Below are positions 1 to 64,000 of a stretch of 64,000 nt of DNA, piece by piece. The notes under the pieces were generated by a model. That model had not been told where the DNA came from. It did no database searches and saw only the letters and a list, made by a program, of their open reading frames with translations. Each line of letters starts with the position of its first letter. The first letter of the stretch is position 1. The stretch comes from an uncultured Erysipelotrichaceae bacterium. Its GTDB lineage: Bacteria > Bacillota_I > Bacilli_A > Erysipelotrichales > Erysipelotrichaceae. The position numbers and the translations under genes were made by a program. The stretch lies in contig CADBEA010000001.1 in assembly GCA_902793635.1 (NCBI GenBank), forward strand, positions 1 through 64,000, given 5' to 3'.

Positions 1-97
1 AATTTCGAACCGCCGTATACCGAACGGTACGTACGGTGGTGTGAGAGGTCGGGGCTAAGTAAAGGAGGAACCTTTACTTAGTTCCTCCTACTCGATT
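1..97 (+). mobile_element. 3' end of a group II intron (domains V and VI)
   Basis: Bases 10-40 fold as a domain V hairpin: an outer stem (CCGCCGTA with TACGGTGG), the two-base CG bulge and an inner stem TACC/GGTA. Bases 55-65 and 71-81 are perfect 11-base complements and form domain VI, followed by the CCTACTCGAT end typical of bacterial group II introns. The reverse-transcriptase gene would lie upstream of the window. The exact 3' splice boundary (about 96-97) is inferred from family resemblance. The element ends about 16 bases before the terminator hairpin of the neighbouring dehydrogenase gene, which fits introns that settle beside terminators. Confidence 0.75.
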
Positions 98-112
98 TTA
101 TGAAGAAGAATA

Positions 113-142
113 AAGCCCCGTATCAGCAGCGATACGGGGCTT
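113..142 (-). terminator. Terminator hairpin after the SDR gene
   Basis: Perfect 12-base arms at 113-124 and 131-142 with a 6-base loop, just downstream of the stop of the minus-strand SDR gene. The T tract on the minus strand is interrupted. Confidence 0.7.
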
Positions 143-164
143 AAGAATAACCTGTTTTGGATAA

Positions 165-953
165 TTAGCTGGCAGCAGAGACCTTGGAGTCGACATGCAT
201 ACCCATACCGGCTGTATGAGAGGAAACCTCAGAAGCCAGATACAGAACAGCATTGGCAACTTCTTCCGGCTTGGCATATCTCTTGTCCATCGCATACTGT
301 CCGGCAAGCATAGCCATTGCTTCTTCGTGAGTCATTGTGTCACCGAAGAAGTCTTTTTCGATACGCAGCATCATCGGCGTATCAACCGGACCCGGGCAAA
401 CATAGTTGACATGAACGCCAACCGGACCGAGCTCGAGAGCGATGCACTTTGTCAGACCGGCAACAGCATACTTGGATGATACATAAGCGCTGTTTCCTGC
501 TGTCGGTTCATAAGCTGCTGCGGAAGCAACGACAACTACGGAACCGGACTTCTTTTCGATCAGTGTAGGTGCGGCATACTTCATTGTCAGCATGACTGCG
601 AAGACGTTGAGCATGTATGTCTGTTCAAACAGATCGAGAGTCATATCCTGAACAGGATGAGCCTTTCCTTCATAACCTGCATTCGGAACGACGATATCGA
701 TTGTGCCGAAATGTGCTTTGGCGTTTTCGACGAAATTCTTGATATCTTCTTCTTTGTTTAAGTCTGCTACAAAACCTGCCACCTGGCCTTCAGCTGCATC
801 AAGAGTCGGCAGCAGAGCGTCGATCTTGGTCTGGCTGGTGGAAGAAAAGGCAACCTTGGCACCTTCGCTCAGGAAGCCCTTAACAATTGCTGTACCAATT
901 CCGCCTGTACCGCCTGTTACTAATACAACCTTGTCTTTTAATTTAAGATCCAT
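165..953 (-). CDS. SDR-family NAD(P)-dependent oxidoreductase
   Basis: A classical short-chain dehydrogenase/reductase of 262 residues, the usual length. It shows the glycine-rich dinucleotide site TGGTGGIG (residues 13-20), NAG (91-93), the structural Asn116, and the catalytic Ser144, Tyr157 and Lys161 (YVSSK), followed by PGPVDT (187-192). It should reduce or oxidise a carbonyl/alcohol in the cytoplasm; the substrate cannot be read from the sequence. The C-terminus ends in VDSKVSAAS rather than the common VDGG-type ending. An AAAGGA site precedes the ATG. It is a single-gene unit with its own terminator. Confidence 0.9.
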   Translation of the reverse strand: MDLKLKDKVVLVTGGTGGIGTAIVKGFLSEGAKVAFSSTSQTKIDALLPTLDAAEGQVAGFVADLNKEEDIKNFVENAKAHFGTIDIVVPNAGYEGKAHPVQDMTLDLFEQTYMLNVFAVMLTMKYAAPTLIEKKSGSVVVVASAAAYEPTAGNSAYVSSKYAVAGLTKCIALELGPVGVHVNYVCPGPVDTPMMLRIEKDFFGDTMTHEEAMAMLAGQYAMDKRYAKPEEVANAVLYLASEVSSHTAGMGMHVDSKVSAAS

Positions 954-1235
954 AAATTATGAATTCCTTTCTCTAAGGCAATATTTGTTTTTGCCACTAA
1001 AAATTATACATCACTAACCTGATGTAGAAAAGACATATGATAACCAGGTCAGTGGAGTTTGGTTGTTGTCCAGACTCATGCATTACAGTTCTTTGTGATA
1101 CAGAAGGGTCAGAGTTTTCTGTCTCAGACAACTGATTCAGAACTGTATTAGCCCTTGTTCACTGTCAGAAGTATCTAGTATGCTGTAGATGCAAAGGCGT
1201 CCGCATGCATGACGGATGCAGGAAACGGAGAATAT

Positions 1236-1664
1236 ATGATCGGAAGACAGACCATCACAACAACAAAAGCGTTCTCACTGGATGAACTGTACAGTTTTAT
1301 GGAGGAACACTGGAACACGGAAGAATACAATCAGTTTGAACGCGGCAGACCAAACCCGCTGAGTGCCGAAGAATATATTATGTTACCGGCGACACCGCGC
1401 TTTCTGGTGCTCGTTTACAGCCGGGCGGCAGGCGGCCTTTTCAGCAAGGATAACAAGGTGATCCTGACAACTGCCAATACACCGGAAGGAATTTCGGAAT
1501 CGCTGATCCGCGGCATTCCGACCAGCAATATCATTTTCGGCGGCATACAGATCAGCAGTTCCATGTCCACGGAGAAAGAACGCAAAGGCCCTGCCGAAGA
1601 CATTCTGCAGATGTATACAGAGTATATGCAGAAACTGCTTGGAGAAGCGGGATATCTGAAATAA
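1236..1664 (+). CDS. Conserved-looking hypothetical protein, 142 aa
   Basis: I do not recognise the family. The start at 1236 is preferred to the upstream ATG at 1209 because GGAG (1227-1230) lies at good spacing before it. The protein is soluble, with no signal peptide or membrane segment, and has a mixed alpha/beta look: a Thr-rich first strand, a central hydrophobic strand around PRFLVLVYS, and a C-terminal amphipathic helix. It stands alone between the dehydrogenase and hsp20. Codon use resembles that of its neighbours, so it is probably a real gene. Confidence 0.6.
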   Translation: MIGRQTITTTKAFSLDELYSFMEEHWNTEEYNQFERGRPNPLSAEEYIMLPATPRFLVLVYSRAAGGLFSKDNKVILTTANTPEGISESLIRGIPTSNIIFGGIQISSSMSTEKERKGPAEDILQMYTEYMQKLLGEAGYLK

Positions 1665-1826
1665 CGAATCATGAGCTGGTCGTTGACCGGCTTTTCTTAT
1701 ACTGCATTTAAAAAATCCGGAAGCGATTTAGCAGAATAATATAATAACTGCTAAACTGAAAATATCCTTTAAAACAGGCGTTTTTCGACATTTTTGCAAT
1801 AAGTTCAACAGAATATTTAAAAACTT

Positions 1827-1853
1827 TTAGCACTTAACAGTTGACAGTGCTAA
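1827..1853. promoter_or_regulatory. CIRCE operator (HrcA binding site)
   Basis: Inverted repeat TTAGCACT-N11-AGTGCTAA, i.e. the CIRCE arms TTAGCACTN and NAGTGCTAA with the canonical 9-base spacer. It overlaps the -35 box of the hsp20 promoter, so HrcA bound here would block RNA polymerase. HrcA itself is not in the window. Confidence 0.9.
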
Positions 1854-1868
1854 AAATCTGAGTATAAC
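1841..1868 (+). promoter_or_regulatory. hsp20 promoter
   Basis: TTGACA (1841-1846), a 16-base spacer and TATAAC (1863-1868). The -35 box lies inside the CIRCE element. Transcription would begin near 1875, giving a leader of about 35 bases that carries GGAGG. Confidence 0.75.
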
Positions 1869-1909
1869 TATAGGTGAAAGGTGAATGAACCTTAATGGAG
1901 GTATTCAAG

Positions 1910-2329
1910 ATGAAATACAACGTAGCAAGAAACAATGATTTATTTGATGATTTATTTGACAACATGTTCAGAGCACCGGTATTCGGCGGACAGTCACTGA
2001 TGAAGACAGATGTCCGTGAGAAGGACGGAAAATATATTCTCGATGTTGAAATGCCGGGCTACAAGAAGGAAGACGTCAAGATCTCCCTGTACAACGGCAC
2101 ACTGACAGTCAGTGCTGAACGTCATTCTTCCAATGAGGAAAAGGATGATGCCGGCCGCATGATCAGACAGGAACGTTACTCCGGCAACTGCTCCAGAAGC
2201 TTCTATGTCGGTGACGGCATCAAGGACACAGATGTCCATGCGTCTTTCAATGACGGTATCCTGAAGATCGAACTGCCGACCGAGCAGAAGAAAGAGGAAG
2301 AAGAGAAGAAATTCATCGATATCTTCTGA
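1910..2329 (+). CDS. Small heat-shock protein, Hsp20 / alpha-crystallin family
   Basis: An ATP-independent holdase chaperone of 139 residues. It has a short Phe/Asp-rich N-terminal arm (LFDDLFDNMF), a central alpha-crystallin domain (about residues 30-120) with the family-typical strand FNDGILKIELP, and a C-terminal I-x-I-type motif (FIDIF) used for oligomer assembly. The ATG at 1910 is chosen because GGAGG (1898-1902) sits just upstream; an in-frame ATG at 1895 would overlap that site. The CIRCE operator indicates HrcA-controlled heat induction. A terminator follows, so it is monocistronic. Confidence 0.93.
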   Translation: MKYNVARNNDLFDDLFDNMFRAPVFGGQSLMKTDVREKDGKYILDVEMPGYKKEDVKISLYNGTLTVSAERHSSNEEKDDAGRMIRQERYSGNCSRSFYVGDGIKDTDVHASFNDGILKIELPTEQKKEEEEKKFIDIF

Positions 2330-2344
2330 TCAGATAAACAACAG

Positions 2345-2366
2345 AAAAGCCTTCGGGCTTTTTCTT
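2345..2366 (+). terminator. Terminator of hsp20
   Basis: Seven-base arms AAAAGCC/GGCTTTT around a TTCG tetraloop, followed by a T-rich run. Confidence 0.85.
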
Positions 2367-2439
2367 TTTGCCCGCTAAGAAAAGATGCCCGCGCAGGCAG
2401 GCATCTGATCGGTAACTGTGATTTACATGAACTGACAGA

Positions 2440-3621
2440 CTATTTGAGTTCGATGTCACCGGATTTGCTGGTGAGGTCAAGACGGCCGCTGCCCTGACCG
2501 ACATGTACAGTCTGGCGGCTTTCCTGATAAAGAGGAACTTTGGCCTTTACCTTGATACTGCCGCTGGATGTCTGCAGAGTGCCCTGATAGTCATCATGAT
2601 ACGGACGGCAGGTGATGTCACCGGAAAGGCTGGAGGCCTCAACTGTATCAAACGGACTGAGCAGGTCGAGGTCTACGTCACCGGAAGTCGTTCTGGCATT
2701 GACGAGACGGGCAGTGCTGTGTGCTTCAATGTCACCTGAAACGGTATGGGCACTGACGGAATTGCCGTCCAGATTCCGGATATCGATATCGCCGGATACG
2801 GTTCCGCAGTCGGCTGAACCGGTGCTGCGCTTGACGTCGATGTCACCGGACACGGCGGACAGATTCATATCCGCACAGCCGCTGTTTTCAACTTTGATAT
2901 CACCGGATACGGCGGAAAGATGAATGTGGCGGCAGTCAGCGGAATAAATCTTGATATCACCGCTGCGGGTTTCCGCGTTCATTTCTTCCAGCGTCAGATT
3001 CTGCATATAGATATCGCCGCCGACACCGCTGACATGAACGACCTGGATTTCGGAAGGCACGGAAATATCCAGCCGGCCGTTGCCGTCAAGGACCTTGAAG
3101 AGGGCAGTATCCCCGTCTTCACCGGTATACAGTTCAGCTTTGTTGCCGAGCAACAGATGACGGGTCGGGATAAACTGATAAGCTAGTCTTTCGCCCGGTA
3201 CCAGACGGACGTCGACGGAGTGTCTGGTTTCGACGTCGATCACGGTATAACTGCCGTCAAGCAGGGACATGTTTTTGAGGATCGCGTTCTGTGAGCTTTC
3301 ACGGAAAGATGACAGACCGTCATTAACCGCTCTGGCGGCTTCCCGGATCGTACCGGAGAGATTCTCCGAAAGGGATCCGAGATCGATATTGATTTCCGTA
3401 CGGCGGTTGTAGGATTCACGCTGTTCGTTATTCATCATACGGATGTTTTCAACAACTTCATCAACTGAGCCGAGAGTGTCGATGACTTCCGCTTCGCTGA
3501 GACCCTGGCTTTCACCTTCTGTGAAGTGTTCTTCGAACGCTTCCGTGATTTCGTCGATGAAGGCTGGTGAATAATTGCTGAGACGCTCACGCAGAGCATT
3601 AAGATATTCCTGTTTGTTCAT
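2440..3621 (-). CDS. HAAS/DUF1700 plus DUF4097 repeat protein
   Basis: 393 residues. The N-terminal ~70 residues form a HAAS/DUF1700-type helical domain (EYLNALRERLSNY...FEEHF...GSVDEVVENI). The remainder is a DUF4097-type beta-solenoid with at least ten copies of a V/T-SGDI repeat spaced about 18-25 residues apart. No membrane helix is visible. In Firmicutes such proteins are linked to envelope stress, but the biochemical role is unknown. The start at 3621 is supported by GGAG 8 bases upstream; the ATG overlaps the TGA of the PadR gene (ATGA), so the two are translationally coupled. PadR presumably controls the pair. Confidence 0.85.
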   Translation of the reverse strand: MNKQEYLNALRERLSNYSPAFIDEITEAFEEHFTEGESQGLSEAEVIDTLGSVDEVVENIRMMNNEQRESYNRRTEINIDLGSLSENLSGTIREAARAVNDGLSSFRESSQNAILKNMSLLDGSYTVIDVETRHSVDVRLVPGERLAYQFIPTRHLLLGNKAELYTGEDGDTALFKVLDGNGRLDISVPSEIQVVHVSGVGGDIYMQNLTLEEMNAETRSGDIKIYSADCRHIHLSAVSGDIKVENSGCADMNLSAVSGDIDVKRSTGSADCGTVSGDIDIRNLDGNSVSAHTVSGDIEAHSTARLVNARTTSGDVDLDLLSPFDTVEASSLSGDITCRPYHDDYQGTLQTSSGSIKVKAKVPLYQESRQTVHVGQGSGRLDLTSKSGDIELK

Positions 3622-3920
3622 AATAAGTTCTCCACTTTCCTGATAAACTGATTCCATTCTTCTTTCTGGCTTTCCCGGTAGGCCTGGCCTTTATCGGTGA
3701 GATGATAATATTTACGGGCGGGACCGCCGGAGGATTCCACCAGATAGGTTTCCACATAGTCATTGTCTTTGAGGCGCTTGAGGATCAGATAGAGCGTTCC
3801 GGCTTTAACGGAGAGTTCCTTGGAAATGACTTCCGTCAGCTCATATCCGTAACGGTCTTCCTTTTTCAGCTGTGACAGTACACACAGCTCAAGGGCGCCT
3901 TTTCTAAACTGAGCATCCAT
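3618..3920 (-). CDS. PadR-family transcriptional regulator
   Basis: A 100-residue winged-helix protein of the short PadR subtype: FRKGALELCVLSQL at the start, YGYELTEVI, then the recognition helix and wing (AGTLYLILKRLKDNDYVETY...GPARKYYHLTDKG). Such proteins repress their own operon and respond to small molecules or envelope stress. It is first in a two-gene operon with the DUF4097 protein. AAAGGAAG precedes the ATG by about 13 bases. Confidence 0.92.
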   Translation of the reverse strand: MDAQFRKGALELCVLSQLKKEDRYGYELTEVISKELSVKAGTLYLILKRLKDNDYVETYLVESSGGPARKYYHLTDKGQAYRESQKEEWNQFIRKVENLL

Positions 3921-3959
3921 ATTCAGGTATTCTTCCTTTCTGAGAACACTGTATCACAT

Positions 3960-3982
3960 ACTATTCAGCAATGCAATATAGT
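3960..3982. promoter_or_regulatory. Candidate PadR operator dyad
   Basis: ACTAT-N13-ATAGT inverted repeat in the 95-base gap between the divergent padR and GNAT genes. Position fits an autoregulatory site serving both promoters. The half-sites are short, so this is weak. Confidence 0.35.
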
Positions 3983-4003
3983 GAAATGGAAAAATGTTCT
4001 GTT

Positions 4004-4009
4004 TATATT
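4004..4009 (+). promoter_or_regulatory. -10 box of a probable leaderless promoter (GNAT gene)
   Basis: TATATT ends 6 bases before the ATG at 4016 and no Shine-Dalgarno site lies between. GTGAAA (3981-3986) at 17 bases is a weak -35 candidate. Confidence 0.45.
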
Positions 4010-4015
4010 TAAGTT

Positions 4016-4441
4016 ATGCTGAGAAGGGCAGTAATTGAAGACTGTGAACAGATCCGTCATCTGATGGAAATACTGGAAGACAGAGAATTTCCGTCCGATT
4101 CTTTTCGTCAGGTCTTCAGTGAACAACTGTCACATGACAGATATGTCTGTCTTGTCTATACGGAAGACGAAAAGATCATCGGTGCTTTGAACATGCGGAT
4201 CGAAGCCCAGCTGCATCATCAGAATAAAGTAGCCCAGATCATGGAACTGGTCGTTGAACCGTCATACCGCTGCCATGGTATTGGTTCAGCGCTTTTTCAG
4301 GCTGCTGAGCAGATCGCGAAAGAGCAGGGCTGTGAACAGATCGAACTTGAAACTTCATCATGGCGGAAAAGAGCACATTCCTTCTACGAAAGAAAAGGGA
4401 TGATCTGCGACCATTTATATTACCGGAAACCAACAGAATAG
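4016..4441 (+). CDS. GNAT-family N-acetyltransferase
   Basis: 141 residues spanning a single Gcn5-related acetyltransferase domain. The acetyl-CoA pyrophosphate loop is VVEPSYRCHGIGSALF (R/Q-x-x-G-x-G/A pattern), preceded by the beta-4 strand and followed by a typical C-terminal half (ELETSSWRKRAHSFYERKGM, with the conserved Tyr). It transfers an acetyl group from acetyl-CoA to an amine; the acceptor is unknown. No ribosome-binding site precedes the ATG, while a -10-like TATATT lies 6 bases upstream. A second gene follows 12 bases after the stop. Confidence 0.9.
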   Translation: MLRRAVIEDCEQIRHLMEILEDREFPSDSFRQVFSEQLSHDRYVCLVYTEDEKIIGALNMRIEAQLHHQNKVAQIMELVVEPSYRCHGIGSALFQAAEQIAKEQGCEQIELETSSWRKRAHSFYERKGMICDHLYYRKPTE

Positions 4442-4453
4442 ATCGGAGAGGTT

Positions 4454-4909
4454 ATGTTGTTAAGTTACGAAGGAATATTCTTTGAAGGAGAAGCTGATAA
4501 ACTGATACATTCTTTGGAAAAGGAACAGCTGCCGACGGTCAATGACATCATTCACTGTACATTTAAATATCATCCGAGTGAGGATCAGATCTTTGATCAG
4601 ATCGTCGGAAAGGAAGTGACGGTGCTGCTGACGGGATACGGATATGACGGGAAAAACAGCGGCTTTGAACTGCGGCTGCCGGAAGAGATCATGCCGTATT
4701 ACATCAATTACAATGATGAAAATCCCCGGGAACTGAACAAACCGCATATTACGGCTTCTTTGACGGAAGACAGTAAAGCTTCCCGAACAAAGAACCTGCA
4801 TTTTGAACCTCTGCCCGAACCGGTTGCCGTAACCGGCCGATTTGGATACTGGATCAAGGATGACGGCCGTGAGTATCTTTCTTACGAACCATATAAATCA
4901 GCAGACTGA
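4454..4909 (+). CDS. 2H-phosphoesterase-like protein
   Basis: 151 residues. Two H-x-T motifs, His34-Cys-Thr36 (IIHCTFKYHP) and His98-Ile-Thr100 (KPHITASL), are spaced as in the 2H phosphoesterase superfamily (LigT / cyclic phosphodiesterase / tRNA-ligase CPD domain), where the two His act on 2',3'-cyclic or 2'-5' phosphodiesters. That role is an inference; I cannot place it in a named subfamily. The start is supported by GGAGAGG just upstream. It is probably cotranscribed with the GNAT gene. Confidence 0.6.
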   Translation: MLLSYEGIFFEGEADKLIHSLEKEQLPTVNDIIHCTFKYHPSEDQIFDQIVGKEVTVLLTGYGYDGKNSGFELRLPEEIMPYYINYNDENPRELNKPHITASLTEDSKASRTKNLHFEPLPEPVAVTGRFGYWIKDDGREYLSYEPYKSAD

Positions 4910-4939
4910 GCATGATCCGCGCTGTATATTCATATTGAA

Positions 4940-4971
4940 AAACGATCTCTGTCAGTGAACAGGGATCGTTT
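4940..4971 (+). terminator. Terminator after the 2H-phosphoesterase-like gene
   Basis: Eight-base arms AAACGATC/GATCGTTT flank an imperfect inner stem (CTGTCAGTGAACAG). It lies between convergent genes and may serve both strands. Confidence 0.75.
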
Positions 4972-4999
4972 CTGTTTACAGATACTGTTTGGTAAGACC

Positions 5000-5953
5000 T
5001 TATAATGTCCGCTTCGGATCGATCGTCAGAGTATTGTCTTTGCGGGAATAACGGAAAACATCCCGGCAGAAGAGAAGATACGGTGACTGGCTGCGGTTTG
5101 TTTCAAACATCTGGCGAGCCTGGGTGAGCATCTTGCCCGGCAGGAACAGATCGTTGGCTTTGGTTATGAAAACGATGTCCTTGGTCGGTACGCTGATCAG
5201 GAGGTCGTCACCCAGTTCCTCGGCGGTCTGCTGGAACAGTTCCGGGAACAGCAGTGACTCCGCTTCGAAATCACCGCCGGCCAGGAAGCCGTAAACACCT
5301 TTGACCTTTGATTCAGTTAACTTGTAATGCACGTTCGCCGCCATATTCGCAAAGGCGGCCTTCTGCAGTTCCTGCATATCCAGACCTTCCGGCAGACTGT
5401 CATATGTCAGATATGTAAAGGCATTTCCGACATCCTGCATGAAAAGATAGACAAAACTGTCCATATAGCGGTACATCGGTATATTGCGGTAATCCGGAGA
5501 TTTTTCATTGACTGCCAGCAGCGAGACTTCTTCCAGCGGATTTTCCGACCAGTTCTTTTTCAGGCGGACATAGACTTTGGACGGATCAAAGACAAAATCG
5601 TCGCTGAAACCGTCGTCCCATTCTTTGTCTTCATCCGGATGCGTCCATTCCAGATCACAGGGATCATTGTGTTTCTTCAGATATGCCTGGATCTTTTTCA
5701 GGAAGTTCAGACCGTACTGGCTGTAGGGATATTCGGCAACGACACGGATCACACAGCGGCAGCCGGGGTGGGCTTCCTCTGCCTGACCGCTGATGACATA
5801 GCCGAGATAATCGCTGATCTTTTCCTGCATGGCCTGGGCATGGGACTGGCGCACGGCATAGTTCCAGGGCAGATCATCCGTGATGATCAGAACATGGCGA
5901 TTGTCTTCCACCATGGTAAAGTCAATGACGCCGCGGTCGCTGATCGATGACAT
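5000..5953 (-). CDS. DUF6572 - DUF1444 fusion protein
   Basis: 317 residues. About 1-100 resemble DUF6572 (SDRGVIDFTMVEDNRHVLIITDD, then a helix before YLGYVISGQ). About 130-317 resemble DUF1444 (YtpQ-like: AAFANMAANV..., DDLLISVPTKDIVFITK). A very acidic stretch (DEDKEWDDGFSDD) links them. No signal peptide or membrane helix, so cytoplasmic. The start at 5953 is chosen because GGGAGG is 8 bases upstream; the ATG six bases earlier is too close to it. Neither domain has an established biochemical function, so none is assigned. Confidence 0.7.
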   Translation of the reverse strand: MSSISDRGVIDFTMVEDNRHVLIITDDLPWNYAVRQSHAQAMQEKISDYLGYVISGQAEEAHPGCRCVIRVVAEYPYSQYGLNFLKKIQAYLKKHNDPCDLEWTHPDEDKEWDDGFSDDFVFDPSKVYVRLKKNWSENPLEEVSLLAVNEKSPDYRNIPMYRYMDSFVYLFMQDVGNAFTYLTYDSLPEGLDMQELQKAAFANMAANVHYKLTESKVKGVYGFLAGGDFEAESLLFPELFQQTAEELGDDLLISVPTKDIVFITKANDLFLPGKMLTQARQMFETNRSQSPYLLFCRDVFRYSRKDNTLTIDPKRTL

Positions 5954-5997
5954 AGGCATTACCTCCCAAAAGTGTTCATCTACTATCATACTGAAAA

Positions 5998-6022
5998 AAA
6001 CCCATCTTGTGGGGATGGGTTT
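5998..6022 (-). terminator. Terminator of asnA
   Basis: Nine-base perfect arms AAACCCATC/GATGGGTTT at 5998-6006 and 6014-6022, with a T run on the minus strand. The hairpin overlaps the asnA stop codon. Confidence 0.85.
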
Positions 6023-7031
6023 ACAGCAATGGCATATTGTTCGCGGTACAGATCTCCATCATTTCTTCCGGCCAGATGGATGCCTGCACTTCACCGATAT
6101 GGGCTTTGTTCAGTAACAGCATGCACAGTCTGGACTGGCCGATACCGCCGCCGATCGTATACGGCAGTTCCTGGTTCTGCACCATTTTGTGATACGGCAG
6201 GATAAGACGGCCTTCACAATGGGAAGCCTGACACTGGGTGATGATGGATTTCTCGTCAACACGGATACCCATCGAGGTGATCTCCAGTGCTCTTTCCAGA
6301 GACGGCAGCCAGAACAGCATGTCACCGTTCAGATCCCAGTCATCATAGTCCGGTGCTCTGCCGTCATGCGGACGGCCGCTGCGCTTCAGCGGTTTACCGA
6401 TCTGGGTGATGAAGACACACTTCTTTTCTTTGGTGATGAGGTCTTCCCGTTCCTTCGGTGTCAGATCCGGATACATGTCTTCCAGTTCCTGGGAGGAAAT
6501 GAAGAAGACATCGTCCGCCAGATGACAGACAGCCTGCGGATACTTGTACCAGACCTCATGTTCCATGTGCTTGATGACCTTGAAGATCTCGCGGGCGGTT
6601 TCTTCCAGTGTCGCCATGGTGCGCTCATCCTTGGTAATGACTTTTTCCCAGTCCCACTGGTCAACGTAGACGGAATGCAGGTTGTCGAGAAGTTCGTCAC
6701 GGCGGATCGCGTTCATATTGGTATACAGTCCTTCATGGACATTGAAATGGTATTTCTTCAGGGCTACACGTTTCCATTTGGCCAGCGACTGCACGACTTC
6801 GATGCGTTCGCCCGGCATTTCCTGAATGTCAAAGGAGACAGGACGCTCGATGCCGTTCAGGTTGTCGTTGAGACCAGAACTGCGGGGAACGAACAGCGGC
6901 GCACTGATACGGGTCAGGCCGAGTTCCTTGCCGAATTCTTTCTGGAAGGTGTCACGGATGTATTTGATAGCTTCCTGGGTGTCACGGACAGACAGAACGG
7001 GATCATAGTTTACCGGAATCTGTACTTTCAT
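6021..7031 (-). CDS. asnA: Aspartate--ammonia ligase
   Basis: 336 residues, full length for AsnA, which makes asparagine from aspartate, ammonia and ATP (AMP-forming) with a class II aminoacyl-tRNA-synthetase-like fold. Family landmarks: [20 protein letters not shown] near the N-terminus, [31 protein letters not shown], and the C-terminal ATP-site strand [22 protein letters not shown] lies 7-8 bases before the ATG. It is a monocistronic gene, divergent from the OhrR-type operon. Confidence 0.97.
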
Positions 7032-7064
7032 AATAAATGCCTCCTGTGCATAAACATGTTAAAT

Positions 7065-7073
7065 ATTCTAGCA
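7065..7073 (-). promoter_or_regulatory. Extended -10 of the asnA promoter
   Basis: Minus-strand TGC-TAGAAT, about 35 bases before the asnA ATG. A convincing -35 at normal spacing is not visible. Confidence 0.45.
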
Positions 7074-7108
7074 CAATTCATGATATTTAGAGCAAGATAC
7101 TTGCAACG

Positions 7109-7136
7109 ACAATTATATTGTATAAAATATAATTGT
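7109..7136. promoter_or_regulatory. OhrR-type operator dyad
   Basis: A perfect inverted repeat with 11-base arms (7109-7119 and 7126-7136) and a 6-base centre. The left part, ACAAT-TAT-ATTGT (7109-7121), resembles the OhrR box TACAATT-AATTGTA. The dyad contains TATAAT (7128-7133), a candidate -10, so a bound repressor would occlude the promoter. It sits 20 bases before the flavoprotein ATG, and ohrR is the second gene of that operon, which suggests autoregulation by peroxide. Confidence 0.65.
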
Positions 7137-7155
7137 AAACACAGGAGAATTAATT

Positions 7156-8031
7156 ATGGAAAGATATGATATCGCAATTATCGGCACCGGTCCGGCCGGA
7201 CTGGAAGCAGCCATCACAGCCACAGTAAGAAACAAGAAAATCGTTCTCTTCGGCTCCAAACTCCTCAGTAATAAAATGCAGGTCGTCGATCATCCGATCA
7301 AGAACTATCTTGGTCTGCCTGAAATCACCGGCAAGGAGATGGCCGCGGCCTTCCAGAAACAGCTGGATATCCTCGGCATTGAAGTAACCGAAAAGAAGGT
7401 CACAGTTGTCTATGCCATGGGAGACTACTACAGCATGCAGCTGTCAGACGGTGAATATGCCGAAGCTGAGACAGTCATTCTGGCCACCGGTGTTGTAGCC
7501 GGCAAGCCGTATCCGGGTGAAGAAGCATACCTGGGCAGAGGCGTCAGCTACTGCGCGACGTGCGATGCGCCGCTGTACCGGCAGAAGACAGTTGCCGTCA
7601 TCGGCGGCGGTGCTGATGAAGAAGCGGAAGCGGACTTCCTCGGTGAAGTATGCGAAAAGGTCTATTATTTGCCGCTGTATAAGGATGAACCGCATTTCAC
7701 GCATGACAATATTGTCGTTGTAAGAGAAAAGCCGGTGGAAATCAAAGGTGCTATGAAGGTCAATGAACTTGTGACAGATCAGAATTCCTATACGGTCGAC
7801 GGTGTCTTCATTCTCAGAGCAGCCCAGTTCCCGGGTCAGCTGGTGCCGGGTCTTGAAGCTGAAGGCAATGCTGTCAAAGTGGATCTGCAGATGCGGACCA
7901 ATCTGCCTGGTCTCTTCGCGGCAGGTGATATTGCCGGTCAGCCGTATCAGTACATCAAAGCAGCCGGTCAGGGCAATGTCGCAGCTCTTTCCGCGGTCAG
8001 CTATATCGATGAAAAGAAACGCGCCCGGTAA
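7156..8031 (+). CDS. TrxB-like FAD-dependent pyridine-nucleotide-disulfide oxidoreductase
   Basis: 291 residues with the low-molecular-weight thioredoxin-reductase fold: FAD site GTGPAG (10-15), redox-active CATC (133-136), and a C-terminal FAD motif GLFAAGDIAGQP. The NADPH domain is unusual: the second loop reads GGGADEEAE (150-158) instead of the TrxB GGGNSA pattern, and the HRRxxxR 2'-phosphate site is replaced by LYKDEPHF. It may use NADH, ferredoxin or another flavin donor; this is inference. AGGAG precedes the ATG. It leads an operon with ohrR and a CDF exporter. Confidence 0.85.
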   Translation: MERYDIAIIGTGPAGLEAAITATVRNKKIVLFGSKLLSNKMQVVDHPIKNYLGLPEITGKEMAAAFQKQLDILGIEVTEKKVTVVYAMGDYYSMQLSDGEYAEAETVILATGVVAGKPYPGEEAYLGRGVSYCATCDAPLYRQKTVAVIGGGADEEAEADFLGEVCEKVYYLPLYKDEPHFTHDNIVVVREKPVEIKGAMKVNELVTDQNSYTVDGVFILRAAQFPGQLVPGLEAEGNAVKVDLQMRTNLPGLFAAGDIAGQPYQYIKAAGQGNVAALSAVSYIDEKKRAR

Positions 8032-8052
8032 TTTACAAAGGAGATTGAAGGC

Positions 8053-8490
8053 ATGAACGAATTTGAATTTGACTGCCTGCGTCTGGATCAGCAATTGTGT
8101 TTTCCATTGTATGCGGCAGCACGCAAGGTGACCGGTAAATATACGCCGTTCTTTAAGGAACTCGGTCTGACGTATACCCAGTACATTGTCTTCATGGTTC
8201 TGTGGGAAAAGGACGAGGTGACGGTCGGTGATATCTGCCGCCGGCTCTATCTTGATTCCGGAACGCTGACGCCGTTGCTGAAAAAGATGGAAGAAAAAGG
8301 CTGGCTGCAGCGGACCCGCTCCCATGCGGACGAACGGATCGTCGTTGTCACTTTGACGGAAGAGGGCAGGAAGATGAAGGAACGCTGCCAGTCAATACCG
8401 GCATCCATCAGTCAGTGTATTCATCTGAGTCCGGAAGACGCTGCAGCCCTGTATCGGATCCTGTATCAGATTCTGGAGGAAGACGAATGA
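8053..8490 (+). CDS. ohrR: Organic-hydroperoxide-sensing repressor, OhrR/MarR family
   Basis: 145 residues of MarR fold. LDQQLCFPLYAAAR near the N-terminus matches the OhrR signature with the peroxide-sensing Cys16 (Cys15 in B. subtilis). The winged helix follows (RRLYLDSGTLTPLLKKMEEKG, then RTRSHADERIVVVTLTEEG). Oxidation of the Cys should release DNA and derepress the operon. It has its own AAAGGAG site and its TGA overlaps the next ATG. The upstream dyad at 7109-7136 is its probable target. Unusually, no ohr peroxidase gene is adjacent. Confidence 0.88.
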   Translation: MNEFEFDCLRLDQQLCFPLYAAARKVTGKYTPFFKELGLTYTQYIVFMVLWEKDEVTVGDICRRLYLDSGTLTPLLKKMEEKGWLQRTRSHADERIVVVTLTEEGRKMKERCQSIPASISQCIHLSPEDAAALYRILYQILEEDE

Positions 8491-9593
8491 ACCGCGAAAA
8501 GAAGATTATCAGAACAAGTATTATCGGCATCCTGGCCAATGTATTTCTGGCTGCCTTCAAAGCGGCAGCCGGTATTCTGTCCAATTCCATCGCGGTCGTG
8601 CTGGATGCTGTAAACAACCTCAGTGACGCATTGAGCAGTGTGATCACGATCATCGGCACGAAGCTGGCTTCCCGGCCGGCGGATAAGAAACATCCTTACG
8701 GCTATGGCCGTATCGAATACCTCAGTGCCACGATCATTTCGGTAATCGTTCTCTATGCCGGTATTACATCGTTTGTCGAATCCGGCAAGAAGATCATCCA
8801 TCCGGAAGCACCGGATTATTCCGCTGTCACGCTGATCGTCATCGCGGCCGGTGTGGTGGTCAAGATCATTCTCGGCACCTATGTCAAAAAAGTCGGCAAA
8901 GAGGTGGGCAGTGACGCTCTGGTCAACAGCGGCGAAGACGCCCGGCTGGACGCGGTGATTTCCGCCTCGACTCTGATCGCAGCGGTGATCTATCTGCTGT
9001 TCCACATTTCCCTCGACAGCTGGCTGGGTCTGATCATTTCCGGCGTCATTATCAAAAGCGGTATAGAGATGCTGAGAGACACGATCAGCCGGATCCTCGG
9101 CGAGCGGATCGAAGCGGATTTTTCCAAGGAACTCAAAGCGACTGTATGCTCGGTAGATGGCGCAATCGGCGCCTATGATCTGGTACTGCATGACTACGGT
9201 CCTGACCGCATGCTGGGATCGGTTCATGTTGAAGTGCCGGATTATTTCACAGCTGATCAGCTGGACAGAATGACCAGGGAAATCGAAGACCGGGTGTTCG
9301 AAGAACATCATGTGATCCTGACAGCTGTCGGCTTCTATTCCCAGAATACGAAAAACGACGAAGCTGCCGTTCTGCGGGAAAAAGTCAGGGATATTGTCAT
9401 GTCCTTTGACCATGTCCTGCAGATGCATGGCTTCTACGTGGACAATACACAGAAAGTGATCCGCTTTGACGTCGTCATTGACCTCCTGGCAGATGATGTG
9501 CAGGCTGTTTATACCCAGCTTGTCACGGCTGTGCAGGAGGCTCTGCCGGATTATCAGCTGCAGATCACCCTTGACACTGATACCAGTGACTGA
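8487..9593 (+). CDS. Cation diffusion facilitator, Mn-type
   Basis: 368 residues: a membrane domain with about six helices (residues 10-200) and two consecutive cytoplasmic alpha/beta domains (about 205-290 and 295-368), the second an extension beyond the minimal family. The transmembrane metal site reads N-x-x-x-D in helix 2 (NNLSD region) and D-x-x-x-D in helix 5 (DARLD). That N-D-D-D set is the one known for manganese exporters such as MntE, rather than H-D-H-D for zinc. It exports a divalent cation by proton antiport. It starts at the ATGA overlap with ohrR, linking metal export to peroxide sensing. Confidence 0.88.
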   Translation: MNREKKIIRTSIIGILANVFLAAFKAAAGILSNSIAVVLDAVNNLSDALSSVITIIGTKLASRPADKKHPYGYGRIEYLSATIISVIVLYAGITSFVESGKKIIHPEAPDYSAVTLIVIAAGVVVKIILGTYVKKVGKEVGSDALVNSGEDARLDAVISASTLIAAVIYLLFHISLDSWLGLIISGVIIKSGIEMLRDTISRILGERIEADFSKELKATVCSVDGAIGAYDLVLHDYGPDRMLGSVHVEVPDYFTADQLDRMTREIEDRVFEEHHVILTAVGFYSQNTKNDEAAVLREKVRDIVMSFDHVLQMHGFYVDNTQKVIRFDVVIDLLADDVQAVYTQLVTAVQEALPDYQLQITLDTDTSD

Positions 9594-9616
9594 TGCAGGC
9601 TCTGCCTGCATTTTTT
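9594..9616 (+). terminator. Terminator of the ohrR-CDF operon
   Basis: Arms TGCAGGC/GCCTGCA around TCT, followed by TTTTTT. Confidence 0.9.
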
Positions 9617-9696
9617 ATCTGAAATTTATATGAGATTTCCAACAATTCCTGACAGCAGGAAGCGGTCATTCTGTTAAGATATAAGTGGAGGAAATC

Positions 9697-11466
9697 ATGA
9701 AAAAAATCACAACAATTATTCTGACCGGTCTGATGGCTGTTTCTCTGGCAGCCTGTGCCGGATCAGGAGCTCAGACATCCTCAGGATCTGTCTTTACAGC
9801 GGGAACTTATGAAGCTGACGGAGACGGATTTGCGGGGTCTTCCAATCCTGTTCATGTAAAGGTTACTTTTACGGACAGCACCATTGAATCCATTGAATAT
9901 ACTGCAACAGGTGAAACACCGACGGTCGGCGGCGCGGCGCTGCCGATGCTGGTGGAAAATGTACTGGCTGCCCAGTCGACAAAGATCGACGCGGTCGGCG
10001 GTGCCACCCTCACATCCACAGGTTTCTTCAACGCGGTCAATGATACGATCAAGCAGGCCGGCGCGGATCCGGAAAAACTGGAACCGCAGGCAGCTGCCGA
10101 AAAAGCCGAGGACGTCGAAGCGACATATGACGTTGTCGTCGTCGGTGCCGGTGGTGCCGGTATGACAGCCGCGATTACTGCAGCGCAGAATGGCAAGAAA
10201 GTCATGATCATTGAAAAAGCTGCTGTAGCAGGCGGTAACTCGAGTTACGCGACCGGCGGTATGAACGCTGCCGCGACGCATTATCAGGCCGAGCAGGGTA
10301 TCGAAGACTCCGCTCAGCTGTTCTATGACGATACGATGAAGGGCGGCCACGGCATCAACAATCCGGATCTGGTCCGCACGCTGGCTGAGAATTCCTCTGC
10401 CGCGATCGACTGGCTCGATTCCATCGGTGCTCCGCTGTCCAATGTCGGACAGGCCGGCGGCGCTTCCACGAAGCGTCAGCACCGTCCGGTTGACGATGAA
10501 GGCAAGATCCTTTCTGTAGGTACATTCCTGGTAGCTCACCTCTCCGATACTGTCAACGAGATGGGCATTGACACCATCTTCTCGGCACGTGTCGATGAGA
10601 TCCTGATGGAAGAAGGCAAGGCAGTCGGTGTCCACGCAGTCGGCGCTGACGGCAACCAGATCGTCATCCATGCCAACTCGGTAGTCATCACGACCGGCGG
10701 TTTCGGATCCAATCCGGAAATGATCGTCAAATATCGTCCTGATCTGGAAGGCTATGTATCCACCAACGCACCGACGATCACCGGTGATGCGATTCCGTTC
10801 CTGCAGGCAGTCAACGCGGATTTCGTTGATCTCGAACAGATCCAGATCCATCCGACAGTTGTTCAGGCAGACGGCTCGCTGATATCCGAATCCCTGCGCG
10901 GTGACGGTGCTATCCTGATCAACTCCGAAGGCAAACGTTTCTGCAACGAGATCCTGACCCGTGACGTCGTTTCTGCCCATGTCAATGAACAGCCGGGCAG
11001 CTACGCATGGCTGATCGTTGACCAGAAAATGTTCGACGCATCCAACGTTATTGCCAAGTACCTCGACAGAGGTCTGATGACAAAGTGTGAAACAGTCGAA
11101 GATCTGGCCAAGCTGATGGAAGTCGATGCCGGAACACTGCAGGAAACACTGGCCACATGGACAGCAGCCTGCGCGGCTCAGAACGATGCTGAATTCGGCC
11201 GTGAAGCATTTGACGCTCTGCTCTCCGATCTGTCCGCTGCGCCGTATTACGCAGTCAAGATCGCGCCGGGTATCCATCACTGCATGGGCGGCGTCAAGAT
11301 CAATACCAACGCTGAAGTCATTGACCGGGAAGGAAATGTCATTCCGGGTCTGTACGCAGCTGGTGAAGTTACCGGTGGTGTCCACGGCGGCAACCGTCTG
11401 GGCGGCAACGCTGTCGCAGACTTCGTCGTCTTCGGCCGTATCGCCGGCGAAAACGCATCCAAATAA
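9697..11466 (+). CDS. Extracytoplasmic FMN/FAD flavin reductase lipoprotein (fumarate reductase-like)
   Basis: 589 residues. Signal peptide with lipobox LAAC (Cys20). An FMN-binding domain (about 33-115) carries the flavinylation motif D-A-V-G-G-A-T-L-T (98-106), where ApbE would attach FMN covalently to a Thr. A FAD_binding_2 fumarate-reductase/succinate-dehydrogenase flavoprotein domain (about 123-585) follows, beginning VVVGAGGAGMTAAI and ending GGVHGGNRLGGNAV. Such proteins reduce fumarate, urocanate or related acceptors outside the cell, fed by extracellular electron transfer. The substrate is not decidable. GGAGG lies just before the ATG at 9697. No apbE is in the window. Confidence 0.9.
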   Translation: MKKITTIILTGLMAVSLAACAGSGAQTSSGSVFTAGTYEADGDGFAGSSNPVHVKVTFTDSTIESIEYTATGETPTVGGAALPMLVENVLAAQSTKIDAVGGATLTSTGFFNAVNDTIKQAGADPEKLEPQAAAEKAEDVEATYDVVVVGAGGAGMTAAITAAQNGKKVMIIEKAAVAGGNSSYATGGMNAAATHYQAEQGIEDSAQLFYDDTMKGGHGINNPDLVRTLAENSSAAIDWLDSIGAPLSNVGQAGGASTKRQHRPVDDEGKILSVGTFLVAHLSDTVNEMGIDTIFSARVDEILMEEGKAVGVHAVGADGNQIVIHANSVVITTGGFGSNPEMIVKYRPDLEGYVSTNAPTITGDAIPFLQAVNADFVDLEQIQIHPTVVQADGSLISESLRGDGAILINSEGKRFCNEILTRDVVSAHVNEQPGSYAWLIVDQKMFDASNVIAKYLDRGLMTKCETVEDLAKLMEVDAGTLQETLATWTAACAAQNDAEFGREAFDALLSDLSAAPYYAVKIAPGIHHCMGGVKINTNAEVIDREGNVIPGLYAAGEVTGGVHGGNRLGGNAVADFVVFGRIAGENASK

Positions 11467-11480
11467 CACTGACTGAGAAG

Positions 11481-11507
11481 GCCGGACAAATGTCCGGCTT
11501 TTTCTTT
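11481..11507 (+). terminator. Terminator of the flavin reductase gene
   Basis: Arms GCCGGACA/TGTCCGGC around AA, followed by TTTTTCTTTT. Confidence 0.92.
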
Positions 11508-11522
11508 TGGTCTGTTTTATGG

Positions 11523-11528
11523 GACAAT
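11523..11528 (+). promoter_or_regulatory. Possible extended -10 before the C39-like gene
   Basis: TGG-GACAAT ends 9 bases before the ATG at 11538. There is only a weak AAGGG as a ribosome site, so the transcript may have a very short leader. Confidence 0.3.
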
Positions 11529-11537
11529 AAGGGCATC

Positions 11538-12287
11538 ATGAAAAAAGCGCTGCCGATCCTTCTTTCCCTGTTATTGTTCAGTTCTGCTTCTCAGGAAAAA
11601 CCAATGTCCTCAGAAGGTTCTTTTATCTGGCACCTGGCACCGGACGGCACATATCAGGCCGGCGGTGCGGTTTCCTTACGGGATGACAGCGGCATGCGGG
11701 CTGCCTATGTCGGGCCACATGTGAATATGCCTGACTATGAACTGCAGATCACGACCGGCGGCAGCTATTGTTACAGCACACCGTATTTCTGGCAGAAGGA
11801 CAGACGCTGGAAGAATGCGAAATACGGCCCTTTGAAATTCGGGCCCACCGGCTGTGTGCCGACCGCTTTGGCGATGATCATTTCCGGTATCAAGGGTTAT
11901 GAGATTCTGCCGCTGGAAATTGGTGACTATCTCTATTTCGGGACAAATCAGTTCAACCGGCCTTCTGTCGGAGCCAGCGGCGCATCTTCCAGAGCAGTCG
12001 TTCTGGCAGCTGAGCATTATGGCGTCCGGTATGAACTGCTGAAAAGCTATGAAGACTTTGAAAGAGCCCTGCGGGAGGGCAAGTGTGTCTATCTGGCGGT
12101 GAATTATATCCGCGGCCTGACCCATGCCTTTGTGTGTCTGGGTTATCAGGACGGCTATACCTTTGTCAAAGACAGTGACAATTATGCCTATAACCATCTG
12201 TACAAGACGGAGGAACTCTGGGCCAGGCGTTCCCAGGATCTTTATGACAACAATGCCGGCACTCCGGCAATCGCCCTGTGGGAATAA
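11538..12287 (+). CDS. Secreted C39-like (papain-fold) peptidase domain protein
   Basis: 249 residues with an N-terminal hydrophobic signal sequence (KKALPILLSLLLFSSA). The C-terminal two thirds match the Peptidase_C39_2 type: catalytic Cys in GPTGCVPTALAM, His in GLTHAFVCLGY and Asp in VKDSDN, in the expected order. It probably acts outside the membrane; the substrate is unknown, and many such proteins are uncharacterised. ATG at 11538 has only a weak AAGGG site upstream. It is monocistronic, with a hairpin shared with capA downstream. Confidence 0.8.
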   Translation: MKKALPILLSLLLFSSASQEKPMSSEGSFIWHLAPDGTYQAGGAVSLRDDSGMRAAYVGPHVNMPDYELQITTGGSYCYSTPYFWQKDRRWKNAKYGPLKFGPTGCVPTALAMIISGIKGYEILPLEIGDYLYFGTNQFNRPSVGASGASSRAVVLAAEHYGVRYELLKSYEDFERALREGKCVYLAVNYIRGLTHAFVCLGYQDGYTFVKDSDNYAYNHLYKTEELWARRSQDLYDNNAGTPAIALWE

Positions 12288-12290
12288 AAA

Positions 12291-12310
12291 AAAGGACATT
12301 TCTGTCCTTT
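12291..12310. terminator. Bidirectional terminator between convergent genes
   Basis: Eight-base arms AAAGGACA/TGTCCTTT around TTTC, preceded by an A run. It serves the C39-like gene on + and overlaps the capA stop on -. Confidence 0.85.
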
Positions 12311-13533
12311 CAGAAACCGATCTGGATGGAACTGTCATAGCGATGAACGACTTCGTCGATCATCTTCTGATAGAAGGTGTCTTTATCCTTGAAGAGATCG
12401 GAACTGACATCCTGGAAATAGACACTGTGGATGTCCTGGAATTCACCTTCGTAGGAAGTAAAGAGGAGTTCCGCCTTTACATCTTTAATAACGATATCAA
12501 CAGAATCATCCGGCTGGATGGTTTTTTCAATGGTCAGCGTGCTGGCCATGCCGGTGTTGACTTCCTCCCAGGTCGTGTCATCCACGACGTTCTGGGAATT
12601 GACCAGGTTACCCAGGGCATAGTAGCAGAGGGTGCGGCCGTTGATCCACTGGATCGGCTGAATGTTATGAGCGTGGTTGCCGATGATAATATCAGCGCCG
12701 GCGTCGGATAACTGCTGTGCCAGGTGCAGCTGTTCGTCGTTCGGATCCGGGGTATATTCATCACCCCAGTGCATGGAAACGATGACAACATCCGCTTTCT
12801 GCTTGGCGTTTCTGACCCAGTTCATCAGTTCGTCTTCGTGGCCGCGGTAGCAGTTGACCATATATTCATGACCGGGTGTTGTTTCATAACCGTTCATGCT
12901 GTAGGTCCAGGCGGTGAACGCATAGGTGATGCCGTTGACTTCGTGGACGGCGATTTCTTCCCGCTGCTGCTGCGATTCATTGGTACCGGCCGTCACGATA
13001 TCCGGATACTTCTTCCAGAATTCAATTGAGTTCTCAATGCCTTCTTCACCTTTGTCGAGGGAATGGTTATTGGCGGTCGAGACAAGATTGAAACCGCGGG
13101 AAGCCATGTAGTCCCCGAACGACTGCGGGCAGTTGAAATGCGGATAGACGGTAATGCCGAGATGGTCACCGCCGAGGATCGTTTCCTGATTGTAGAACGC
13201 AAGGTCATACTGGGAAGCGGGGGCGGTGGATCCATCCATCAGATAGGACCAGTCATAGGTATCTTCACCGGTCCGGGCCTGATCGATGCATTCGATCTGA
13301 ACCAGGGCGTCACCGGCGATGAACATGGTCGCGCTGGAGACGATCGGTTCCTTGCGCATCAGGACTTTCGCAGTCTTGTCGACCTGATCAGCTGTCGGTG
13401 TCTGCTTGGTATAGACCGGTGGTTCGGTGAACGAGAAGGTCTTGATCAGAAAGAAACCGAGTACGATCAGAAGAGCCGGCAGAATAACCTGGAATTCCTT
13501 GCGGAGGTGACGCTGTTTTCTTTTATTTGTCAT
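12310..13533 (-). CDS. CapA-family protein (poly-gamma-glutamate capsule type)
   Basis: 407 residues. One N-terminal membrane anchor (about 13-33) after a basic start, then a calcineurin-like metallophosphoesterase-fold CapA domain outside the membrane: MFIAGDALVQ, VSTANNHSLDKGEEGI (the conserved NNH), VIVSMHWGDEY and DIIIGNHAHNIQPIQ (GNHAH), then YALGNLV. The homologues are involved in poly-gamma-glutamate capsule synthesis or export, but capBC are absent here, so the substrate is uncertain. The ATG has no Shine-Dalgarno site; an extended -10 (TGC-TAATAT) ends 6 bases before it. Confidence 0.92.
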   Translation of the reverse strand: MTNKRKQRHLRKEFQVILPALLIVLGFFLIKTFSFTEPPVYTKQTPTADQVDKTAKVLMRKEPIVSSATMFIAGDALVQIECIDQARTGEDTYDWSYLMDGSTAPASQYDLAFYNQETILGGDHLGITVYPHFNCPQSFGDYMASRGFNLVSTANNHSLDKGEEGIENSIEFWKKYPDIVTAGTNESQQQREEIAVHEVNGITYAFTAWTYSMNGYETTPGHEYMVNCYRGHEDELMNWVRNAKQKADVVIVSMHWGDEYTPDPNDEQLHLAQQLSDAGADIIIGNHAHNIQPIQWINGRTLCYYALGNLVNSQNVVDDTTWEEVNTGMASTLTIEKTIQPDDSVDIVIKDVKAELLFTSYEGEFQDIHSVYFQDVSSDLFKDKDTFYQKMIDEVVHRYDSSIQIGF

Positions 13534-13539
13534 ATCAAA

Positions 13540-13548
13540 ATATTAGCA
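13540..13548 (-). promoter_or_regulatory. Extended -10 of a probable leaderless capA promoter
   Basis: Minus-strand TGC-TAATAT ends 6 bases upstream of the ATG at 13533. Confidence 0.55.
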
Positions 13549-13630
13549 TAAGAAGGCGCAAAAGAGAGATACGGAATCATAGATGAAACAGTTTCCGGGT
13601 CAATCTGTTTATGACACCGCTGTTACATTG

Positions 13631-13636
13631 TATAAT
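13631..13636 (+). promoter_or_regulatory. -10 box of a probable leaderless MATE promoter
   Basis: Consensus TATAAT ends 7 bases before the ATG at 13644, with no ribosome-binding site. Confidence 0.55.
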
Positions 13637-13643
13637 GCGGGTT

Positions 13644-15008
13644 ATGGACCTCAAGAAATACATCGGCACAAAGGAGTTCTATCAGACAACCGCCCGGATC
13701 GCTGTTCCGCTGGCTCTGCAGAGTGCGCTGATGAGCTGTCAGTCAATGATCGATACCTTAATGGTTTCCTGGATCGGCAAGGTATCGGCGGTCGGTACGG
13801 CTGCCCAGATCGATACCCTTGCCAGCATGATCGCCTACGGCTGTATCGGCGGCATCAGTATTATCGCTTCCCAGTTTTTCGGTGCCGGTGATGATAAGAA
13901 TCTGAAACGGTGCACCGGTCTAGGTCTCTGCCTCGTCATGACCAATGCGGTGCTCTGGATCCTTGCGGCGACGTTCTTCGGGCCGGCCATCCTGTCGTTC
14001 TACATGAAAGATCCCGCCGTTGTCTCGGACGGTCTTCTGTATCTGAATATCTCGCGGTTTACATTGCTGTTTTCCGGCTGTTCCTTTATCATTTCCAACA
14101 TGTTCCGATCGACCGGCCAGCCCCGTATCGCTCTGCGGATATCGATCCTGACGACAATATGCAATATTACACTGAATTATCTGCTGATCTTCGGCTTCGG
14201 ACCGATTCCGGCACTGGGTATTGAAGGTGCCGCTCTGGCAACAATGGCAGCCCAGATCATTGCCTGCATCACGCTGATATCCTATGCTTTCTATTCCCAC
14301 CAGAGATTCATCGGCTCCTTCCGGGAGGTGTTCGGTTTTGATCTGAACTTTGTCAGACCGATCCTGGAAAGGATCCTGCCGCTGATCCTCAATGAAACAG
14401 CCTTCGGCTTCGGTCAGACACTGTTTGTCAAGGCGTTCGGCTATCTGGGCAAGGAACAGATGGATGCCTATTATGTCGGCAATCAGATCTTCAACCTGAT
14501 GACCTTCATTATCTATGGCTACGGCAATGCCGTGCAGATTCTGCTCGGTCAGAAACTGGGCCGGGGTGAAATCGAGGAAGCCAAGCAGGAATGCCGCCAG
14601 CATATCGGTCTGGCCTTTGTCCTCTCCTGTCTGCTGGTGACCTTCCTTGTCCTCTTCGCAAGACCAATGGTTTCCCTCTTCGCCCTCAAGGATCCCTCTG
14701 TTGAAATGCTGGCGGTCACGATCGTCAGGGTCTTCGCGGTCAAGGCGTCCATGCGTCTGTATAATTTCATGATCTTCTGCATTCTGAGATCGGGCGGTGA
14801 CGCGAAGGTGATCCAGTTCCTCGATTCCGGACTGGAATGGCTGGTCGGTCTGCCCTGTGCCTTCCTCTGTGTCGGTGTGCTGGGCATGCAGAATATCGCC
14901 CTGGTCCTGCTGATTACCCAGCTGGAACAGCTGGTCAGACTGGTCCTTGGCATGCGGCGGGTATACAGTTACCGTTGGGCCAATGACCTGACCCAATTGG
15001 TTTCATAG
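13644..15008 (+). CDS. MATE-family multidrug/efflux transporter
   Basis: 454 residues with about 12 membrane helices in two homologous halves, as in MATE (MatE) exporters. The N-terminal half carries IAVPLALQSALMSCQSMIDTLMVSWIG and the second half begins LERILPLILNETAFGFGQTL. It exports drugs or metabolites in exchange for Na+ or H+. The ATG at 13644 is preferred to ORF starts at 13611 and 13635 because it fits the TATAAT seven bases upstream and the protein alignment. It ends in a hairpin shared with the convergent ABC operon. Confidence 0.92.
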   Translation: MDLKKYIGTKEFYQTTARIAVPLALQSALMSCQSMIDTLMVSWIGKVSAVGTAAQIDTLASMIAYGCIGGISIIASQFFGAGDDKNLKRCTGLGLCLVMTNAVLWILAATFFGPAILSFYMKDPAVVSDGLLYLNISRFTLLFSGCSFIISNMFRSTGQPRIALRISILTTICNITLNYLLIFGFGPIPALGIEGAALATMAAQIIACITLISYAFYSHQRFIGSFREVFGFDLNFVRPILERILPLILNETAFGFGQTLFVKAFGYLGKEQMDAYYVGNQIFNLMTFIIYGYGNAVQILLGQKLGRGEIEEAKQECRQHIGLAFVLSCLLVTFLVLFARPMVSLFALKDPSVEMLAVTIVRVFAVKASMRLYNFMIFCILRSGGDAKVIQFLDSGLEWLVGLPCAFLCVGVLGMQNIALVLLITQLEQLVRLVLGMRRVYSYRWANDLTQLVS

Positions 15009-15010
15009 GA

Positions 15011-15036
15011 AAAGGATCCTTGCGGATCCTTTCTTC
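15011..15036. terminator. Bidirectional terminator between MATE and ABC genes
   Basis: Nine-base arms AAAGGATCC/GGATCCTTT around TTGC. T-rich on +, with a shorter T run on -. Confidence 0.85.
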
Positions 15037-15039
15037 TGT

Positions 15040-16902
15040 TTATGCCATGGCTTCTTCAAACTGCGAGTTGTACAGTCTGGCATAGAAGCCGTCTTTTGCC
15101 AGCAGCTCTTCGTGAGTGCCGATTTCAACGATGTCACCATGATCCATGACCAGGATCATGTCAGCGTTGCGGATGGTGGAAAGGCGGTGGGCGATGACGA
15201 AGGAAGTTCTTCCTTTCATCAGGTTTTCCATGCCTTTCTGGATCAGGATCTCGGTTCTTGTGTCGACTGAGGAAGTGGCTTCATCAAGGATCAGGATCTT
15301 CGGATCACTGAGGAAGGCACGGGCAATGGTCAGCAGCTGTTTCTGACCCTGGGAAATGTTGGTGGATTCCTCGTTGATCTCGGTCTGATAGCCGTTTTCC
15401 AGAGTGCGGATGAAGTGGTCGACGTAGGCGGCGTCGGCTGCCTTCATGACTTCTTCATCGGTGGCATCCATGCGGCCGTAGCGGATATTGTCCATAATTG
15501 TGCCGGTATGGAGCCAGGCATCCTGCAGAACCATGCCGAAGCAGTCACGCAGGTCAGTTCTTGTCATATCCGTCGTCTTTTTGCCGTCGATGTAGATATG
15601 ACCGGAATTGAGTTCATAGAAACGCATCAGCAGTTTGACGATCGTTGTTTTGCCGGCGCCGGTCGGACCGACAATGGCGACCTGGGAACCGTAATGGATA
15701 TAGGCGCTGAAGTCATGAATGACTGTCTTTTCGGGATCATAGCCGAAGACGACATCTTCAAACGTGACGTTGCCTTTGATTCTGATATTGCCGTTTTCAT
15801 CACGGATCGAGATCGGATGATCCGTATCCGGTGTTTCTTCCTCCTCTTCCAGGAATTCGAAGACACGTTCAGCGGCTGCCGCGGTCGCCTGCAGGATGTT
15901 CATGATCTGGGCGGTCGAGGTAATCGGCTGATTGAAGTTGCGGACATACTGGATGAATGCCTGGATATCACCGATGGCAAGACCTCTGTGGACAGCCAGC
16001 CAGCCGCCAAGCACACAGCAGCCGACATAGCCGATGTTGCCGATGAAGTTGGTGATCGGCTGCATGGCGCCGGAAATGAACTGGGCTTTCCATGCTGCGG
16101 TATAGAGCTTGTCGTTCAGATCGTTGAAGGTATTGATCGAACGCTCTTCGCCATTGAACGCCTTCATGACAATGTGGCCGCCGTACATTTCTTCAATGTG
16201 GCCGTTGACGTTGCCGAGGGTATCCTGCTGGGCTTTGAAGTATTTCTGGGAATTCATGACGACGATGGCTGCCGCAAGACCCGAGAGGGGCACGATGATC
16301 AGCGCCATCAGGGTCAGCTGCCATGATATCGACAGCATCATGTAGAGAATGCCGATAATTGTAATCAATGACGTGAATACCTGCTGGACGGACTGGTTCA
16401 GTGACTGGGATACGACGGAAACGTCATTGGTGATGCGGGAAAGCACTTCGCCGTGCGTCGTCGTATCAAAGTATTTTAATGGCAGGCGGTTGATCTTTTC
16501 GGAGATTTCCTTGCGCAGATTGTAGGTGATCTTCTGGGTGACACCGGTCATCATCCAGCCCTGGATATAGTGGAACAGGGCGGAAAGCAGATAGATGCCG
16601 AGCAGGGTATACAGGATCGAGGCAATCTTCGCGAAGTCGATGCCGCCGGTGCCGCTGTATTTGGCGGCCAGTCCCTCAGCCAGGGTCGTCGTTGCCGAAC
16701 CGAGGATACGCGGACCGATAATGGAGAAAATCGTGGATCCCAGAGTGAACAGGGTAATGATCAGAATCTGCAGATAGAACGGCTTCATGTAGCGGATCAG
16801 TTTGACGATCGTACCGCGGAAGTTCTTGGCTTTATCACCGGCAACCATGCCGCGCGGGGAGCGCATGCCGGTCCGGTAATTGGTTTTTCTCTTCTCACTC
16901 AT
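15040..16902 (-). CDS. ABC exporter, ATPase-permease half B
   Basis: 620 residues: a basic N-terminal tail, a six-helix type-I exporter domain (about 35-335) and an ATPase domain (about 375-610). The ATPase has Walker A GPTGAGKTTI, signature ISQGQKQ, Walker B ILILDEATSSVD with the catalytic Glu, and the switch His in IAHRLST. Its start overlaps the stop of the partner (ATGA at 16899-16902), so the two are made together as a heterodimer of the LmrCD/BmrCD kind. It exports drugs, lipids or peptides; the cargo is unknown. Confidence 0.93.
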   Translation of the reverse strand: MSEKRKTNYRTGMRSPRGMVAGDKAKNFRGTIVKLIRYMKPFYLQILIITLFTLGSTIFSIIGPRILGSATTTLAEGLAAKYSGTGGIDFAKIASILYTLLGIYLLSALFHYIQGWMMTGVTQKITYNLRKEISEKINRLPLKYFDTTTHGEVLSRITNDVSVVSQSLNQSVQQVFTSLITIIGILYMMLSISWQLTLMALIIVPLSGLAAAIVVMNSQKYFKAQQDTLGNVNGHIEEMYGGHIVMKAFNGEERSINTFNDLNDKLYTAAWKAQFISGAMQPITNFIGNIGYVGCCVLGGWLAVHRGLAIGDIQAFIQYVRNFNQPITSTAQIMNILQATAAAAERVFEFLEEEEETPDTDHPISIRDENGNIRIKGNVTFEDVVFGYDPEKTVIHDFSAYIHYGSQVAIVGPTGAGKTTIVKLLMRFYELNSGHIYIDGKKTTDMTRTDLRDCFGMVLQDAWLHTGTIMDNIRYGRMDATDEEVMKAADAAYVDHFIRTLENGYQTEINEESTNISQGQKQLLTIARAFLSDPKILILDEATSSVDTRTEILIQKGMENLMKGRTSFVIAHRLSTIRNADMILVMDHGDIVEIGTHEELLAKDGFYARLYNSQFEEAMA

Positions 16903-19031
16903 CTGGCCAGTTCCTCCTCGCTCAGCTGCGACAGAGCAATTTCCTGATAGACAGTGCAGTTCTTCATCAGTTCCGCATGGGAGCCGATGCCGGCAATGCG
17001 GCCTTCGTCAAGCACGACGATCCGATCGGCGTGCATGATCGTGCTGATGCGCTGGGCGACGATGAAGACAGTCGCTTTCGAAGCGGCGACCATCTTGTTG
17101 AGAGCCTCGCGCAGACGGGCGTCCGTCTGATAGTCCAGAGCACTGAAAGTGTCGTCAAAGATGTAGATGCCGGCATTTTTCGTCAGAGCCCGGGCAATGG
17201 AAAGACGCTGCTTCTGACCGCCCGAGACGTTTGTGCCGCCCTGTGAGATTTCTTCCTGAAGACGGTTCGGCATGCGGTCGACAAATTCCTTTGCCTGGGA
17301 TACTTCGAGAGCATTCTCAATGGCTTCGTCGCTGGCATTCTCGTCGGCATAGCGGAGGTTGGACTCCACGGTGCCGGAGAACAGCACGCCTTTCTGCGGA
17401 ACATAGCCGATCCGATCACGCAGTTCCTTCTGCCGCACGTCCCGGATATCCGTGTCACCGATGCGGATACTGCCTTCCGTGACATCGAAGAATCTTGGCA
17501 GCAGATTGACCAGTGTCGATTTGCCCGATCCGGTGGAACCGATGAAGGCAATGGTTTCGCCCGGTTCAGCCGTAAAGGAGATATCGCTCAGAACGTTCTG
17601 CTCAGCGTTGGGGTAACGGAAGGAAACGTGGTCGAAGATGACCGGCAGGTTTTCCTGCGGCAGGGTCTTTGGCTCGGCAGGATCAAGAATGGAAGCTTCG
17701 GTTTCCAGCACTTCAAAGATACGGTTGGCGGAAACTGCGGAGCGGGGAATCATGATGAAGATCACGGCGACGATCATGAAGGAGATCAGCACGTGTGTGG
17801 CATACTGCAGGAAGGCGAGCATGTCACCGATCTGCATTGTGCCAAGATCGATGGCGTTGGCGCCAATCCAGATGATCAGGATCGAAACGCCGCTCATCAG
17901 GAAGGTCATGGTCGGCGAAATGACGGCCAGGACACGGTTCAGGAAAATGTTCAGTTTCGTGATGTCAGTATTGGCTGTATCGAAGCGTTTTTCTTCGTTT
18001 CTCTCATTATTGAAGGCACGGATCACTAGCATGCCGGAAAGCTGTTCGCGGATGACCAGATTCAGACGGTCAACCAGCTTCTGAACGATGCGGAATTTCG
18101 GCATTGTGAACATGAAGGTAACGATCATCAGAACGATCATCAGCAGGATCGTCCAGCCCAGCACCATGGCCAGATTTTTATAGCGCAGCACCTTGAACAG
18201 GGATGTCAGTCCCATCATCGGCGCGAAGAGCACGATTCGCAGCATCATCGTCAGCACCTGCTGAACCTGCTGGACGTCATTGGTCGTACGGGTGATCAGG
18301 GAAGCGGTCGAGAAACGGGACAGTTCCTCCGAGGCGAATGATTCGACTTTGGCGAACACGTCAGCCCGCATATCCCGGGCGGCACCGGTGGCAGTGCGGC
18401 TGGCCAGGTAGCTGGAAGCGATGGCGCAGAGCGAAGCGGCCAGGGCGATGCCCAGCATGATCATGCCTTCATGGAAGATGTAGTCATTCTGGATCTTCTC
18501 GGTATCCATGCCGACTTTCGCATATTCCTTCTTCAGCATCAGGATCTGGGCAGCCTGCAGGTTTTCGGCGGTGAAATCCTTCGTTCTTTCCTGCAGCATT
18601 GTCCGCATGCCGGCTGCCGCGGCCGGATCGTTTTCAATCATCTGCCAGACCATTTCCGGATCCATCTGCATCTGGGAAGCAGCTTCCTCGCTGCTCAGAA
18701 ACGACACGATCAGAAACGGATCGGAGACAGCCTTGCGGACTTCTTCACTGTCCTGTCTGAGTATATAGACACCGTCTTCGTTCTTCTCATAACTGCTGAG
18801 CAGAATCTCGGCATCATTTTTGTCAGTAAAGTACTGCATGCGGGTGAATGTCTCGGCACTGAGCGCCTGCGGCAGGGTATCATTGATGCCGCCGTACTGG
18901 ATGCCGTAGGTAACGATATTGGACATGTAATCAGGCAGGGCCAGATCGAACTGGACCTGCAGAAAAACAAGGCCGATGATCATCAGCACTGAAAACCAGA
19001 ACGGTTTCAGATAGCGCATTGCTTTGATCAT
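16899..19031 (-). CDS. ABC exporter, ATPase-permease half A (degenerate site)
   Basis: 710 residues. Membrane helix 1 (about 12-30) is followed by an extracytoplasmic insertion of some 120 residues before helix 2, then the rest of the exporter domain and an ATPase domain (about 470-700). Walker A is GSTGSGKSTL, signature VSGGQKQR, but Walker B is IYIFDDTFSALD, with Asp where the catalytic Glu should be, and the H-loop residue is Gln (VAQRIST). This is the degenerate partner typical of heterodimeric exporters. GGGAGG precedes the ATG. First gene of the two-gene operon. Confidence 0.93.
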   Translation of the reverse strand: MIKAMRYLKPFWFSVLMIIGLVFLQVQFDLALPDYMSNIVTYGIQYGGINDTLPQALSAETFTRMQYFTDKNDAEILLSSYEKNEDGVYILRQDSEEVRKAVSDPFLIVSFLSSEEAASQMQMDPEMVWQMIENDPAAAAGMRTMLQERTKDFTAENLQAAQILMLKKEYAKVGMDTEKIQNDYIFHEGMIMLGIALAASLCAIASSYLASRTATGAARDMRADVFAKVESFASEELSRFSTASLITRTTNDVQQVQQVLTMMLRIVLFAPMMGLTSLFKVLRYKNLAMVLGWTILLMIVLMIVTFMFTMPKFRIVQKLVDRLNLVIREQLSGMLVIRAFNNERNEEKRFDTANTDITKLNIFLNRVLAVISPTMTFLMSGVSILIIWIGANAIDLGTMQIGDMLAFLQYATHVLISFMIVAVIFIMIPRSAVSANRIFEVLETEASILDPAEPKTLPQENLPVIFDHVSFRYPNAEQNVLSDISFTAEPGETIAFIGSTGSGKSTLVNLLPRFFDVTEGSIRIGDTDIRDVRQKELRDRIGYVPQKGVLFSGTVESNLRYADENASDEAIENALEVSQAKEFVDRMPNRLQEEISQGGTNVSGGQKQRLSIARALTKNAGIYIFDDTFSALDYQTDARLREALNKMVAASKATVFIVAQRISTIMHADRIVVLDEGRIAGIGSHAELMKNCTVYQEIALSQLSEEELAR

Positions 19032-19106
19032 AATGAACCTCCCTGTACTGATATCATCTTAGCAACGTTTCATATTCCTGTGAACGCACATACCTACCAA
19101 TTCGCA

Positions 19107-19112
19107 TATAAT
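19107..19112 (+). promoter_or_regulatory. -10 box of a probable leaderless promoter (sce7726-like gene)
   Basis: TATAAT ends 6 bases before the ATG at 19119, with no ribosome-binding site. Confidence 0.5.
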
Positions 19113-19118
19113 AAAGAC

Positions 19119-19706
19119 ATGACTTTATACGACCGGGATATCAGGGAACCACTCTTTCTGTGGCTGGAAGAAAAATACGGAATGGTGCGCATCATTGAGG
19201 AGAAACAGACCGGCAAGGCACGGGCGGATGCGGTGATGGTCACCGTTGACGAACTGATCGGCATTGAGATCAAAAGTGATGCTGATACCTATACCAGACT
19301 GGAAAACCAGGTGAAATACTATGACTGGTATTATGACCGCAATTATGTCGTTGTCGGCACCAGCCATGCTCAGCATATCGCCGAACATGTGCCGGCCTGG
19401 TGGGGCATCATCACGGCGGAAAGGGAAGCGGACAGGATCGACTTCTATGAAATGCGACAGCCGCAGGTGAATCCGAAGCGGAAGATGAAGCGGAAGATCA
19501 CCCTGCTGTGGCGGCCGGAACTGGTCCGCATACAGAAGCGCAACCATCTGCCCGCCTACAAAGAAAAAGCGAAGAAATTCGTGCAGGAGAGGATCCTCGC
19601 AAAGATACCGGAAGAACAGCTGCACCGGGAAATTTCCCGGGAACTGTTTGAGAGGGACTATACACTGATCGAGGCGGAACTGGAGGAATACAGACAGCGG
19701 AAATGA
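19119..19706 (+). CDS. sce7726-like PD-(D/E)XK-fold protein
   Basis: 195 residues. The core RADAVMVTVDELIGIEIKSDADTY has the Asp...Glu-x-Lys arrangement of the PD-(D/E)XK nuclease fold, and RLENQVKYYD and PAWWGIIT match the sce7726 family. Homologues are predicted nucleases, some near mobile or defence genes, but the function is untested. The C-terminal third is rich in Lys, Arg and Glu and could bind nucleic acid. The ATG at 19119 is chosen because the upstream in-frame start (19080) would place translation across the -10 box. Confidence 0.75.
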   Translation: MTLYDRDIREPLFLWLEEKYGMVRIIEEKQTGKARADAVMVTVDELIGIEIKSDADTYTRLENQVKYYDWYYDRNYVVVGTSHAQHIAEHVPAWWGIITAEREADRIDFYEMRQPQVNPKRKMKRKITLLWRPELVRIQKRNHLPAYKEKAKKFVQERILAKIPEEQLHREISRELFERDYTLIEAELEEYRQRK

Positions 19707-19763
19707 ACAGCTGCCATTTTGATGGTATGATAAGTTTGTAACACGAGAAAAAGGTAAGACCAG

Positions 19764-20825
19764 ATGGAAGAGAATACAGCATATCTGAGGATCTACGAAC
19801 AGCTGCGGGAAGAAATCACCGGCGGCATTTATCCTTATGGCCGCAAGATTCCTTCCAAGCGGAGTCTGGCTGATATGTATAACGTCAGTGTCATCACGGT
19901 GGAACACGCCCTCGCACTTCTTGCCGAGGAAGGCTACATTGAGAAGAAGGAACGCAGCGGCTGCTATGTCATCTACCGGCAGGAAGACCTGATGGATACC
20001 GGCCGCAGCCACCGGATGCGTCTGCATTATGTACCGGAAGAGGGGACATTCCCCTACAGTGTCTACGTCCGGGCAGTCCGCAAGGTCCTGAATGACTATG
20101 GTGAAGCAGTTATGCAGAGAACGGAAGGCAGCGGCTCGCTGATCCTGCGCCAGGCGATATCCGCCTATCTGCAGAGATGCCGCAGTATGCACGCGGATCC
20201 CGAACAGATTGTCATCGGCTCCGGTGCCGAGTATCTGTATGGTCTGAGTGTGCAGATGCTGGGCCGCTATCGGATCTATGGCATCGAGGATCCCTGTTAT
20301 GAAAAGATCCGCCTGATCTACCGCAGCAGCGGGGTCAGACTGGACCCGCTGAAAATGGGTGAAAACGGCATTCTCAGCAGCGAACTGGAACGAACGCCGG
20401 CCTCGGTTCTGCACGTGACGCCGTACTACAGCTATCCGTCCGGCAAAAGCGCTGACGCGTCAAAACGGAATGAATATATCCGCTGGGCTTCCACGAAGAA
20501 TGCCTGGCTGATCGAAGACGACTACGCTTCGGAATTTGCCGGCAATCTGAAAACCGAGAAGACACTGTTCGCCCGTGATCCGAAGGAACATGTCATTTAC
20601 ATCAATTCGTTTACCAGAACCATTGCCCCGTCGATCAGAATCGCCTATATGATCCTGCCGGAGACCCACAGCAAGGCTCTGCTGCAGCGCATCCAGGGAC
20701 GCTCCTGCACGGTTTCCACACTGTCGCAGCTGGTGCTTGCCGAACTGCTGAACAGCGGCAGTTTTGAAAGGCATATCAACCGTCTGCGGCGGCGCAGCCG
20801 GAAGTCTAATAATATAAGGAAATAA
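19764..20825 (+). CDS. MocR-type GntR regulator with a degenerate, shortened aminotransferase domain
   Basis: 353 residues. The N-terminal GntR winged helix (about 1-72) has YEQLREEITGG, IPSKRSLADMYNVSVITVEHAL. A class-I aminotransferase-like domain follows (HVTPYYSYPSG, LIEDDYASEF, and SFTRTIAPSIRIAY). In active-fold MocR proteins the last motif is SFSKxLxPxxR, so the PLP-binding Lys is replaced by Arg285 here. The protein also ends about 100 residues early, just after HINRLRRR, missing the small domain. It probably cannot bind PLP as a Schiff base. Possible regulator of nearby genes; target unknown. Confidence 0.8.
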   Translation: MEENTAYLRIYEQLREEITGGIYPYGRKIPSKRSLADMYNVSVITVEHALALLAEEGYIEKKERSGCYVIYRQEDLMDTGRSHRMRLHYVPEEGTFPYSVYVRAVRKVLNDYGEAVMQRTEGSGSLILRQAISAYLQRCRSMHADPEQIVIGSGAEYLYGLSVQMLGRYRIYGIEDPCYEKIRLIYRSSGVRLDPLKMGENGILSSELERTPASVLHVTPYYSYPSGKSADASKRNEYIRWASTKNAWLIEDDYASEFAGNLKTEKTLFARDPKEHVIYINSFTRTIAPSIRIAYMILPETHSKALLQRIQGRSCTVSTLSQLVLAELLNSGSFERHINRLRRRSRKSNNIRK

Positions 20826-20828
20826 TCT

Positions 20829-20856
20829 GTTGCCTTTTTGAAGGTCTTTGGTATGA
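20829..20856 (+). promoter_or_regulatory. Promoter of the purine operon leader
   Basis: TTGCCT, a 16-base spacer and TATGAT with an extended -10 (TTGG-TATGAT). Transcription would begin near 20863, giving a leader of about 207 bases before purE. Confidence 0.5.
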
Positions 20857-20894
20857 TGATAGTGTTCTTTTTGTTTCCGGACGGAAGGAGTGCC

Positions 20895-21011
20895 ATGACA
20901 GAAATGTTCAGACGATTCCAGCAGAAAAAAAACGACGGCCGAACAGACGGAATCTGTGCAGCGGCAGGGATTTTTTCTTACGGAAACAGAAGACAGAATC
21001 AGACTCGATAG
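20895..21011 (+). CDS. 38-residue leader ORF upstream of purE
   Basis: A short ORF with a strong GGAAGGAG site 4 bases before the ATG. The peptide starts MTEMFRRFQQKKNDGR and is basic and Gln-rich. Its TAG stop is immediately followed by the hairpin at 21012-21046. It may be a leader peptide whose translation tunes the attenuator, or a small protein of its own; neither is shown. I do not recognise the sequence. Confidence 0.4.
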   Translation: MTEMFRRFQQKKNDGRTDGICAAAGIFSYGNRRQNQTR

Positions 21012-21050
21012 AAAACAGCCTATGGAAGCACTCCACAGGCTGTTTTATTT
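21012..21050 (+). terminator. Terminator-like hairpin (attenuator candidate) before purE
   Basis: Ten-base arms AAAACAGCCT/AGGCTGTTTT with a further inner stem TGGA/TCCA, followed by TTTTATTT. It ends about 20 bases before the purE ATG, inside the leader, so it could decide read-through into the purine operon. Confidence 0.65.
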
Positions 21051-21069
21051 GAAAGAGGAGGAAATCAGG

Positions 21070-21567
21070 ATGAAAAAAGTAGCTGTTGTCATGGGATCTG
21101 ACAGCGATCTGCCGGTTATGGCGAAGGCTGTCAAGGTTCTTGAAGAATACGGCATCCCCTATGAAGCGCATGTTTATTCCGCTCACCGCACACCGGAACA
21201 GGCGGCCGAATTCGCCGCCAATGCCCGGGCCAACGGCTTCGGTGTGATCATTGCCGGCGCCGGTATGGCTGCGGCTCTGGCCGGTGTTCTGGCCGGTCAT
21301 ACGACTCTGCCGGTCATTGGTGTACCGCTGAAGTCAGCAGTGCTTGACGGAGTGGACGCTTTATATTCGACCGTCATGATGCCAAGCGGCATCCCGGTTG
21401 CCACAGTTGCGATCGACGGAGCCAAGAACGCGGCGTATCTCGCTGCTGAGATCCTTGCCCTGAGTGATGACAGCCTGGCGGAAAAGATTGCGGCGGATAG
21501 GGAAAAGCAGAAGGAAAACGTTCTGAAGAAAGATGCCGGACTGGCAGCACGGCTGCAGGAATTCTGA
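21070..21567 (+). CDS. purE: 5-(carboxyamino)imidazole ribonucleotide mutase, PurE class I
   Basis: 165 residues. Converts N5-CAIR to CAIR in de novo purine synthesis. The N-terminal phosphate loop [12 protein letters not shown], the catalytic His loop YSAHRTPEQ, and [27 protein letters not shown] are typical of class I (bacterial) PurE, which needs PurK; purK is not in the window. GAGGAGG sits at 21055-21061. First gene of the purE-M-N-O-H-D-L operon. Confidence 0.97.
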
Positions 21568-21580
21568 GAAAGGATATGAT

Positions 21581-22627
21581 ATGGAAAAGAGTTACAGTGA
21601 CAGCTATAAAGAAGCGGGCGTCGACGTAACAGCCGGATATCAGGCTGTTGAACTGATGAAGAAACATGTGGCCAGGACAAAGATCCCCGGTGTCATGGAA
21701 GGCATCGGTGGCTTCGGCGGTCTGTTCGCACCCCAGCTGGAAGGTTATGAAAAGCCGGTGCTGGTTTCCGGCACTGACGGTGTCGGCACCAAGGTAAAAC
21801 TGGCCTTCATGCTGGATAAACATGACACGGTCGGCATCGACTGTGTTGCCATGTGCGTCAATGATATCGTATGCACCGGCGGTGCGCCGCTCTTCTTTCT
21901 GGACTATATTGCCTGCGGCAAAAACGTTCCGGAAAAGATCGCGGCAATCGTCAGCGGTGTGGCGGAAGGCTGCGTTCAGGCCGGCTGCGCGCTGGTCGGC
22001 GGTGAAACAGCCGAACATCCAGGCCTGATGGATCCGGACGAATATGATCTGGCCGGTTTCTCGGTCGGCATCGTTGACGAAAAGAAGATCCTCGACAAGA
22101 CAAATGTCAAAGCCGGCGATGTCATCATCGGCCTGGCTTCCACCGGTGTGCATTCCAACGGCTTCTCACTGGTCAGAAAAGTCTTTGACATCGAAAACAG
22201 CGATGCCATTCACCAGTATGCGGAAGAACTTGGCGCGCCGCTTGGCGAAGTGCTTCTGACACCGACCCGCATCTATGTAAAACCGGTTCTTGAACTGCTG
22301 AAGCAGGTCAATGTGAAATCGATCGCCCATATTACCGGCGGCGGTTTCTATGAGAATCTGCCGCGTGCCTACGGCGAAGATCTGAACGCCGTCGTGCACA
22401 AGGGAAGCTGGGAAGTACTGCCCATCTTCAGACTGATCCAGAAAGTCGGCCAGATTCCCGAACATGATATGTACAACACCTTCAACATGGGTGTCGGCAT
22501 GGCGGTGATCACCGCGGCGGAAGATGCTGAAAAGGCTATTGCCGTTCTGCAGGAAGCCGGCATCAAGGCATCCGTGATCGGTGAAATGACGGCCGGTGAT
22601 CATTCCGTCGTCATCGAGGAAAACTGA
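21581..22627 (+). CDS. purM: Phosphoribosylformylglycinamidine cyclo-ligase (AIR synthase)
   Basis: 348 residues, full length. Closes FGAM to AIR using ATP. Landmarks: [71 protein letters not shown] and [16 protein letters not shown] at 21581 follows AAAGG with 8-base spacing. It sits 13 bases after purE and one base before purN. Confidence 0.97.
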
Positions 22628-22628
22628 T

Positions 22629-23234
22629 ATGACAAGAATAGCTGTGATGGTAAGCGGCGGCGGAACCAATCTGCAGGCACTGCTTGACGCGGCCGCGGCC
22701 GGCCGAATTCCCCATGGTGAATTTGCCCTGGTGATTGCCAGCAACCCGTCCGCCTATGCATTGGAAAGAGCGAAAAAGGCCGGCATTGAAAGCACCGTCG
22801 TCCGCCGGAAAGACTATCCGGATCAGGACAGCTTTGATCAGGCCATTGTCGATGTCCTGCATGAACATGACATTGACATGGTGATCCTGGCCGGTTATCT
22901 GAGCATTCTCGGCGGTGTCATGATCGAAGCTTACCGTGACCGCATTATCAATATTCATCCATCCCTGATCCCGAGCTTCTGCGGCAAGGGATTCTACGGC
23001 CTGAAGGTCCACGAGGCAGCCCTGGAAAGAGGCGTAAAGGTGACCGGGGCCACCGTCCATCTCGTCAATGAGATTCCTGACGGCGGCCGCATCCTGCTGC
23101 AGAAAGCAGTGGCCGTGGAAGACGGTGACACACCGGAAGTGCTGCAGAAAAGGGTAATGGAACAGGCAGAATGGATTTTACTGCCGCAGGCAGCGGAATT
23201 GCTGGCCCGGCAGCTGGAGGAGGAAAACAGATGA
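22629..23234 (+). CDS. purN: Phosphoribosylglycinamide formyltransferase
   Basis: 201 residues. Transfers a formyl group from 10-formyl-THF to GAR. N-terminal VSGGGTNLQALLDA binds the phosphate; the catalytic Asn-His pair lies in NIHPSLIPSF and the Asp in EIPDGGRILLQ. The typical HPSLLPaFpG strand is HPSLIPSFCG here. It begins just after the purM stop and its TGA overlaps the purO ATG. Confidence 0.96.
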   Translation: MTRIAVMVSGGGTNLQALLDAAAAGRIPHGEFALVIASNPSAYALERAKKAGIESTVVRRKDYPDQDSFDQAIVDVLHEHDIDMVILAGYLSILGGVMIEAYRDRIINIHPSLIPSFCGKGFYGLKVHEAALERGVKVTGATVHLVNEIPDGGRILLQKAVAVEDGDTPEVLQKRVMEQAEWILLPQAAELLARQLEEENR

Positions 23235-23935
23235 AAGCAGTGAATTTATTTGAGTATCTCAGCAATAACGAGTATCCGGGCCGCGGTATCGCCATCGGCA
23301 GATGCCCGTGCGGAAAGAAAATGCGGATCGCCTACTTTATCATGGGCCGCAGCGAAAACAGCCGCAACCGTGTCTTTGTCGAAGAAGGCCAGGGTATCCG
23401 TACCGAAGCCTTTGATCCTTCTAAAATGGTTGATCCGTCACTGATCATTTATTCACCGGTCCGCGTATACGGCAATACGCAGATCGTCACCAACGGCGAT
23501 CAGACGGACACTGTCTATGATTTCCTGGCAGCCGGCAAATCCTTTGAGGATGCCCTGCGGACAAGAACCTTTGAGCCGGACGGACCGAACTGGACACCGC
23601 GTATCTCGGCGGTCGTCAACGGCGCCGGCTATACAATGTCGATCCTGAAGAGTGCCGACGGCAATGAAAACGCCGTGCACAGACAGTTCTTCGATTTTAC
23701 CGATGAACTGCCGGGCTTCGGCCATATCATTCACACCTACCGTGAAAACGGCAGCCCGATCCCTTCCTTCGAAGGCGAACCGGTTCTCTGGGAAATGGAA
23801 AAAGAGTCGTTTGAAGACTTTTCCGATCATGTCTGGGAAGCACTGAATCCCGACAACAAAGTCTCACTGTTCACCAGATCCATCAATCTGGAAGACGGTA
23901 CAATGGAAACAAGGATCTATAACAAGAACAAATAA
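23231..23935 (+). CDS. purO: IMP cyclohydrolase, PurO type
   Basis: 234 residues of the PurO fold, known first from archaea, which closes FAICAR to IMP. The N-terminus PGRGIAIG, MGRSENSRNR, YSPVRVYGNTQIVTNGDQTDTV and WTPRISAVVNG follow the PurO pattern. The next gene supplies only AICAR transformylase, so this enzyme replaces the cyclohydrolase half of a normal bifunctional PurH. GGAGGAGG precedes the ATG, which overlaps the purN stop. Confidence 0.9.
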   Translation: MKAVNLFEYLSNNEYPGRGIAIGRCPCGKKMRIAYFIMGRSENSRNRVFVEEGQGIRTEAFDPSKMVDPSLIIYSPVRVYGNTQIVTNGDQTDTVYDFLAAGKSFEDALRTRTFEPDGPNWTPRISAVVNGAGYTMSILKSADGNENAVHRQFFDFTDELPGFGHIIHTYRENGSPIPSFEGEPVLWEMEKESFEDFSDHVWEALNPDNKVSLFTRSINLEDGTMETRIYNKNK

Positions 23936-23950
23936 GAGGAGGACGAAATC

Positions 23951-25126
23951 ATGGCAAAAGAACTCGCACTGAAATATGGCTGCAACCCCAACCAGAAACC
24001 ATCCCGCATCTTCATGGAAGAAGGCGAACTGCCGGTTACCGTACTGAACGGCCGGCCGGGCTATATCAACTTCATGGACGCCCTGAACAGCTGGCAGCTG
24101 GTCAAGGAACTCAAGGAAGCCACCGGTCTGCCGGCGGCTGCCAGTTTCAAGCACGTTTCGCCGGCCGGTGCCGCTGTCGGCACACCGCTGAGCGATGTTG
24201 AAAAACAGATCTATTTCACCGGCGACCAGGAACTGTCACCGATCGCCTGCGCATATGCCAAGGCAAGAGGCGCGGACCGTATGAGCTCCTATGGTGACTG
24301 GGCTGCTCTGTCTGATGTCTGTGACAAGGATACAGCGCTGCTGATCCGCAAGGAAGTTTCCGACGGCGTGATCGCCCCGGGCTATACGGAAGAAGCTCTG
24401 GAAATCCTCAGAACCAAGCGGAACGGCAACTACAATGTCGTTCAGATCGATCCGGACTATGTTCCGCAGGAAATCGAACGCAAGCAGGTGTTCGGCATTA
24501 CCTTCGAACAGGGCCGCAACAATATCAAGATCGACGATTCTCTGTTCACCAATATCGTGACCGCCAACAAGGATCTGCCGGAAAGTGCCATCCGCGATCT
24601 GAAGCTGGCGCTGATCACGCTGAAATATACGCAGTCCAATTCCGTTGCCTATGCCAAGGACGGCCAGGCAATCGGTATCGGTGCCGGTCAGCAGTCACGT
24701 GTACACTGCACACGTCTGGCCGGACAGAAGGCTGACAACTGGTGGATGCGTCAGAACCCGAAAGTACTGGCTCTGCCGTTCCGTCCGGATATCAGAAGAG
24801 CTGACCGCGACAATACGATCGACGTATACATCGGCGATGAATACGAAGACGTTCTCAGAGACGGAACATGGGAACTGTTCTTCACCGAGAAGCCGGAACC
24901 GCTGACGGTCGAAGAAAAGAAAGCATGGCTGGCGAAGAACACCGGTGTCGCGCTTGGCTCCGATGCCTTCTTCCCGTTCGGCGACAATATCGAACGTGCC
25001 CATAAGAGCGGTGTCTGCTATATCGCTGAACCGGGCGGCTCGATCCGTGACGACAATGTCATCGAAACCTGCGACCGTTACGGCATTACCATGGTCTTTA
25101 ACGGAGTGCGTCTGTTCCACCATTAA
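23951..25126 (+). CDS. purH: AICAR formyltransferase without the IMP cyclohydrolase domain
   Basis: 391 residues matching only the transformylase part of Pur[27 protein letters not shown] (with the catalytic Lys-His), [45 protein letters not shown] and [14 protein letters not shown]. The N-terminal MGS-like cyclohydrolase domain (about 200 residues) is absent, and PurO fills that step. AAGAGGAGG lies before the ATG. Gene symbol follows the PurH family name. Confidence 0.93.
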
Positions 25127-25137
25127 TGGAGGCGAAA

Positions 25138-26415
25138 ATGAAAGTTCTTGTTGTAGGTTCGGGCGGCCGTGAACATGCGGTCATTCGTAAACTGAAAGAA
25201 AATAAAACCATTGACCGCATCATCTGCGCACCCGGCAACGGCGGTATCTCCGCTGATGCCGAATGCGTGAACATCAAGGCAACTGATGTTGCGGCAATGG
25301 CTGAATACGCTGAAAAGGAAGGCGTCGATTTTGTTGTCGTGACGCCGGACGATCCGCTTGCCATGGGTATGGTCGATGCCATTGAGGCAAAGGGCATTCC
25401 CTGCTTCGGACCTTCCAAAGCGGCCGCCGTCATCGAAGCATCCAAGGTTTTTTCGAAAAACCTGATGAAGAAATACGGCATTCCGACAGCCTCCTATGAA
25501 GTATTTGAAGAAGCCGACAAGGCGCTGCAGTACATTCTGGACAAAAATGAATATCCGGCCGTCATCAAGGCTGATGGTCTGGCCCTCGGCAAAGGTGTGC
25601 TGATCGCCAAAGACGCCGCGGAAGCGGAGGAAGCCGTTAAGGAACTGATGATCGACCAGTCTTTCGGACAGGCCGGCAGCCGGGTCGTTGTCGAAGAATT
25701 CATGACCGGTCCGGAAGTATCCGTACTGGCTTTCACGGACGGCAAAGTCATTAAACCTATGGTATCCTCGATGGACCACAAGCGCGCCAATGACAACGAC
25801 GAAGGTCTGAATACCGGCGGTATGGGCACCATCGCGCCCTCACCGTTCTATACGAAGGAAATCGCCGAGCAGTGCATGAAGGAAATCTTCCTGCCGACTG
25901 TCGCGGCGATGAACGCGGAAGGCAGAACCTTCAAAGGCTGCCTGTACTTCGGTCTGATGTTAACACCGAAGGGACCGCGGGTCGTTGAATACAACTGCCG
26001 CTTCGGTGATCCGGAAACCCAGGTCGTACTGCCATTGCTGAAGACGGATCTGTTCACCATTATGCAGGCCTGCCGTAACGGCAGTCTGCAGGATGTCGAA
26101 ATCGAATGGTCCGAAGAAGCCTGCGCATGCGTCATCGAGGCATCCGGCGGTTATCCGCAGAGCTATCAGAAGGGCTATGAGATCCATGGTCTGGATGAAA
26201 ACGGCCAGCGGGCAGGCGTCATCATATATCATGCCGGCACCCGCCGGGAAGACGGTAAATACCTGACCAACGGCGGCCGCGTCCTTGGCATCACAGCCAC
26301 CGGCGCGACGCTGAAAGACGCACTTGCGAAAGCATATGAGGCGGTCGGGGAAATCGGCTTCAAGGATATGCATTACCGTACGGATATCGGCGGAAAAGTG
26401 AGGGATCTGGTATGA
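25138..26415 (+). CDS. purD: Phosphoribosylamine--glycine ligase (GAR synthetase)
   Basis: 425 residues, full-length ATP-grasp enzyme joining phosphoribosylamine and glycine. Landmarks: VLVVGSGGREHAV, DFVVVTPDDPLAMGMVDAI, FGPSKAAAVIEASK, VIKADGLALGKGV, VVEEFMTGPEVSVLAF and NCRFGDPETQVVLP. The start at 25138 is supported by GGAGG 5 bases upstream. Its TGA overlaps the purL ATG. Confidence 0.97.
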   Translation: MKVLVVGSGGREHAVIRKLKENKTIDRIICAPGNGGISADAECVNIKATDVAAMAEYAEKEGVDFVVVTPDDPLAMGMVDAIEAKGIPCFGPSKAAAVIEASKVFSKNLMKKYGIPTASYEVFEEADKALQYILDKNEYPAVIKADGLALGKGVLIAKDAAEAEEAVKELMIDQSFGQAGSRVVVEEFMTGPEVSVLAFTDGKVIKPMVSSMDHKRANDNDEGLNTGGMGTIAPSPFYTKEIAEQCMKEIFLPTVAAMNAEGRTFKGCLYFGLMLTPKGPRVVEYNCRFGDPETQVVLPLLKTDLFTIMQACRNGSLQDVEIEWSEEACACVIEASGGYPQSYQKGYEIHGLDENGQRAGVIIYHAGTRREDGKYLTNGGRVLGITATGATLKDALAKAYEAVGEIGFKDMHYRTDIGGKVRDLV

Positions 26416-29400
26416 CAGTCTATCGCTGCTTTGTGGAAAAGAAACAGCCGTTTGCGGTTGAGGCGGACGGTGTCCTGAACGACCTCAGGATCGCCCTGCG
26501 CAACGAGCATGTGGAAAGCGTCAGAGTGCTGAACCGCTATGATCTGGAAAACATTGAAGAGCAGGATTATCTGAATGCCCGTTATACGATCCTTTCCGAA
26601 CCGCAGGTTGATGACCTGTATGAAGAAAAGGCACCGAAACCGGCCGCCAACGAATGGGTTCTGGCGGTGGAATACCTGCCTGGTCAGTTTGACCAGCGGG
26701 CGGATTCCTGTGCCCAGTGCATCCAGCTGGCCACGATGCGCCAGCGTCCCGACGTCCGTTCGGCCCGCATTTACTATATTGCCGGCCGTCTGAATGACGA
26801 CGACAAAGCCCGCATCCGGGATACGCTGATCAACCCGGTCGAGGCAAGGGAAGCCGCTCTCGCCAAGCCGGAAACGATCCGGCAGAATTATCCGAAGCCG
26901 GAACTGCCGAAAGTACTCAAAGGCTTCCGGAAAATGGATGAGGAAGAAAGAAAAGCTTTCTGCGCGGAGATGGGTCTGGCCATGGACATGGCGGATCTGA
27001 CCTTCCTGCAGGACTATTTCAAAAATGAAGAAAAACGTGATCCGACGATCACGGAAGTCCGGGTCATCGATACTTACTGGAGTGATCACTGCCGTCATAC
27101 GACATTCAACACGATCCTGGAAGATATCGATATCGAACCGGAATATATCCGCAAGACTTATGAGAACTATCTGGAACTGCGGAAAAAGATCTATGCCGGC
27201 AAAGATGCGAAGCCTGTTTCCTTATGGGATCTGGCGACGATCGGCGCCAAGGCTCTGAAGAAGAGCGGCGTTCTGAAGAATCTCGACGAATCGGAAGAAA
27301 TCAACGCCTGCTCGGTCAAGATCACGGTTGACGTCGACGGCAAAGACGAAGACTGGCTGCTGATGTTCAAGAATGAAACGCATAACCACCCGACGGAAAT
27401 CGAACCGTTCGGCGGTGCCGCGACATGTCTTGGCGGTGCGATCCGCGATCCGCTGTCCGGCCGCAGCTATGTCTATCAGGCGATGCGTCTGACCGGTGCC
27501 GCTGATCCGCTGACACCGGTGGAGGATACCCTGCCCGGCAAACTGCCGCAGCGCAAGATCGTTACGACAGCAGCCGCCGGCTACAGTTCCTACGGCAACC
27601 AAATCGGTCTGGCAACCGGTCATGTACATGAAGTCTACCATCCCGGCTATGTGGCGAAGCGCATGGAAGTCGGTGCTGTCATTGGTGCCGCACCGGCTGA
27701 AAATGTCGTGCGTGAACGTCCGAAACCCGGTGATGTCGTAATCCTGCTGGGCGGCCGTACCGGCCGTGACGGCTGCGGCGGCGCAACCGGATCCAGCAAA
27801 TCCCATACGGTAGAGTCACTCGAGACCTGTGGCGCGGAAGTCCAGAAAGGTAATGCCCCGGAAGAAAGAAAGCTGCAGAGACTGTTCCGCAATCCGGAAG
27901 CGACCCGTCTGATCAAGCGCTGCAACGACTTCGGTGCCGGCGGTGTTTCCGTGGCAATCGGCGAACTGGCCGACGGTCTGCATATCGACCTGAGTCTGGT
28001 GCCGAAGAAGTACGAAGGCCTTGACGGCACGGAACTGGCCATCTCCGAATCACAGGAGCGTATGGCAGTCGTCACTTCCCGCAAGGACGCGAAGCGTTTC
28101 CGGGAACTGGCGGATGAAGAAAATCTTGAATCCACGATCGTCGCGGAAGTGACGGAAGAAAAACGTCTGGTCATGGAACTGGACGGTCATACGATCGTTG
28201 ATATCTCACGCGATTTCCTCGATACCAACGGCGCCAAGCGCTATGCCAATGCGCAGATCGTTGTACCGGAAACTGAAACAGAGGAAGACACCCGCGGCTT
28301 CAAGACCCGTCTGGCCGATCTGATCACTGATCTGAATGTCTGCTCGCAGAAGGGTCTGGCTGAGCGGTTTGACTCGACGATCGGCAGCGGCACTGTGCTG
28401 ATGCCGTTCGGCGGCAAATGGCAGCTGACACCGGCCCAGGCAATGGCCTGCAAACTGCCGGTACTGAACGGTGAGACAAAGACCGTATCCCTGATGGGCT
28501 GGGGCTTTGACCCGTATCTTTCCAGCCGCAATCCTTACCTCGGCGCTCAGGCGGCCGTCATCACGTCGGCAGCCAAGATCGTCGCAGCCGGCGGCAGTGC
28601 TTCCCGCTGCTGGATGAGCTTCCAGGAATTCTTCGGTCATACTTCCAGCGATCCGAAACGCTGGGGTTCACCGATGGCGGCCCTGCTGGGTGCCCTGAAA
28701 GCCCAGATGAATCTCGGTATCGCAGCGATCGGCGGCAAGGACTCGATGTCCGGTACCTTTGAGAATATCGATGTTCCACCGACCCTGATTTCCTTCGCGG
28801 TTTCCACGACAAATACAGACAATGTCGTTTCGACGGAATTCAAGGGCACGGACCATTATGTATATCTGCTGAAGCCGTCCTACGACGAAAACGGCGAACC
28901 GTCCTATCCGACCGTTGTGAACAATTTCCGGACCATGGAAAATCTGATCAGAGACGGACTGATTCTGTCCGCCTGGACGCTGGAAAGAGGCGGCACGGCA
29001 GAAGGCATCTTCAAGATGATGCTCGGCAACCATATCGGCTTTGAACTGGATTACCGGGTTGATAAGATGAGCCTGTTTGAAACCTGTCCGGGTGCCTTCG
29101 TTGTTGAAACAGAGGTGGAACTTTCCGGCTGCCAGCTGCTTGGCAAAACCATTTCCGATTATGTCTTCCGTACCCAGGATGAAGTCATGAACATGGATCA
29201 TCTGCAGGAAAAGTGGGAAGACAAACTGCAGAGCGTCTTCCCGTACCTGAAGGGCGGCAGTGAAAAGGATATCGAAACCGTCAATTATGACGAACGCGGT
29301 GTGATGCATGCCTCCTATACGGTGAAACATCCGCAGGTCCTGATCCCTGTCTTCCCAGGCACCAACTGTGAATGGGATACCGCGAAGGCATTTGAAAAAG

Positions 29401-30128
29401 CCGGTGCGAAAGCGGTGATCTACGTTATCCGCAACCGCAGCAGCGAGGAAATTGAAAAAGCGGCGGATGAATTTGCCGGCCTGATCGCACAGTCACAGAT
29501 CATTGCCCTGCCGGGCGGTTTCTCCGGCGGTGATGAACCGGACGGATCAGGTAAATTCATTACGGCGTTCTTCCGCAATCCGAAAGTCAAAGCGGCTGTC
29601 ACGGAACTTCTCGATGAAAGAGAAGGTCTGATGTGCGGTATCTGCAATGGTTTCCAGGCACTGATCAAGCTTGGCCTGGTGCCGTACGGAAAGATCATCG
29701 ACACGGATGCCCACTGCCCGACACTGACCTTCAATTCCATCGGCCGCCATCAGTCGATGCTGGTACGGACAAGGATCGCTTCGGTGAAATCACCATGGCT
29801 GCAGTTCGCCCAGGTAGGCGACATTCACAACGTGGCCATTTCCCATGGTGAAGGCCGCTTTGTGGCGGATGACAATGTGCTGGCTGAACTGATGAACAAT
29901 GGCCAGATTGCCACCCAGTATGTCGATCTTGAGAATCATCCGACCGGCAATGTCCGCTTCAACCCGAACAACTCCTATATGGCGATTGAGGGAATTACCT
30001 CGGCTGACGGCCGAATCTTCGGTAAGATGGGCCATTCCGAACGTGCTGGTGAAGGAATGTATCAGAACATTCCTGATCTGAAACTGCAGGATGTCATCTT
30101 CCGCGGCGCGGTTGCTTACTTTCAGTGA
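26412..30128 (+). CDS. purL: Phosphoribosylformylglycinamidine synthase, single-chain
   Basis: 1238 residues, the long form that carries both synthetase and glutaminase domains. An N-terminal PurS-like region, then two AIRS-type domains (SDHCRHTTFNT, LMFKNETHNHPTEIEPFGGAATCLGGAIRD, AAIGGKDSMSGTF), and a class I glutaminase domain at the C-terminus (VLIPVFPGTNCEWDTAKAFE; nucleophile in MCGICNGFQ). No separate purS or purQ is needed. It makes FGAM from FGAR, glutamine and ATP. Last gene of the operon. Confidence 0.96.
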   Translation: MTVYRCFVEKKQPFAVEADGVLNDLRIALRNEHVESVRVLNRYDLENIEEQDYLNARYTILSEPQVDDLYEEKAPKPAANEWVLAVEYLPGQFDQRADSCAQCIQLATMRQRPDVRSARIYYIAGRLNDDDKARIRDTLINPVEAREAALAKPETIRQNYPKPELPKVLKGFRKMDEEERKAFCAEMGLAMDMADLTFLQDYFKNEEKRDPTITEVRVIDTYWSDHCRHTTFNTILEDIDIEPEYIRKTYENYLELRKKIYAGKDAKPVSLWDLATIGAKALKKSGVLKNLDESEEINACSVKITVDVDGKDEDWLLMFKNETHNHPTEIEPFGGAATCLGGAIRDPLSGRSYVYQAMRLTGAADPLTPVEDTLPGKLPQRKIVTTAAAGYSSYGNQIGLATGHVHEVYHPGYVAKRMEVGAVIGAAPAENVVRERPKPGDVVILLGGRTGRDGCGGATGSSKSHTVESLETCGAEVQKGNAPEERKLQRLFRNPEATRLIKRCNDFGAGGVSVAIGELADGLHIDLSLVPKKYEGLDGTELAISESQERMAVVTSRKDAKRFRELADEENLESTIVAEVTEEKRLVMELDGHTIVDISRDFLDTNGAKRYANAQIVVPETETEEDTRGFKTRLADLITDLNVCSQKGLAERFDSTIGSGTVLMPFGGKWQLTPAQAMACKLPVLNGETKTVSLMGWGFDPYLSSRNPYLGAQAAVITSAAKIVAAGGSASRCWMSFQEFFGHTSSDPKRWGSPMAALLGALKAQMNLGIAAIGGKDSMSGTFENIDVPPTLISFAVSTTNTDNVVSTEFKGTDHYVYLLKPSYDENGEPSYPTVVNNFRTMENLIRDGLILSAWTLERGGTAEGIFKMMLGNHIGFELDYRVDKMSLFETCPGAFVVETEVELSGCQLLGKTISDYVFRTQDEVMNMDHLQEKWEDKLQSVFPYLKGGSEKDIETVNYDERGVMHASYTVKHPQVLIPVFPGTNCEWDTAKAFEKAGAKAVIYVIRNRSSEEIEKAADEFAGLIAQSQIIALPGGFSGGDEPDGSGKFITAFFRNPKVKAAVTELLDEREGLMCGICNGFQALIKLGLVPYGKIIDTDAHCPTLTFNSIGRHQSMLVRTRIASVKSPWLQFAQVGDIHNVAISHGEGRFVADDNVLAELMNNGQIATQYVDLENHPTGNVRFNPNNSYMAIEGITSADGRIFGKMGHSERAGEGMYQNIPDLKLQDVIFRGAVAYFQ

Positions 30129-30134
30129 TGAGAG

Positions 30135-30166
30135 AATCTGATGAAGAAATTCATCAGATTTTTTTC
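30135..30166 (+). terminator. Terminator of the purine operon
   Basis: Perfect 11-base arms AATCTGATGAA/TTCATCAGATT with a GAAA tetraloop, followed by a T run. Confidence 0.95.
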
Positions 30167-30184
30167 TTTTTGCGGGGAATCTGA

Positions 30185-30190
30185 TACGAT
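30185..30190 (+). promoter_or_regulatory. -10 box of a possible leaderless promoter
   Basis: TACGAT ends 7 bases before the ATG at 30198; no ribosome-binding site intervenes. Confidence 0.35.
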
Positions 30191-30197
30191 ATATGAC

Positions 30198-30599
30198 ATG
30201 AACGCGAAGGAAATGTATGACATGATGAACCGTCAGCAGTTCAGCCGTGACTTTGCCGGGGCATTGTTGATGAATCATCTGGAAGTCATCAGTAAATATC
30301 TGAAGGAAGAGGATCCGCTGGCTGTCTTCTGCGGGTTTGAAGATATCGGCTATGGTTCCGGGCACTCGCTGGCCGCTGCCATCACGCCGTCCCGCATGGT
30401 GATCGGTGCACATGACATCCGGGAAGACAGGGTATGGGAAGTCTGGTTCCGGGAAGTGAGCTTTGTGACCTATGTAGAGCGTTGTCTCTATATGGAAGCA
30501 GCGCGCGGCACCCTGCGGATCCGGGTCAATGAGGAAAACGGCGAACGGCTGGTCAGGCTGATCAACGGTCTGATACCGGCTGAAAATGAAAAAGAATGA
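30198..30599 (+). CDS. Small bacterial PH-domain-like protein
   Basis: 133 residues. A helical start (MNAKEMYDMMNRQQFSRDFAG) is followed by a beta-rich region: LAVFCGFEDIG, LAAAITPSRMVIGAHD, VWFREVSFVTYVERCL, GTLRIRVNEENGERLVRLINGLI. The pattern resembles bacterial PH (bPH_3 / YokE-like) domains; this is a fold-level resemblance. Cytoplasmic, role unknown. The start at 30198 is preferred to 30141, which lies inside the purL terminator. Confidence 0.6.
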   Translation: MNAKEMYDMMNRQQFSRDFAGALLMNHLEVISKYLKEEDPLAVFCGFEDIGYGSGHSLAAAITPSRMVIGAHDIREDRVWEVWFREVSFVTYVERCLYMEAARGTLRIRVNEENGERLVRLINGLIPAENEKE

Positions 30600-30620
30600 T
30601 CGAAAAGATGATTCTTTTTT
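30590..30620 (+). terminator. Terminator after the PH-like gene
   Basis: Twelve-base arms with a single mismatch (30590-30601 and 30607-30618) and a T run. It overlaps the stop codon. Confidence 0.7.
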
Positions 30621-30622
30621 AA

Positions 30623-30634
30623 TTTGGTACCAAA
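30623..30634. promoter_or_regulatory. Palindromic operator, copy 1 (MarR gene)
   Basis: TTTGGTACCAAA, a perfect 12-base palindrome just upstream of the -35 box of the downstream MarR gene. Confidence 0.6.
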
Positions 30635-30639
30635 ATATA

Positions 30640-30668
30640 TTGACATGTATGCAATCCTCGGATATATT
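30640..30668 (+). promoter_or_regulatory. Promoter of the MarR gene
   Basis: TTGACA (30640-30645), 17-base spacer, TATATT (30663-30668). Operator copies lie on both sides. Confidence 0.8.
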
Positions 30669-30671
30669 ATG

Positions 30672-30683
30672 TTCGGTACCAAA
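30672..30683. promoter_or_regulatory. Palindromic operator, copy 2 (MarR gene)
   Basis: TTCGGTACCAAA, one base different from copy 1, at the expected transcription start. The two copies start 49 bases apart. Confidence 0.6.
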
Positions 30684-30711
30684 ATAATTAAAGCAAGGAA
30701 TAGGAGGTTTT

Positions 30712-31200
30712 ATGGAAAAGACGATTGATGAACTGCTGTTTGACAAGCTGAGACAGACAAGAAGGATAGGCAGAGGTAAAGGCAGAGGACACCGCGGCTG
30801 CCGCAGACCGATGATGCCAAGAGGACCGCACCCGGAGATGATGCACGGTATGCACAAGAGAGGCATGCTGGAGCGTGAAAGAGTGCTGGAAGTCATCCTG
30901 AATGGCAACGAAGCAGGCATGCGCCAGAAAGAGATCCTGGAAGAAGTACGGATCAACCCGTCTTCTCTCTCTGAACTGATCGACAAACTGGAAGCAGACC
31001 GTTATGTGGAGCGCACTGTTGATCCGGAAGACAGACGTGCGACCAGAATCGTTCTGACGGAAAAGGGCAAAGCGAGAGCATACGAAGTAATGGATGCGCA
31101 TCGCGAAGCCTGTGCCGGCATGTTTGAGAATCTCAGCGAAGAGGAAAAGAACCAGCTGATCGTACTGCTGGACAAGATTCTGATCAAAAACGAACAGTAA
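30712..31200 (+). CDS. MarR-family regulator with a His/Met/Arg-rich N-terminal segment
   Basis: 162 residues. Residues about 18-52 form an unusual stretch rich in Gly, Arg, Met, His and one Cys (GRGHRGCRRPMMPRGPHPEM). The MarR winged helix follows (REVLEVILNGNEAGMRQKEI, RINPSSLSELIDKLEADRYVERTVDPEDRRATRIVLTEKG as separate stretches). The His/Met content could bind a metal, but that is speculation. Flanking twin palindromes imply autorepression. AGGAGG sits before the ATG; the gene is monocistronic with a strong terminator, and the regulated partner is not adjacent. Confidence 0.88.
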   Translation: MEKTIDELLFDKLRQTRRIGRGKGRGHRGCRRPMMPRGPHPEMMHGMHKRGMLERERVLEVILNGNEAGMRQKEILEEVRINPSSLSELIDKLEADRYVERTVDPEDRRATRIVLTEKGKARAYEVMDAHREACAGMFENLSEEEKNQLIVLLDKILIKNEQ

Positions 31201-31206
31201 ACGAAG

Positions 31207-31244
31207 AAATGCTGTGGACGGGTATGTCGCACAGCATTTTTTTG
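31207..31244 (+). terminator. Terminator of the MarR gene
   Basis: Ten-base arms AAATGCTGTG/CACAGCATTT, inner GAC/GTC, then seven T. It also lies just past the stop of the convergent minus-strand gene. Confidence 0.85.
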
Positions 31245-32156
31245 TTAATCTTTCGCGGTTGTGTTTTCGCCGATCCACTGCAGCTGGTATTCACCGGTGC
31301 ATTCCAGAACGCCGCCTTCACTCACTTCGATATGTTCCTCATTTTCGTAGTAGTCCTTGACGCGGCCCATGTTGTCATGGATATGCAGGCCGGCGTCCTT
31401 GATGGCGCGTACTTTATAGATACCGGGGCGCAGTTCCTTCGGAACGTCATAGACACCTGGTGTAATCGTGATGTTGTCGGCGTTGTTGATATAGATCAGG
31501 TGAGTATGCTTGTTGTGTTTCTTGGCATTGACCTTGGACCAGAAGCGCTCTCTCATGAAGAAAAGATCGGAGTGGTCAACCTTATAGGTGAATGTCTTGG
31601 TCGGGGTGACGACCTCAACTCTGTCAGTCACGCCGGTATTTCTTGTTACATAGCCGAGACGGTGGCAGTTGACGAACTTGTCCGAAAGGAAATAGAGTGC
31701 TGCCTCTGTCTCATACAGCATGCCGGTGACCTTCTGGGCATCGGTTTTACTGGAGGTATCAGGAATGTTGTGGATCGTTCCTTTCTGGATCTTGTCAATG
31801 GAACGGACCGCGTCTTCCTTCGGGATCCGGTTTTTATCGACAGTCAGAGTTGCTTTGACAGCACTGACACAATGTTCGCCACCGTGCATCAGAATGGACG
31901 GATAAGGGAAATAACGGGCGATCGCATCCTCGGACTTAATATTCTCGAGATGGGCGTCCATCATCATGTCGCGCATATTCTTCTGGCCGGTGACCAGTTT
32001 CTGGAAAATATCATATTTTACAGGCAGACCATAACGGTGGATGATGCTCTTGCAGTTTTTGCAGATATAATGACCGTCAGCGAGTCTTTCCGGTTTGTGA
32101 CTGAACATACCTTTGCTTTCAGCAAGACAGAAATCGCATACTTTTGTCCGGGCCAT
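31245..32156 (-). CDS. Zinc-ribbon (DUF4428-like) hypothetical protein
   Basis: 303 residues. The N-terminus has CDFC (about residues 7-10) and CKNC about 25 residues later, a DUF4428-like zinc ribbon. The middle has a His/Gln-rich helical part and a PH-like beta segment; the C-terminus contains a beta-rich domain (TITPGVYDVPKELRPGIYKV, then EYQLQWIGENT). I cannot assign a function. The start at 32156 is chosen because AGGAGG is 7 bases upstream; the ATG at 32162 is too close to it. Cytoplasmic. Confidence 0.65.
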   Translation of the reverse strand: MARTKVCDFCLAESKGMFSHKPERLADGHYICKNCKSIIHRYGLPVKYDIFQKLVTGQKNMRDMMMDAHLENIKSEDAIARYFPYPSILMHGGEHCVSAVKATLTVDKNRIPKEDAVRSIDKIQKGTIHNIPDTSSKTDAQKVTGMLYETEAALYFLSDKFVNCHRLGYVTRNTGVTDRVEVVTPTKTFTYKVDHSDLFFMRERFWSKVNAKKHNKHTHLIYINNADNITITPGVYDVPKELRPGIYKVRAIKDAGLHIHDNMGRVKDYYENEEHIEVSEGGVLECTGEYQLQWIGENTTAKD

Positions 32157-32284
32157 AAACATACCTCCTTGCTTTATCCATTATAGCCACAACCGCCAAA
32201 AAAGGAAAATGAAAAGATATCCCTGTTCAGCCACATCCAATTCACTTCTGTCCGCATGACAAAGCAGTTTACAGAGGGAAACGC

Positions 32285-32315
32285 AAAAAGAAAGCCCGCA
32301 TCCTTGGATACGGGC
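32285..32315 (-). terminator. Terminator of the trxB-like gene
   Basis: Ten-base arms GCCCGTATCC/GGATGCGGGC (one G-T pair) on the minus strand, then TTTCTTTTT. Confidence 0.85.
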
Positions 32316-32323
32316 AGTCATTC

Positions 32324-33247
32324 TTACTTGTGTTCGTTGATATAACGGCATGCGGCCAGGGCAGCAGCGGCACCGTCAGCGGTGGCTGTTGTCACCTGAC
32401 GGACATTCTTGCGCCGGCAGTCACCTGCCACGAAGACACCGGGTGTCTTTGTCAGACACTGTTCGTCGGCATCGAAGTAGCCGTAGGTGTCCAGGTCGGT
32501 GATGTCCTTGAAGGCATCATTTTCCGGGATCAGGCCGATTGCGACGAAGAGTCCGTCACTGAGAACTTCTTCTTTTTCGCCGCTTTCCTTATGCTCGATC
32601 ACGACACCTCGGAACTCGTTGTTTTCTGTCAGCAGCTGATTGATGCGGACACCGGTATAGCTTCTGACGTTGAGGCGGGAGAAGAGAACATCTTGCAGTC
32701 TGGCCTCACCGGTAAATACCGGCAGATCCTGCAGCATAATGACTTCCTTGCACTTTTCCGACAGCAGGATCGCTTCCTGCAGAGCGGAATTGCCGCCGCC
32801 GGCAACACATACGGTTTTGCCGGAATAGAAGTCACCGTCACAGACGGCACAGAACGAAATGCCTTCACCGACGAGGTCATCCTCGCCTTCCAGGCCAAGC
32901 ATGCGGTGCTTGACGCCGGTGGCAAGGATCACTGTCAGAGCTTCGTAAACCGAACCTTCTGCGGTTTTGACCAGTTTGCAGGAACCTTTGTCTTCGATGC
33001 CGCAAACTGTTTCGATCTCGAATTCGGCACCCTGGTCGATGATCTGTCCAAACAGCCGGTCAGCGAATTCGTTGCCGCTGATGGACAGAAAACCAGGAAT
33101 ATTTTCGACTTTCGGGGAATGTGTGATCTGTCCGCCGAAGCCTTCTTTTTCAATCACCAGAACGGTCTTGCCGTTGCGCAGGGCATAGAGTGCGGCCGTC
33201 ATACCGGCGGCACCGCCGCCAACGACAACTACATCATAGGACGGCAT
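32324..33247 (-). CDS. trxB: Thioredoxin-reductase-like flavoprotein
   Basis: 307 residues. FAD site GGGAAGMTAALYA (about 10-22), redox CAVC (133-136) and NAD(P) loop GGGNSALQEA (150-159), then GVFVAGDCRRKNVRQVTTATADG. The segment after the NAD(P) loop reads MLQDLPVFTGEARLQ, lacking the HRRxxxR site that binds the NADPH 2'-phosphate in TrxB, so NADH or another donor is possible. It starts 3 bases after the nrdD stop and so is the natural electron supplier for the redoxin domain fused to NrdD. Symbol is by family. Confidence 0.85.
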   Translation of the reverse strand: MPSYDVVVVGGGAAGMTAALYALRNGKTVLVIEKEGFGGQITHSPKVENIPGFLSISGNEFADRLFGQIIDQGAEFEIETVCGIEDKGSCKLVKTAEGSVYEALTVILATGVKHRMLGLEGEDDLVGEGISFCAVCDGDFYSGKTVCVAGGGNSALQEAILLSEKCKEVIMLQDLPVFTGEARLQDVLFSRLNVRSYTGVRINQLLTENNEFRGVVIEHKESGEKEEVLSDGLFVAIGLIPENDAFKDITDLDTYGYFDADEQCLTKTPGVFVAGDCRRKNVRQVTTATADGAAAALAACRYINEHK

Positions 33248-33250
33248 GGA

Positions 33251-35635
33251 TCAGTTCCTCATCAGCCAGCCTTTGATATCGGAGACACCGCGGTATTTCT
33301 CAAACTCGCCGCCTTTGACAATGACCAGTGTCGGAGCCTGCTTGATGCCGTATTCGGCAACCAGGTCACGCTCTTCGTTGGCATTGAGTGTTGTGTAAGC
33401 AATACCGGCTTTGTCCAGCAGAGCACCGGCTGCCTTGCAGTTCGGGCAGGTCGGTGTCTTGAACAGCAGGATTCTGCTTTCACCTGTGCTCTTTTCCTCG
33501 GACGGGACAACTGTCTCGACCGGGATATCGGCAGGCGCTGCCTTCGGACCTGTGTGGGTCAGTGTGGAGTGACCGATGTTGTAGACTTTACGGTCCTTGA
33601 ACTCCTGGGCTTTGCCGTCGTTCCAGTTCTGAACCGGACGGTAGTAACCGGTGATACGGCTGTAGACTTCTGTCTTCTGACCGCAGTGCGGGCAGATGTA
33701 CTGCTCACCTGTCAGGTAGCCGTGATCCTTACATACGGAGTATGTCGGGGACATGGTGTAATATGGCAGCTTGTAGTTTTCAGCAATCTTGCGGACAAGA
33801 TTCGCGGCTGCTTTCCAGTCCGGCAGCTTTTCGCCGAGGAAGGCGTGGAAGACAGTACCGGAAGTATAGAGTGTCTGCAGGTCATCCTGAATATCAAGAG
33901 CGCTGTATACATCTTCCGTGAAGCCGACCGGCAGGTGGGAAGAGTTTGTATAGTACGGTGTACCGTTCATGTTGGCTGTGATGATATCCGGATAAGCCTC
34001 TTTGTCATGCTTGGCGAAACGGTAAGTAGTGGATTCCGCCGGTGTGGCTTCCAGGTTGTACAGGTCGCCATACTGTTCCTGATAATCGGACAGACGTTCA
34101 CGCATGTGATTCAGAACGTTGCGGCAGAATGCCTGAGCCTTTTCATCAGTCAGGTCTGTACCCAGCCAGTTGGCGTTCAGGCAGGCTTCGTTCATACCAA
34201 CCAGACCGATCGTGGAGAAGTGGTTGTTGAAGGTGCCAAGGTATCTCTTTGTATACGGATAGAGACCCTGTTCAAGAAGCTTGGTGATGACTGTACGCTT
34301 TGTCTTCAGGGAACGTGCTGCGATGTCCATCAGATCATCCAGACGCTTGTAGAAGTCAGCTTCATTCGCTGCCAGGTAGGCAATACGAGGCATGTTGATG
34401 GTGACGACACCGATCGAACCGGTGGATTCACCAGAACCGAAGTAGCCACCGGACTTCTTGCGCAGTTCACGCAGGTCCAGACGCAGACGGCAGCACATCG
34501 AACGCACGTCGCTCGGTTCCATATCGGAGTTGATATAGTTGGAGAAATACGGTGTGCCGTATTTCGCAGTCATTTCAAACAGCAGCTTGTTGTTTTCTGT
34601 TTCACTCCAGTCGAAGTTTCTCGTGATGGAGTAGGTCGGGATCGGATACTGGAAGCCGCGGCCGTTGGCGTCGCCTTCGATCATGATTTCGATGAACGCC
34701 TTGTTGACCATGTCCATTTCCTTCTGGCAGTCACCATAGGTGAAGTCCATCTCCTGGTTGCCGATCAGTGCCGGCAGGTTCTTCAGGTCATTCGGAACGA
34801 CCCAGTCGAGTGTGACGTTGGAGAACGGTGCCTGTGTGCCCCAGCGGCTCGGTGTGTTGACACCGTAGATGAAGGACTGGATGCACTGCTTGACCTGTTT
34901 CTGGCTCAGATTGTCAACTTTGACATACGGTGCCAGATAGGTATCGAAGGAAGAGAACGCCTGAGCGCCGGCCCATTCGTTCTGCATGATACCGAGGAAG
35001 TTGACCATCTGGTTGCAGAGAGTGGACAGATGCTTGGCCGGAGCAGATGTGATCTTGCCCGGAACGCCGCCCAGACCTTCCTGGATCAGCTGCTTCAGAG
35101 ACCAGCCTGCGCAGTAGCCTGTCAGCATCGACAGGTCATGGAGATGAATGGCGGCGCTGCGGTGAGCGTTGGCGATTTCATCGTCATATACTTCACTCAG
35201 CCAGTAGTTGGCGGTGATCGCACCAGAGTTGGAAAGGATCAGACCTCCGACGGAATAGGTGACGGTGGAATTTTCCTTGACACGCCAGTCATTGATGCGC
35301 AGGTAGTTGTCTACCAGATCTTTATAGTTCAGCAGGGTGGAGTTGACGTTACGCACCTTTTCCCGCTGTCTTCTGTAAAGAATATATGCTTTCGCAACAT
35401 CGGAATAACCCGATTCGGACAAAACTTTTTCGACACTGTCCTGAATGTCTTCAACGGTGATCAGACCGTTGTGAATCTTGCTTTCAAAGTCAGAAGTAAC
35501 ATGCAGCGCGATGAGTTCGATCACCGATGGATGATACTCTTTCTGAAGGGCTTCGAAAGCCATTGTGATTGCGGATGAGATCTTGGAAATGTTGAAATCT
35601 ACGATCTTGCCGTCTCTTTTTACAACCTGATACAT
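33251..35635 (-). CDS. nrdD: Anaerobic ribonucleoside-triphosphate reductase with fused redoxin domain
   Basis: 794 residues. An N-terminal ATP-cone (YQVVKRDGKIVDFNISKI), the glycyl-radical barrel (about 110-690), a Cys4 metal site (CKDHG...CPHCG) and the radical site RITGYY with Gly663. About 75 residues beyond the usual end form a glutaredoxin/thioredoxin-like domain: KTPTCPNCKAAGALLDKAG with CPNC at 730-733 and the cis-Pro QAPTLVIV. The extra domain suggests the enzyme draws electrons from a dithiol and the neighbouring TrxB-like protein rather than formate; inference. GGAGAGG precedes the ATG. Confidence 0.95.
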   Translation of the reverse strand: MYQVVKRDGKIVDFNISKISSAITMAFEALQKEYHPSVIELIALHVTSDFESKIHNGLITVEDIQDSVEKVLSESGYSDVAKAYILYRRQREKVRNVNSTLLNYKDLVDNYLRINDWRVKENSTVTYSVGGLILSNSGAITANYWLSEVYDDEIANAHRSAAIHLHDLSMLTGYCAGWSLKQLIQEGLGGVPGKITSAPAKHLSTLCNQMVNFLGIMQNEWAGAQAFSSFDTYLAPYVKVDNLSQKQVKQCIQSFIYGVNTPSRWGTQAPFSNVTLDWVVPNDLKNLPALIGNQEMDFTYGDCQKEMDMVNKAFIEIMIEGDANGRGFQYPIPTYSITRNFDWSETENNKLLFEMTAKYGTPYFSNYINSDMEPSDVRSMCCRLRLDLRELRKKSGGYFGSGESTGSIGVVTINMPRIAYLAANEADFYKRLDDLMDIAARSLKTKRTVITKLLEQGLYPYTKRYLGTFNNHFSTIGLVGMNEACLNANWLGTDLTDEKAQAFCRNVLNHMRERLSDYQEQYGDLYNLEATPAESTTYRFAKHDKEAYPDIITANMNGTPYYTNSSHLPVGFTEDVYSALDIQDDLQTLYTSGTVFHAFLGEKLPDWKAAANLVRKIAENYKLPYYTMSPTYSVCKDHGYLTGEQYICPHCGQKTEVYSRITGYYRPVQNWNDGKAQEFKDRKVYNIGHSTLTHTGPKAAPADIPVETVVPSEEKSTGESRILLFKTPTCPNCKAAGALLDKAGIAYTTLNANEERDLVAEYGIKQAPTLVIVKGGEFEKYRGVSDIKGWLMRN

Positions 35636-35728
35636 ATCCTCTCCTTTGCCGGACCGTGTAAATATTCCCCTTATCCGGCTTCTTTTGTCTTTCAGACAGG
35701 CCGATCATACCGCAGCAGCCTTTCGTAT

Positions 35729-35768
35729 AAAATGTTTCGTGAATTGTCAACAAGCCACGAAACATTTT
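35729..35768. promoter_or_regulatory. Inverted repeat and promoter of nrdD
   Basis: Perfect 13-base arms AAAATGTTTCGTG/CACGAAACATTTT with a 14-base loop. On the minus strand the loop holds TTGACA, a -35 for nrdD, with TATACG about 15 bases on. A regulator binding the arms would control nrdD. It does not match the NrdR-box pattern I know. Candidate operator. Confidence 0.5.
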
Positions 35769-35815
35769 TAATCGTCAGTTACTGTCCGCGGAGCGGATCA
35801 GAGCCATCCTGCATA

Positions 35816-35842
35816 GGTACTTTAACACCGCGGAAAAGTACC
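35816..35842. repeat. Short inverted repeat between nrdD and nrdG
   Basis: GGTACTTT-N11-AAAGTACC. No T run, so not a standard terminator. The rest of the 291-base gap 35636-35926 holds the nrdD leader and an A/T-rich segment (35860-35895) without other structure. Confidence 0.4.
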
Positions 35843-35926
35843 GTCAATAAGATTGACTGAAAATAATTGGATTTCCAAATATATTTTTTGAAAGCCTGAA
35901 ACATTGTGAAAAATCGCACGGATTTG

Positions 35927-36619
35927 TCAGTCTACACCGCGTATATTGGTGTCATTTACATACTGTTTCATGATGCCTGCATATTCTTTCAGCGCTTCTG
36001 CGGACGGGGCGTGGAGATTGCCGAAAGGGACCGAATCACGGTCGGTAAAGCACTGCAGATAGTAGTGCTTGGCGCCTTTGATCAGTTCGCCGATGCCATG
36101 GAAATCCTCAGCCTGATGGAATTCCTGAACGACCGTCGTACGGAATTCATAGTCGATGCCACTGTCCATCAGTAAACGGATGCTTTCTTTGACCGGAGTA
36201 AGATCCATTTCGCTAAGACCGCAGGTCAGGGCATATTTCTCGGGTGTGTTCTTGATGTCCATGGCGGCATAATCGATCAGACCTTCCGTCAGGATGGAAC
36301 GAAGAAGGTCAGGGTGATAGCCGTTTGTGTCCAGTTTCACTGCGAAACCGAGTTCGCGGATCTTTTTCATCAGCTCCGGCAGATCTTTATGCAGGCAGGG
36401 TTCGCCGCCGGTAAAGGCGACACCATCCAGCAGACCCTGTCTTTTGCGCAGGAAGGCAAGCAGTTCCTCTTCGTCCATGATCGGTCTGGCAGTGCCGTCC
36501 ACCAGTTCGAAGTTGTGACAGAAAGGGCAGCGGAAATCACAGCCGCCGAGAAAGACAGTGCAGGCCACACGGCCGGGGAAGTCCAGCAGTGTCATTTTCT
36601 GTAAACCATGTATTTTCAT
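35927..36619 (-). CDS. nrdG: Anaerobic ribonucleoside-triphosphate reductase activating protein
   Basis: 230 residues, radical-SAM activase that generates the glycyl radical on NrdD. The iron-sulfur motif CDFRCPFC is at Cys27, Cys31 and Cys34 (CX3CX2C), within TVFLGGCDFRCPFCHN; GGEPCLH binds SAM. The start at 36619 is preferred to 36691 because GGAGG lies about 10 bases upstream and the family starts with MKIHGLQKMTLLDFPG. Probably cotranscribed behind the TPR and DUF4037 genes (short spacing, 17 bases after the DUF4037 stop), upstream of nrdD on the same strand. Confidence 0.95.
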   Translation of the reverse strand: MKIHGLQKMTLLDFPGRVACTVFLGGCDFRCPFCHNFELVDGTARPIMDEEELLAFLRKRQGLLDGVAFTGGEPCLHKDLPELMKKIRELGFAVKLDTNGYHPDLLRSILTEGLIDYAAMDIKNTPEKYALTCGLSEMDLTPVKESIRLLMDSGIDYEFRTTVVQEFHQAEDFHGIGELIKGAKHYYLQCFTDRDSVPFGNLHAPSAEALKEYAGIMKQYVNDTNIRGVD

Positions 36620-36635
36620 ATATCCAACTGCCTCC

Positions 36636-37574
36636 TTATACAGCTGAAAGAATGTGCATGTTGCGCAGTTCGGGATCGGAAATCCCGTCATTGATGGAGT
36701 AAGCGTGTTTTTCCAGATCGCCGCAGACTGCTTTGGAAAGATCCTGACGGATCAGCTCGTCGATCACATCGGCCGCGATACCTTCGATCACCGTGTATTT
36801 CTCCTCGGCATTCTGATCGTTGTCGCTGGTCAGCAGGTATTCCAGCAGTTCCGCCTCAAGCGAAAGCACCGGCAGACTGCGCAGAGTGCGGAAGCTCCAT
36901 TTGTAATACGGCTGATAGACGTTGTTGAGCAGAAAGATCACGTTCATGGCGTGCCTGACAAAATCGAAGACAGCCAGCTGCGCGGCGCCGGTTTCACCGT
37001 GCTGCAGACAGCGGCGGTAGTTGTACTGACCGGCCTGGCCCATCAGCAGCAGGCTGCCAGCCAGCTTTTTGCGGCGGATATCCGGCGGGAAGACGGACAG
37101 TGCCGAACGGATCCGGCTCACTTCACCATAGCCGTCATGGAATATTTCACCGTTGGTCGCTTCGGCCAGGGACTGTTCGGGAACCTGCAGCCACTGGCTG
37201 AGGGTGAGAATTCCGTCAGCCGTTCCTGTTTTATCCTGAAAGAACTCCGCGGTGCGGAAGACTCCGTGACGCGGACCGCCCACCGGCTGCAGAAGCGCCC
37301 GCTGATAACCGGCGAATTCCTTCGGCAGTTTTGCGTAGGCTCTTTCAAGAAGAAAGGCGGTGCGGCGGTCAACGATATCTTCGGAAGGCAGAAAGATGCA
37401 GAAGCCGGGTTCGAAGTCATGGTCCTGGGAGACTTCGTCATCGAAACCGAAACATTCCGAACCGGCGCCGCAGATACCGCAGGCTAGCAGCGGCATCACC
37501 TCCGGAAACTGTTCTTCCAGCATCGGCTTTCCGTATTCTTCATAAAAGCGGCGTGACAGTTCAATTCCCCGCAT
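36636..37574 (-). CDS. DUF4037-domain protein (nucleotidyltransferase-like)
   Basis: 312 residues. CGICGAGSECFGFDDEVSQDHDFEPG contains the Gly-Ser...Asp-x-Asp arrangement of the nucleotidyltransferase fold and matches DUF4037. The C-terminal half is helical. Substrate and role are unknown. Its start overlaps the end of the TPR gene by 14 bases, and nrdG follows, so the three look like one transcript. GGAGG is about 7 bases before the ATG. Confidence 0.8.
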   Translation of the reverse strand: MRGIELSRRFYEEYGKPMLEEQFPEVMPLLACGICGAGSECFGFDDEVSQDHDFEPGFCIFLPSEDIVDRRTAFLLERAYAKLPKEFAGYQRALLQPVGGPRHGVFRTAEFFQDKTGTADGILTLSQWLQVPEQSLAEATNGEIFHDGYGEVSRIRSALSVFPPDIRRKKLAGSLLLMGQAGQYNYRRCLQHGETGAAQLAVFDFVRHAMNVIFLLNNVYQPYYKWSFRTLRSLPVLSLEAELLEYLLTSDNDQNAEEKYTVIEGIAADVIDELIRQDLSKAVCGDLEKHAYSINDGISDPELRNMHILSAV

Positions 37575-38400
37575 AGATATCCTCCGCCCGTTTTTTCAGG
37601 TCTTCAGCGTTCATGAAATAACCATAGTATGCGAAGACAGGCGCGCACTTCTCGCATACAAACGCATAATAACCGTCATGCGGAACGGAAGGGGTATCGA
37701 GCAGGTCGGCGGCTTTGTCCAGCAGTTCGAAGATCCTTGGCTCGGCTGCTTCCATGCCTTTCTCGGCTTCCTCTGCATTAGCTATATTAAGGTATGTAAT
37801 GGCCTGTTCCAGTACACCATTGGGTACAGTGGACATTTTTTCCAATGCTTTTTCAAATAATTCATAAGCCTCGGGATACAGACCGGCTGCCGCGCAGGTC
37901 AATGCCATATTATTGTAGAGACCGCCGAGCAGTTCGGGACTGGTTCTCTCTGCCGCTTCGTAGACAGTGCGGGCTTTCTGAAACAGCTGCAGCGACTTTT
38001 CGTTTTCCCCGAAGGCGTTCAGAGCCGTCGCATAATTGGTATAGGTGGTGCCGGAACTGATCGTTCCGTCAAAATCAAGCAGACTGAGAAGACGCAGTGC
38101 CTCTTCACCGTTGGCGATGGCTTTCTCTTTGTTGTTGGTCTTGCGGTAGTGGCCGATCAGCTCGTTTCTGAGCATCAGCTGACCGCGCAGGTCATTGCCG
38201 AGTTTTGCTTCCTCGAGCCAGTATAAAAGATGTCTTTCAGCACCGGCATAATCACGGCGGCTCATGTATTCATCCATTTTTTCGATGATCCTCTGCTGGG
38301 GTACGGGCTTGATCTCCGGTGCGGCACCGAACGGCGTTTCGCACAGCGGGCAGTCCGGCTCCAGATAATCTTCCGGTTTAAGAGTATTGCGGTCGTTCAT
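37561..38400 (-). CDS. Tetratricopeptide-repeat protein
   Basis: 279 residues. An N-terminal CPLC pair, then several TPR units (AERHLLYWLEEAKLGN, YTNYATALNAFGENEKSL, LYNNMALTCAAAGLYPEA, YELFEKALEKM). Helical scaffold for protein binding, cytoplasmic. It partners in the operon with the DUF4037 gene (14-base overlap); homologues of this pair seem to travel together, an inference. GGGAGG precedes the ATG. Confidence 0.8.
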   Translation of the reverse strand: MNDRNTLKPEDYLEPDCPLCETPFGAAPEIKPVPQQRIIEKMDEYMSRRDYAGAERHLLYWLEEAKLGNDLRGQLMLRNELIGHYRKTNNKEKAIANGEEALRLLSLLDFDGTISSGTTYTNYATALNAFGENEKSLQLFQKARTVYEAAERTSPELLGGLYNNMALTCAAAGLYPEAYELFEKALEKMSTVPNGVLEQAITYLNIANAEEAEKGMEAAEPRIFELLDKAADLLDTPSVPHDGYYAFVCEKCAPVFAYYGYFMNAEDLKKRAEDIYAGN

Positions 38401-38455
38401 AAATACCTCCCTGAACAGACTTTTTCTTTTCCTATATTATATATAATGCCATGCT

Positions 38456-38471
38456 GGACAGTCGGCTGTCC
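38456..38471. repeat. Inverted repeat upstream of the TPR operon
   Basis: GGACAG-TCGG-CTGTCC, 56-71 bases before the TPR start, beside a TATATAAT run (candidate -10 on the minus strand). Possible operator. Confidence 0.35.
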
Positions 38472-38568
38472 GGAGCGTGCATCAGACTCTGCCTATTATA
38501 TCGGAAAACTGGTGCAGAAGGGGAAAATACTTCCGGAGAGAAAAATGAAAAATTTATGAAAATAATTG

Positions 38569-38598
38569 TTGACATGGAAAAGAGGGGCGTTTTATTAT
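38569..38598 (+). promoter_or_regulatory. Promoter of the str operon (rpsL)
   Basis: TTGACA (38569-38574), an 18-base spacer and TATTAT (38593-38598), about 100 bases before rpsL. Confidence 0.7.
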
Positions 38599-38599
38599 G

Positions 38600-38702
38600 T
38601 ATAGGCTTAGCGAAAAAGAGGCTTTGTTGTGCACAAGGCCTAAAATTAGGCTGAGGAATGACACACTTGGAAACGTGTGCACAAAACGAAAGGAGAAAGA
38701 AC
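38600..38702 (+). promoter_or_regulatory. rpsL 5' leader with hairpins
   Basis: The leader holds GCCTAAAATTAGGC (perfect 5-base arms) and CACAC...GTGTG, plus a repeated GTGCAC. These could be autoregulatory binding structures for a str-operon protein. Inference; no Rfam match was possible. Confidence 0.35.
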
Positions 38703-39116
38703 ATGCCTACAATAAATCAGCTGGTACGCAAAGGCCGTACTGACAAAGTGACGAAATCAAAGTCCCCTGCTCTGAACAGAGGCTTCAACTCACTGAGAAA
38801 ACGTCCGACAAAATTAAGCAGCCCGCAGAAGAGAGGCGTCTGCACCCGTGTTGGTACAATGACACCGAAGAAGCCGAACTCTGCTCTTCGTAAGTATGCC
38901 CGTGTCCGTCTTTCCAACGGTATGGAAGTTACAGCTTACATTCCGGGTGTAGGACACAATCTGCAGGAACACTCTGTCGTAATGATCAGAGGCGGCCGTG
39001 TTAAGGATCTGCCTGGTGTTCGTTACCACATCATCAGAGGCACTCTGGACTGCGCCGGCGTAAATGACCGCAACCAGAGCCGTTCCCTGTACGGTACAAA
39101 GAAGCCGAAGAAATAA
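38703..39116 (+). CDS. rpsL: 30S ribosomal protein S12
   Basis: 137 residues, starts [12 protein letters not shown]. The decoding-centre segment [18 protein letters not shown] and [26 protein letters not shown] are intact, with the Lys residues that define streptomycin sensitivity present. The start at 38703 follows AAAGGAG; the longer reading from 38658 lacks a site. First gene of rpsL-rpsG-fusA. Confidence 0.98.
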
Positions 39117-39134
39117 TAGAGGGGAGAAGAGAAC

Positions 39135-39605
39135 ATGCCAAGAAAAGGTTATATAGCAAAGCGCGAAGTCTTACCCGATCCGATCTACAATTCCAAACTG
39201 GTCACCAAACTGATCAACAAAATCATGATCGACGGTAAGAGAGGCACAGCTCAGACAATTCTGTACGATGCCTTCGCATACATCGAAAAGTCTACAGGCC
39301 AGAATCCGATGGAAGTCTTCGAAAAGGCTCTCGGCAACGTTATGCCGGTTCTGGAACTGAAGGTCCGCCGTGTCGGCGGTGCCAACTATCAGGTACCTGT
39401 TGAAGTCAGCGCTGACCGTAAGCTGACACTTGGTTTACGCTGGATCGTAAACTATGCAAGACTGCGCCATGAAAAGACAATGGAACAGAGACTTGCTCAT
39501 GAAATCCTTGATGCTGCCAACGGAACAGGCGCATCCGTGAAAAGGAAGGAAGACACACATAAGATGGCTGAAGCAAATAAAGCATTTGCTCACTATCGCT
39601 GGTAA
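39135..39605 (+). CDS. rpsG: 30S ribosomal protein S7
   Basis: 156 residues beginning [20 protein letters not shown]. Family segments [29 protein letters not shown] and [20 protein letters not shown]-like end are present. GGGGAGAAG precedes the ATG. Binds 16S rRNA head, and in many bacteria represses its operon. Confidence 0.98.
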
Positions 39606-39623
39606 TAAAAGGAAGGAGCGATT

Positions 39624-41696
39624 ATGCCAAGAGAGTTTCCTCTGAACAAAATCCGTAATATTGGAATCATGGCTCATATCGATGCCGGCAAAACGACAAC
39701 GACCGAGCGTATCCTGTATTACACAGGAAAGATTTACAAGATCGGTGAGACTCACGACGGCGCTTCTCAGATGGACTGGATGGCTCAGGAACAGGAACGT
39801 GGCATCACGATTACCTCCGCAGCTACGACCTGCCACTGGAAAGACTGCCAGATCAATATCATCGACACGCCAGGCCACGTCGACTTCACTGCTGAAGTTG
39901 AACGTTCTCTGCGCGTTCTTGACGGAGCCGTTACCGTCCTCGACTCAAAAGCGGGTGTAGAGCCGCAGACAGAAACCGTCTGGCGGCAGGCCACAGAATA
40001 CAAAGTTCCGCGTATTGTATTCTCAAACAAGATGGACGCTACAGGCGCCGACTTCGATATGTCGGTCGCATCCATCGGCAACAGACTTGGTGCCAAGGCA
40101 GCTGCGATTCAGATGCCGATCGGTGCCGAACAGTCCTTCCGCGGCATTATTGACCTCGTAACCATGCGTCAGTACATGTACAACAATGACCTTGGTACCG
40201 ATATCATCGAATCCGACATTGACGAAAGATACCTGGACAAAGCGACAGATATGCATCAGACAATGCTGGAAATGATTGCCGACTACGACGAAGATCTGAT
40301 GATGAAAGTCCTGGAAGGCGAAGAGCCGACAGTTGAAGAAATCAAAAACGCGATCAGAGCTGGTGTTCTGACCTCCGAATTCTTCCCGGTTATGTGCGGT
40401 TCTGCATATAAGAACAAGGGTGTTCAGCTGATGCTGGACGCGGTTGTCGACTATCTGCCGGCCCCGACGGACATTCCGTCCATCAAGGGCACACTGCAGG
40501 ACGGTACGGAAAGCGAACGTCATCCTTCTGATGAAGAACCGTTCAGCGCGCTGGCCTTCAAGGTCGCGACTGACCCGTTTGTCGGAAGACTGACATACTT
40601 CCGCGTTTACTCCGGTACCGCCACTGCCGGAAGCTACGTACTCAACGCTTCCAAAGACAAGAGAGAAAGATTCGGCCGTCTGGTTCGTATGCATGCCAAC
40701 CACCGTGCCGATATCAATGAAGTATATGCTGGTGACATTGCCGGTGCCGTCGGTCTGAAGAACACAACGACCGGTGACACACTGTGCGATGAAAAGAATC
40801 CGATCGTTCTGGAAAGCATGGTCTTCCCGGAGCCGGTTATCCAGATGTCTGTCGAGCCGCGTACAAAAGCTGACTCCCAGAAGATGGACGAAGCTCTGGC
40901 CAAGCTGGCTGAAGAAGATCCGACATTCCGTACATATACAGATGAAGAAACCGGTCAGACGATCATCGCCGGTGTCGGCGAACTGCAGCTCGACATCATC
41001 ATGGACCGTATGAAGAGAGAATTCAAAGTTGAAGCCACAGCCGGCGCGCCGCAGGTTGCATACCGTGAGACGATCCGCAGTGAGGCTGAAGTTGAAGGCC
41101 GCTTCATCCGTCAGTCCGGCGGTCACGGTCAGTATGGTGACGTCTGGATCAGATTCTCACCGAACCCGGGCAAAGGCTTCGAATTCGAAGATGCCACGGT
41201 CGGCGGATCTGTCCCGAAAGAATTCATCAAGCCGACCCAGGCTGGTCTGGAAGAAGCTCTGAACAACGGACTTGTTGCAGGCTACCCGGTCGTCGATATC
41301 AAAGCTGTCCTCTTTGATGGTAGTTACCACGATGTCGACTCCAGTGAACAGGCATATAAGATCGCTGCCTCCCTGGCGCTGAAAGAAGCTGCCAAGGTCT
41401 GCGACCCGGCCATTCTGGAACCGATCATGGCAGTAGATATCACAGCACCTGCTGAATACCTCGGTGCGGTCATGGGCGACGTCACAAAGAGACGCGGCTC
41501 CATCCGTGAACAGGAAGAAATGGGCAACGCCATCAAGGTAAAGGCCTTCATTCCGCTGGCACAGATGTTCGGTTATGTAACTGACCTCCGTTCCTTCACA
41601 CAGGGACGCGGCAACTACATGATGCAGATGGATCACTATGAAGAAGTTCCGAAGAACATCGCCAAGGAAATCATCGAGAAGAACAGCAACAAATAA
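39624..41696 (+). CDS. fusA: Elongation factor G
   Basis: 690 residues, five domains. G1 [15 protein letters not shown]3 DTPGHVDF, G4 NKMD, then domains II-V (the C-terminal part includes [14 protein letters not shown] and the final [14 protein letters not shown]). It drives translocation. Starts 18 bases after rpsG behind AAGGAGCG. A single copy in the window. Confidence 0.98.
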
Positions 41697-41710
41697 AACA
41701 GAAGTAATTA

Positions 41711-41739
41711 TTGCAATTAGATATTCGGTCGGCTAAAAT
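41711..41739 (+). promoter_or_regulatory. tuf promoter
   Basis: TTGCAA (41711-41716), 17-base spacer, TAAAAT (41734-41739), 41 bases before the tuf ATG. Lets tuf be transcribed apart from the str operon. Confidence 0.65.
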
Positions 41740-41779
41740 TATAGCAGACTGAAAATAAAAAATCGGAGGAGAAAACATT

Positions 41780-42973
41780 ATGGCAAAGCAACAGTTTGAC
41801 CGGTCTCTCGAACATGTAAACATCGGTACGATCGGTCACGTAGACCACGGTAAAACAACTCTGACAGCAGCTATCACAAAGTATCTGGCTGAACATCCGG
41901 AAGATGGTAAGGCAGTCTTTGAAGCTTACGACAAGATTGATGGCGCTCCGGAAGAAAAAGCTCGTGGTATTACGATCAACACAGCACACATTGAATATCA
42001 GACAAAAAAGAGACACTATGCCCACGTTGACTGCCCAGGTCATGCTGACTATGTCAAGAACATGATCACTGGTGCCGCTCAGATGGACGGTGCTATCCTG
42101 GTTGTTGCTGCAACAGACGGACCGATGCCGCAGACACGTGAGCACATCCTGCTCGCTCGTCAGGTCGGCGTTCCGTGCATGGTTGTATTCCTGAACAAGT
42201 GCGACATGGTCGACGACGAAGAACTGATCGACCTCGTTGAAATGGAAGTCCGCGAACTGCTCTCTGAGTATGGCTTCGACGGCGACAACTGCCCGGTTAT
42301 CCGCGGTTCTGCTTACGGCGCTCTGAATGGCGATCCGAAGTGGACACCGGCTATCAAGGAACTCCTTGATGCTGTTGATGAATATATTCCGGCTCCGGTT
42401 CATGAATTCGACAAGCCGTTCCTTATGGCTGTTGAAGACGTCTTCACAATCACAGGCCGTGGTACAGTTGCTACGGGCCGTGTAGAGCGTGGCCGTCTGA
42501 ACATGAACGACAACGTTGAAATCGTTGGTATCAGACCGACACAGAAGACTGTCGTAACAGGTATCGAAATGTTCCGTAAGCTGCTTGAATTCGCTCAGGC
42601 AGGTGACAACATCGGTGCTCTGCTGCGTGGTATCAACCGTGACCAGGTTGAACGTGGTCAGGTTCTGGCAAAGCCGGGTTCTGTTACTCCGCACACAACT
42701 TTCAAAGCTCAGGTTTACGTACTGACAAAGGAAGAAGGCGGACGTCACACACCGTTCGTTTCCAACTACCGTCCGCAGTTCTATTTCCGTACAACTGACG
42801 TTACAGGTATCATCACTCTTCCGGAAGGAACAGAAATGTGCATGCCTGGTGACAACGTCCAGATGAACGTTGAACTGCTGAGCCCGATCGCTATCGAACT
42901 GGGAACAAGATTCTCCATTCGTGAAGGCGGCCGTACAGTTGGCTCCGGCAACATCACAGAAATTGTTAAGTAA
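41780..42973 (+). CDS. tuf: Elongation factor Tu
   Basis: 397 residues. GTP site [39 protein letters not shown] and the domain II/III landmarks [17 protein letters not shown] and [13 protein letters not shown]. It delivers aminoacyl-tRNA to the ribosome. Strong codon bias typical of high expression. GGAGG is 11 bases before the ATG. Confidence 0.99.
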
Positions 42974-43028
42974 TTCTGTCCTGCTGCTGAAAAACGACAC
43001 TGCAGAAGCAGTGCTGTAAAAAGATTAA

Positions 43029-43074
43029 AAAAACCGAAGTGAAGATGCTCATATGTATCATTGCTTCGGTTTTT
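43029..43074 (+). terminator. Terminator of tuf
   Basis: Eleven-base arms AAAAACCGAAG/CTTCGGTTTTT with a larger inner loop; T-rich on + and A-rich on the other side. Confidence 0.8.
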
Positions 43075-43093
43075 GTATGTTCTGATGGTGTGA

Positions 43094-43099
43094 TAAGAT
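43094..43099 (+). promoter_or_regulatory. -10 box of a probable leaderless promoter (HAD gene)
   Basis: TAAGAT, with TGTGA just upstream (extended -10 like), ends 6 bases before the ATG at 43106. No ribosome-binding site. Confidence 0.5.
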
Positions 43100-43105
43100 G
43101 AGTAT

Positions 43106-43783
43106 ATGATAAAAGGAATACTCTTTGATTATGACAGTACGCTGAGCAGCCGCTATGAATCAGCCTACTGGATGTACAGAAGAATGATGAAGGAAATCCT
43201 GCCGCAGGCCGATCCGGATTCATTGTCGTTTGAAGCGATGATCCAGCATATCATGGTCTGGGATCAGTATGGCACCGTGAAAAAGACGTATGTTCTCGAA
43301 AAGATCCGTGATACATATGCGCCGGGCATCGATATACCGAAATGGAATGATTACTGGTACGCCCATTTTCATGAATGCCAGGTCATCATGCCGCATGCCC
43401 GTGAGATCCTTGCCGAACTGAAGGAAAAATACAAACTTGGACTCGTCACCAACGGCGCCAAGGAAAGCCAGATGGCCAAGGTATATGCCCTGGGCCTCGA
43501 TAAGTACTTTGACTTTTCCATCACGTCCGGGGAATTCGGCAAAGACAAGCCGGATCCGGCAATTTTCCGCAAAGCAGCTGAGGAAATGGGACTGGCGTGT
43601 GAAGAAATCGCCTTCATCGGTGATACCTTCTGGACAGATATCTATGGTGCGCTGGCCAGCGGGATGAAAGCGGTCTGGCTCTGCTATGAAAAGAAGACCA
43701 TTTCCGCGTATCCGGTAACCAAGATCCATGAATTTGAAGAAATCAGAACGTTATTCCTGGGAGATACGACATGGAACAAATAA
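43106..43783 (+). CDS. HAD-superfamily hydrolase, subfamily IA
   Basis: 225 residues. Motif I FDYDSTLSS (nucleophile Asp), motif II VTNGAKES, motif III Lys in GKDKPDP, motif IV GDTFWTD. A phosphatase or related phosphotransfer enzyme; the substrate is unknown. Its TAA lies inside the start of the barnase gene (13-base overlap), so it is the first gene of a three-gene unit with barnase and barstar. Confidence 0.88.
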   Translation: MIKGILFDYDSTLSSRYESAYWMYRRMMKEILPQADPDSLSFEAMIQHIMVWDQYGTVKKTYVLEKIRDTYAPGIDIPKWNDYWYAHFHECQVIMPHAREILAELKEKYKLGLVTNGAKESQMAKVYALGLDKYFDFSITSGEFGKDKPDPAIFRKAAEEMGLACEEIAFIGDTFWTDIYGALASGMKAVWLCYEKKTISAYPVTKIHEFEEIRTLFLGDTTWNK

Positions 43784-44682
43784 AGAAACTGCTTCTGGTT
43801 TTGATTCCGGCGGCTCTGCTGGCTTTGTTCTTCCTGGTCCGGCCGGCCAGTACGCCGGAACCTGTTCCCCAGCCTGATCCGGCGCCGATCACTGATCCGC
43901 AGCCGGAAACTTAGCTGGACGAAAACGGTGTTTATGACACGAAGGATGAGGTAGCCCTCTATCTGTATACCTATCAGCACCTGCCTCACAACTACATGAC
44001 CAAGAAGGAAGCACGCAAACTTGGCTGGGATGAAGGACCGCTGCATCTGGTAGAAGAGGGGATGTGCCTGGGCGGTGACGTGTTCGCCAACCGGGAAGGC
44101 CGTCTGCCGGAAATATCAGGCAATTATTACGAATGTGACATTGACACTCTCAATGCGAAACAGCGCGGTGAGAAACGGATCGTCTGGTCAGATGACTTTG
44201 ACATCTATTACACAGACGATTATTACCAGACATTTGTAAAACTGTATGACAGCCCCGGCAGCATTGCCCACACACCTGTAAACGAGCCGGATCCCAAACC
44301 TGCCGTTGAACCTGATCCGGATCCGACGCCGGAAATCGTGCTGGATGAAAACGGTGTATATGACACCAAGGATGAAGTGGCGCTGTATCTGATCACCTAT
44401 CATCATCTGCCCTACAACTACATGACCAAGAAGGAAGCCCGCAAACTCGGCTGGGAGAGCGGCGCTCTGAACCAGACAGTGAAGGGCAAATGCATCGGTG
44501 GTGATGTTTACAGCAATTATGAAGGTGTACTGCCGGAGATATCCGGAAATTATTACGAATGTGACATCGATACCATCAACAAGAAAAAGCGCGGCGAAAA
44601 ACGCCTGATCTGGTCGGATGACTTTGATATCTACTATACAGACGACCATTACGAAACATTTGTGCAGCTGTACGGAGACTGA
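43771..44682 (+). pseudogene. Tandem barnase-type ribonuclease gene interrupted by an in-frame TAG
   Basis: One frame runs from ATG 43771 to TGA 44682. It encodes a hydrophobic signal/anchor (LLLVLIPAALLALFFLV), a Pro-rich linker, then TAG at 43912-43914, then two barnase domains (43915-44251 and 44341-44682). The second domain's counterpart of the stop reads Val in IVLDENG, and the first has ET-stop-LDENG, so a nonsense mutation (for example GAG or CAG to TAG) cut the secretion segment from the enzyme. TAG is used as a normal stop in this genome (for example MATE), so suppression is unlikely unless shown. Alternatively a sequencing error or phase-type switch. Confidence 0.8.
43996..44682 (+). 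CDS. Open downstream part of the tandem barnase gene
   Basis: From the first ATG after the TAG: most of barnase domain 1 and all of domain 2. Both domains follow barnase: NYMTKKEARKLGW, GGDVFANREGRLPEISG, the Glu73 equivalent in YYECDID, then DFDIYYTD. Domain 1 reads DDYYQTF where barnase has D-H-Y-Q-T-F, so the catalytic His102 is Tyr; domain 2 has DDHYETF with His kept. Only domain 2 should be an active guanyl-preferring RNase. No ribosome site precedes 43996 and it starts inside domain 1, so unaided translation would miss some of it. Barstar follows 2 bases on. Confidence 0.65.
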   Translation: MTKKEARKLGWDEGPLHLVEEGMCLGGDVFANREGRLPEISGNYYECDIDTLNAKQRGEKRIVWSDDFDIYYTDDYYQTFVKLYDSPGSIAHTPVNEPDPKPAVEPDPDPTPEIVLDENGVYDTKDEVALYLITYHHLPYNYMTKKEARKLGWESGALNQTVKGKCIGGDVYSNYEGVLPEISGNYYECDIDTINKKKRGEKRLIWSDDFDIYYTDDHYETFVQLYGD

Positions 44683-44684
44683 AA

Positions 44685-44960
44685 ATGGCAAAAAGAGAAA
44701 TCAGAATAGACGGATCCCGTATCATCAGCCGCAAGCTGATGGCGGCATACATGAAAGAAATCTTCGCTTTTGACGAAACATTCGGCGGCAATCTGGACGC
44801 GCTCCACGACAGTCTGTCGGAAGTCAGTGAAGATACGGTGCTGCTTTTTGACGAAGAAGCACTGAAAACCGTCTGCACGGAGAAATATGCCTGGAAAGTC
44901 ATGCGGGTATTGCTGGACGAAACCGAAGACAACCCGCATATCCGGATAAAATTGTTATGA
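44685..44960 (+). CDS. Barstar-family ribonuclease inhibitor
   Basis: 91 residues. FGGNLDALHDSLSE aligns with the barnase-binding helix of barstar (YGENLDALWDCLTG), keeping the two Asp that pair with the barnase active site (Asp35 and Asp39 equivalents). It should bind the adjacent barnase domains in the cytoplasm and protect the producer. It starts 2 bases after the barnase stop with GGAG about 10 bases upstream, and ends at a terminator. Its presence supports the reading of the upstream gene as a toxin. Confidence 0.9.
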   Translation: MAKREIRIDGSRIISRKLMAAYMKEIFAFDETFGGNLDALHDSLSEVSEDTVLLFDEEALKTVCTEKYAWKVMRVLLDETEDNPHIRIKLL

Positions 44961-45009
44961 AAAAGTAACGCATTGCGAATTTAAGCGCTTACATAAGACC
45001 GAAAAAGAG

Positions 45010-45038
45010 GGCGAAAATCGATTGGATTTCCGCCTTTT
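45010..45038 (+). terminator. Terminator after barstar
   Basis: Arms GGCGAAAATC/GATTTCCGCC with one mismatch around GATTG, followed by TTTT. Confidence 0.7.
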
Positions 45039-45069
45039 AAAATTTAACGAAAATCCTTATAAAATGTGC

Positions 45070-45098
45070 TTGCAAAGGGTATTTTCGGGTGGTAATAT
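45070..45098 (+). promoter_or_regulatory. S10 operon promoter
   Basis: TTGCAA (45070-45075), 17-base spacer and TAATAT (45093-45098) with an extended TGG before it. Confidence 0.8.
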
Positions 45099-45104
45099 AT
45101 TGAA

Positions 45105-45226
45105 GCACTCGCGTAGACGTGGGAGGTTGCCGGCACGCCGAAATGCGTTGTCACGGTAAGCGTGATAACCGGGGAATTTCCACTGAGCGATCCCGAAGAG
45201 GGAGTGAATATAAGGAGGAAAAATTC
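45105..45226 (+). promoter_or_regulatory. S10 operon 5' leader
   Basis: About 120 bases before rpsJ with several stems (TTGTCACG with CGTGATAA, and CGTGGGAGGTTGCC near the start). Its position fits the L4-regulated leader known upstream of many rpsJ genes; the match is positional and by motif look only. Confidence 0.45.
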
Positions 45227-45538
45227 ATGGCAAAGAACTCTGTAAGAATTCGTCTGAAGGCTTACGAGAACAGAAGTTTGGATGCAGCCAGCGAAAAGAT
45301 CGTCAGCACTGCTACAAACCACGGCGCAAAGAAAATCGTCGGACCTGTTCCGCTGCCGACAGAACGCGAAGTCATCACAGTACTTCGTGCAGTACACAAG
45401 TACAAGGACTCTCGTGAGCAGTTTGAGATCCGTACACACAAGAGACTGATCGAAATCATCGGCCCAAGCGCTGAAACGATCGATGCCCTGAGCAGACTGG
45501 ATCTGCCGTCCGGTGTCGACATTGAGATCAAACTTTAA
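45227..45538 (+). CDS. rpsJ: 30S ribosomal protein S10
   Basis: 103 residues starting [16 protein letters not shown], with GPVPLPTE and HKRLIEI. GGAGG precedes ATG 45227; the longer in-frame extension to 45119 runs through the leader and is not used. First gene of the S10 operon. Confidence 0.98.
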
Positions 45539-45559
45539 GGAAAGGACCGGTGAATACAG

Positions 45560-46243
45560 ATGAAAGGTATTTTAGGACGTAAGCTCGGTATGACACAGGT
45601 CTTTACAACTGACGGCGAACTGATTCCGGTTACCGTTGTTGAAGTAAAACCGAATGTCGTATTGCAGAAGAAAACAAACGAGACAGATGGTTACGAAGCA
45701 ATTCAGCTTGGCTACGAAGATGTCAAGGAACATCGCGCAAACAAGCCGGCCATCGGTCACGCAAAAAAAGCCAACACAGCTCCGAAGCATTACATCAGAG
45801 AAATCAAGGCTGATGAAATGATGGATCTGGAAGTCGGCGCAGAAGTAAAGGCTGATCTGTTCAAGGCTGGCGACCTGGTAGATGTCCAGGGCATCAGCAA
45901 GGGACACGGCTATACAGGAACGATCGCGCGTTACAACGCACACCGCGGACCGGAATCCCACGGTGGTTCCAAGAACGTAAGACACATCGGTTCTCTGGCT
46001 ACGACCGGACGTAACAACGGCCGTATCGAGAAGAACACACCGATGCCGGGTCACGATGGTGTCTACACAACAACAAACCAGAACCTGACAGTCATCAAGG
46101 TTGATGCTGAAGAAGGTTACATCCTGGTCAAGGGCAACGTCCCGGGACCGAAGAGAGGTCTGGTTATGATCAAGACAACCGTTAAGCCGGTTAAAGAAAC
46201 AGCAGCTGTTGAACTGGTCAACTATGCTGAAGAAGGAAAGTAA
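45560..46243 (+). CDS. rplC: 50S ribosomal protein L3
   Basis: 227 residues, MKGILGRKLGMTQVF start, VEVKPNVVLQKK, GHGYTGTIARYNAHRGPESHG and PGPKRGLVMIKTTVK. Binds 23S rRNA near the peptidyl transferase centre. Confidence 0.98.
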   Translation: MKGILGRKLGMTQVFTTDGELIPVTVVEVKPNVVLQKKTNETDGYEAIQLGYEDVKEHRANKPAIGHAKKANTAPKHYIREIKADEMMDLEVGAEVKADLFKAGDLVDVQGISKGHGYTGTIARYNAHRGPESHGGSKNVRHIGSLATTGRNNGRIEKNTPMPGHDGVYTTTNQNLTVIKVDAEEGYILVKGNVPGPKRGLVMIKTTVKPVKETAAVELVNYAEEGK

Positions 46244-46256
46244 GAGGAGGTAAACG

Positions 46257-46886
46257 ATGTCAAAGGTTGATGTATACAATCAGAAAGCCGAGGTCGTTAA
46301 GTCCGTCGAGCTGTCTGACGCTGTCTTCGGAATCGTTCCGAATCAGCAGGCTATCTATGATGCGGTCCTCGTCTACCTCGCCGGTTTAAGACAGGGAACA
46401 CATTCCACAAAAACAAGAGCGTTTGTATCCGGAACAGGTAAGAAGCCGTTCCGTCAGAAGGGTACAGGCCGCGCCCGTCAGGGTTCCACAAGAGCTACAC
46501 AGTGGAGACATGGCGCTATCGCATTCGGCCCGCATCCGCGTAAGTACAACCTCAAGATGAACCGCAAGGTCCGTCAGCTGGCTCTTCGTTCCGCGCTGAG
46601 CGACAAGTTCCAGAACAGCAATCTGACACTGATCGACAATCTGGCATTTGATGAGATCAAGACAAAGAAAGCTGTCGCTCTTCTGGATGCCTTCGGCTTC
46701 GACAGAAAAACACTGTTCGTAGCTGACGCTTCCGAGGACTTCGACAACGCGTATGTTTCCATGAGAAACATTCCGAATGCAATGCTGGTAACTGTTGCAG
46801 GTCTGAACGTTTACGACATTGTCAACGCTGACAAGCTCGTCTTCACAGAAGCTGCCGCAGCCAAAGCAGGGGAGGTATTTGCATAA
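46257..46886 (+). CDS. rplD: 50S ribosomal protein L4
   Basis: 209 residues, with RQGTHSTKTRAFVSGTGKKP and QKGTGRARQGSTRATQWRHG of the L4 loop that lines the exit tunnel. L4 is the usual autogenous regulator of the S10 operon. Stop overlaps the rplW ATG. Confidence 0.98.
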   Translation: MSKVDVYNQKAEVVKSVELSDAVFGIVPNQQAIYDAVLVYLAGLRQGTHSTKTRAFVSGTGKKPFRQKGTGRARQGSTRATQWRHGAIAFGPHPRKYNLKMNRKVRQLALRSALSDKFQNSNLTLIDNLAFDEIKTKKAVALLDAFGFDRKTLFVADASEDFDNAYVSMRNIPNAMLVTVAGLNVYDIVNADKLVFTEAAAAKAGEVFA

Positions 46887-47176
46887 TGAGCGCACGCGAC
46901 ATTATTATCCGCCCGATCGTCACTGAAAAGACAATGAAGATGTCCAGTGATGAAAATAAGATCGCCTTCGTTGTTGACAAGGGCGCCAACAAGGTTTCCG
47001 TTGCTCAGGCAATCAAGGAAATCTACGGCATCACAGCCGAGAAGGTAAACATCGTTAACGTCCATCCTAAGACAAGAAGAGTCGGACGTTATCAGGGAAA
47101 GACAAACGCCTACAAAAAGGCTATCGTCAAGCTGCCGGAAGGCACTTCGATCGATATCTTCGGTACAGAAGAGTAA
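46886..47176 (+). CDS. rplW: 50S ribosomal protein L23
   Basis: 96 residues, IRPIVTEKTMKMS near the start, then VNIVNVHPKTRRVGRY. Forms the tunnel-exit docking site for SRP and trigger factor. Starts at the last base of the L4 stop codon. Confidence 0.98.
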   Translation: MSARDIIIRPIVTEKTMKMSSDENKIAFVVDKGANKVSVAQAIKEIYGITAEKVNIVNVHPKTRRVGRYQGKTNAYKKAIVKLPEGTSIDIFGTEE

Positions 47177-47241
47177 TTGAGAATTAACTATCGGAGGAAC
47201 ATCGCTATCTCCGGACAAAATGCGAAAGGAAAGAAGAGAAA

Positions 47242-48075
47242 ATGGCAATTGTTAAATACAAGCCGACCAGCAACGGCCGCAGAAATATGACCACTCTCAG
47301 CAACGATGTCATTACGGCATCCACACCTGAGAAGAGCCTGCTGAAGCCGCTGAACAAAAAGGCCGGCAGAAACAACACTGGTAAGATCATGACCCGCCAC
47401 CAGGGCGGCGGTGCCAAGCAGAAGTACAGAGTAATCGACTTCAAGAGAAACAAGGACAACGTTCCGGGTAAGGTTGCTACGATCGAGTACGATCCGAACC
47501 GCAACGCCAACATCGCCCTGATCAACTACGCTGACGGCGAAAAGAGATACATCCTTCATCCGGAAGGACTGAAGGTTGGTGACACTGTCATCTCCGGTGA
47601 GGCAGTCGACATCAAGGTCGGCAACGCCATGGAAATGAGAAACATGCCGGATGGTACATTCGTACACAACGTTGAGCTGAAAGCAGGCAAGGGCGGCCAG
47701 ATGGCCAGATCCGCCGGCTGCTCCGCACAGATCCTCGGTTCCGAAGGCAACTTCGTTACCCTGCGTCTGTCTTCCGGTGAAGTACGCCGCGTTCACAGCA
47801 ACTGCCGCGCTACAGTCGGTGTTGTCGGCAACGGTCAGTACAACCTGATCAACTGGGGTAAGGCTGGACGCAATCGTCACAGAGGCATCCGCCCGACCGT
47901 CAGAGGTTCAGCGATGAACCCGGTCGACCATCCGCATGGTGGTGGTGAGGGCCGCGCTCCGATCGGACGTAAGGCTCCGATGACACCGTGGGGCAAGAAA
48001 GCCATGGGTGTCAAGACACGTAATACCAAAGCTCTGTCTAACAAGTACATTGTGAGAAGAAGAAACGGGAAATAA
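47242..48075 (+). CDS. rplB: 50S ribosomal protein L2
   Basis: 277 residues. [29 protein letters not shown], and [17 protein letters not shown], the region with the conserved His near the peptidyl transferase centre. A 65-base gap separates it from rplW. Confidence 0.98.
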
Positions 48076-48095
48076 TTGAAAGGAGAGAATGAATA

Positions 48096-48365
48096 ATGTC
48101 AAGAAGCATTAAAAAGGGTCCGTTCTGTGATGCTTACCTTCTGAAGAAGGTCGAAGCTCTGAACGCTGCCAACAAAAAAGAAGTTATTAAGACATGGTCA
48201 CGCCGTTCGACGATTTTCCCGAGTTTCGTTGAGCATACATTCGCTGTTCACAACGGCAAAGAACATGTTCCTGTCTATGTAACAGAGGATATGGTCGGAC
48301 ACAAGCTCGGTGAATTTGTTCCGACAAGAAAGTTCGGCGGACATGGCGCCGACAAGAAGGGATAA
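48096..48365 (+). CDS. rpsS: 30S ribosomal protein S19
   Basis: 89 residues: [40 protein letters not shown], and [18 protein letters not shown] before the ATG. Confidence 0.98.
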
Positions 48366-48379
48366 GGAGGTAAGCCGAG

Positions 48380-48715
48380 ATGGATGTAAAAGCAACCGCT
48401 AAAACAGTTCGCAACACACCTCGTAAAGTCCGCCTTGTTCTGGACCTCATCAGAGGCAAGAGTGTTGACGAAGCACTGGCTATCCTGGCCTTCACACCGA
48501 ACCAGTCTGCTACAGCAGTCGCCAAGGTCGTAAAGAGCGCCGCAGCCAATGCGACAAACAACCACCAGCTGAATGCTGAAGACCTGTACGTCAAAGCATG
48601 CTACGCTGACGAAGGTATCACACTGAAGCGTTACATGCCGCGTGCAAAGGGCAGCGCAGCACAGATTTTAAAGAGAACGAGCCACATCACAGTAGTGGTT
48701 TCTGATGAAAGATAA
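48380..48715 (+). CDS. rplV: 50S ribosomal protein L22
   Basis: 111 residues: [32 protein letters not shown] and the tunnel loop [23 protein letters not shown] before ATG. Confidence 0.98.
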
Positions 48716-48730
48716 GGGAGGAAGATCGTA

Positions 48731-49531
48731 ATGGGACAGAAAGTTAGCCCGATCGGCATGCGTGTCGGTGTCATCCGTGACTGGGAGTCCAGATGGTACG
48801 CAGATAAAGCTGAATTTGGTGATCTTCTGAACGAAGACATCAAGGTTCGTGAATTCCTGGAAAAGGAATTAAAAGACGCTTACATCTCCAGAGTTGAGAT
48901 TGAGCGTACAGGTAAGAAGGACTGCAAAGTCATCATCCGCTGCGCCCGTCCGGGTGCGGTCGTCGGCAAAGAAGGCGACAAGGACAAGATGGCTGTTCTG
49001 AAGACAAAGCTCGCCAGCCTGACAGGCGGCAAGAACATCAAGATCGATGTTGTCGCTGTTGCCAACCCGGATCTCGACGCACGTCTCGTCGCCCGCAAGA
49101 TCTGCGAACAGTTGGAAGCACGTCAGTCCTTCCGTATTGCCCAGAAGAAGACAATTCAGAGCACAATGCGTGCTGGTGCCAAGGGTATCAAAACGCTGGC
49201 CAAGGGACGTCTTGGCGGTGCTGAAATTGCCCGTTCCGAGGGTTATTCAAGAGGTGTCGTTCCTCTGCACACACTGAGAAGTGATATTGACTATGCCTGC
49301 GAAGAGGCACAGACAACATACGGCAAGCTGGGCGTTAAAGTCTGGATCTGCCGCGGTGAAGTTCTGCCTGGCCAGATGGTCAAGGAACCGGAAGCACCGG
49401 CTCGTGCACCGAGAGGCGACCGCAGAAACGGCAGAAGAAATCCGCGTGACGGTCAGAGAAGACCTGCCCGCCGCCCGGCAAATGCTGAAGCAGCCAAGCC
49501 GGCTGCACCTGCCGAAGGAGGTAACGAGTAA
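48731..49531 (+). CDS. rpsC: 30S ribosomal protein S3
   Basis: 266 residues. [20 protein letters not shown] start, KH domain with GxxG (VGKEGDKDK), and a C-terminal extension of about 45 residues rich in Arg, Ala and Pro ([12 protein letters not shown]). That tail is longer than in E. coli (233 aa). Confidence 0.98.
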
Positions 49532-49533
49532 TT

Positions 49534-49953
49534 ATGTTAATGCCTAACAGAACGAAATACAGAAGACCGCATCGTCTGAGCTATGAAGGACGTGCAAAGG
49601 CCGGCCGTTCCGTAACATTCGGTGAATTCGGACTTGTTGCCGACGAAGGCGGATATATCAGCAGCGCGCAGCTCGAGGCTGCCCGTGTCGCCATGACTCG
49701 TTATATGAACCGTGGCGGTAAAGTTTGGATCAAAGTATTCCCGCAGCTTGCCAGAACCAAGAAGCCTCTGGAAGTTCGTATGGGTTCCGGTAAAGGTGCT
49801 CCGGATCACTGGGTAGCAGTAGCTCAGAAGGGCCGCGTACTCTTCGAGGTTGCCGGTGTTTCCGAAGAAGTTGCAAGAGAAGCATTGAGACTTGCCGCAA
49901 ACAAGCTCTGCGTCAAGACCCGCTTCGTTAAGAAAGGCGAGGAGGAGAAGTAA
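49534..49953 (+). CDS. rplP: 50S ribosomal protein L16
   Basis: 139 residues. [20 protein letters not shown], then GFRPxxx-type SRP region [29 protein letters not shown] at 49516-49522 lies before the ATG at 49534. Confidence 0.98.
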
Positions 49954-49955
49954 TC

Positions 49956-50156
49956 ATGAATGTGAAAGAAGTCAGAGATCTGAGCAACGAAGAACTCGAG
50001 AAGGAAATCACATCCCTGAAGGAAGAACTGTACACACTGCGTTTTGCGCAGGCTACAGGCAGCCTTGAGAATCCTGCTCGTATCAAAGATATCAAAAAGA
50101 CAATCGCCCGCATTAAGACCGTCATCACAGAACGCGCCAATGCGCAGGCTAAGTAA
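49956..50156 (+). CDS. rpmC: 50S ribosomal protein L29
   Basis: 66 residues: [38 protein letters not shown] and [12 protein letters not shown]. Two bases after rplP. Confidence 0.97.
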
Positions 50157-50171
50157 AGGAGGGCATAGAAC

Positions 50172-50432
50172 ATGGAAAGAAACAGACGTAAGGTCCTTCG
50201 CGGAACAGTAGTATCCGACAAGATGGACAAGACAGTCGTCGTTGAGATCACCACTAAGAAGAGCCATCCTTTATATGGAAGACAGGTTAAATACACAACC
50301 CGTTTCAAGGCTCATGACGAAAACAACGAAGCCAAGGTCGGTGACGTTGTTGAAGTAATGGAAACAAGACCGTTAAGCAAGGATAAGCATTTCCGTCTGG
50401 TCAAGATCGTCCAGAAGGCAGTAATTCTTTAA
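50172..50432 (+). CDS. rpsQ: 30S ribosomal protein S17
   Basis: 86 residues: [40 protein letters not shown] and [19 protein letters not shown] fold. Confidence 0.97.
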
Positions 50433-50450
50433 GCACAGGAGGAGAAAGCT

Positions 50451-50819
50451 ATGATTCAGAATGAAACAAGATTGAACGTCGCTGACAATACCGGTGCTAA
50501 GGAAGTACTGGTTATCAGATGCTTGGGCGGCAGTAAGCGCAAGAGCGCTACGATCGGTGACATCGTTGTCTGCGCAGTCAAGAAGGCTTCCCCGAACGGA
50601 TCCGTTAAGGAAGGCCAGGTAGTCAAGTGTGTCATCGCCCGTACAGTATATGGTGTACGCCGTAACAACGGTTCATACATCAAATTCGATGATAACGCAG
50701 CAGTTATCATTAAAGATGATCTGACACCGGTCGGAACACGTATCTTCGGCCCTGTCGCAAGAGAACTCCGTGACAAGGGATTCATGAAGATCGTTTCCCT
50801 GGCACCGGAAGTCTTATAA
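50451..50819 (+). CDS. rplN: 50S ribosomal protein L14
   Basis: 122 residues: [56 protein letters not shown] before ATG. Confidence 0.98.
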
Positions 50820-50834
50820 GGAGGAACCGTTGAT

Positions 50835-51161
50835 ATGAAAATCAAAACAGGCGATACAGTAAAGGTCATCAGCGGCCACTATAAGGGAACTGTCAGTGAA
50901 GTTAAGGCAGTTGATCCGAAAAACAACAAGGTCATCGTTGAAGGCGTCAACATGATCAAGAAATCTTTAAAACCAAGTCAGCAGAATCCGGAAGGCGGCA
51001 TCGTCGAGAAAGAAGCTCCGATCGATGCTTCCAACGTCATGCTGTACGACAAGAAAGCCAAGGCCGCAAGCCGTGTTGGCTATAAATTCAACGAAAAGGG
51101 CGAAAAGAAGAGAGTCTTCAAGAAGTCCGGTGAAGAAGTAGATAAGGGAGGCAAGAAATAA
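50835..51161 (+). CDS. rplX: 50S ribosomal protein L24
   Basis: 108 residues. KOW motif region [21 protein letters not shown]-terminal Lys/Arg-rich end. Its TAA overlaps the rplE ATG by one base. Confidence 0.97.
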
Positions 51162-51700
51162 TGACACGTCTCGAAGAAAAATATACCGAACAGGTCAAGC
51201 CTTCCCTGATGAAGGAATTCAACTACTCCAGCGTTATGGAAGCTCCGAAGCTGGTCAAGGTCGTCATCAACATGGGTGTCGGTGATGCCATTGCCAATCC
51301 GAAAGCTCTCGATGAAGCAGTTGAAGAACTGACACAGATTGCCGGTCAGAAGCCGGTCATCACAAAAGCCAAGAAGTCCATCGCAAACTTCAAGCTGCGT
51401 GAAGGCATGCCGATTGGCTGCAAAGTTACTCTCCGCGGCGACAGAATGTATGAATTCCTCGACAAACTGATGAACGCATCTCTGCCGCGTGTCCGTGACT
51501 TCCACGGTGTCAGTGCCACAGCCTTCGACGGCCGCGGCAACTACACACTCGGTATCAAAGAACAGCTGATCTTCCCGGAAATCAACTTTGACAAAGTCAA
51601 TAAAGTCAGAGGCATGGATATTGTCATCGTTACAACAGCGAAGACAAACAAAGAGGCATACACACTGCTGAAAGAATTAGGTATGCCGTTTGCGAAATAA
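51161..51700 (+). CDS. rplE: 50S ribosomal protein L5
   Basis: 179 residues: [52 protein letters not shown] and [18 protein letters not shown]. Binds 5S rRNA. Confidence 0.98.
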
Positions 51701-51715
51701 GGAGGAGAACTGAAC

Positions 51716-51901
51716 ATGGCAAAAACAAGTTTAAAGATCAAGCAGTCACGTCCTGCAAAGTTCTCCACACGTGCTTACACACGCTGCGAGAGATGCGGAC
51801 GTCCGCATTCCGTATTGAGAAAGTACAAAGTGTGCCGTATCTGCTTCAGAGAACTGGCTTACAAAGGCCAGATCCCTGGTGTTAAGAAGGCCAGCTGGTA
51901 A
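51716..51901 (+). CDS. rpsN: 30S ribosomal protein S14, zinc-binding type
   Basis: 61 residues. The two CXXC pairs (CERC and CRIC) bind zinc; ends [18 protein letters not shown]. The short zinc form is typical of Firmicutes (rpsZ/rpsN1). Confidence 0.98.
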
Positions 51902-51915
51902 GGAGGTAATTGAAG

Positions 51916-52317
51916 ATGAATATGACAGATCCTATTGCTGATATGCTTACCAGAATCCGTAATGGCTATCAGGCAAAGAAGACAACGGTTGATGTAGCAC
52001 CGTATTCCAAGGTCAAGGCTGAAATCGCCAAGATCCTGAAGAGTGAAGGCTATATCGAAAAGTATGCTGCAGAAGGCGACGGCATCGAAAAGAAGCTCGT
52101 TGTTACTCTGAAGTATGGCGCAAATGATGAAAAGGTCATCAAGGGCATCAAGAGAATCTCCAAGCCGGGTCTCCGCGTTTACGCAAAGGGCGACCAGCTG
52201 CCGAAGGTTCTGAATGGTCTGGGTGTTGCCATCATCTCCACCTCTGAAGGCATGATGACTGACAGAGAAGCAAGAAAGAAGCACGTTGGCGGTGAAGTCA
52301 TCGCTTACGTCTGGTAA
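51916..52317 (+). CDS. rpsH: 30S ribosomal protein S8
   Basis: 133 residues from ATG 51916 (a TTG at 51910 would extend it by 2). [41 protein letters not shown] and [27 protein letters not shown] is 9-10 bases before the ATG. Autogenous regulator of the spc operon in many bacteria. Confidence 0.97.
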
Positions 52318-52334
52318 GAGAAAGGAAAAGACAA

Positions 52335-52883
52335 ATGTCACGTATCGGTAATAAAACGATTACCATTCCTGAAGGTGTCGAACTGACTGTCACTGACGGG
52401 AATGAGGTGACTGTGAAGGGTCCTAAGGGAACGCTGACCAGAACGTTCTCCTCATTAATGGACATTACAGTCGAAAACGGTGTTCTCACCGTAAAACGTC
52501 CTAATGAAGAGAAGCACACAAAGCAGCTCCACGGGACAACACGCGCTCTGATCAATGCTATGGTCGAGGGCGTTAACAAGGGTTTCACAAAACAGCTGAA
52601 GATCGTCGGTATCGGTTACCGTGCCGCATTAAGCGGAAACAAACTGACACTGAACGTTGGTTTCTCCCACCCGGTAGAATTCACAGTTCCGTCTGACGTT
52701 ACTGTTGAAGTTCCGGATGCGACAACGATCAACGTTTCCGGCATCGACAAACAGTCTGTCGGACAGTTCGCAGCTGTCGTAAGAGCTACTAAGAAACCTG
52801 AACCTTACGGAGGAAAGGGCATCCGCTATGCTGATGAACATGTACGCCGCAAGGAAGGTAAGACAGCAGCTGCCAAGAAGTAA
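52335..52883 (+). CDS. rplF: 50S ribosomal protein L6
   Basis: 182 residues: [51 protein letters not shown] and [20 protein letters not shown] near the end. Confidence 0.98.
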
Positions 52884-52901
52884 TGGGAAGGAGAGAGAAA
52901 A

Positions 52902-53258
52902 ATGCTGAAGAATACTAAGAAAAATGAAGAACGTATTCGCCGTCACAAGCGTGTACGTAAAGTTGTCAACGGCACTCCCGACTGCCCAAGACTGAACGTG
53001 TTCCGTTCCAATGCCAACATTTATGCACAGGTTATTGACGATACAACAGGCAATACACTGTGTGCAGCAAGTTCCCTGGAACTGAAGCTGGAAAATGGCG
53101 GCAACATTGAAGCGGCCAAGAAGGTTGGCGAAGCGATCGCCAGGAAATGCCTTGAAAAGAATATCGATTCCGTACGCTTTGACCGCGGCGGATATGTCTA
53201 TCACGGAAGAGTTCAGGCTCTGGCGGATGCCGCAAGAGAAGCTGGACTGAAGTTCTGA
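52902..53258 (+). CDS. rplR: 50S ribosomal protein L18
   Basis: 118 residues: [40 protein letters not shown] and [20 protein letters not shown]. Binds 5S rRNA. Confidence 0.98.
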
Positions 53259-53278
53259 GGAAGGGGAGTACAGAGAGA

Positions 53279-53797
53279 ATGGCAAACGAAAGAAAAACAT
53301 TCAGAAGACGCGAACCGAAAGAGTTCGAAGACGTAGTAGTCTCCATCAACCGTGTAAGTAAGACTGTTAAGGGTGGACGCAGAATGCGTTTCGCTGCTCT
53401 GGTTGTTGTCGGCGACAAGAAAGGCCGTGTCGGCTTCGGCATGGGCAAGGCCGCTGAAGTTCCTGATGCAATCAAGAAGGCAACAGAAGCAGCTACAAAG
53501 AGCGTATTCAGAGTAAACCTTGTTGATGACAACCGTACTGTACCGCACAGTGCTGTCGGAACACATGGCGCAAGCCAGGTATTCCTCGCACCTGCTGCTC
53601 CTGGTACCGGTGTTATCGCAGGTGGTGCTGTCCGTTCTATCCTCGAACTGGCCGGTGTCAGCGATGTTCTGTCCAAGGTTATCGGCAGCCGTACATCCGT
53701 AAACGTTGTTTATGCAACACTGGATGCACTGAAGGGTATGCGCACAGTTGATGATATTGCTAAGCTCCGCGATAAGAAAGTCGCTGAGATTCGATAA
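53279..53797 (+). CDS. rpsE: 30S ribosomal protein S5
   Basis: 172 residues. [39 protein letters not shown] and [26 protein letters not shown] before ATG. The next gene is rplO directly: rpmD, normally here, is missing. Confidence 0.98.
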
Positions 53798-53809
53798 GGA
53801 GGTACTCTG

Positions 53810-54250
53810 ATGAAATTAAACGAACTGAAAGCCAATGAAGGTGCTCGTTTCACATCCAAGCGTATTGGCCGTGGACAGGGCTCCGGTAACGGCAAAACTG
53901 CCGGCAAAGGCCAGAAGGGTCAGAACTCCAGAAGCGGCGGCGGCGTCGCAATCGGTTTTGAAGGCGGACAGACACCGTTCTTCAAGAGAATGCCGAAGAG
54001 AGGTTTCACAAACTTTACCCGTAAAGAATATGCTGTAGTCAACGTTGAAGATCTGAACAAGTTCGAAGACGGTGCCGAGGTTGATTTCGCTGCATTAAAG
54101 GCAGCCGGCCTTGTTAAGAAGCATCTCGACGGCGTGAAGGTCCTCGGATCAGGCAAACTTGAAAAGAAACTGACTGTCAAGGCAGTCAAGTTCTCCAAGA
54201 GCGCCGCAAAGGCGATTGAAGAAGCGGGCGGAAAAGTAGAGGTACTCTAA
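53810..54250 (+). CDS. rplO: 50S ribosomal protein L15
   Basis: 146 residues: [60 protein letters not shown]. It starts 12 bases after rpsE. Confidence 0.98.
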
Positions 54251-54251
54251 G

Positions 54252-55535
54252 ATGTGGCATACATTCACCAGCTTGCTGAAGAATAAAGAGACACGGAATC
54301 GTATTCTCTTTACCCTGGCAATGCTGTTGATCTATCGCATCGGTTCCGCTATTCCAGTCCCAGGTGTTGACGCCACAGCACTGAGCAATCAGCTTTCCGA
54401 GAACGGCATCCTTGGCATTATGAACATGCTGGGCGGCGGCGCTCTGGAAAGACTGTCAGTATTCGCCATGGGTATCGGCCCATACATCACTTCAAGCATT
54501 ATCATTCAGCTGCTGTCGATGGATGTCATTCCGGCTCTGACCGAAATGGCAAAATCCGGTCAGACCGGCCGACAGCAGATGGATCGCATTACCAGATATC
54601 TGGCAGTTGTCCTGTCGTTTGTACAGGGTCTGTCACTGGTATATATGTTTGACAAACAGTACGGAATTCTTGAGAATTCCGCCATGTCCGGATATCTGTT
54701 CACCGCAACCGTTATGACAGCTGGTACGATGTTCCTGCTGTGGATCGGTGACAGAATTTCCATGAAAGGCATCGGCAACGGCATCTCGATGATTATCTTC
54801 TCGGGTATCGTTTCCAACATGCCGGCATCGTTCGCACAGGTCTACAACATCCTGGCGGGCGGTACCACACAGGGTGAACTGTTCAACGGTATTCTGCAGT
54901 TCGTTCTGTACTGTGTGCTGTATCTATTCATTGTAATCTTTGTTATTATTATGGAGACAGCAGTGAGAAAGATTCCGATTCAGTACACAAACAGTTCCAG
55001 TATCCGCGGCGGCAGCGATATTACATTCCTTCCGCTTAAGATAAACAGTGCATCGGTCATTCCTGTCATCTTCGCTCAGTCGATCATGACAGCACCTCAG
55101 ATCATCATCAGTTTCTTCAATACCGACCTGTATCAGAAACTGAGCAGCTTCCTGTCCCTCAACGGATGGGTTGGTCTGACGATCTATGCAGTGTTAACAG
55201 TCCTGTTTACGTTCTTCTACACAGACCTGCAGGTAGATCCGGACAAGATGGCTGAAAATCTCAGCAAGTCCGGCGCTTATATCCCAGGCATCCGTCCGGG
55301 AAATGAGACAAAGACATATCTGCACAAAGTGCTGAACCGTATCACGGTATTAGGCGCGGCCGCTCTGGTTGTTGTCGCCATCATACCGTATCTGCTTCCA
55401 ATGTTTACTTCACTGCCCCAGAGCACTGCGATTGGCGGAACCGGCATTATCATTGTTGTCGGTGTAGCTATGGAAACATATGCTCAGCTGAAAGGCCAGC
55501 TTACGCAAAAACAGTATCAGGGGTTCCTTAAATAA
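54252..55535 (+). CDS. secY: Protein translocase subunit SecY
   Basis: 427 residues with ten membrane helices. NRILFTLAMLLIYRIGSAIP near the N-terminus, FAMGIGPYITSSIIIQLL, and the loop IRPGNETKTYL. The channel of the Sec translocon. Starts one base after rplO stop; no SD is visible beyond the upstream GAGGTACT. Confidence 0.97.
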   Translation: MWHTFTSLLKNKETRNRILFTLAMLLIYRIGSAIPVPGVDATALSNQLSENGILGIMNMLGGGALERLSVFAMGIGPYITSSIIIQLLSMDVIPALTEMAKSGQTGRQQMDRITRYLAVVLSFVQGLSLVYMFDKQYGILENSAMSGYLFTATVMTAGTMFLLWIGDRISMKGIGNGISMIIFSGIVSNMPASFAQVYNILAGGTTQGELFNGILQFVLYCVLYLFIVIFVIIMETAVRKIPIQYTNSSSIRGGSDITFLPLKINSASVIPVIFAQSIMTAPQIIISFFNTDLYQKLSSFLSLNGWVGLTIYAVLTVLFTFFYTDLQVDPDKMAENLSKSGAYIPGIRPGNETKTYLHKVLNRITVLGAAALVVVAIIPYLLPMFTSLPQSTAIGGTGIIIVVGVAMETYAQLKGQLTQKQYQGFLK

Positions 55536-55552
55536 ACATAGGAGGAAAACTT

Positions 55553-56203
55553 ATGAACATTCTTATCATGGGTCCTGCAGGAGCCGGTAAGGGCACAATG
55601 TCCGAACTGATCCTGAAGGAGTACGACATTCCGCACATTTCCACTGGTGACATGCTCAGAGAAAATGTCCGGAACAACACTGAACTTGGCAAACTGGCAA
55701 AGTCCTACATGGAAGCAGGCAAACTGGTCCCGGACGATGTCATCAATGCCATGGTAGAAGACAGACTTCAGCAGCCTGACTGCCAGAAAGGTTATCTGCT
55801 GGACGGCTTCCCGCGTACACTGGTACAGGCGGAAGCGTTCTCGGAAATCGCTGACAAGATCGGCAAGCCGGTAGAGTGTGTAATCGCTCTCGAAGTCGAC
55901 TTCGAAATTCTTAAGGACCGCATTACCGGACGCCGAATCTGTTCGAAATGCGGAGCGATCTATCATATCAAGGGTCATCCGAGCAAGGTCGAGGGTGTCT
56001 GCGATGAATGCGGGGGCGCGCTCATTCAGAGAAAAGACGACACTGTCGAACAGCTCAAAGTCAGAATGGATGAGTACGAGAAGAGCACCAAGCCGGTCAT
56101 TGATTTCTATGAAGCGCGCGGTGTTGTAAAGCACGTCAATGCGGCTCAGGCCAAGGAAGACGTCTTCGCAGTCATCCAGGAGGCTCTGGAACACTTATCT
56201 TAA
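55553..56203 (+). CDS. adk: Adenylate kinase
   Basis: 216 residues. P-loop GPAGAGKGTMSEL, NMP-binding HISTGDMLRENV, LDGFPRTLVQAE, and a zinc LID with CSKC and CDECGG. It interconverts ATP+AMP and ADP. AGGAGG before ATG. map, usually between adk and infA, is absent here. Confidence 0.97.
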   Translation: MNILIMGPAGAGKGTMSELILKEYDIPHISTGDMLRENVRNNTELGKLAKSYMEAGKLVPDDVINAMVEDRLQQPDCQKGYLLDGFPRTLVQAEAFSEIADKIGKPVECVIALEVDFEILKDRITGRRICSKCGAIYHIKGHPSKVEGVCDECGGALIQRKDDTVEQLKVRMDEYEKSTKPVIDFYEARGVVKHVNAAQAKEDVFAVIQEALEHLS

Positions 56204-56216
56204 GTCAAGAGGGTCA

Positions 56217-56239
56217 GGGAAGGGATCGTATCCCTTCCC
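56217..56239 (+). terminator. Strong hairpin between adk and infA
   Basis: Perfect 10-base arms GGGAAGGGAT/ATCCCTTCCC around CGT, with no T run after it. It may be a weak terminator, an RNA-processing site, or a stem modulating infA, in the gap where map is missing. Confidence 0.45.
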
Positions 56240-56266
56240 TTGGACCGCTATGGAAAGTGAGATTGA

Positions 56267-56485
56267 ATGGGAAAACAGGACGTCATAGAAATTGAAGGCA
56301 TCGTTGAAGAAACGCTGCCGAACGCCAATTTCAAAGTGAAACTTCAGAATGGTCACGAGATCCGAGCCCACGTTGCTGGTAAAATCCGTATGAACTACAT
56401 TCGCATTTTACCGGGAGACCGGGTCACCGTTGAAATTTCACCTTATGACTTAACACGTGGGCGCATTACCTACAGACACAAGTAG
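56267..56485 (+). CDS. infA: Translation initiation factor IF-1
   Basis: 72 residues: [64 protein letters not shown]-fold. Only a weak GTGAG precedes the ATG. Confidence 0.97.
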
Positions 56486-56516
56486 AAAGAACCAAATTAC
56501 CGAGGAGGTAAAGAAA

Positions 56517-56630
56517 ATGAAAGTAAGACCATCTGTAAAACCAATTTGTGACAAGTGCAGAGTCATTAAGCGCAGAGGCGTTGTTATGGTTATCTGCGAA
56601 AACCCGAAGCATAAGCAGAGACAGGGTTAA
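56517..56630 (+). CDS. rpmJ: 50S ribosomal protein L36
   Basis: 37 residues, too short for most ORF lists. [20 protein letters not shown] and [11 protein letters not shown]: zinc ribbon with C-x2-C and C-x4-H. GAGGAGG at 56502-56508 precedes the ATG. It is the zinc-dependent (C+) form. Confidence 0.95.
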
Positions 56631-56649
56631 TTAGGGGAGGAAATTTTAT

Positions 56650-57015
56650 ATGCCACGTTTTGCCGGTGTTGATATTCCGCGTAACAAACAGATCGGAACA
56701 TCACTCACATATATCTATGGTATCGGTCCGACAACTGCGAAGAAGATCCTCGCAGCATGCGGTATTGATGAAACGATCCGCGCCAAGGATCTGACAGACG
56801 AGCAGGAAACTGCCATTCGTAACCAGATTGACGCTATCAAGACAGAGGGCGATCTGCGTCGTGAGAGAGCTCTTGACATCAAGCGTCTGATGGAAATCGG
56901 CAGTTACCGCGGTCTCCGTCACAGAAGAGGCCTGCCGGTCAACGGTCAGCGTACCCGTACAAACGCTCGTACAAGAAAAGGTCCGCGTCGTACTGTCGCG
57001 AACAAGAAGAAGTAA
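56650..57015 (+). CDS. rpsM: 30S ribosomal protein S13
   Basis: 121 residues: [67 protein letters not shown] before ATG. Confidence 0.98.
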
Positions 57016-57028
57016 TTAGGAGGATATC

Positions 57029-57427
57029 ATGGCTAAAAATCAGAAGAAGAGCGCGACACGTAAGAAGAGAGTCCGCAAGAATATTGCCAAGGGTGTCGCT
57101 CATATTCATTCAACATTCAACAATACGATCGTTACGATCGCTGACGAAGCAGGAAACGTTATCTCCTGGAGCTCCGCTGGTGCACTGGGTTATAAGGGTT
57201 CCCGTAAATCCACACCGTATGTTGCACAGCTCTGTGCAGAAGCAGCTGCCAAAGCCGCTATCGTTCATGGTCTGAAGACTGTTGAAGTAAATGTTAAGGG
57301 TCCGGGTGCCGGCCGTGAAGCAGCCGTCCGTTCCTTACAGACAGCAGGTCTGGAGATTACAGCCATTAACGATGTAACTCCTGTTCCGCACAATGGATGC
57401 CGTCCGCCGAAGAGACCGCGCGGTTAA
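57029..57427 (+). CDS. rpsK: 30S ribosomal protein S11
   Basis: 132 residues: [40 protein letters not shown], and [17 protein letters not shown] at the end. GGAGG before ATG. Confidence 0.98.
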
Positions 57428-57454
57428 TTAAAGATAAAATAGGAGGATTGTTGC

Positions 57455-58414
57455 ATGCAGAGATTTGAACGTGCCGAATTTGAAGTGAAAGAATATGTAG
57501 AATCTGAGAATTACGGTAAGTTTATTCTTTCTCCGCTGGAGAGAGGTTTTGGTACAACGATCGGGAATGCGCTCCGCCGAGTGCTGCTTTCCTCACTTCC
57601 TGGTGCAGCGGTATTTTCCATCAAGGTTGATGGTGTTTACCATGAATTCACATCCATCCCGGGTGTAAGAGAAGATGTTTCCATGATCATCCTGCAGCTC
57701 AAGCAGCTGATCATGAAAATTGAGGATGATGAGGTCTATAACCTGCAGATTTCTGCAAACGGACCTTGCACAGTTACAGCAGGCGATATTATCTGCCCTG
57801 CTCAGGTAGAGATTCTGAACAAGGATCTTGAAATCGCGCATCTCGAAAAGGGTGTTTCCCTTGAAATGGAACTGAAAGCCAAGAACGGCCGCGGTTATGT
57901 CAGCGCTGATATCAACAAGCAGCGTAACCAGGGCAGTTCCCAGGGCATCGGAACCGTCTTCACGGATTCAATTTACACCCCGATCGAAAAGGTCGCCTAT
58001 AACGTAGAACCGACCCGTGTCGGTGAAGAAGTCAGATATGACAGTCTGGAAATGGAAGTCTGGACAGACGGATCGATCAATCCGCAGAAAGCACTTTCCA
58101 TGGCTGCTAAGATCCTGATGGATCACCTCTCAGTAGTCGCCAACATCAATGACGAAGTCGTGATGATGGAAGATGTTCTGAAGGAAAGCGGCGTCGAACA
58201 GCAGAATAAGGGACAGCAGTTGATGATCGAAGATCTGGATCTCTCCGTACGTTCCTATAACTGTCTGAAGCGTGCAGGTATTCAGACCGTTGATGAACTG
58301 ACACAGAAGACCGAGGATGAAATGATGAGAGTCCGTAACCTCGGTAAGAAATCTCTGAAAGAGGTCAAGGACAAGCTCATCGAACTTGGATATGGATTCA
58401 AGTCCTTTGATTAA
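57455..58414 (+). CDS. rpoA: DNA-directed RNA polymerase subunit alpha
   Basis: 319 residues. N-terminal domain for polymerase assembly ([20 protein letters not shown]) and C-terminal domain (residues about 250-319) with [20 protein letters not shown] and [18 protein letters not shown], which binds UP elements and activators. AGGAGG before ATG. Confidence 0.98.
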
Positions 58415-58428
58415 TAGGAGGAACGTTT

Positions 58429-58791
58429 ATGTGGAATCGTAAATTTGGCAGAACTGCTGATCACCGTAAGGCAATGCTCAGAAACCTCGCTACTTCCGTC
58501 ATTTTATACGGCAGAGTTGAGACAACTGAAGCAAAGGCCAAGGATATGCGTGCGGTTGTAGATAAGCTGATCACACTTGGTAAGAAGGGTGACCTGGCTG
58601 CCCGCCGTCAGGCTGCGGCTTATGTCCGCAACGTTGTCGCTGATGAAGCTACACAGCAGACAGTTCTGCAGAAGTTATTTGATGAAGTAGCACCGAAGTA
58701 CAAGGACCGCAATGGCGGATATACCCGTGTTGTAAGAACAGGTACACGCCGCGGCGATGCTGCTCCAATGGCTTATATCGAACTGGTATAA
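58429..58791 (+). CDS. rplQ: 50S ribosomal protein L17
   Basis: 120 residues: [40 protein letters not shown], and [18 protein letters not shown]. Last gene of the superoperon, followed by a strong terminator. Confidence 0.98.
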
Positions 58792-58802
58792 TCTGGTTGA
58801 TC

Positions 58803-58836
58803 AAGGAGATATTTCTTCGGAAATATCTCCTTTTCT
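58803..58836 (+). terminator. Terminator of the alpha operon
   Basis: Perfect 13-base arms AAGGAGATATTTC/GAAATATCTCCTT with TTCG tetraloop, followed by TTTT. Ends the ribosomal superoperon. Confidence 0.95.
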
Positions 58837-58889
58837 GAAAGAGTCACTTCAGACTTCCAGGATTTTTTGTCAGCAGACAAGGAGGCTGG

Positions 58890-58895
58890 TATAAT
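58890..58895 (+). promoter_or_regulatory. Extended -10 of the lipoprotein gene
   Basis: TGG-TATAAT ends 9 bases before the ATG at 58905. No ribosome site lies between; GGAGG at 58881-58885 is upstream of the -10. A leaderless or very short leader is likely. Confidence 0.5.
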
Positions 58896-58904
58896 AAAAA
58901 CATT

Positions 58905-60083
58905 ATGAAAAAAAGATTGATTACGGCAGTAACGGCAGCCCTTCTTCTGATGGGCTGCGGCAGTGAACCTGCCGATACAAAACCAGGACCTGATACGGAA
59001 CCGATCAGCGGCGATCTTTACAGCCGCTACACCAGTGCTGTTGAAAACCGCCCGGCGGCGGATTCCAGCACCGCCGCCATCAGTACGAAATATACCTATC
59101 TGTTTTCTGATGGAACAAACGGTATTTATCAGATGGACGGCATTCTTGAACAGGATGAAGAAAGGATCCATATCACGCAGCACCTCAATGCCAACGGCAT
59201 GGCTTCGGAAATCGACGGATATTATGACGGCAGCCGTCTGTACAATACGTTCAACGGCATTCATTACTATGAAGACATGACGCCGAAAGATGTCAGAGAT
59301 TCGATGCTGATGCCGCTGGAACCTTTCGTGTTCCCGCAGGACTATGTGCAGGGACTGGCCGAATCAAAGGACGCGGAAGGGAATACGCTGTATTCGCTGG
59401 CGATTGCTGAAGACCGTCTCGCCGATGTATTCAAAGACCGTTATGATTTCAACGATATGGATCAGCTGGATGAGTGCAAGGTCACATCCGGTGTGATTAC
59501 CGATACATTCAGTGAAGAGGGATACTTCCTGAAAGAGACATCCCGTTTTGAGGTCACGTTTGTTTACTCCGGCCAGGAGATCAAAACGATCTATGACGGC
59601 AGTGTCAATTATGTCGGATACAACGAGACAGAGGTTGTCATTACCGATGCCCAGAGGGAAGAATTCTCCCAGTATGTTGTCTACACGGATATCGATACCA
59701 GTCAGATCGATACCGAGCCTGTTGCGGATGATACACCGGAAGCCACTGCTTCGGCAACCTTCCGCAAGCGTCTTGTCAACCGGCTCGGATATGAGGAAGA
59801 AAGTCCCGGTGTATTCGTGCAGAGTTATAACCAGAATGAAGCGTATACCATTGATTTCAACAATCATACCTTCAAGTATTCCAATCGTACGATCAACTAT
59901 GTCTATAATTGGGATGGTGATATCGGAACGATGGGCAAGTGCACATTGAACTTCGAAACATCCGCCAGTGCGAGTGACTGTACGGAAGAAACCCTGGATA
60001 TGATCCGCAAGGTCAAGGGATTCCTGCAGATGGAACTGTATTACTGCGGTCTCTCACTCGAAGAGCTGCAGGCTGAAAACTAG
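58905..60083 (+). CDS. Lipoprotein of unknown function
   Basis: 392 residues. Signal peptide with lipobox LLMGC (Cys18 region), then a long Pro/Asp linker and a beta-rich extracytoplasmic region that resembles LolA-like or DUF6612-type lipoproteins (repeated beta strands with GIYQMDGILEQDEERIHI, YDGSRLYNTFNGIHYYED). The C-terminal part after about 280 (ATFRKRLVNRLGYEEESPGV) may be a second small domain. No function can be assigned. Anchored on the outside of the membrane. Confidence 0.75.
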   Translation: MKKRLITAVTAALLLMGCGSEPADTKPGPDTEPISGDLYSRYTSAVENRPAADSSTAAISTKYTYLFSDGTNGIYQMDGILEQDEERIHITQHLNANGMASEIDGYYDGSRLYNTFNGIHYYEDMTPKDVRDSMLMPLEPFVFPQDYVQGLAESKDAEGNTLYSLAIAEDRLADVFKDRYDFNDMDQLDECKVTSGVITDTFSEEGYFLKETSRFEVTFVYSGQEIKTIYDGSVNYVGYNETEVVITDAQREEFSQYVVYTDIDTSQIDTEPVADDTPEATASATFRKRLVNRLGYEEESPGVFVQSYNQNEAYTIDFNNHTFKYSNRTINYVYNWDGDIGTMGKCTLNFETSASASDCTEETLDMIRKVKGFLQMELYYCGLSLEELQAEN

Positions 60084-60095
60084 AAAGAGGTCAGT

Positions 60096-60365
60096 ATGAG
60101 AGCTGTTATTTCGGTTGTTGGAAAAGACCGTCCCGGCATTCTCGCCTTCGTGGCGACCAAGTGCGCGGAACGCAATATCAATATCGTCGACGTGACACAG
60201 AAGGTCCTTCAGGATCTGTTCACGATGATCATGATCGTCGATCTGCCGGAGGACCTGGAAAACATGCATCAGGTTGCCGGTGATTTTGAGGTAATGGGTG
60301 ATGAACAGGGCCTGAAGATCCATGTCATGCATGAGGATATCTTCAAGGCCATGCATACGATTTAG
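60096..60365 (+). CDS. ACT-domain protein, UPF0237 family
   Basis: 89 residues forming one ACT domain: [40 protein letters not shown] and [22 protein letters not shown]. Ligand-binding domain, probably sensing an amino acid or formate-related metabolite. It is immediately upstream of the UPF0210 gene (8 bases), the usual pairing. AAAGAGG before ATG. Confidence 0.9.
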
Positions 60366-60373
60366 GAGTGTCT

Positions 60374-61735
60374 ATGACAAGATCGACCGACAATATTATG
60401 GAAACGATCCGCATGATCGACGAGGAATGTCTGGATATCCGCACCATTACCATGGGAATCTCCCTGATGGACTGCGCCGATACGGACATTGACAGATCAT
60501 GTGAGAAGATATACCGGAAAATTACGGAAAAGGCGAAAGATCTGGTTCAGACAGCCAAGGATATTTCACTGGAATATGGTATTCCGATCATTAACCAGAG
60601 AATTTCCGTAACACCGATTTCCCTGCTGCAGAGCGTCAGCGGCGGTGACTGCACAAAGTATGCGAGAATTCTGGACAAAGCCGGCAAGGACGTCGGTGTC
60701 AACTTCATCGGCGGTTATTCCGCACTTGTTCAGAAAGGTATGACCAACGGTGATCGGGAACTGATTGAATCGATCCCGGAAGCATTGGCCTGTACGGATA
60801 TCGTATGTTCCAGTGTCAATATCGGCTCAACCAAAGCCGGCATCAATATGGACGCTGTCCGGCTGATGGGACAGATCGTGCGCCGCAGTGCCGAACTGAC
60901 CAAAGACAACAACTGTTTCGGAGCTGCCAAGCTGGTTGTTTTCTGCAATGCGGTGGAAGACAATCCGTTCATGGCCGGTGCCTTCCATGGCATTACGGAA
61001 CCGGAAACAGTGATTAACGTCGGTGTCTCCGGACCGGGCGTCGTCAGAAATGCGATTCTCAAGGCCGGTAAGAATGCGACAATGGATGAGATCGCCGAAG
61101 TGATCAAGAAAACGGCGTTCAAGATCACCCGTATGGGACAGCTGGTCGGTATGGAAGCCAGCCGCCGTCTGCAGGTCCCGTTCGGTATCGTTGACCTTTC
61201 TCTGGCTCCGACACCGGCAGTCGGTGACTCCGTTGCCCAGATCCTGGAAGAAATCGGTCTGGAACAGTGCGGCGGTCCCGGCACGACAGCAGCACTGGCG
61301 ATGCTGAATGACGCTGTCAAAAAGGGCGGCATTATGGCATCCAGTTCCGTCGGCGGACTTTCCGGCGCGTTTATTCCGGTATCGGAAGATGCCGGTATGA
61401 TCGCGGCAGCCCGCAGCGGCACACTGAAAATAGAAAAACTCGAAGCGATGACGGCGGTATGTTCCGTCGGTCTTGATATGATCATTATTCTCGGTGATAC
61501 AAGCGCCGAAACGATTTCGGCGATCATCGCGGATGAGGCCGCTATCGGTATGATCAACAGTAAGACAACAGCCTGCCGTCTGATTCCCGCGATCGGCAGA
61601 AATGCCGGGGAAGACCTGGTATTCGGCGGCCTTCTCGGTGAAGGTCCGGTCATGCCGGTCGGCAAAGGCAGTGCGGAAACAATGATTTCCAGAGGCGGCA
61701 GGATTCCTTCACCGATTCAAAGCTTAAAAAACTAA
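60374..61735 (+). CDS. UPF0210 / PFL-like family protein
   Basis: 453 residues, DUF711/UPF0210, related in fold to pyruvate formate-lyase-like barrels, though no glycyl radical motif is claimed. Landmarks: [57 protein letters not shown] (as split stretches), [23 protein letters not shown] 60374 is chosen because GGAG is 5-6 bases upstream; the GTG at 60368 is too close to it. Partner of the ACT protein; function unknown. Confidence 0.9.
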
Positions 61736-61783
61736 ATTATTCGTTTCTTTGAGGTAGAATAGATATAACAGGTGGTGATTGAT

Positions 61784-63253
61784 ATGATAAACAGACTTTC
61801 TGATCAGGAACTGCGGGCAATCGTCAGCAGTGCCATACATGGAAACCGCGATGCGATTACAGAACTGCTGAAATATTACACAGCAGATATGTATTTTGTT
61901 TCCAGGCTTTATCTTGATAATAAAGAGACAGCGAAAAAATCCGAACAGAAAGCGCTCCGTACCGCTCTGCAGAGACTGGGCGAATCACTGAATGCACCGG
62001 ACATTACGGAATGGATGGTCAGCATTGTCCGTAAGGAAGCGCTCAGACAGCTGACACCCGTCAGGACTTCAGCCGCATACAGTTCGTATTATGACAGTTC
62101 TGATGAATATCCGACCCGTGAGGATGCCATGGCATTTGACGAAGATGAATGCCGTATCCGCATTCTGAAAGCACTGGATCAGATCACGGAACCGGAACGT
62201 GCCGTTGTGGCGATGCGTTTCTTTGATCATATGTCCATTGACGAGATTGCCAAATCGCTGATGGTATCTCTGGATGAGGCAAGATCACTGCTGGTATCAG
62301 GCAAAGCCGGGCTGAGGAACTCCGGAACGGCTGTCAGTACACTGATGGCATTATGTGAAAGAGTGAACCCGGATACATATACAACCGAAGCAATCGTCAT
62401 CGATGAACCGCGTGAGGTCGAAGAACTGCCGGCTGAAGCAGCTGCCGCAAAACCGGTTGTTGCTGAAACACCTGCCGCACCGGTACACGAACCGGAACAC
62501 AGTGAACAGATCGTTCTGCCGGAGCCGGAGGAAACACCAACTCCGCAGGCTGCGGATGAACATCCGATCATTCTCGAAGTTCCTGAACCGGCACCGGAAA
62601 CACCGGTGATTCCTGAACCGGAAGAGAACGAACTGCCGGAAATCGCAGTGGCTGAACCAGTCGCTATCCCTGAACCTGAACCGGTCATCAAGGAAGTTCA
62701 GACAGCCGTTGAACAGCCGCGTGTCCTTGAGGAACCCGAGGAGGAAAGAAAGATGCCTGTCCGTAAGAAGAAAAAGTCTCATATTCTCCTGAAGAGTCTG
62801 ATTGCGATTCTGCTGGGTGCAGCGGCAGGCCTTGGCCTGTACCTCTATCTGGTCATGAACAAGCCGAAACCGTACCAGCCGCAGACAAAGCCGCAGACTA
62901 CGGAAAAGGAAGAGACAACGGATAAGCAGGAAGAGAAACCGGCCGAAACCAAGACAGAAGAGACAAAGACCGAAGAAACAAAACCGGCAGAAACACAGCC
63001 GGAAAGCCAACCGGCAGAAACCCAGCCGGCGGATAACGGTGTCATCGGTACCGCTGAGGTCATTGTTGACCAGCTGCGTATCAGAGCCGGATCCGGTACA
63101 GGTTTTGACGAACTGGATGTTGCTGAATACGGTGCTGTCTATGATGTATACGAAGTCAGAACGGATGCCCAGTACATGTGGTACCGCATCGGTGATGACA
63201 TGTGGATCGCTGACTCGGAAGGCGAATGGGTAACCTTCACGCCAAGCAACTGA
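61784..63253 (+). CDS. Sigma-like region 4 protein fused to a TM helix and SH3b domain
   Basis: 489 residues. Residues 1-110 look like a divergent sigma region-2-like helical part (ELRAIVSSAIHGNRDAITELL). Residues 128-182 are a sigma-70 region-4 helix-turn-helix (KALDQITEPERAVVAMRFFD, SIDEIAKSLMVSLDEARSLL). A Pro/Glu-rich linker (200-322), a basic patch RKKKK (327-331), one membrane helix (333-358), a Lys/Thr/Glu repeat linker (TEETK, 365-418), and an SH3b domain (425-489: IVDQLRIRAGSGTGFDELDV) follow. Topology is DNA-binding part inside, SH3b outside. AGGTGG before the ATG; a GTG at 61772 overlaps the site. No anti-sigma gene adjacent. Confidence 0.85.
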   Translation: MINRLSDQELRAIVSSAIHGNRDAITELLKYYTADMYFVSRLYLDNKETAKKSEQKALRTALQRLGESLNAPDITEWMVSIVRKEALRQLTPVRTSAAYSSYYDSSDEYPTREDAMAFDEDECRIRILKALDQITEPERAVVAMRFFDHMSIDEIAKSLMVSLDEARSLLVSGKAGLRNSGTAVSTLMALCERVNPDTYTTEAIVIDEPREVEELPAEAAAAKPVVAETPAAPVHEPEHSEQIVLPEPEETPTPQAADEHPIILEVPEPAPETPVIPEPEENELPEIAVAEPVAIPEPEPVIKEVQTAVEQPRVLEEPEEERKMPVRKKKKSHILLKSLIAILLGAAAGLGLYLYLVMNKPKPYQPQTKPQTTEKEETTDKQEEKPAETKTEETKTEETKPAETQPESQPAETQPADNGVIGTAEVIVDQLRIRAGSGTGFDELDVAEYGAVYDVYEVRTDAQYMWYRIGDDMWIADSEGEWVTFTPSN

Positions 63254-63260
63254 TAACCTG

Positions 63261-63290
63261 AAAAAAGACTTCAGCAATGAAGTCTTTTTT
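63261..63290 (+). terminator. Terminator of the sigma-SH3b gene
   Basis: Perfect 12-base arms AAAAAAGACTTC/GAAGTCTTTTTT with AGCAAT loop. The T run abuts the -10 box of the next gene. Confidence 0.9.
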
Positions 63291-63292
63291 AC

Positions 63293-63298
63293 TATACT
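63293..63298 (+). promoter_or_regulatory. -10 box of a probable leaderless promoter (methyltransferase)
   Basis: TATACT ends 8 bases before ATG 63307. The matching -35 would fall inside the preceding terminator. Confidence 0.4.
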
Positions 63299-63306
63299 TG
63301 TCATGT

Positions 63307-63927
63307 ATGGACGATCTGCAGAAAATTCACGATGCCGCAAGAGAAGATCATGTTCCGATCATGAAGGATGACGGAATGGCTTTTCTGCTTGCCTATCTGA
63401 AAGAACATGAGAATATCAGGGATATTCTGGAATGCGGCACAGCGGTAGGTTATTCAGCAATCAATATGGCGGAAGTCCGCTGGGATATGACAGTCGACAC
63501 ATTGGAAATCGATCCGGAAATGTATGAGACAGCCTGCCGCAATGTCAAGGAACGCGGTCTGCAGGACCGAGTAAACTGCTATCTCTGTGATGCGGCGGAG
63601 TTTCAGACAGATAAGATCTATGATCTGATTTTCATTGATGCGGCAAAATCACAGTACCGACGCTATATGGAACATTTCTTCCGCAATACGATGCCGGGAA
63701 CGGTGTTTATCTTTGATAATCTGAATTTTCACGGTATTGTCGACGATCCGCAGCTTTCTGATAACCGCGGTACACTGCAGATGACAAGGAAGATCCGAAA
63801 CTTCCGGGAACATCTTCTGAATGACAGCCGTTTTGAAACAGTCTATTATCCGGATACCGGCGACGGCGTTGCGGTGGCAAAGCGAAAAAAAAGTTCCTCA
63901 TTTGAGGAACAGTCCGGTAAACAGTGA
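63307..63927 (+). CDS. O-methyltransferase, TrmR/YrrM-like
   Basis: 206 residues. SAM site ILECGTAVGYSAINMA (motif I), DTLEIDPEMYETA, and FIDAAKSQYRRYMEHFF with the metal-binding Asp, typical of the class-I O-methyltransferase 3 family; homologue TrmR methylates the tRNA wobble uridine hydroxyl. The ATG at 63307 (inside the ORF from 63277) is chosen because the earlier start lies in the terminator. The Lys/Ser/Glu end (KRKKSSSFEEQSGKQ) runs into a convergent gene's 3' end. Confidence 0.88.
   Translation: MDDLQKIHDAAREDHVPIMKDDGMAFLLAYLKEHENIRDILECGTAVGYSAINMAEVRWDMTVDTLEIDPEMYETACRNVKERGLQDRVNCYLCDAAEFQTDKIYDLIFIDAAKSQYRRYMEHFFRNTMPGTVFIFDNLNFHGIVDDPQLSDNRGTLQMTRKIRNFREHLLNDSRFETVYYPDTGDGVAVAKRKKSSSFEEQSGKQ
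63884..63910 (-). terminator. Terminator of the convergent minus-strand gene
   Basis: Arms GTTCCTC/GAGGAAC around a 4-base loop with eight A on + (T run on -). It lies inside the 3' end of the methyltransferase coding region. Confidence 0.75.
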
Positions 63928-64000
63928 ATTCAGAAAACTGATGACAATACTGAGGAATACAGCTGAACCGAAAGTTTTGATATGAGCACCGGATGTCATG
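63898..64000 (-). CDS. C-terminal end of a probable membrane protein (phage-holin-family/YvlD-like)
   Basis: Runs off the window. The last 33 codons before TGA encode a hydrophobic helix: HIKTFGSAVFLSIVISFL, then NSLFTGLFLK. This resembles the end of YvlD-type (Phage_holin_4_2) four-helix proteins, but only a fragment is seen. It overlaps the methyltransferase 3' end by 30 bases on the opposite strand. Confidence 0.5.
   Translation of the reverse strand, partial: MTSGAHIKTFGSAVFLSIVISFLNSLFTGLFLK

Follow-up and report, generated by a model that had tools for sequence, protein, structure and literature searches.

The elements of the system described below have been reported in other bacteria. 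The OhrR box published for B. subtilis is TACAATTNAATTGTA, as quoted in PMC6034001 and PMC3389018, and the footprint of S. avermitilis OhrR spans 28 nt with two 13-nt sites, according to PMC6034001. In P. aeruginosa, the gpx-ospR operon is reported to be under the control of an OhrR homologue and to be induced by organic hydroperoxides (PMC4999210), and thioredoxin is stated to re-reduce OhrR in C. violaceum (PMC3469484). The function of the ferredoxin-dependent flavin thioredoxin reductase (FFTR) family is taken here from PMC12796991; structures of C. acetobutylicum FFTR2 (CaFFTR2; 6GNC) and of its thioredoxin complex (6GND) are given in Table A1 of PMC8469568, and the trxA1B1 genes of C. difficile are placed under sigma B in PMC10880999. 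As to metal exporters of the CDF family, loss of MntE harms the streptococcal oxidative stress response, and an N-D-D-D motif sets the Mn specificity of pneumococcal MntE, a change to H-D-H-D giving Zn (both according to PMC9253540); the ND-DD and DD-DD clades of the family are described as Mn clades in PMC5703985. Hence, gpx under an OhrR homologue, reset of OhrR by thioredoxin, FFTR, and Mn-type CDF exporters are each known singly. A combination of all of them, FFTR and a Mn-type CDF exporter included, behind a single OhrR box was not found among the titles and beginnings of abstracts retrieved from a collection of open PMC papers, which is weak evidence of absence, since the search was limited to open papers.

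Organization of the operon and its promoter

The locus studied lies in a window of 64,000 nucleotides of an uncultured Erysipelotrichaceae bacterium (assembly GCA_902793635.1, contig CADBEA010000001.1, positions 1 to 64,000), the genome of which is available as a draft with a completeness of 95.4% and a contamination of 3.55%. Downstream of a dyad, three genes on the plus strand form an operon: the first (7156-8031) codes for FFTR, the second (ohrR; 8053-8490) for OhrR, and the third (8487-9593) for a CDF exporter. The last 4 nt of ohrR are shared with the start of the CDF gene. A consensus scan placed a terminator-like hairpin of nine pairs, followed by a T-run, at the end of the operon (9592-9612, plus strand). 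An earlier note, made from the sequence of the window, had proposed an OhrR-type operator, ohrR as second gene, and a CDF exporter with an N-D-D-D site in one operon, all of which was supported. The divergent neighbor of the operon is asnA (6021-7031, minus strand), which keeps this place in many relatives. Behind the hairpin lies a gene for a flavocytochrome-c/fumarate-reductase-like FMN and FAD protein (9703-11466), the start of which is also found behind the operon in locus L002.

The dyad (7109-7136) reads ACAATTATATT-GTATAA-AATATAATTGT, with perfect arms of 11 bases around a spacer of six. When the intergenic region of 124 nt (7032-7155) was subjected to 2000 dinucleotide shuffles, 0.25% of them contained such an 11-6-11 dyad. 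Over the whole window, 15 dyad matches were counted in eight places, whereas 20 shuffles yielded 0.3 on average, and several of the other places resemble terminator hairpins. The promoter retrieved by a consensus scan (7101-7128, plus strand) consists of a -35 hexamer TTGCAA (7101-7106) and a -10 hexamer TAAAAT (7123-7128), with a spacer of 16 nt; the predicted OhrR operator, a strandless dyad of 28 nt, lies over the promoter spacer and the -10 hexamer. The most suitable view of the operator is that of a pair of 13-nt boxes (7109-7121 and 7124-7136); when extended to a 15-mer, each agrees with the OhrR box of B. subtilis at 12 of its 14 fixed positions. In size and layout, the operator equals the OhrR site of S. 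avermitilis described in PMC6034001. Similarly, the relatives carry TTGACA or TTGAAA (-35) and TATACAAT or GATAAAAT (-10) at a spacing like that of the window promoter. The 28-base, OhrR-like dyad with 11-base arms that had been noted on the promoter therefore stands: its arms are perfect, the -10 hexamer is covered, and it is conserved in relatives. By its sequence, this predicted OhrR-type operator appears to control the operon promoter, presumably through binding of OhrR.

The OhrR protein and its gene neighborhood

The product of ohrR is a putative organic-hydroperoxide sensor of the MarR family and exceeds the cut-off of the Pfam MarR model. It retains the N-terminal sensor cysteine of helix 1 (Cys16) and has a second cysteine, Cys122. 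Its best solved relative is OhrR of B. subtilis (1z91; E 1.4e-35), ahead of SarZ and MgrA; ranked after 1z91 comes a second OhrR structure, presumably from Xanthomonas. The NCBIfam OhrR model NF052638 gave 154 bits, under its cut-off of 200; this model (TransRegOhrRVib), by its name, looks to have been made for one subgroup.

A search for OhrR in 149 genomes, including that of the window, returned 65 strong loci (E < 1e-28) in 61 genomes. The set was enlarged by 80 named loci of Erysipelotrichaceae, Lachnospiraceae, and other Clostridia and by 23 loci (L166-L188) from a scan of the phylum, which gave matches at E <= 1e-25 in 32 of 392 genomes; the phylum-scan loci L162-L165, which repeated the first search, and three matches without a locus were left out. 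Removal of identical OhrR cores reduced the 168 loci entered to 153 distinct ones. The sensor cysteine (Cys16) is kept in 152 of the 153, and Tyr30 and Tyr41, which are taken here to form the peroxide pocket, are kept in all of them. A second cysteine (Cys122) is present in 98 loci and absent in 55; it aligns with a cysteine of the OhrR structure 2pfb, presumably the second Cys of a two-Cys type OhrR.

Neighbors were counted in same-strand clusters with gaps of less than 200 nt, and the counts among the 153 loci are lower bounds, because some contigs end inside the cluster. Counted in this way, ohrR is accompanied by gpx in 101 loci, a CDF gene in 46, FFTR in 36, a thioredoxin gene (trxA) in 15, a flavodoxin-like gene in 15, and another TrxB gene in 12; at least one of these partners occurs in 135 loci and none in 18. 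The gene trxA is situated between FFTR and ohrR in six loci (L097, L098, L113, L115, L138, and L139), and a flavodoxin-like gene precedes ohrR in L082/L002, L093, L100 (in two pieces there), and L110. A Pfam check of examples found Gpx on two, thioredoxin on one, and a flavodoxin domain on one, the last match being weak (29.6 bits versus a cut-off of 27.5). Cys35, Cys63, and Cys81 of Gpx are conserved in 99, 97, and 99 of the 101 sequences, respectively. Furthermore, a CDF gene of the ND-DD type recurs behind ohrR in both FFTR-first and gpx-first operons of several families. The earlier note had linked the sensing of peroxide with disulfide reduction and a CDF exporter in this one operon; the association is conserved across many genomes.

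Operator sites in relatives and in the rest of the genome

A strict pattern, ACAATNTATATTGT, which is one base longer than the site, gave no match, the window site included. A loose 13-nt pattern was judged too unspecific (39 matches versus 20 in a reversed control); as these were too many matches, a site model was built instead. A template scan with the window dyad retrieved 40 loci with at least 16 of 22 matches and a spacer of 6, at -38 to -60. The alignment (A1) and the model made from it (R1) comprise 39 sites of relatives; the window genome is not among them, nor is locus L064, the match of which seemed to be offset.

In the own genome (2.43 Mb), R1 ranked 7109-7136 first (E 2.3e-6), a site on the gpx gene second (G000:C16; 11.6 bits, E 1.17), and a site on contig C53 third (9.2 bits, E 6.8). 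The position weight matrix of A1 scored the window site at 36.2 and the gpx site at 25.1, inside the range of held-out sites; the gpx site, not significant alone (E 1.17), rests on its place and on the relatives. When this matrix was applied to 111 held-out loci, 80 beat all 100 shuffles and 92 were at or below 5 in 100. Many loci without partner genes are among the 31 that fail to beat all shuffles, and none of six loci with ohrR and another TrxB gene, from the second family of the order, did so (L047, L049-L051, L053, and L056). The dyad scan across the genome and its relatives, which had been proposed as a check, thus put the window site first in its own genome and found the box ahead of ohrR in most held-out relatives.

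Among 70 genomes of the genus, 57 had an R1 match at E <= 0.5. Outside ohrR operons, all 31 sites listed at E <= 0.05 were considered, opposite-strand repeats of one place being counted once. Fifteen of these are located about 21-62 nt upstream of gpx, three upstream of trxA, two upstream of a flavodoxin-like gene (followed by gpx in one case), and one upstream of a ferritin-like gene, gpx being found 700 nt further on; one lies at a contig end and nine are unlabelled. Random sites, it may be inferred, would seldom fall beside gpx, trxA, and flavodoxin genes. The ferritin-like gene (L251:776-1288, minus strand; genome G003) lies between the OhrR-type box and gpx. As to the window genome itself, trxA is absent from the operon, and the sole clear thioredoxin gene (on contig C8) has no R1 site among those listed.

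These results bear on the idea that the palindrome arose by chance in A+T-rich DNA, or that it belongs to the promoter and is not bound by OhrR, which could be entertained as the region is rich in A+T and promoter-like hexamers overlap the dyad. Its frequency of 0.25% in shuffles, its first rank genome-wide in an independent model, its conserved place in relatives, and the presence of the box at unlinked gpx and thioredoxin genes make this highly improbable and argue for an OhrR operator.

No OsmC/Ohr protein (PF02566) was found in the window genome (95% complete) with a search that was positive in 12 of 14 control genomes. The predicted targets are indeed no Ohr peroxidase, as had been claimed, but a regulon devoid of any peroxidase was rejected, as gpx carries the second-best operator site and, being next to ohrR in 101 of the 153 loci, is the commonest partner. 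The earlier note had held that the same box on an ohr gene elsewhere would speak against its reading; in spirit, this is what was found, with gpx in the place of ohr. OhrR hence appears to have a clear predicted regulon in a genome without Ohr.

Alternatively, this OhrR may be a broader regulator of thiol or oxygen stress, of the MgrA/SarZ/AsrR type, with FFTR and the CDF exporter serving general redox and metal balance. Its solved relatives include MgrA and SarZ, AsrR of E. faecium is reported to control many genes, including gpx (PMC3410868), and in C. difficile, according to PMC10880999, the FFTR genes act in the responses to oxygen and to stress. Yet, B. subtilis OhrR is nearest, before SarZ and MgrA, and the predicted regulon is small, consisting mostly of gpx, thioredoxin, flavodoxin, FFTR, and CDF genes, and not global. 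This alternative is therefore considered unlikely, and an organic-hydroperoxide sensor is preferred.

A predicted ferredoxin-type thioredoxin reductase as first gene

The first gene (7156-8031, plus strand) codes for a full-length relative of FFTR with a CATC active site, which is found in all 36 operon FFTRs. Its phmmer matches were 6gnc (8.1e-91), 6gna (6.1e-82), presumably labelled as C. acetobutylicum FFTR2 too, and 6gnd (1.8e-80), versus 8e-35 for the best classical thioredoxin reductase. The HRR-type motif is the NADPH motif of thioredoxin reductases; YYLPLYKDE stands in its place here, and the NADPH motif of the second domain is missing. An NADPH-type TrxB was rejected as identity of this gene, clostridial FFTR being far closer (307.6 bits to 6gnc versus 123.9 bits to the best classical TrxB). 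The noncanonical TrxB-like flavoprotein of the earlier note is indeed no classical TrxB, but it is not merely TrxB-like, as it falls in the known FFTR family. Judged from its sequence, the enzyme is predicted to use ferredoxin rather than NADPH.

Elsewhere in the window, the minus strand (32324-35635) codes for a TrxB-like flavoprotein, which reached 280.9 bits with TIGR01292 (cut-off 343, hence not attained), and next to it for an anaerobic ribonucleotide reductase (NrdD) with a redoxin-like domain at its C-terminus. Upstream of nrdD, a perfect long inverted repeat (AAAATGTTTCGTG ... CACGAAACATTTT; 35729-35768) may be a regulatory site.

A CDF-family metal exporter as third gene

The third gene (8487-9593, plus strand) codes for a predicted metal exporter of the CDF family (TIGR01297; 188.6 bits, cut-off 82.35), with Pfam Cation_efflux (PF01545) over the cut-off and a ZT_dimer domain followed by an extra C-terminal region. 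Its A-site is N43-D47-D151-D155. The MntE equivalog model NF052621 gave 92.6 bits, far under its cut-off of 500; consequently, membership of MntE was rejected and the protein was not filed as such. Of the Mn-type exporter claimed earlier, the N-D-D-D A-site stands, and it is this site alone that makes the metal probably Mn(II), the weakest step of the mechanism below. The window genome contains a second ND-DD CDF gene (L194, C8:9769-10347), with no OhrR-type box among the sites listed.

Export of Fe(II) or of another metal, instead of Mn(II), would lower Fenton-active iron under peroxide stress and might be the more obvious logic; it would fit the ferritin-like gene before gpx at one operator-linked locus (L251) as well as the low MntE score. 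It is nevertheless rather unlikely, though plausible, given that the A-site is ND-DD in 43 of the 44 readable operon CDFs and that N-D-D-D and the ND-DD/DD-DD clades are tied to Mn (PMC9253540 and PMC5703985, respectively). Mn(II) is hence retained as the probable substrate. Still another explanation is that the CDF gene is a passenger, standing behind ohrR by chance or translational coupling without any role in the response to peroxide, as it occurs in only 46 of the 153 OhrR loci and the second ND-DD CDF gene of the genome has no listed site. This is improbable, since the ND-DD subfamily recurs behind ohrR, whether FFTR or gpx comes first, in several families and the CDF start overlaps the ohrR stop. 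Accordingly, the exporter is kept as part of the response.

Proposed mechanism

It is proposed, with a probability of about 0.8, that OhrR represses an electron chain from ferredoxin through FFTR and thioredoxin to Gpx, together with a metal (probably Mn) exporter. The basis consists of the gene order, the protein families, the key residues, the conservation of the operator, and the second site on gpx, from which OhrR binding, induction, electron flow, and the metal are predicted. An OhrR dimer on 7109-7136, or two if both boxes are filled, would cover the spacer and the -10 hexamer, and bound OhrR would keep the FFTR-ohrR-CDF operon and the separate gpx off. An organic hydroperoxide would oxidise Cys16, a disulfide with Cys122' being probable, upon which OhrR would leave the DNA and FFTR, the CDF exporter, and the separate Gpx would be made. 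Electrons would then pass from ferredoxin (or flavodoxin) via FFTR to thioredoxin and on to Gpx, which would reduce the hydroperoxide; this chain is suggested by the family functions and by operons in which gpx, FFTR, and thioredoxin genes are combined. Gpx proteins of the Cys35/63/81 kind typically use thioredoxin. At the same time, the CDF exporter would remove divalent metal ions from the cell, Mn(II) being the most likely substrate. Lastly, thioredoxin would re-reduce OhrR and reset the switch; as this is reported for OhrR of C. violaceum (PMC3469484), a product of the regulon may reset its own sensor.

If true, some anaerobes could power the removal of organic peroxides from ferredoxin, not NADPH. 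A Mn-type exporter would moreover be tied to a peroxide sensor, an unexpected metal link, because Mn is usually thought to be protective under peroxide. Among the Erysipelotrichaceae and their relatives in the gut, a peroxide-sensing repressor appears to run thioredoxin-based peroxide removal, and in many genomes a metal exporter too, through one recognizable kind of operator. A wider interpretation, for which the chances are judged slightly below even, is that in ferredoxin-rich gut anaerobes OhrR commands an NADPH-independent defence against organic hydroperoxides, which takes the place of Ohr and runs from ferredoxin or flavodoxin to Gpx, and simultaneously triggers Mn(II) export as a built-in element of the response, the sensor being reset by reduced thioredoxin.

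Comparison with known systems

The type of switch is known, and the set of target genes seems to be undescribed. As in the OhrR/ohrA system of B. subtilis, there is an N-terminal sensor Cys, there are two conserved Tyr residues, and boxes of the TACAATTNAATTGTA type lie over the promoter; in contrast, the predicted targets here are gpx, FFTR, thioredoxin, and CDF genes, no OsmC/Ohr was found in the window genome, and many members possess a second Cys. The gpx-ospR operon of P. aeruginosa, as described in PMC4999210, likewise joins an OhrR homologue and gpx, whereas the operon studied here additionally holds FFTR and the metal exporter, and the gpx of the window genome is on another contig. The first gene product shares its family, the CxxC motif, FAD, and the absence of an NADPH motif with CaFFTR2 and with TrxB1 and TrxB4 of C. 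difficile, although trxA1B1 of the latter is under sigma B and the present operon under an OhrR-type operator. Similarly, streptococcal MntE is a CDF exporter with an N-D-D-D A-site, but the exporter of the window is under the MntE cut-off and is tied to a sensor of organic hydroperoxides.
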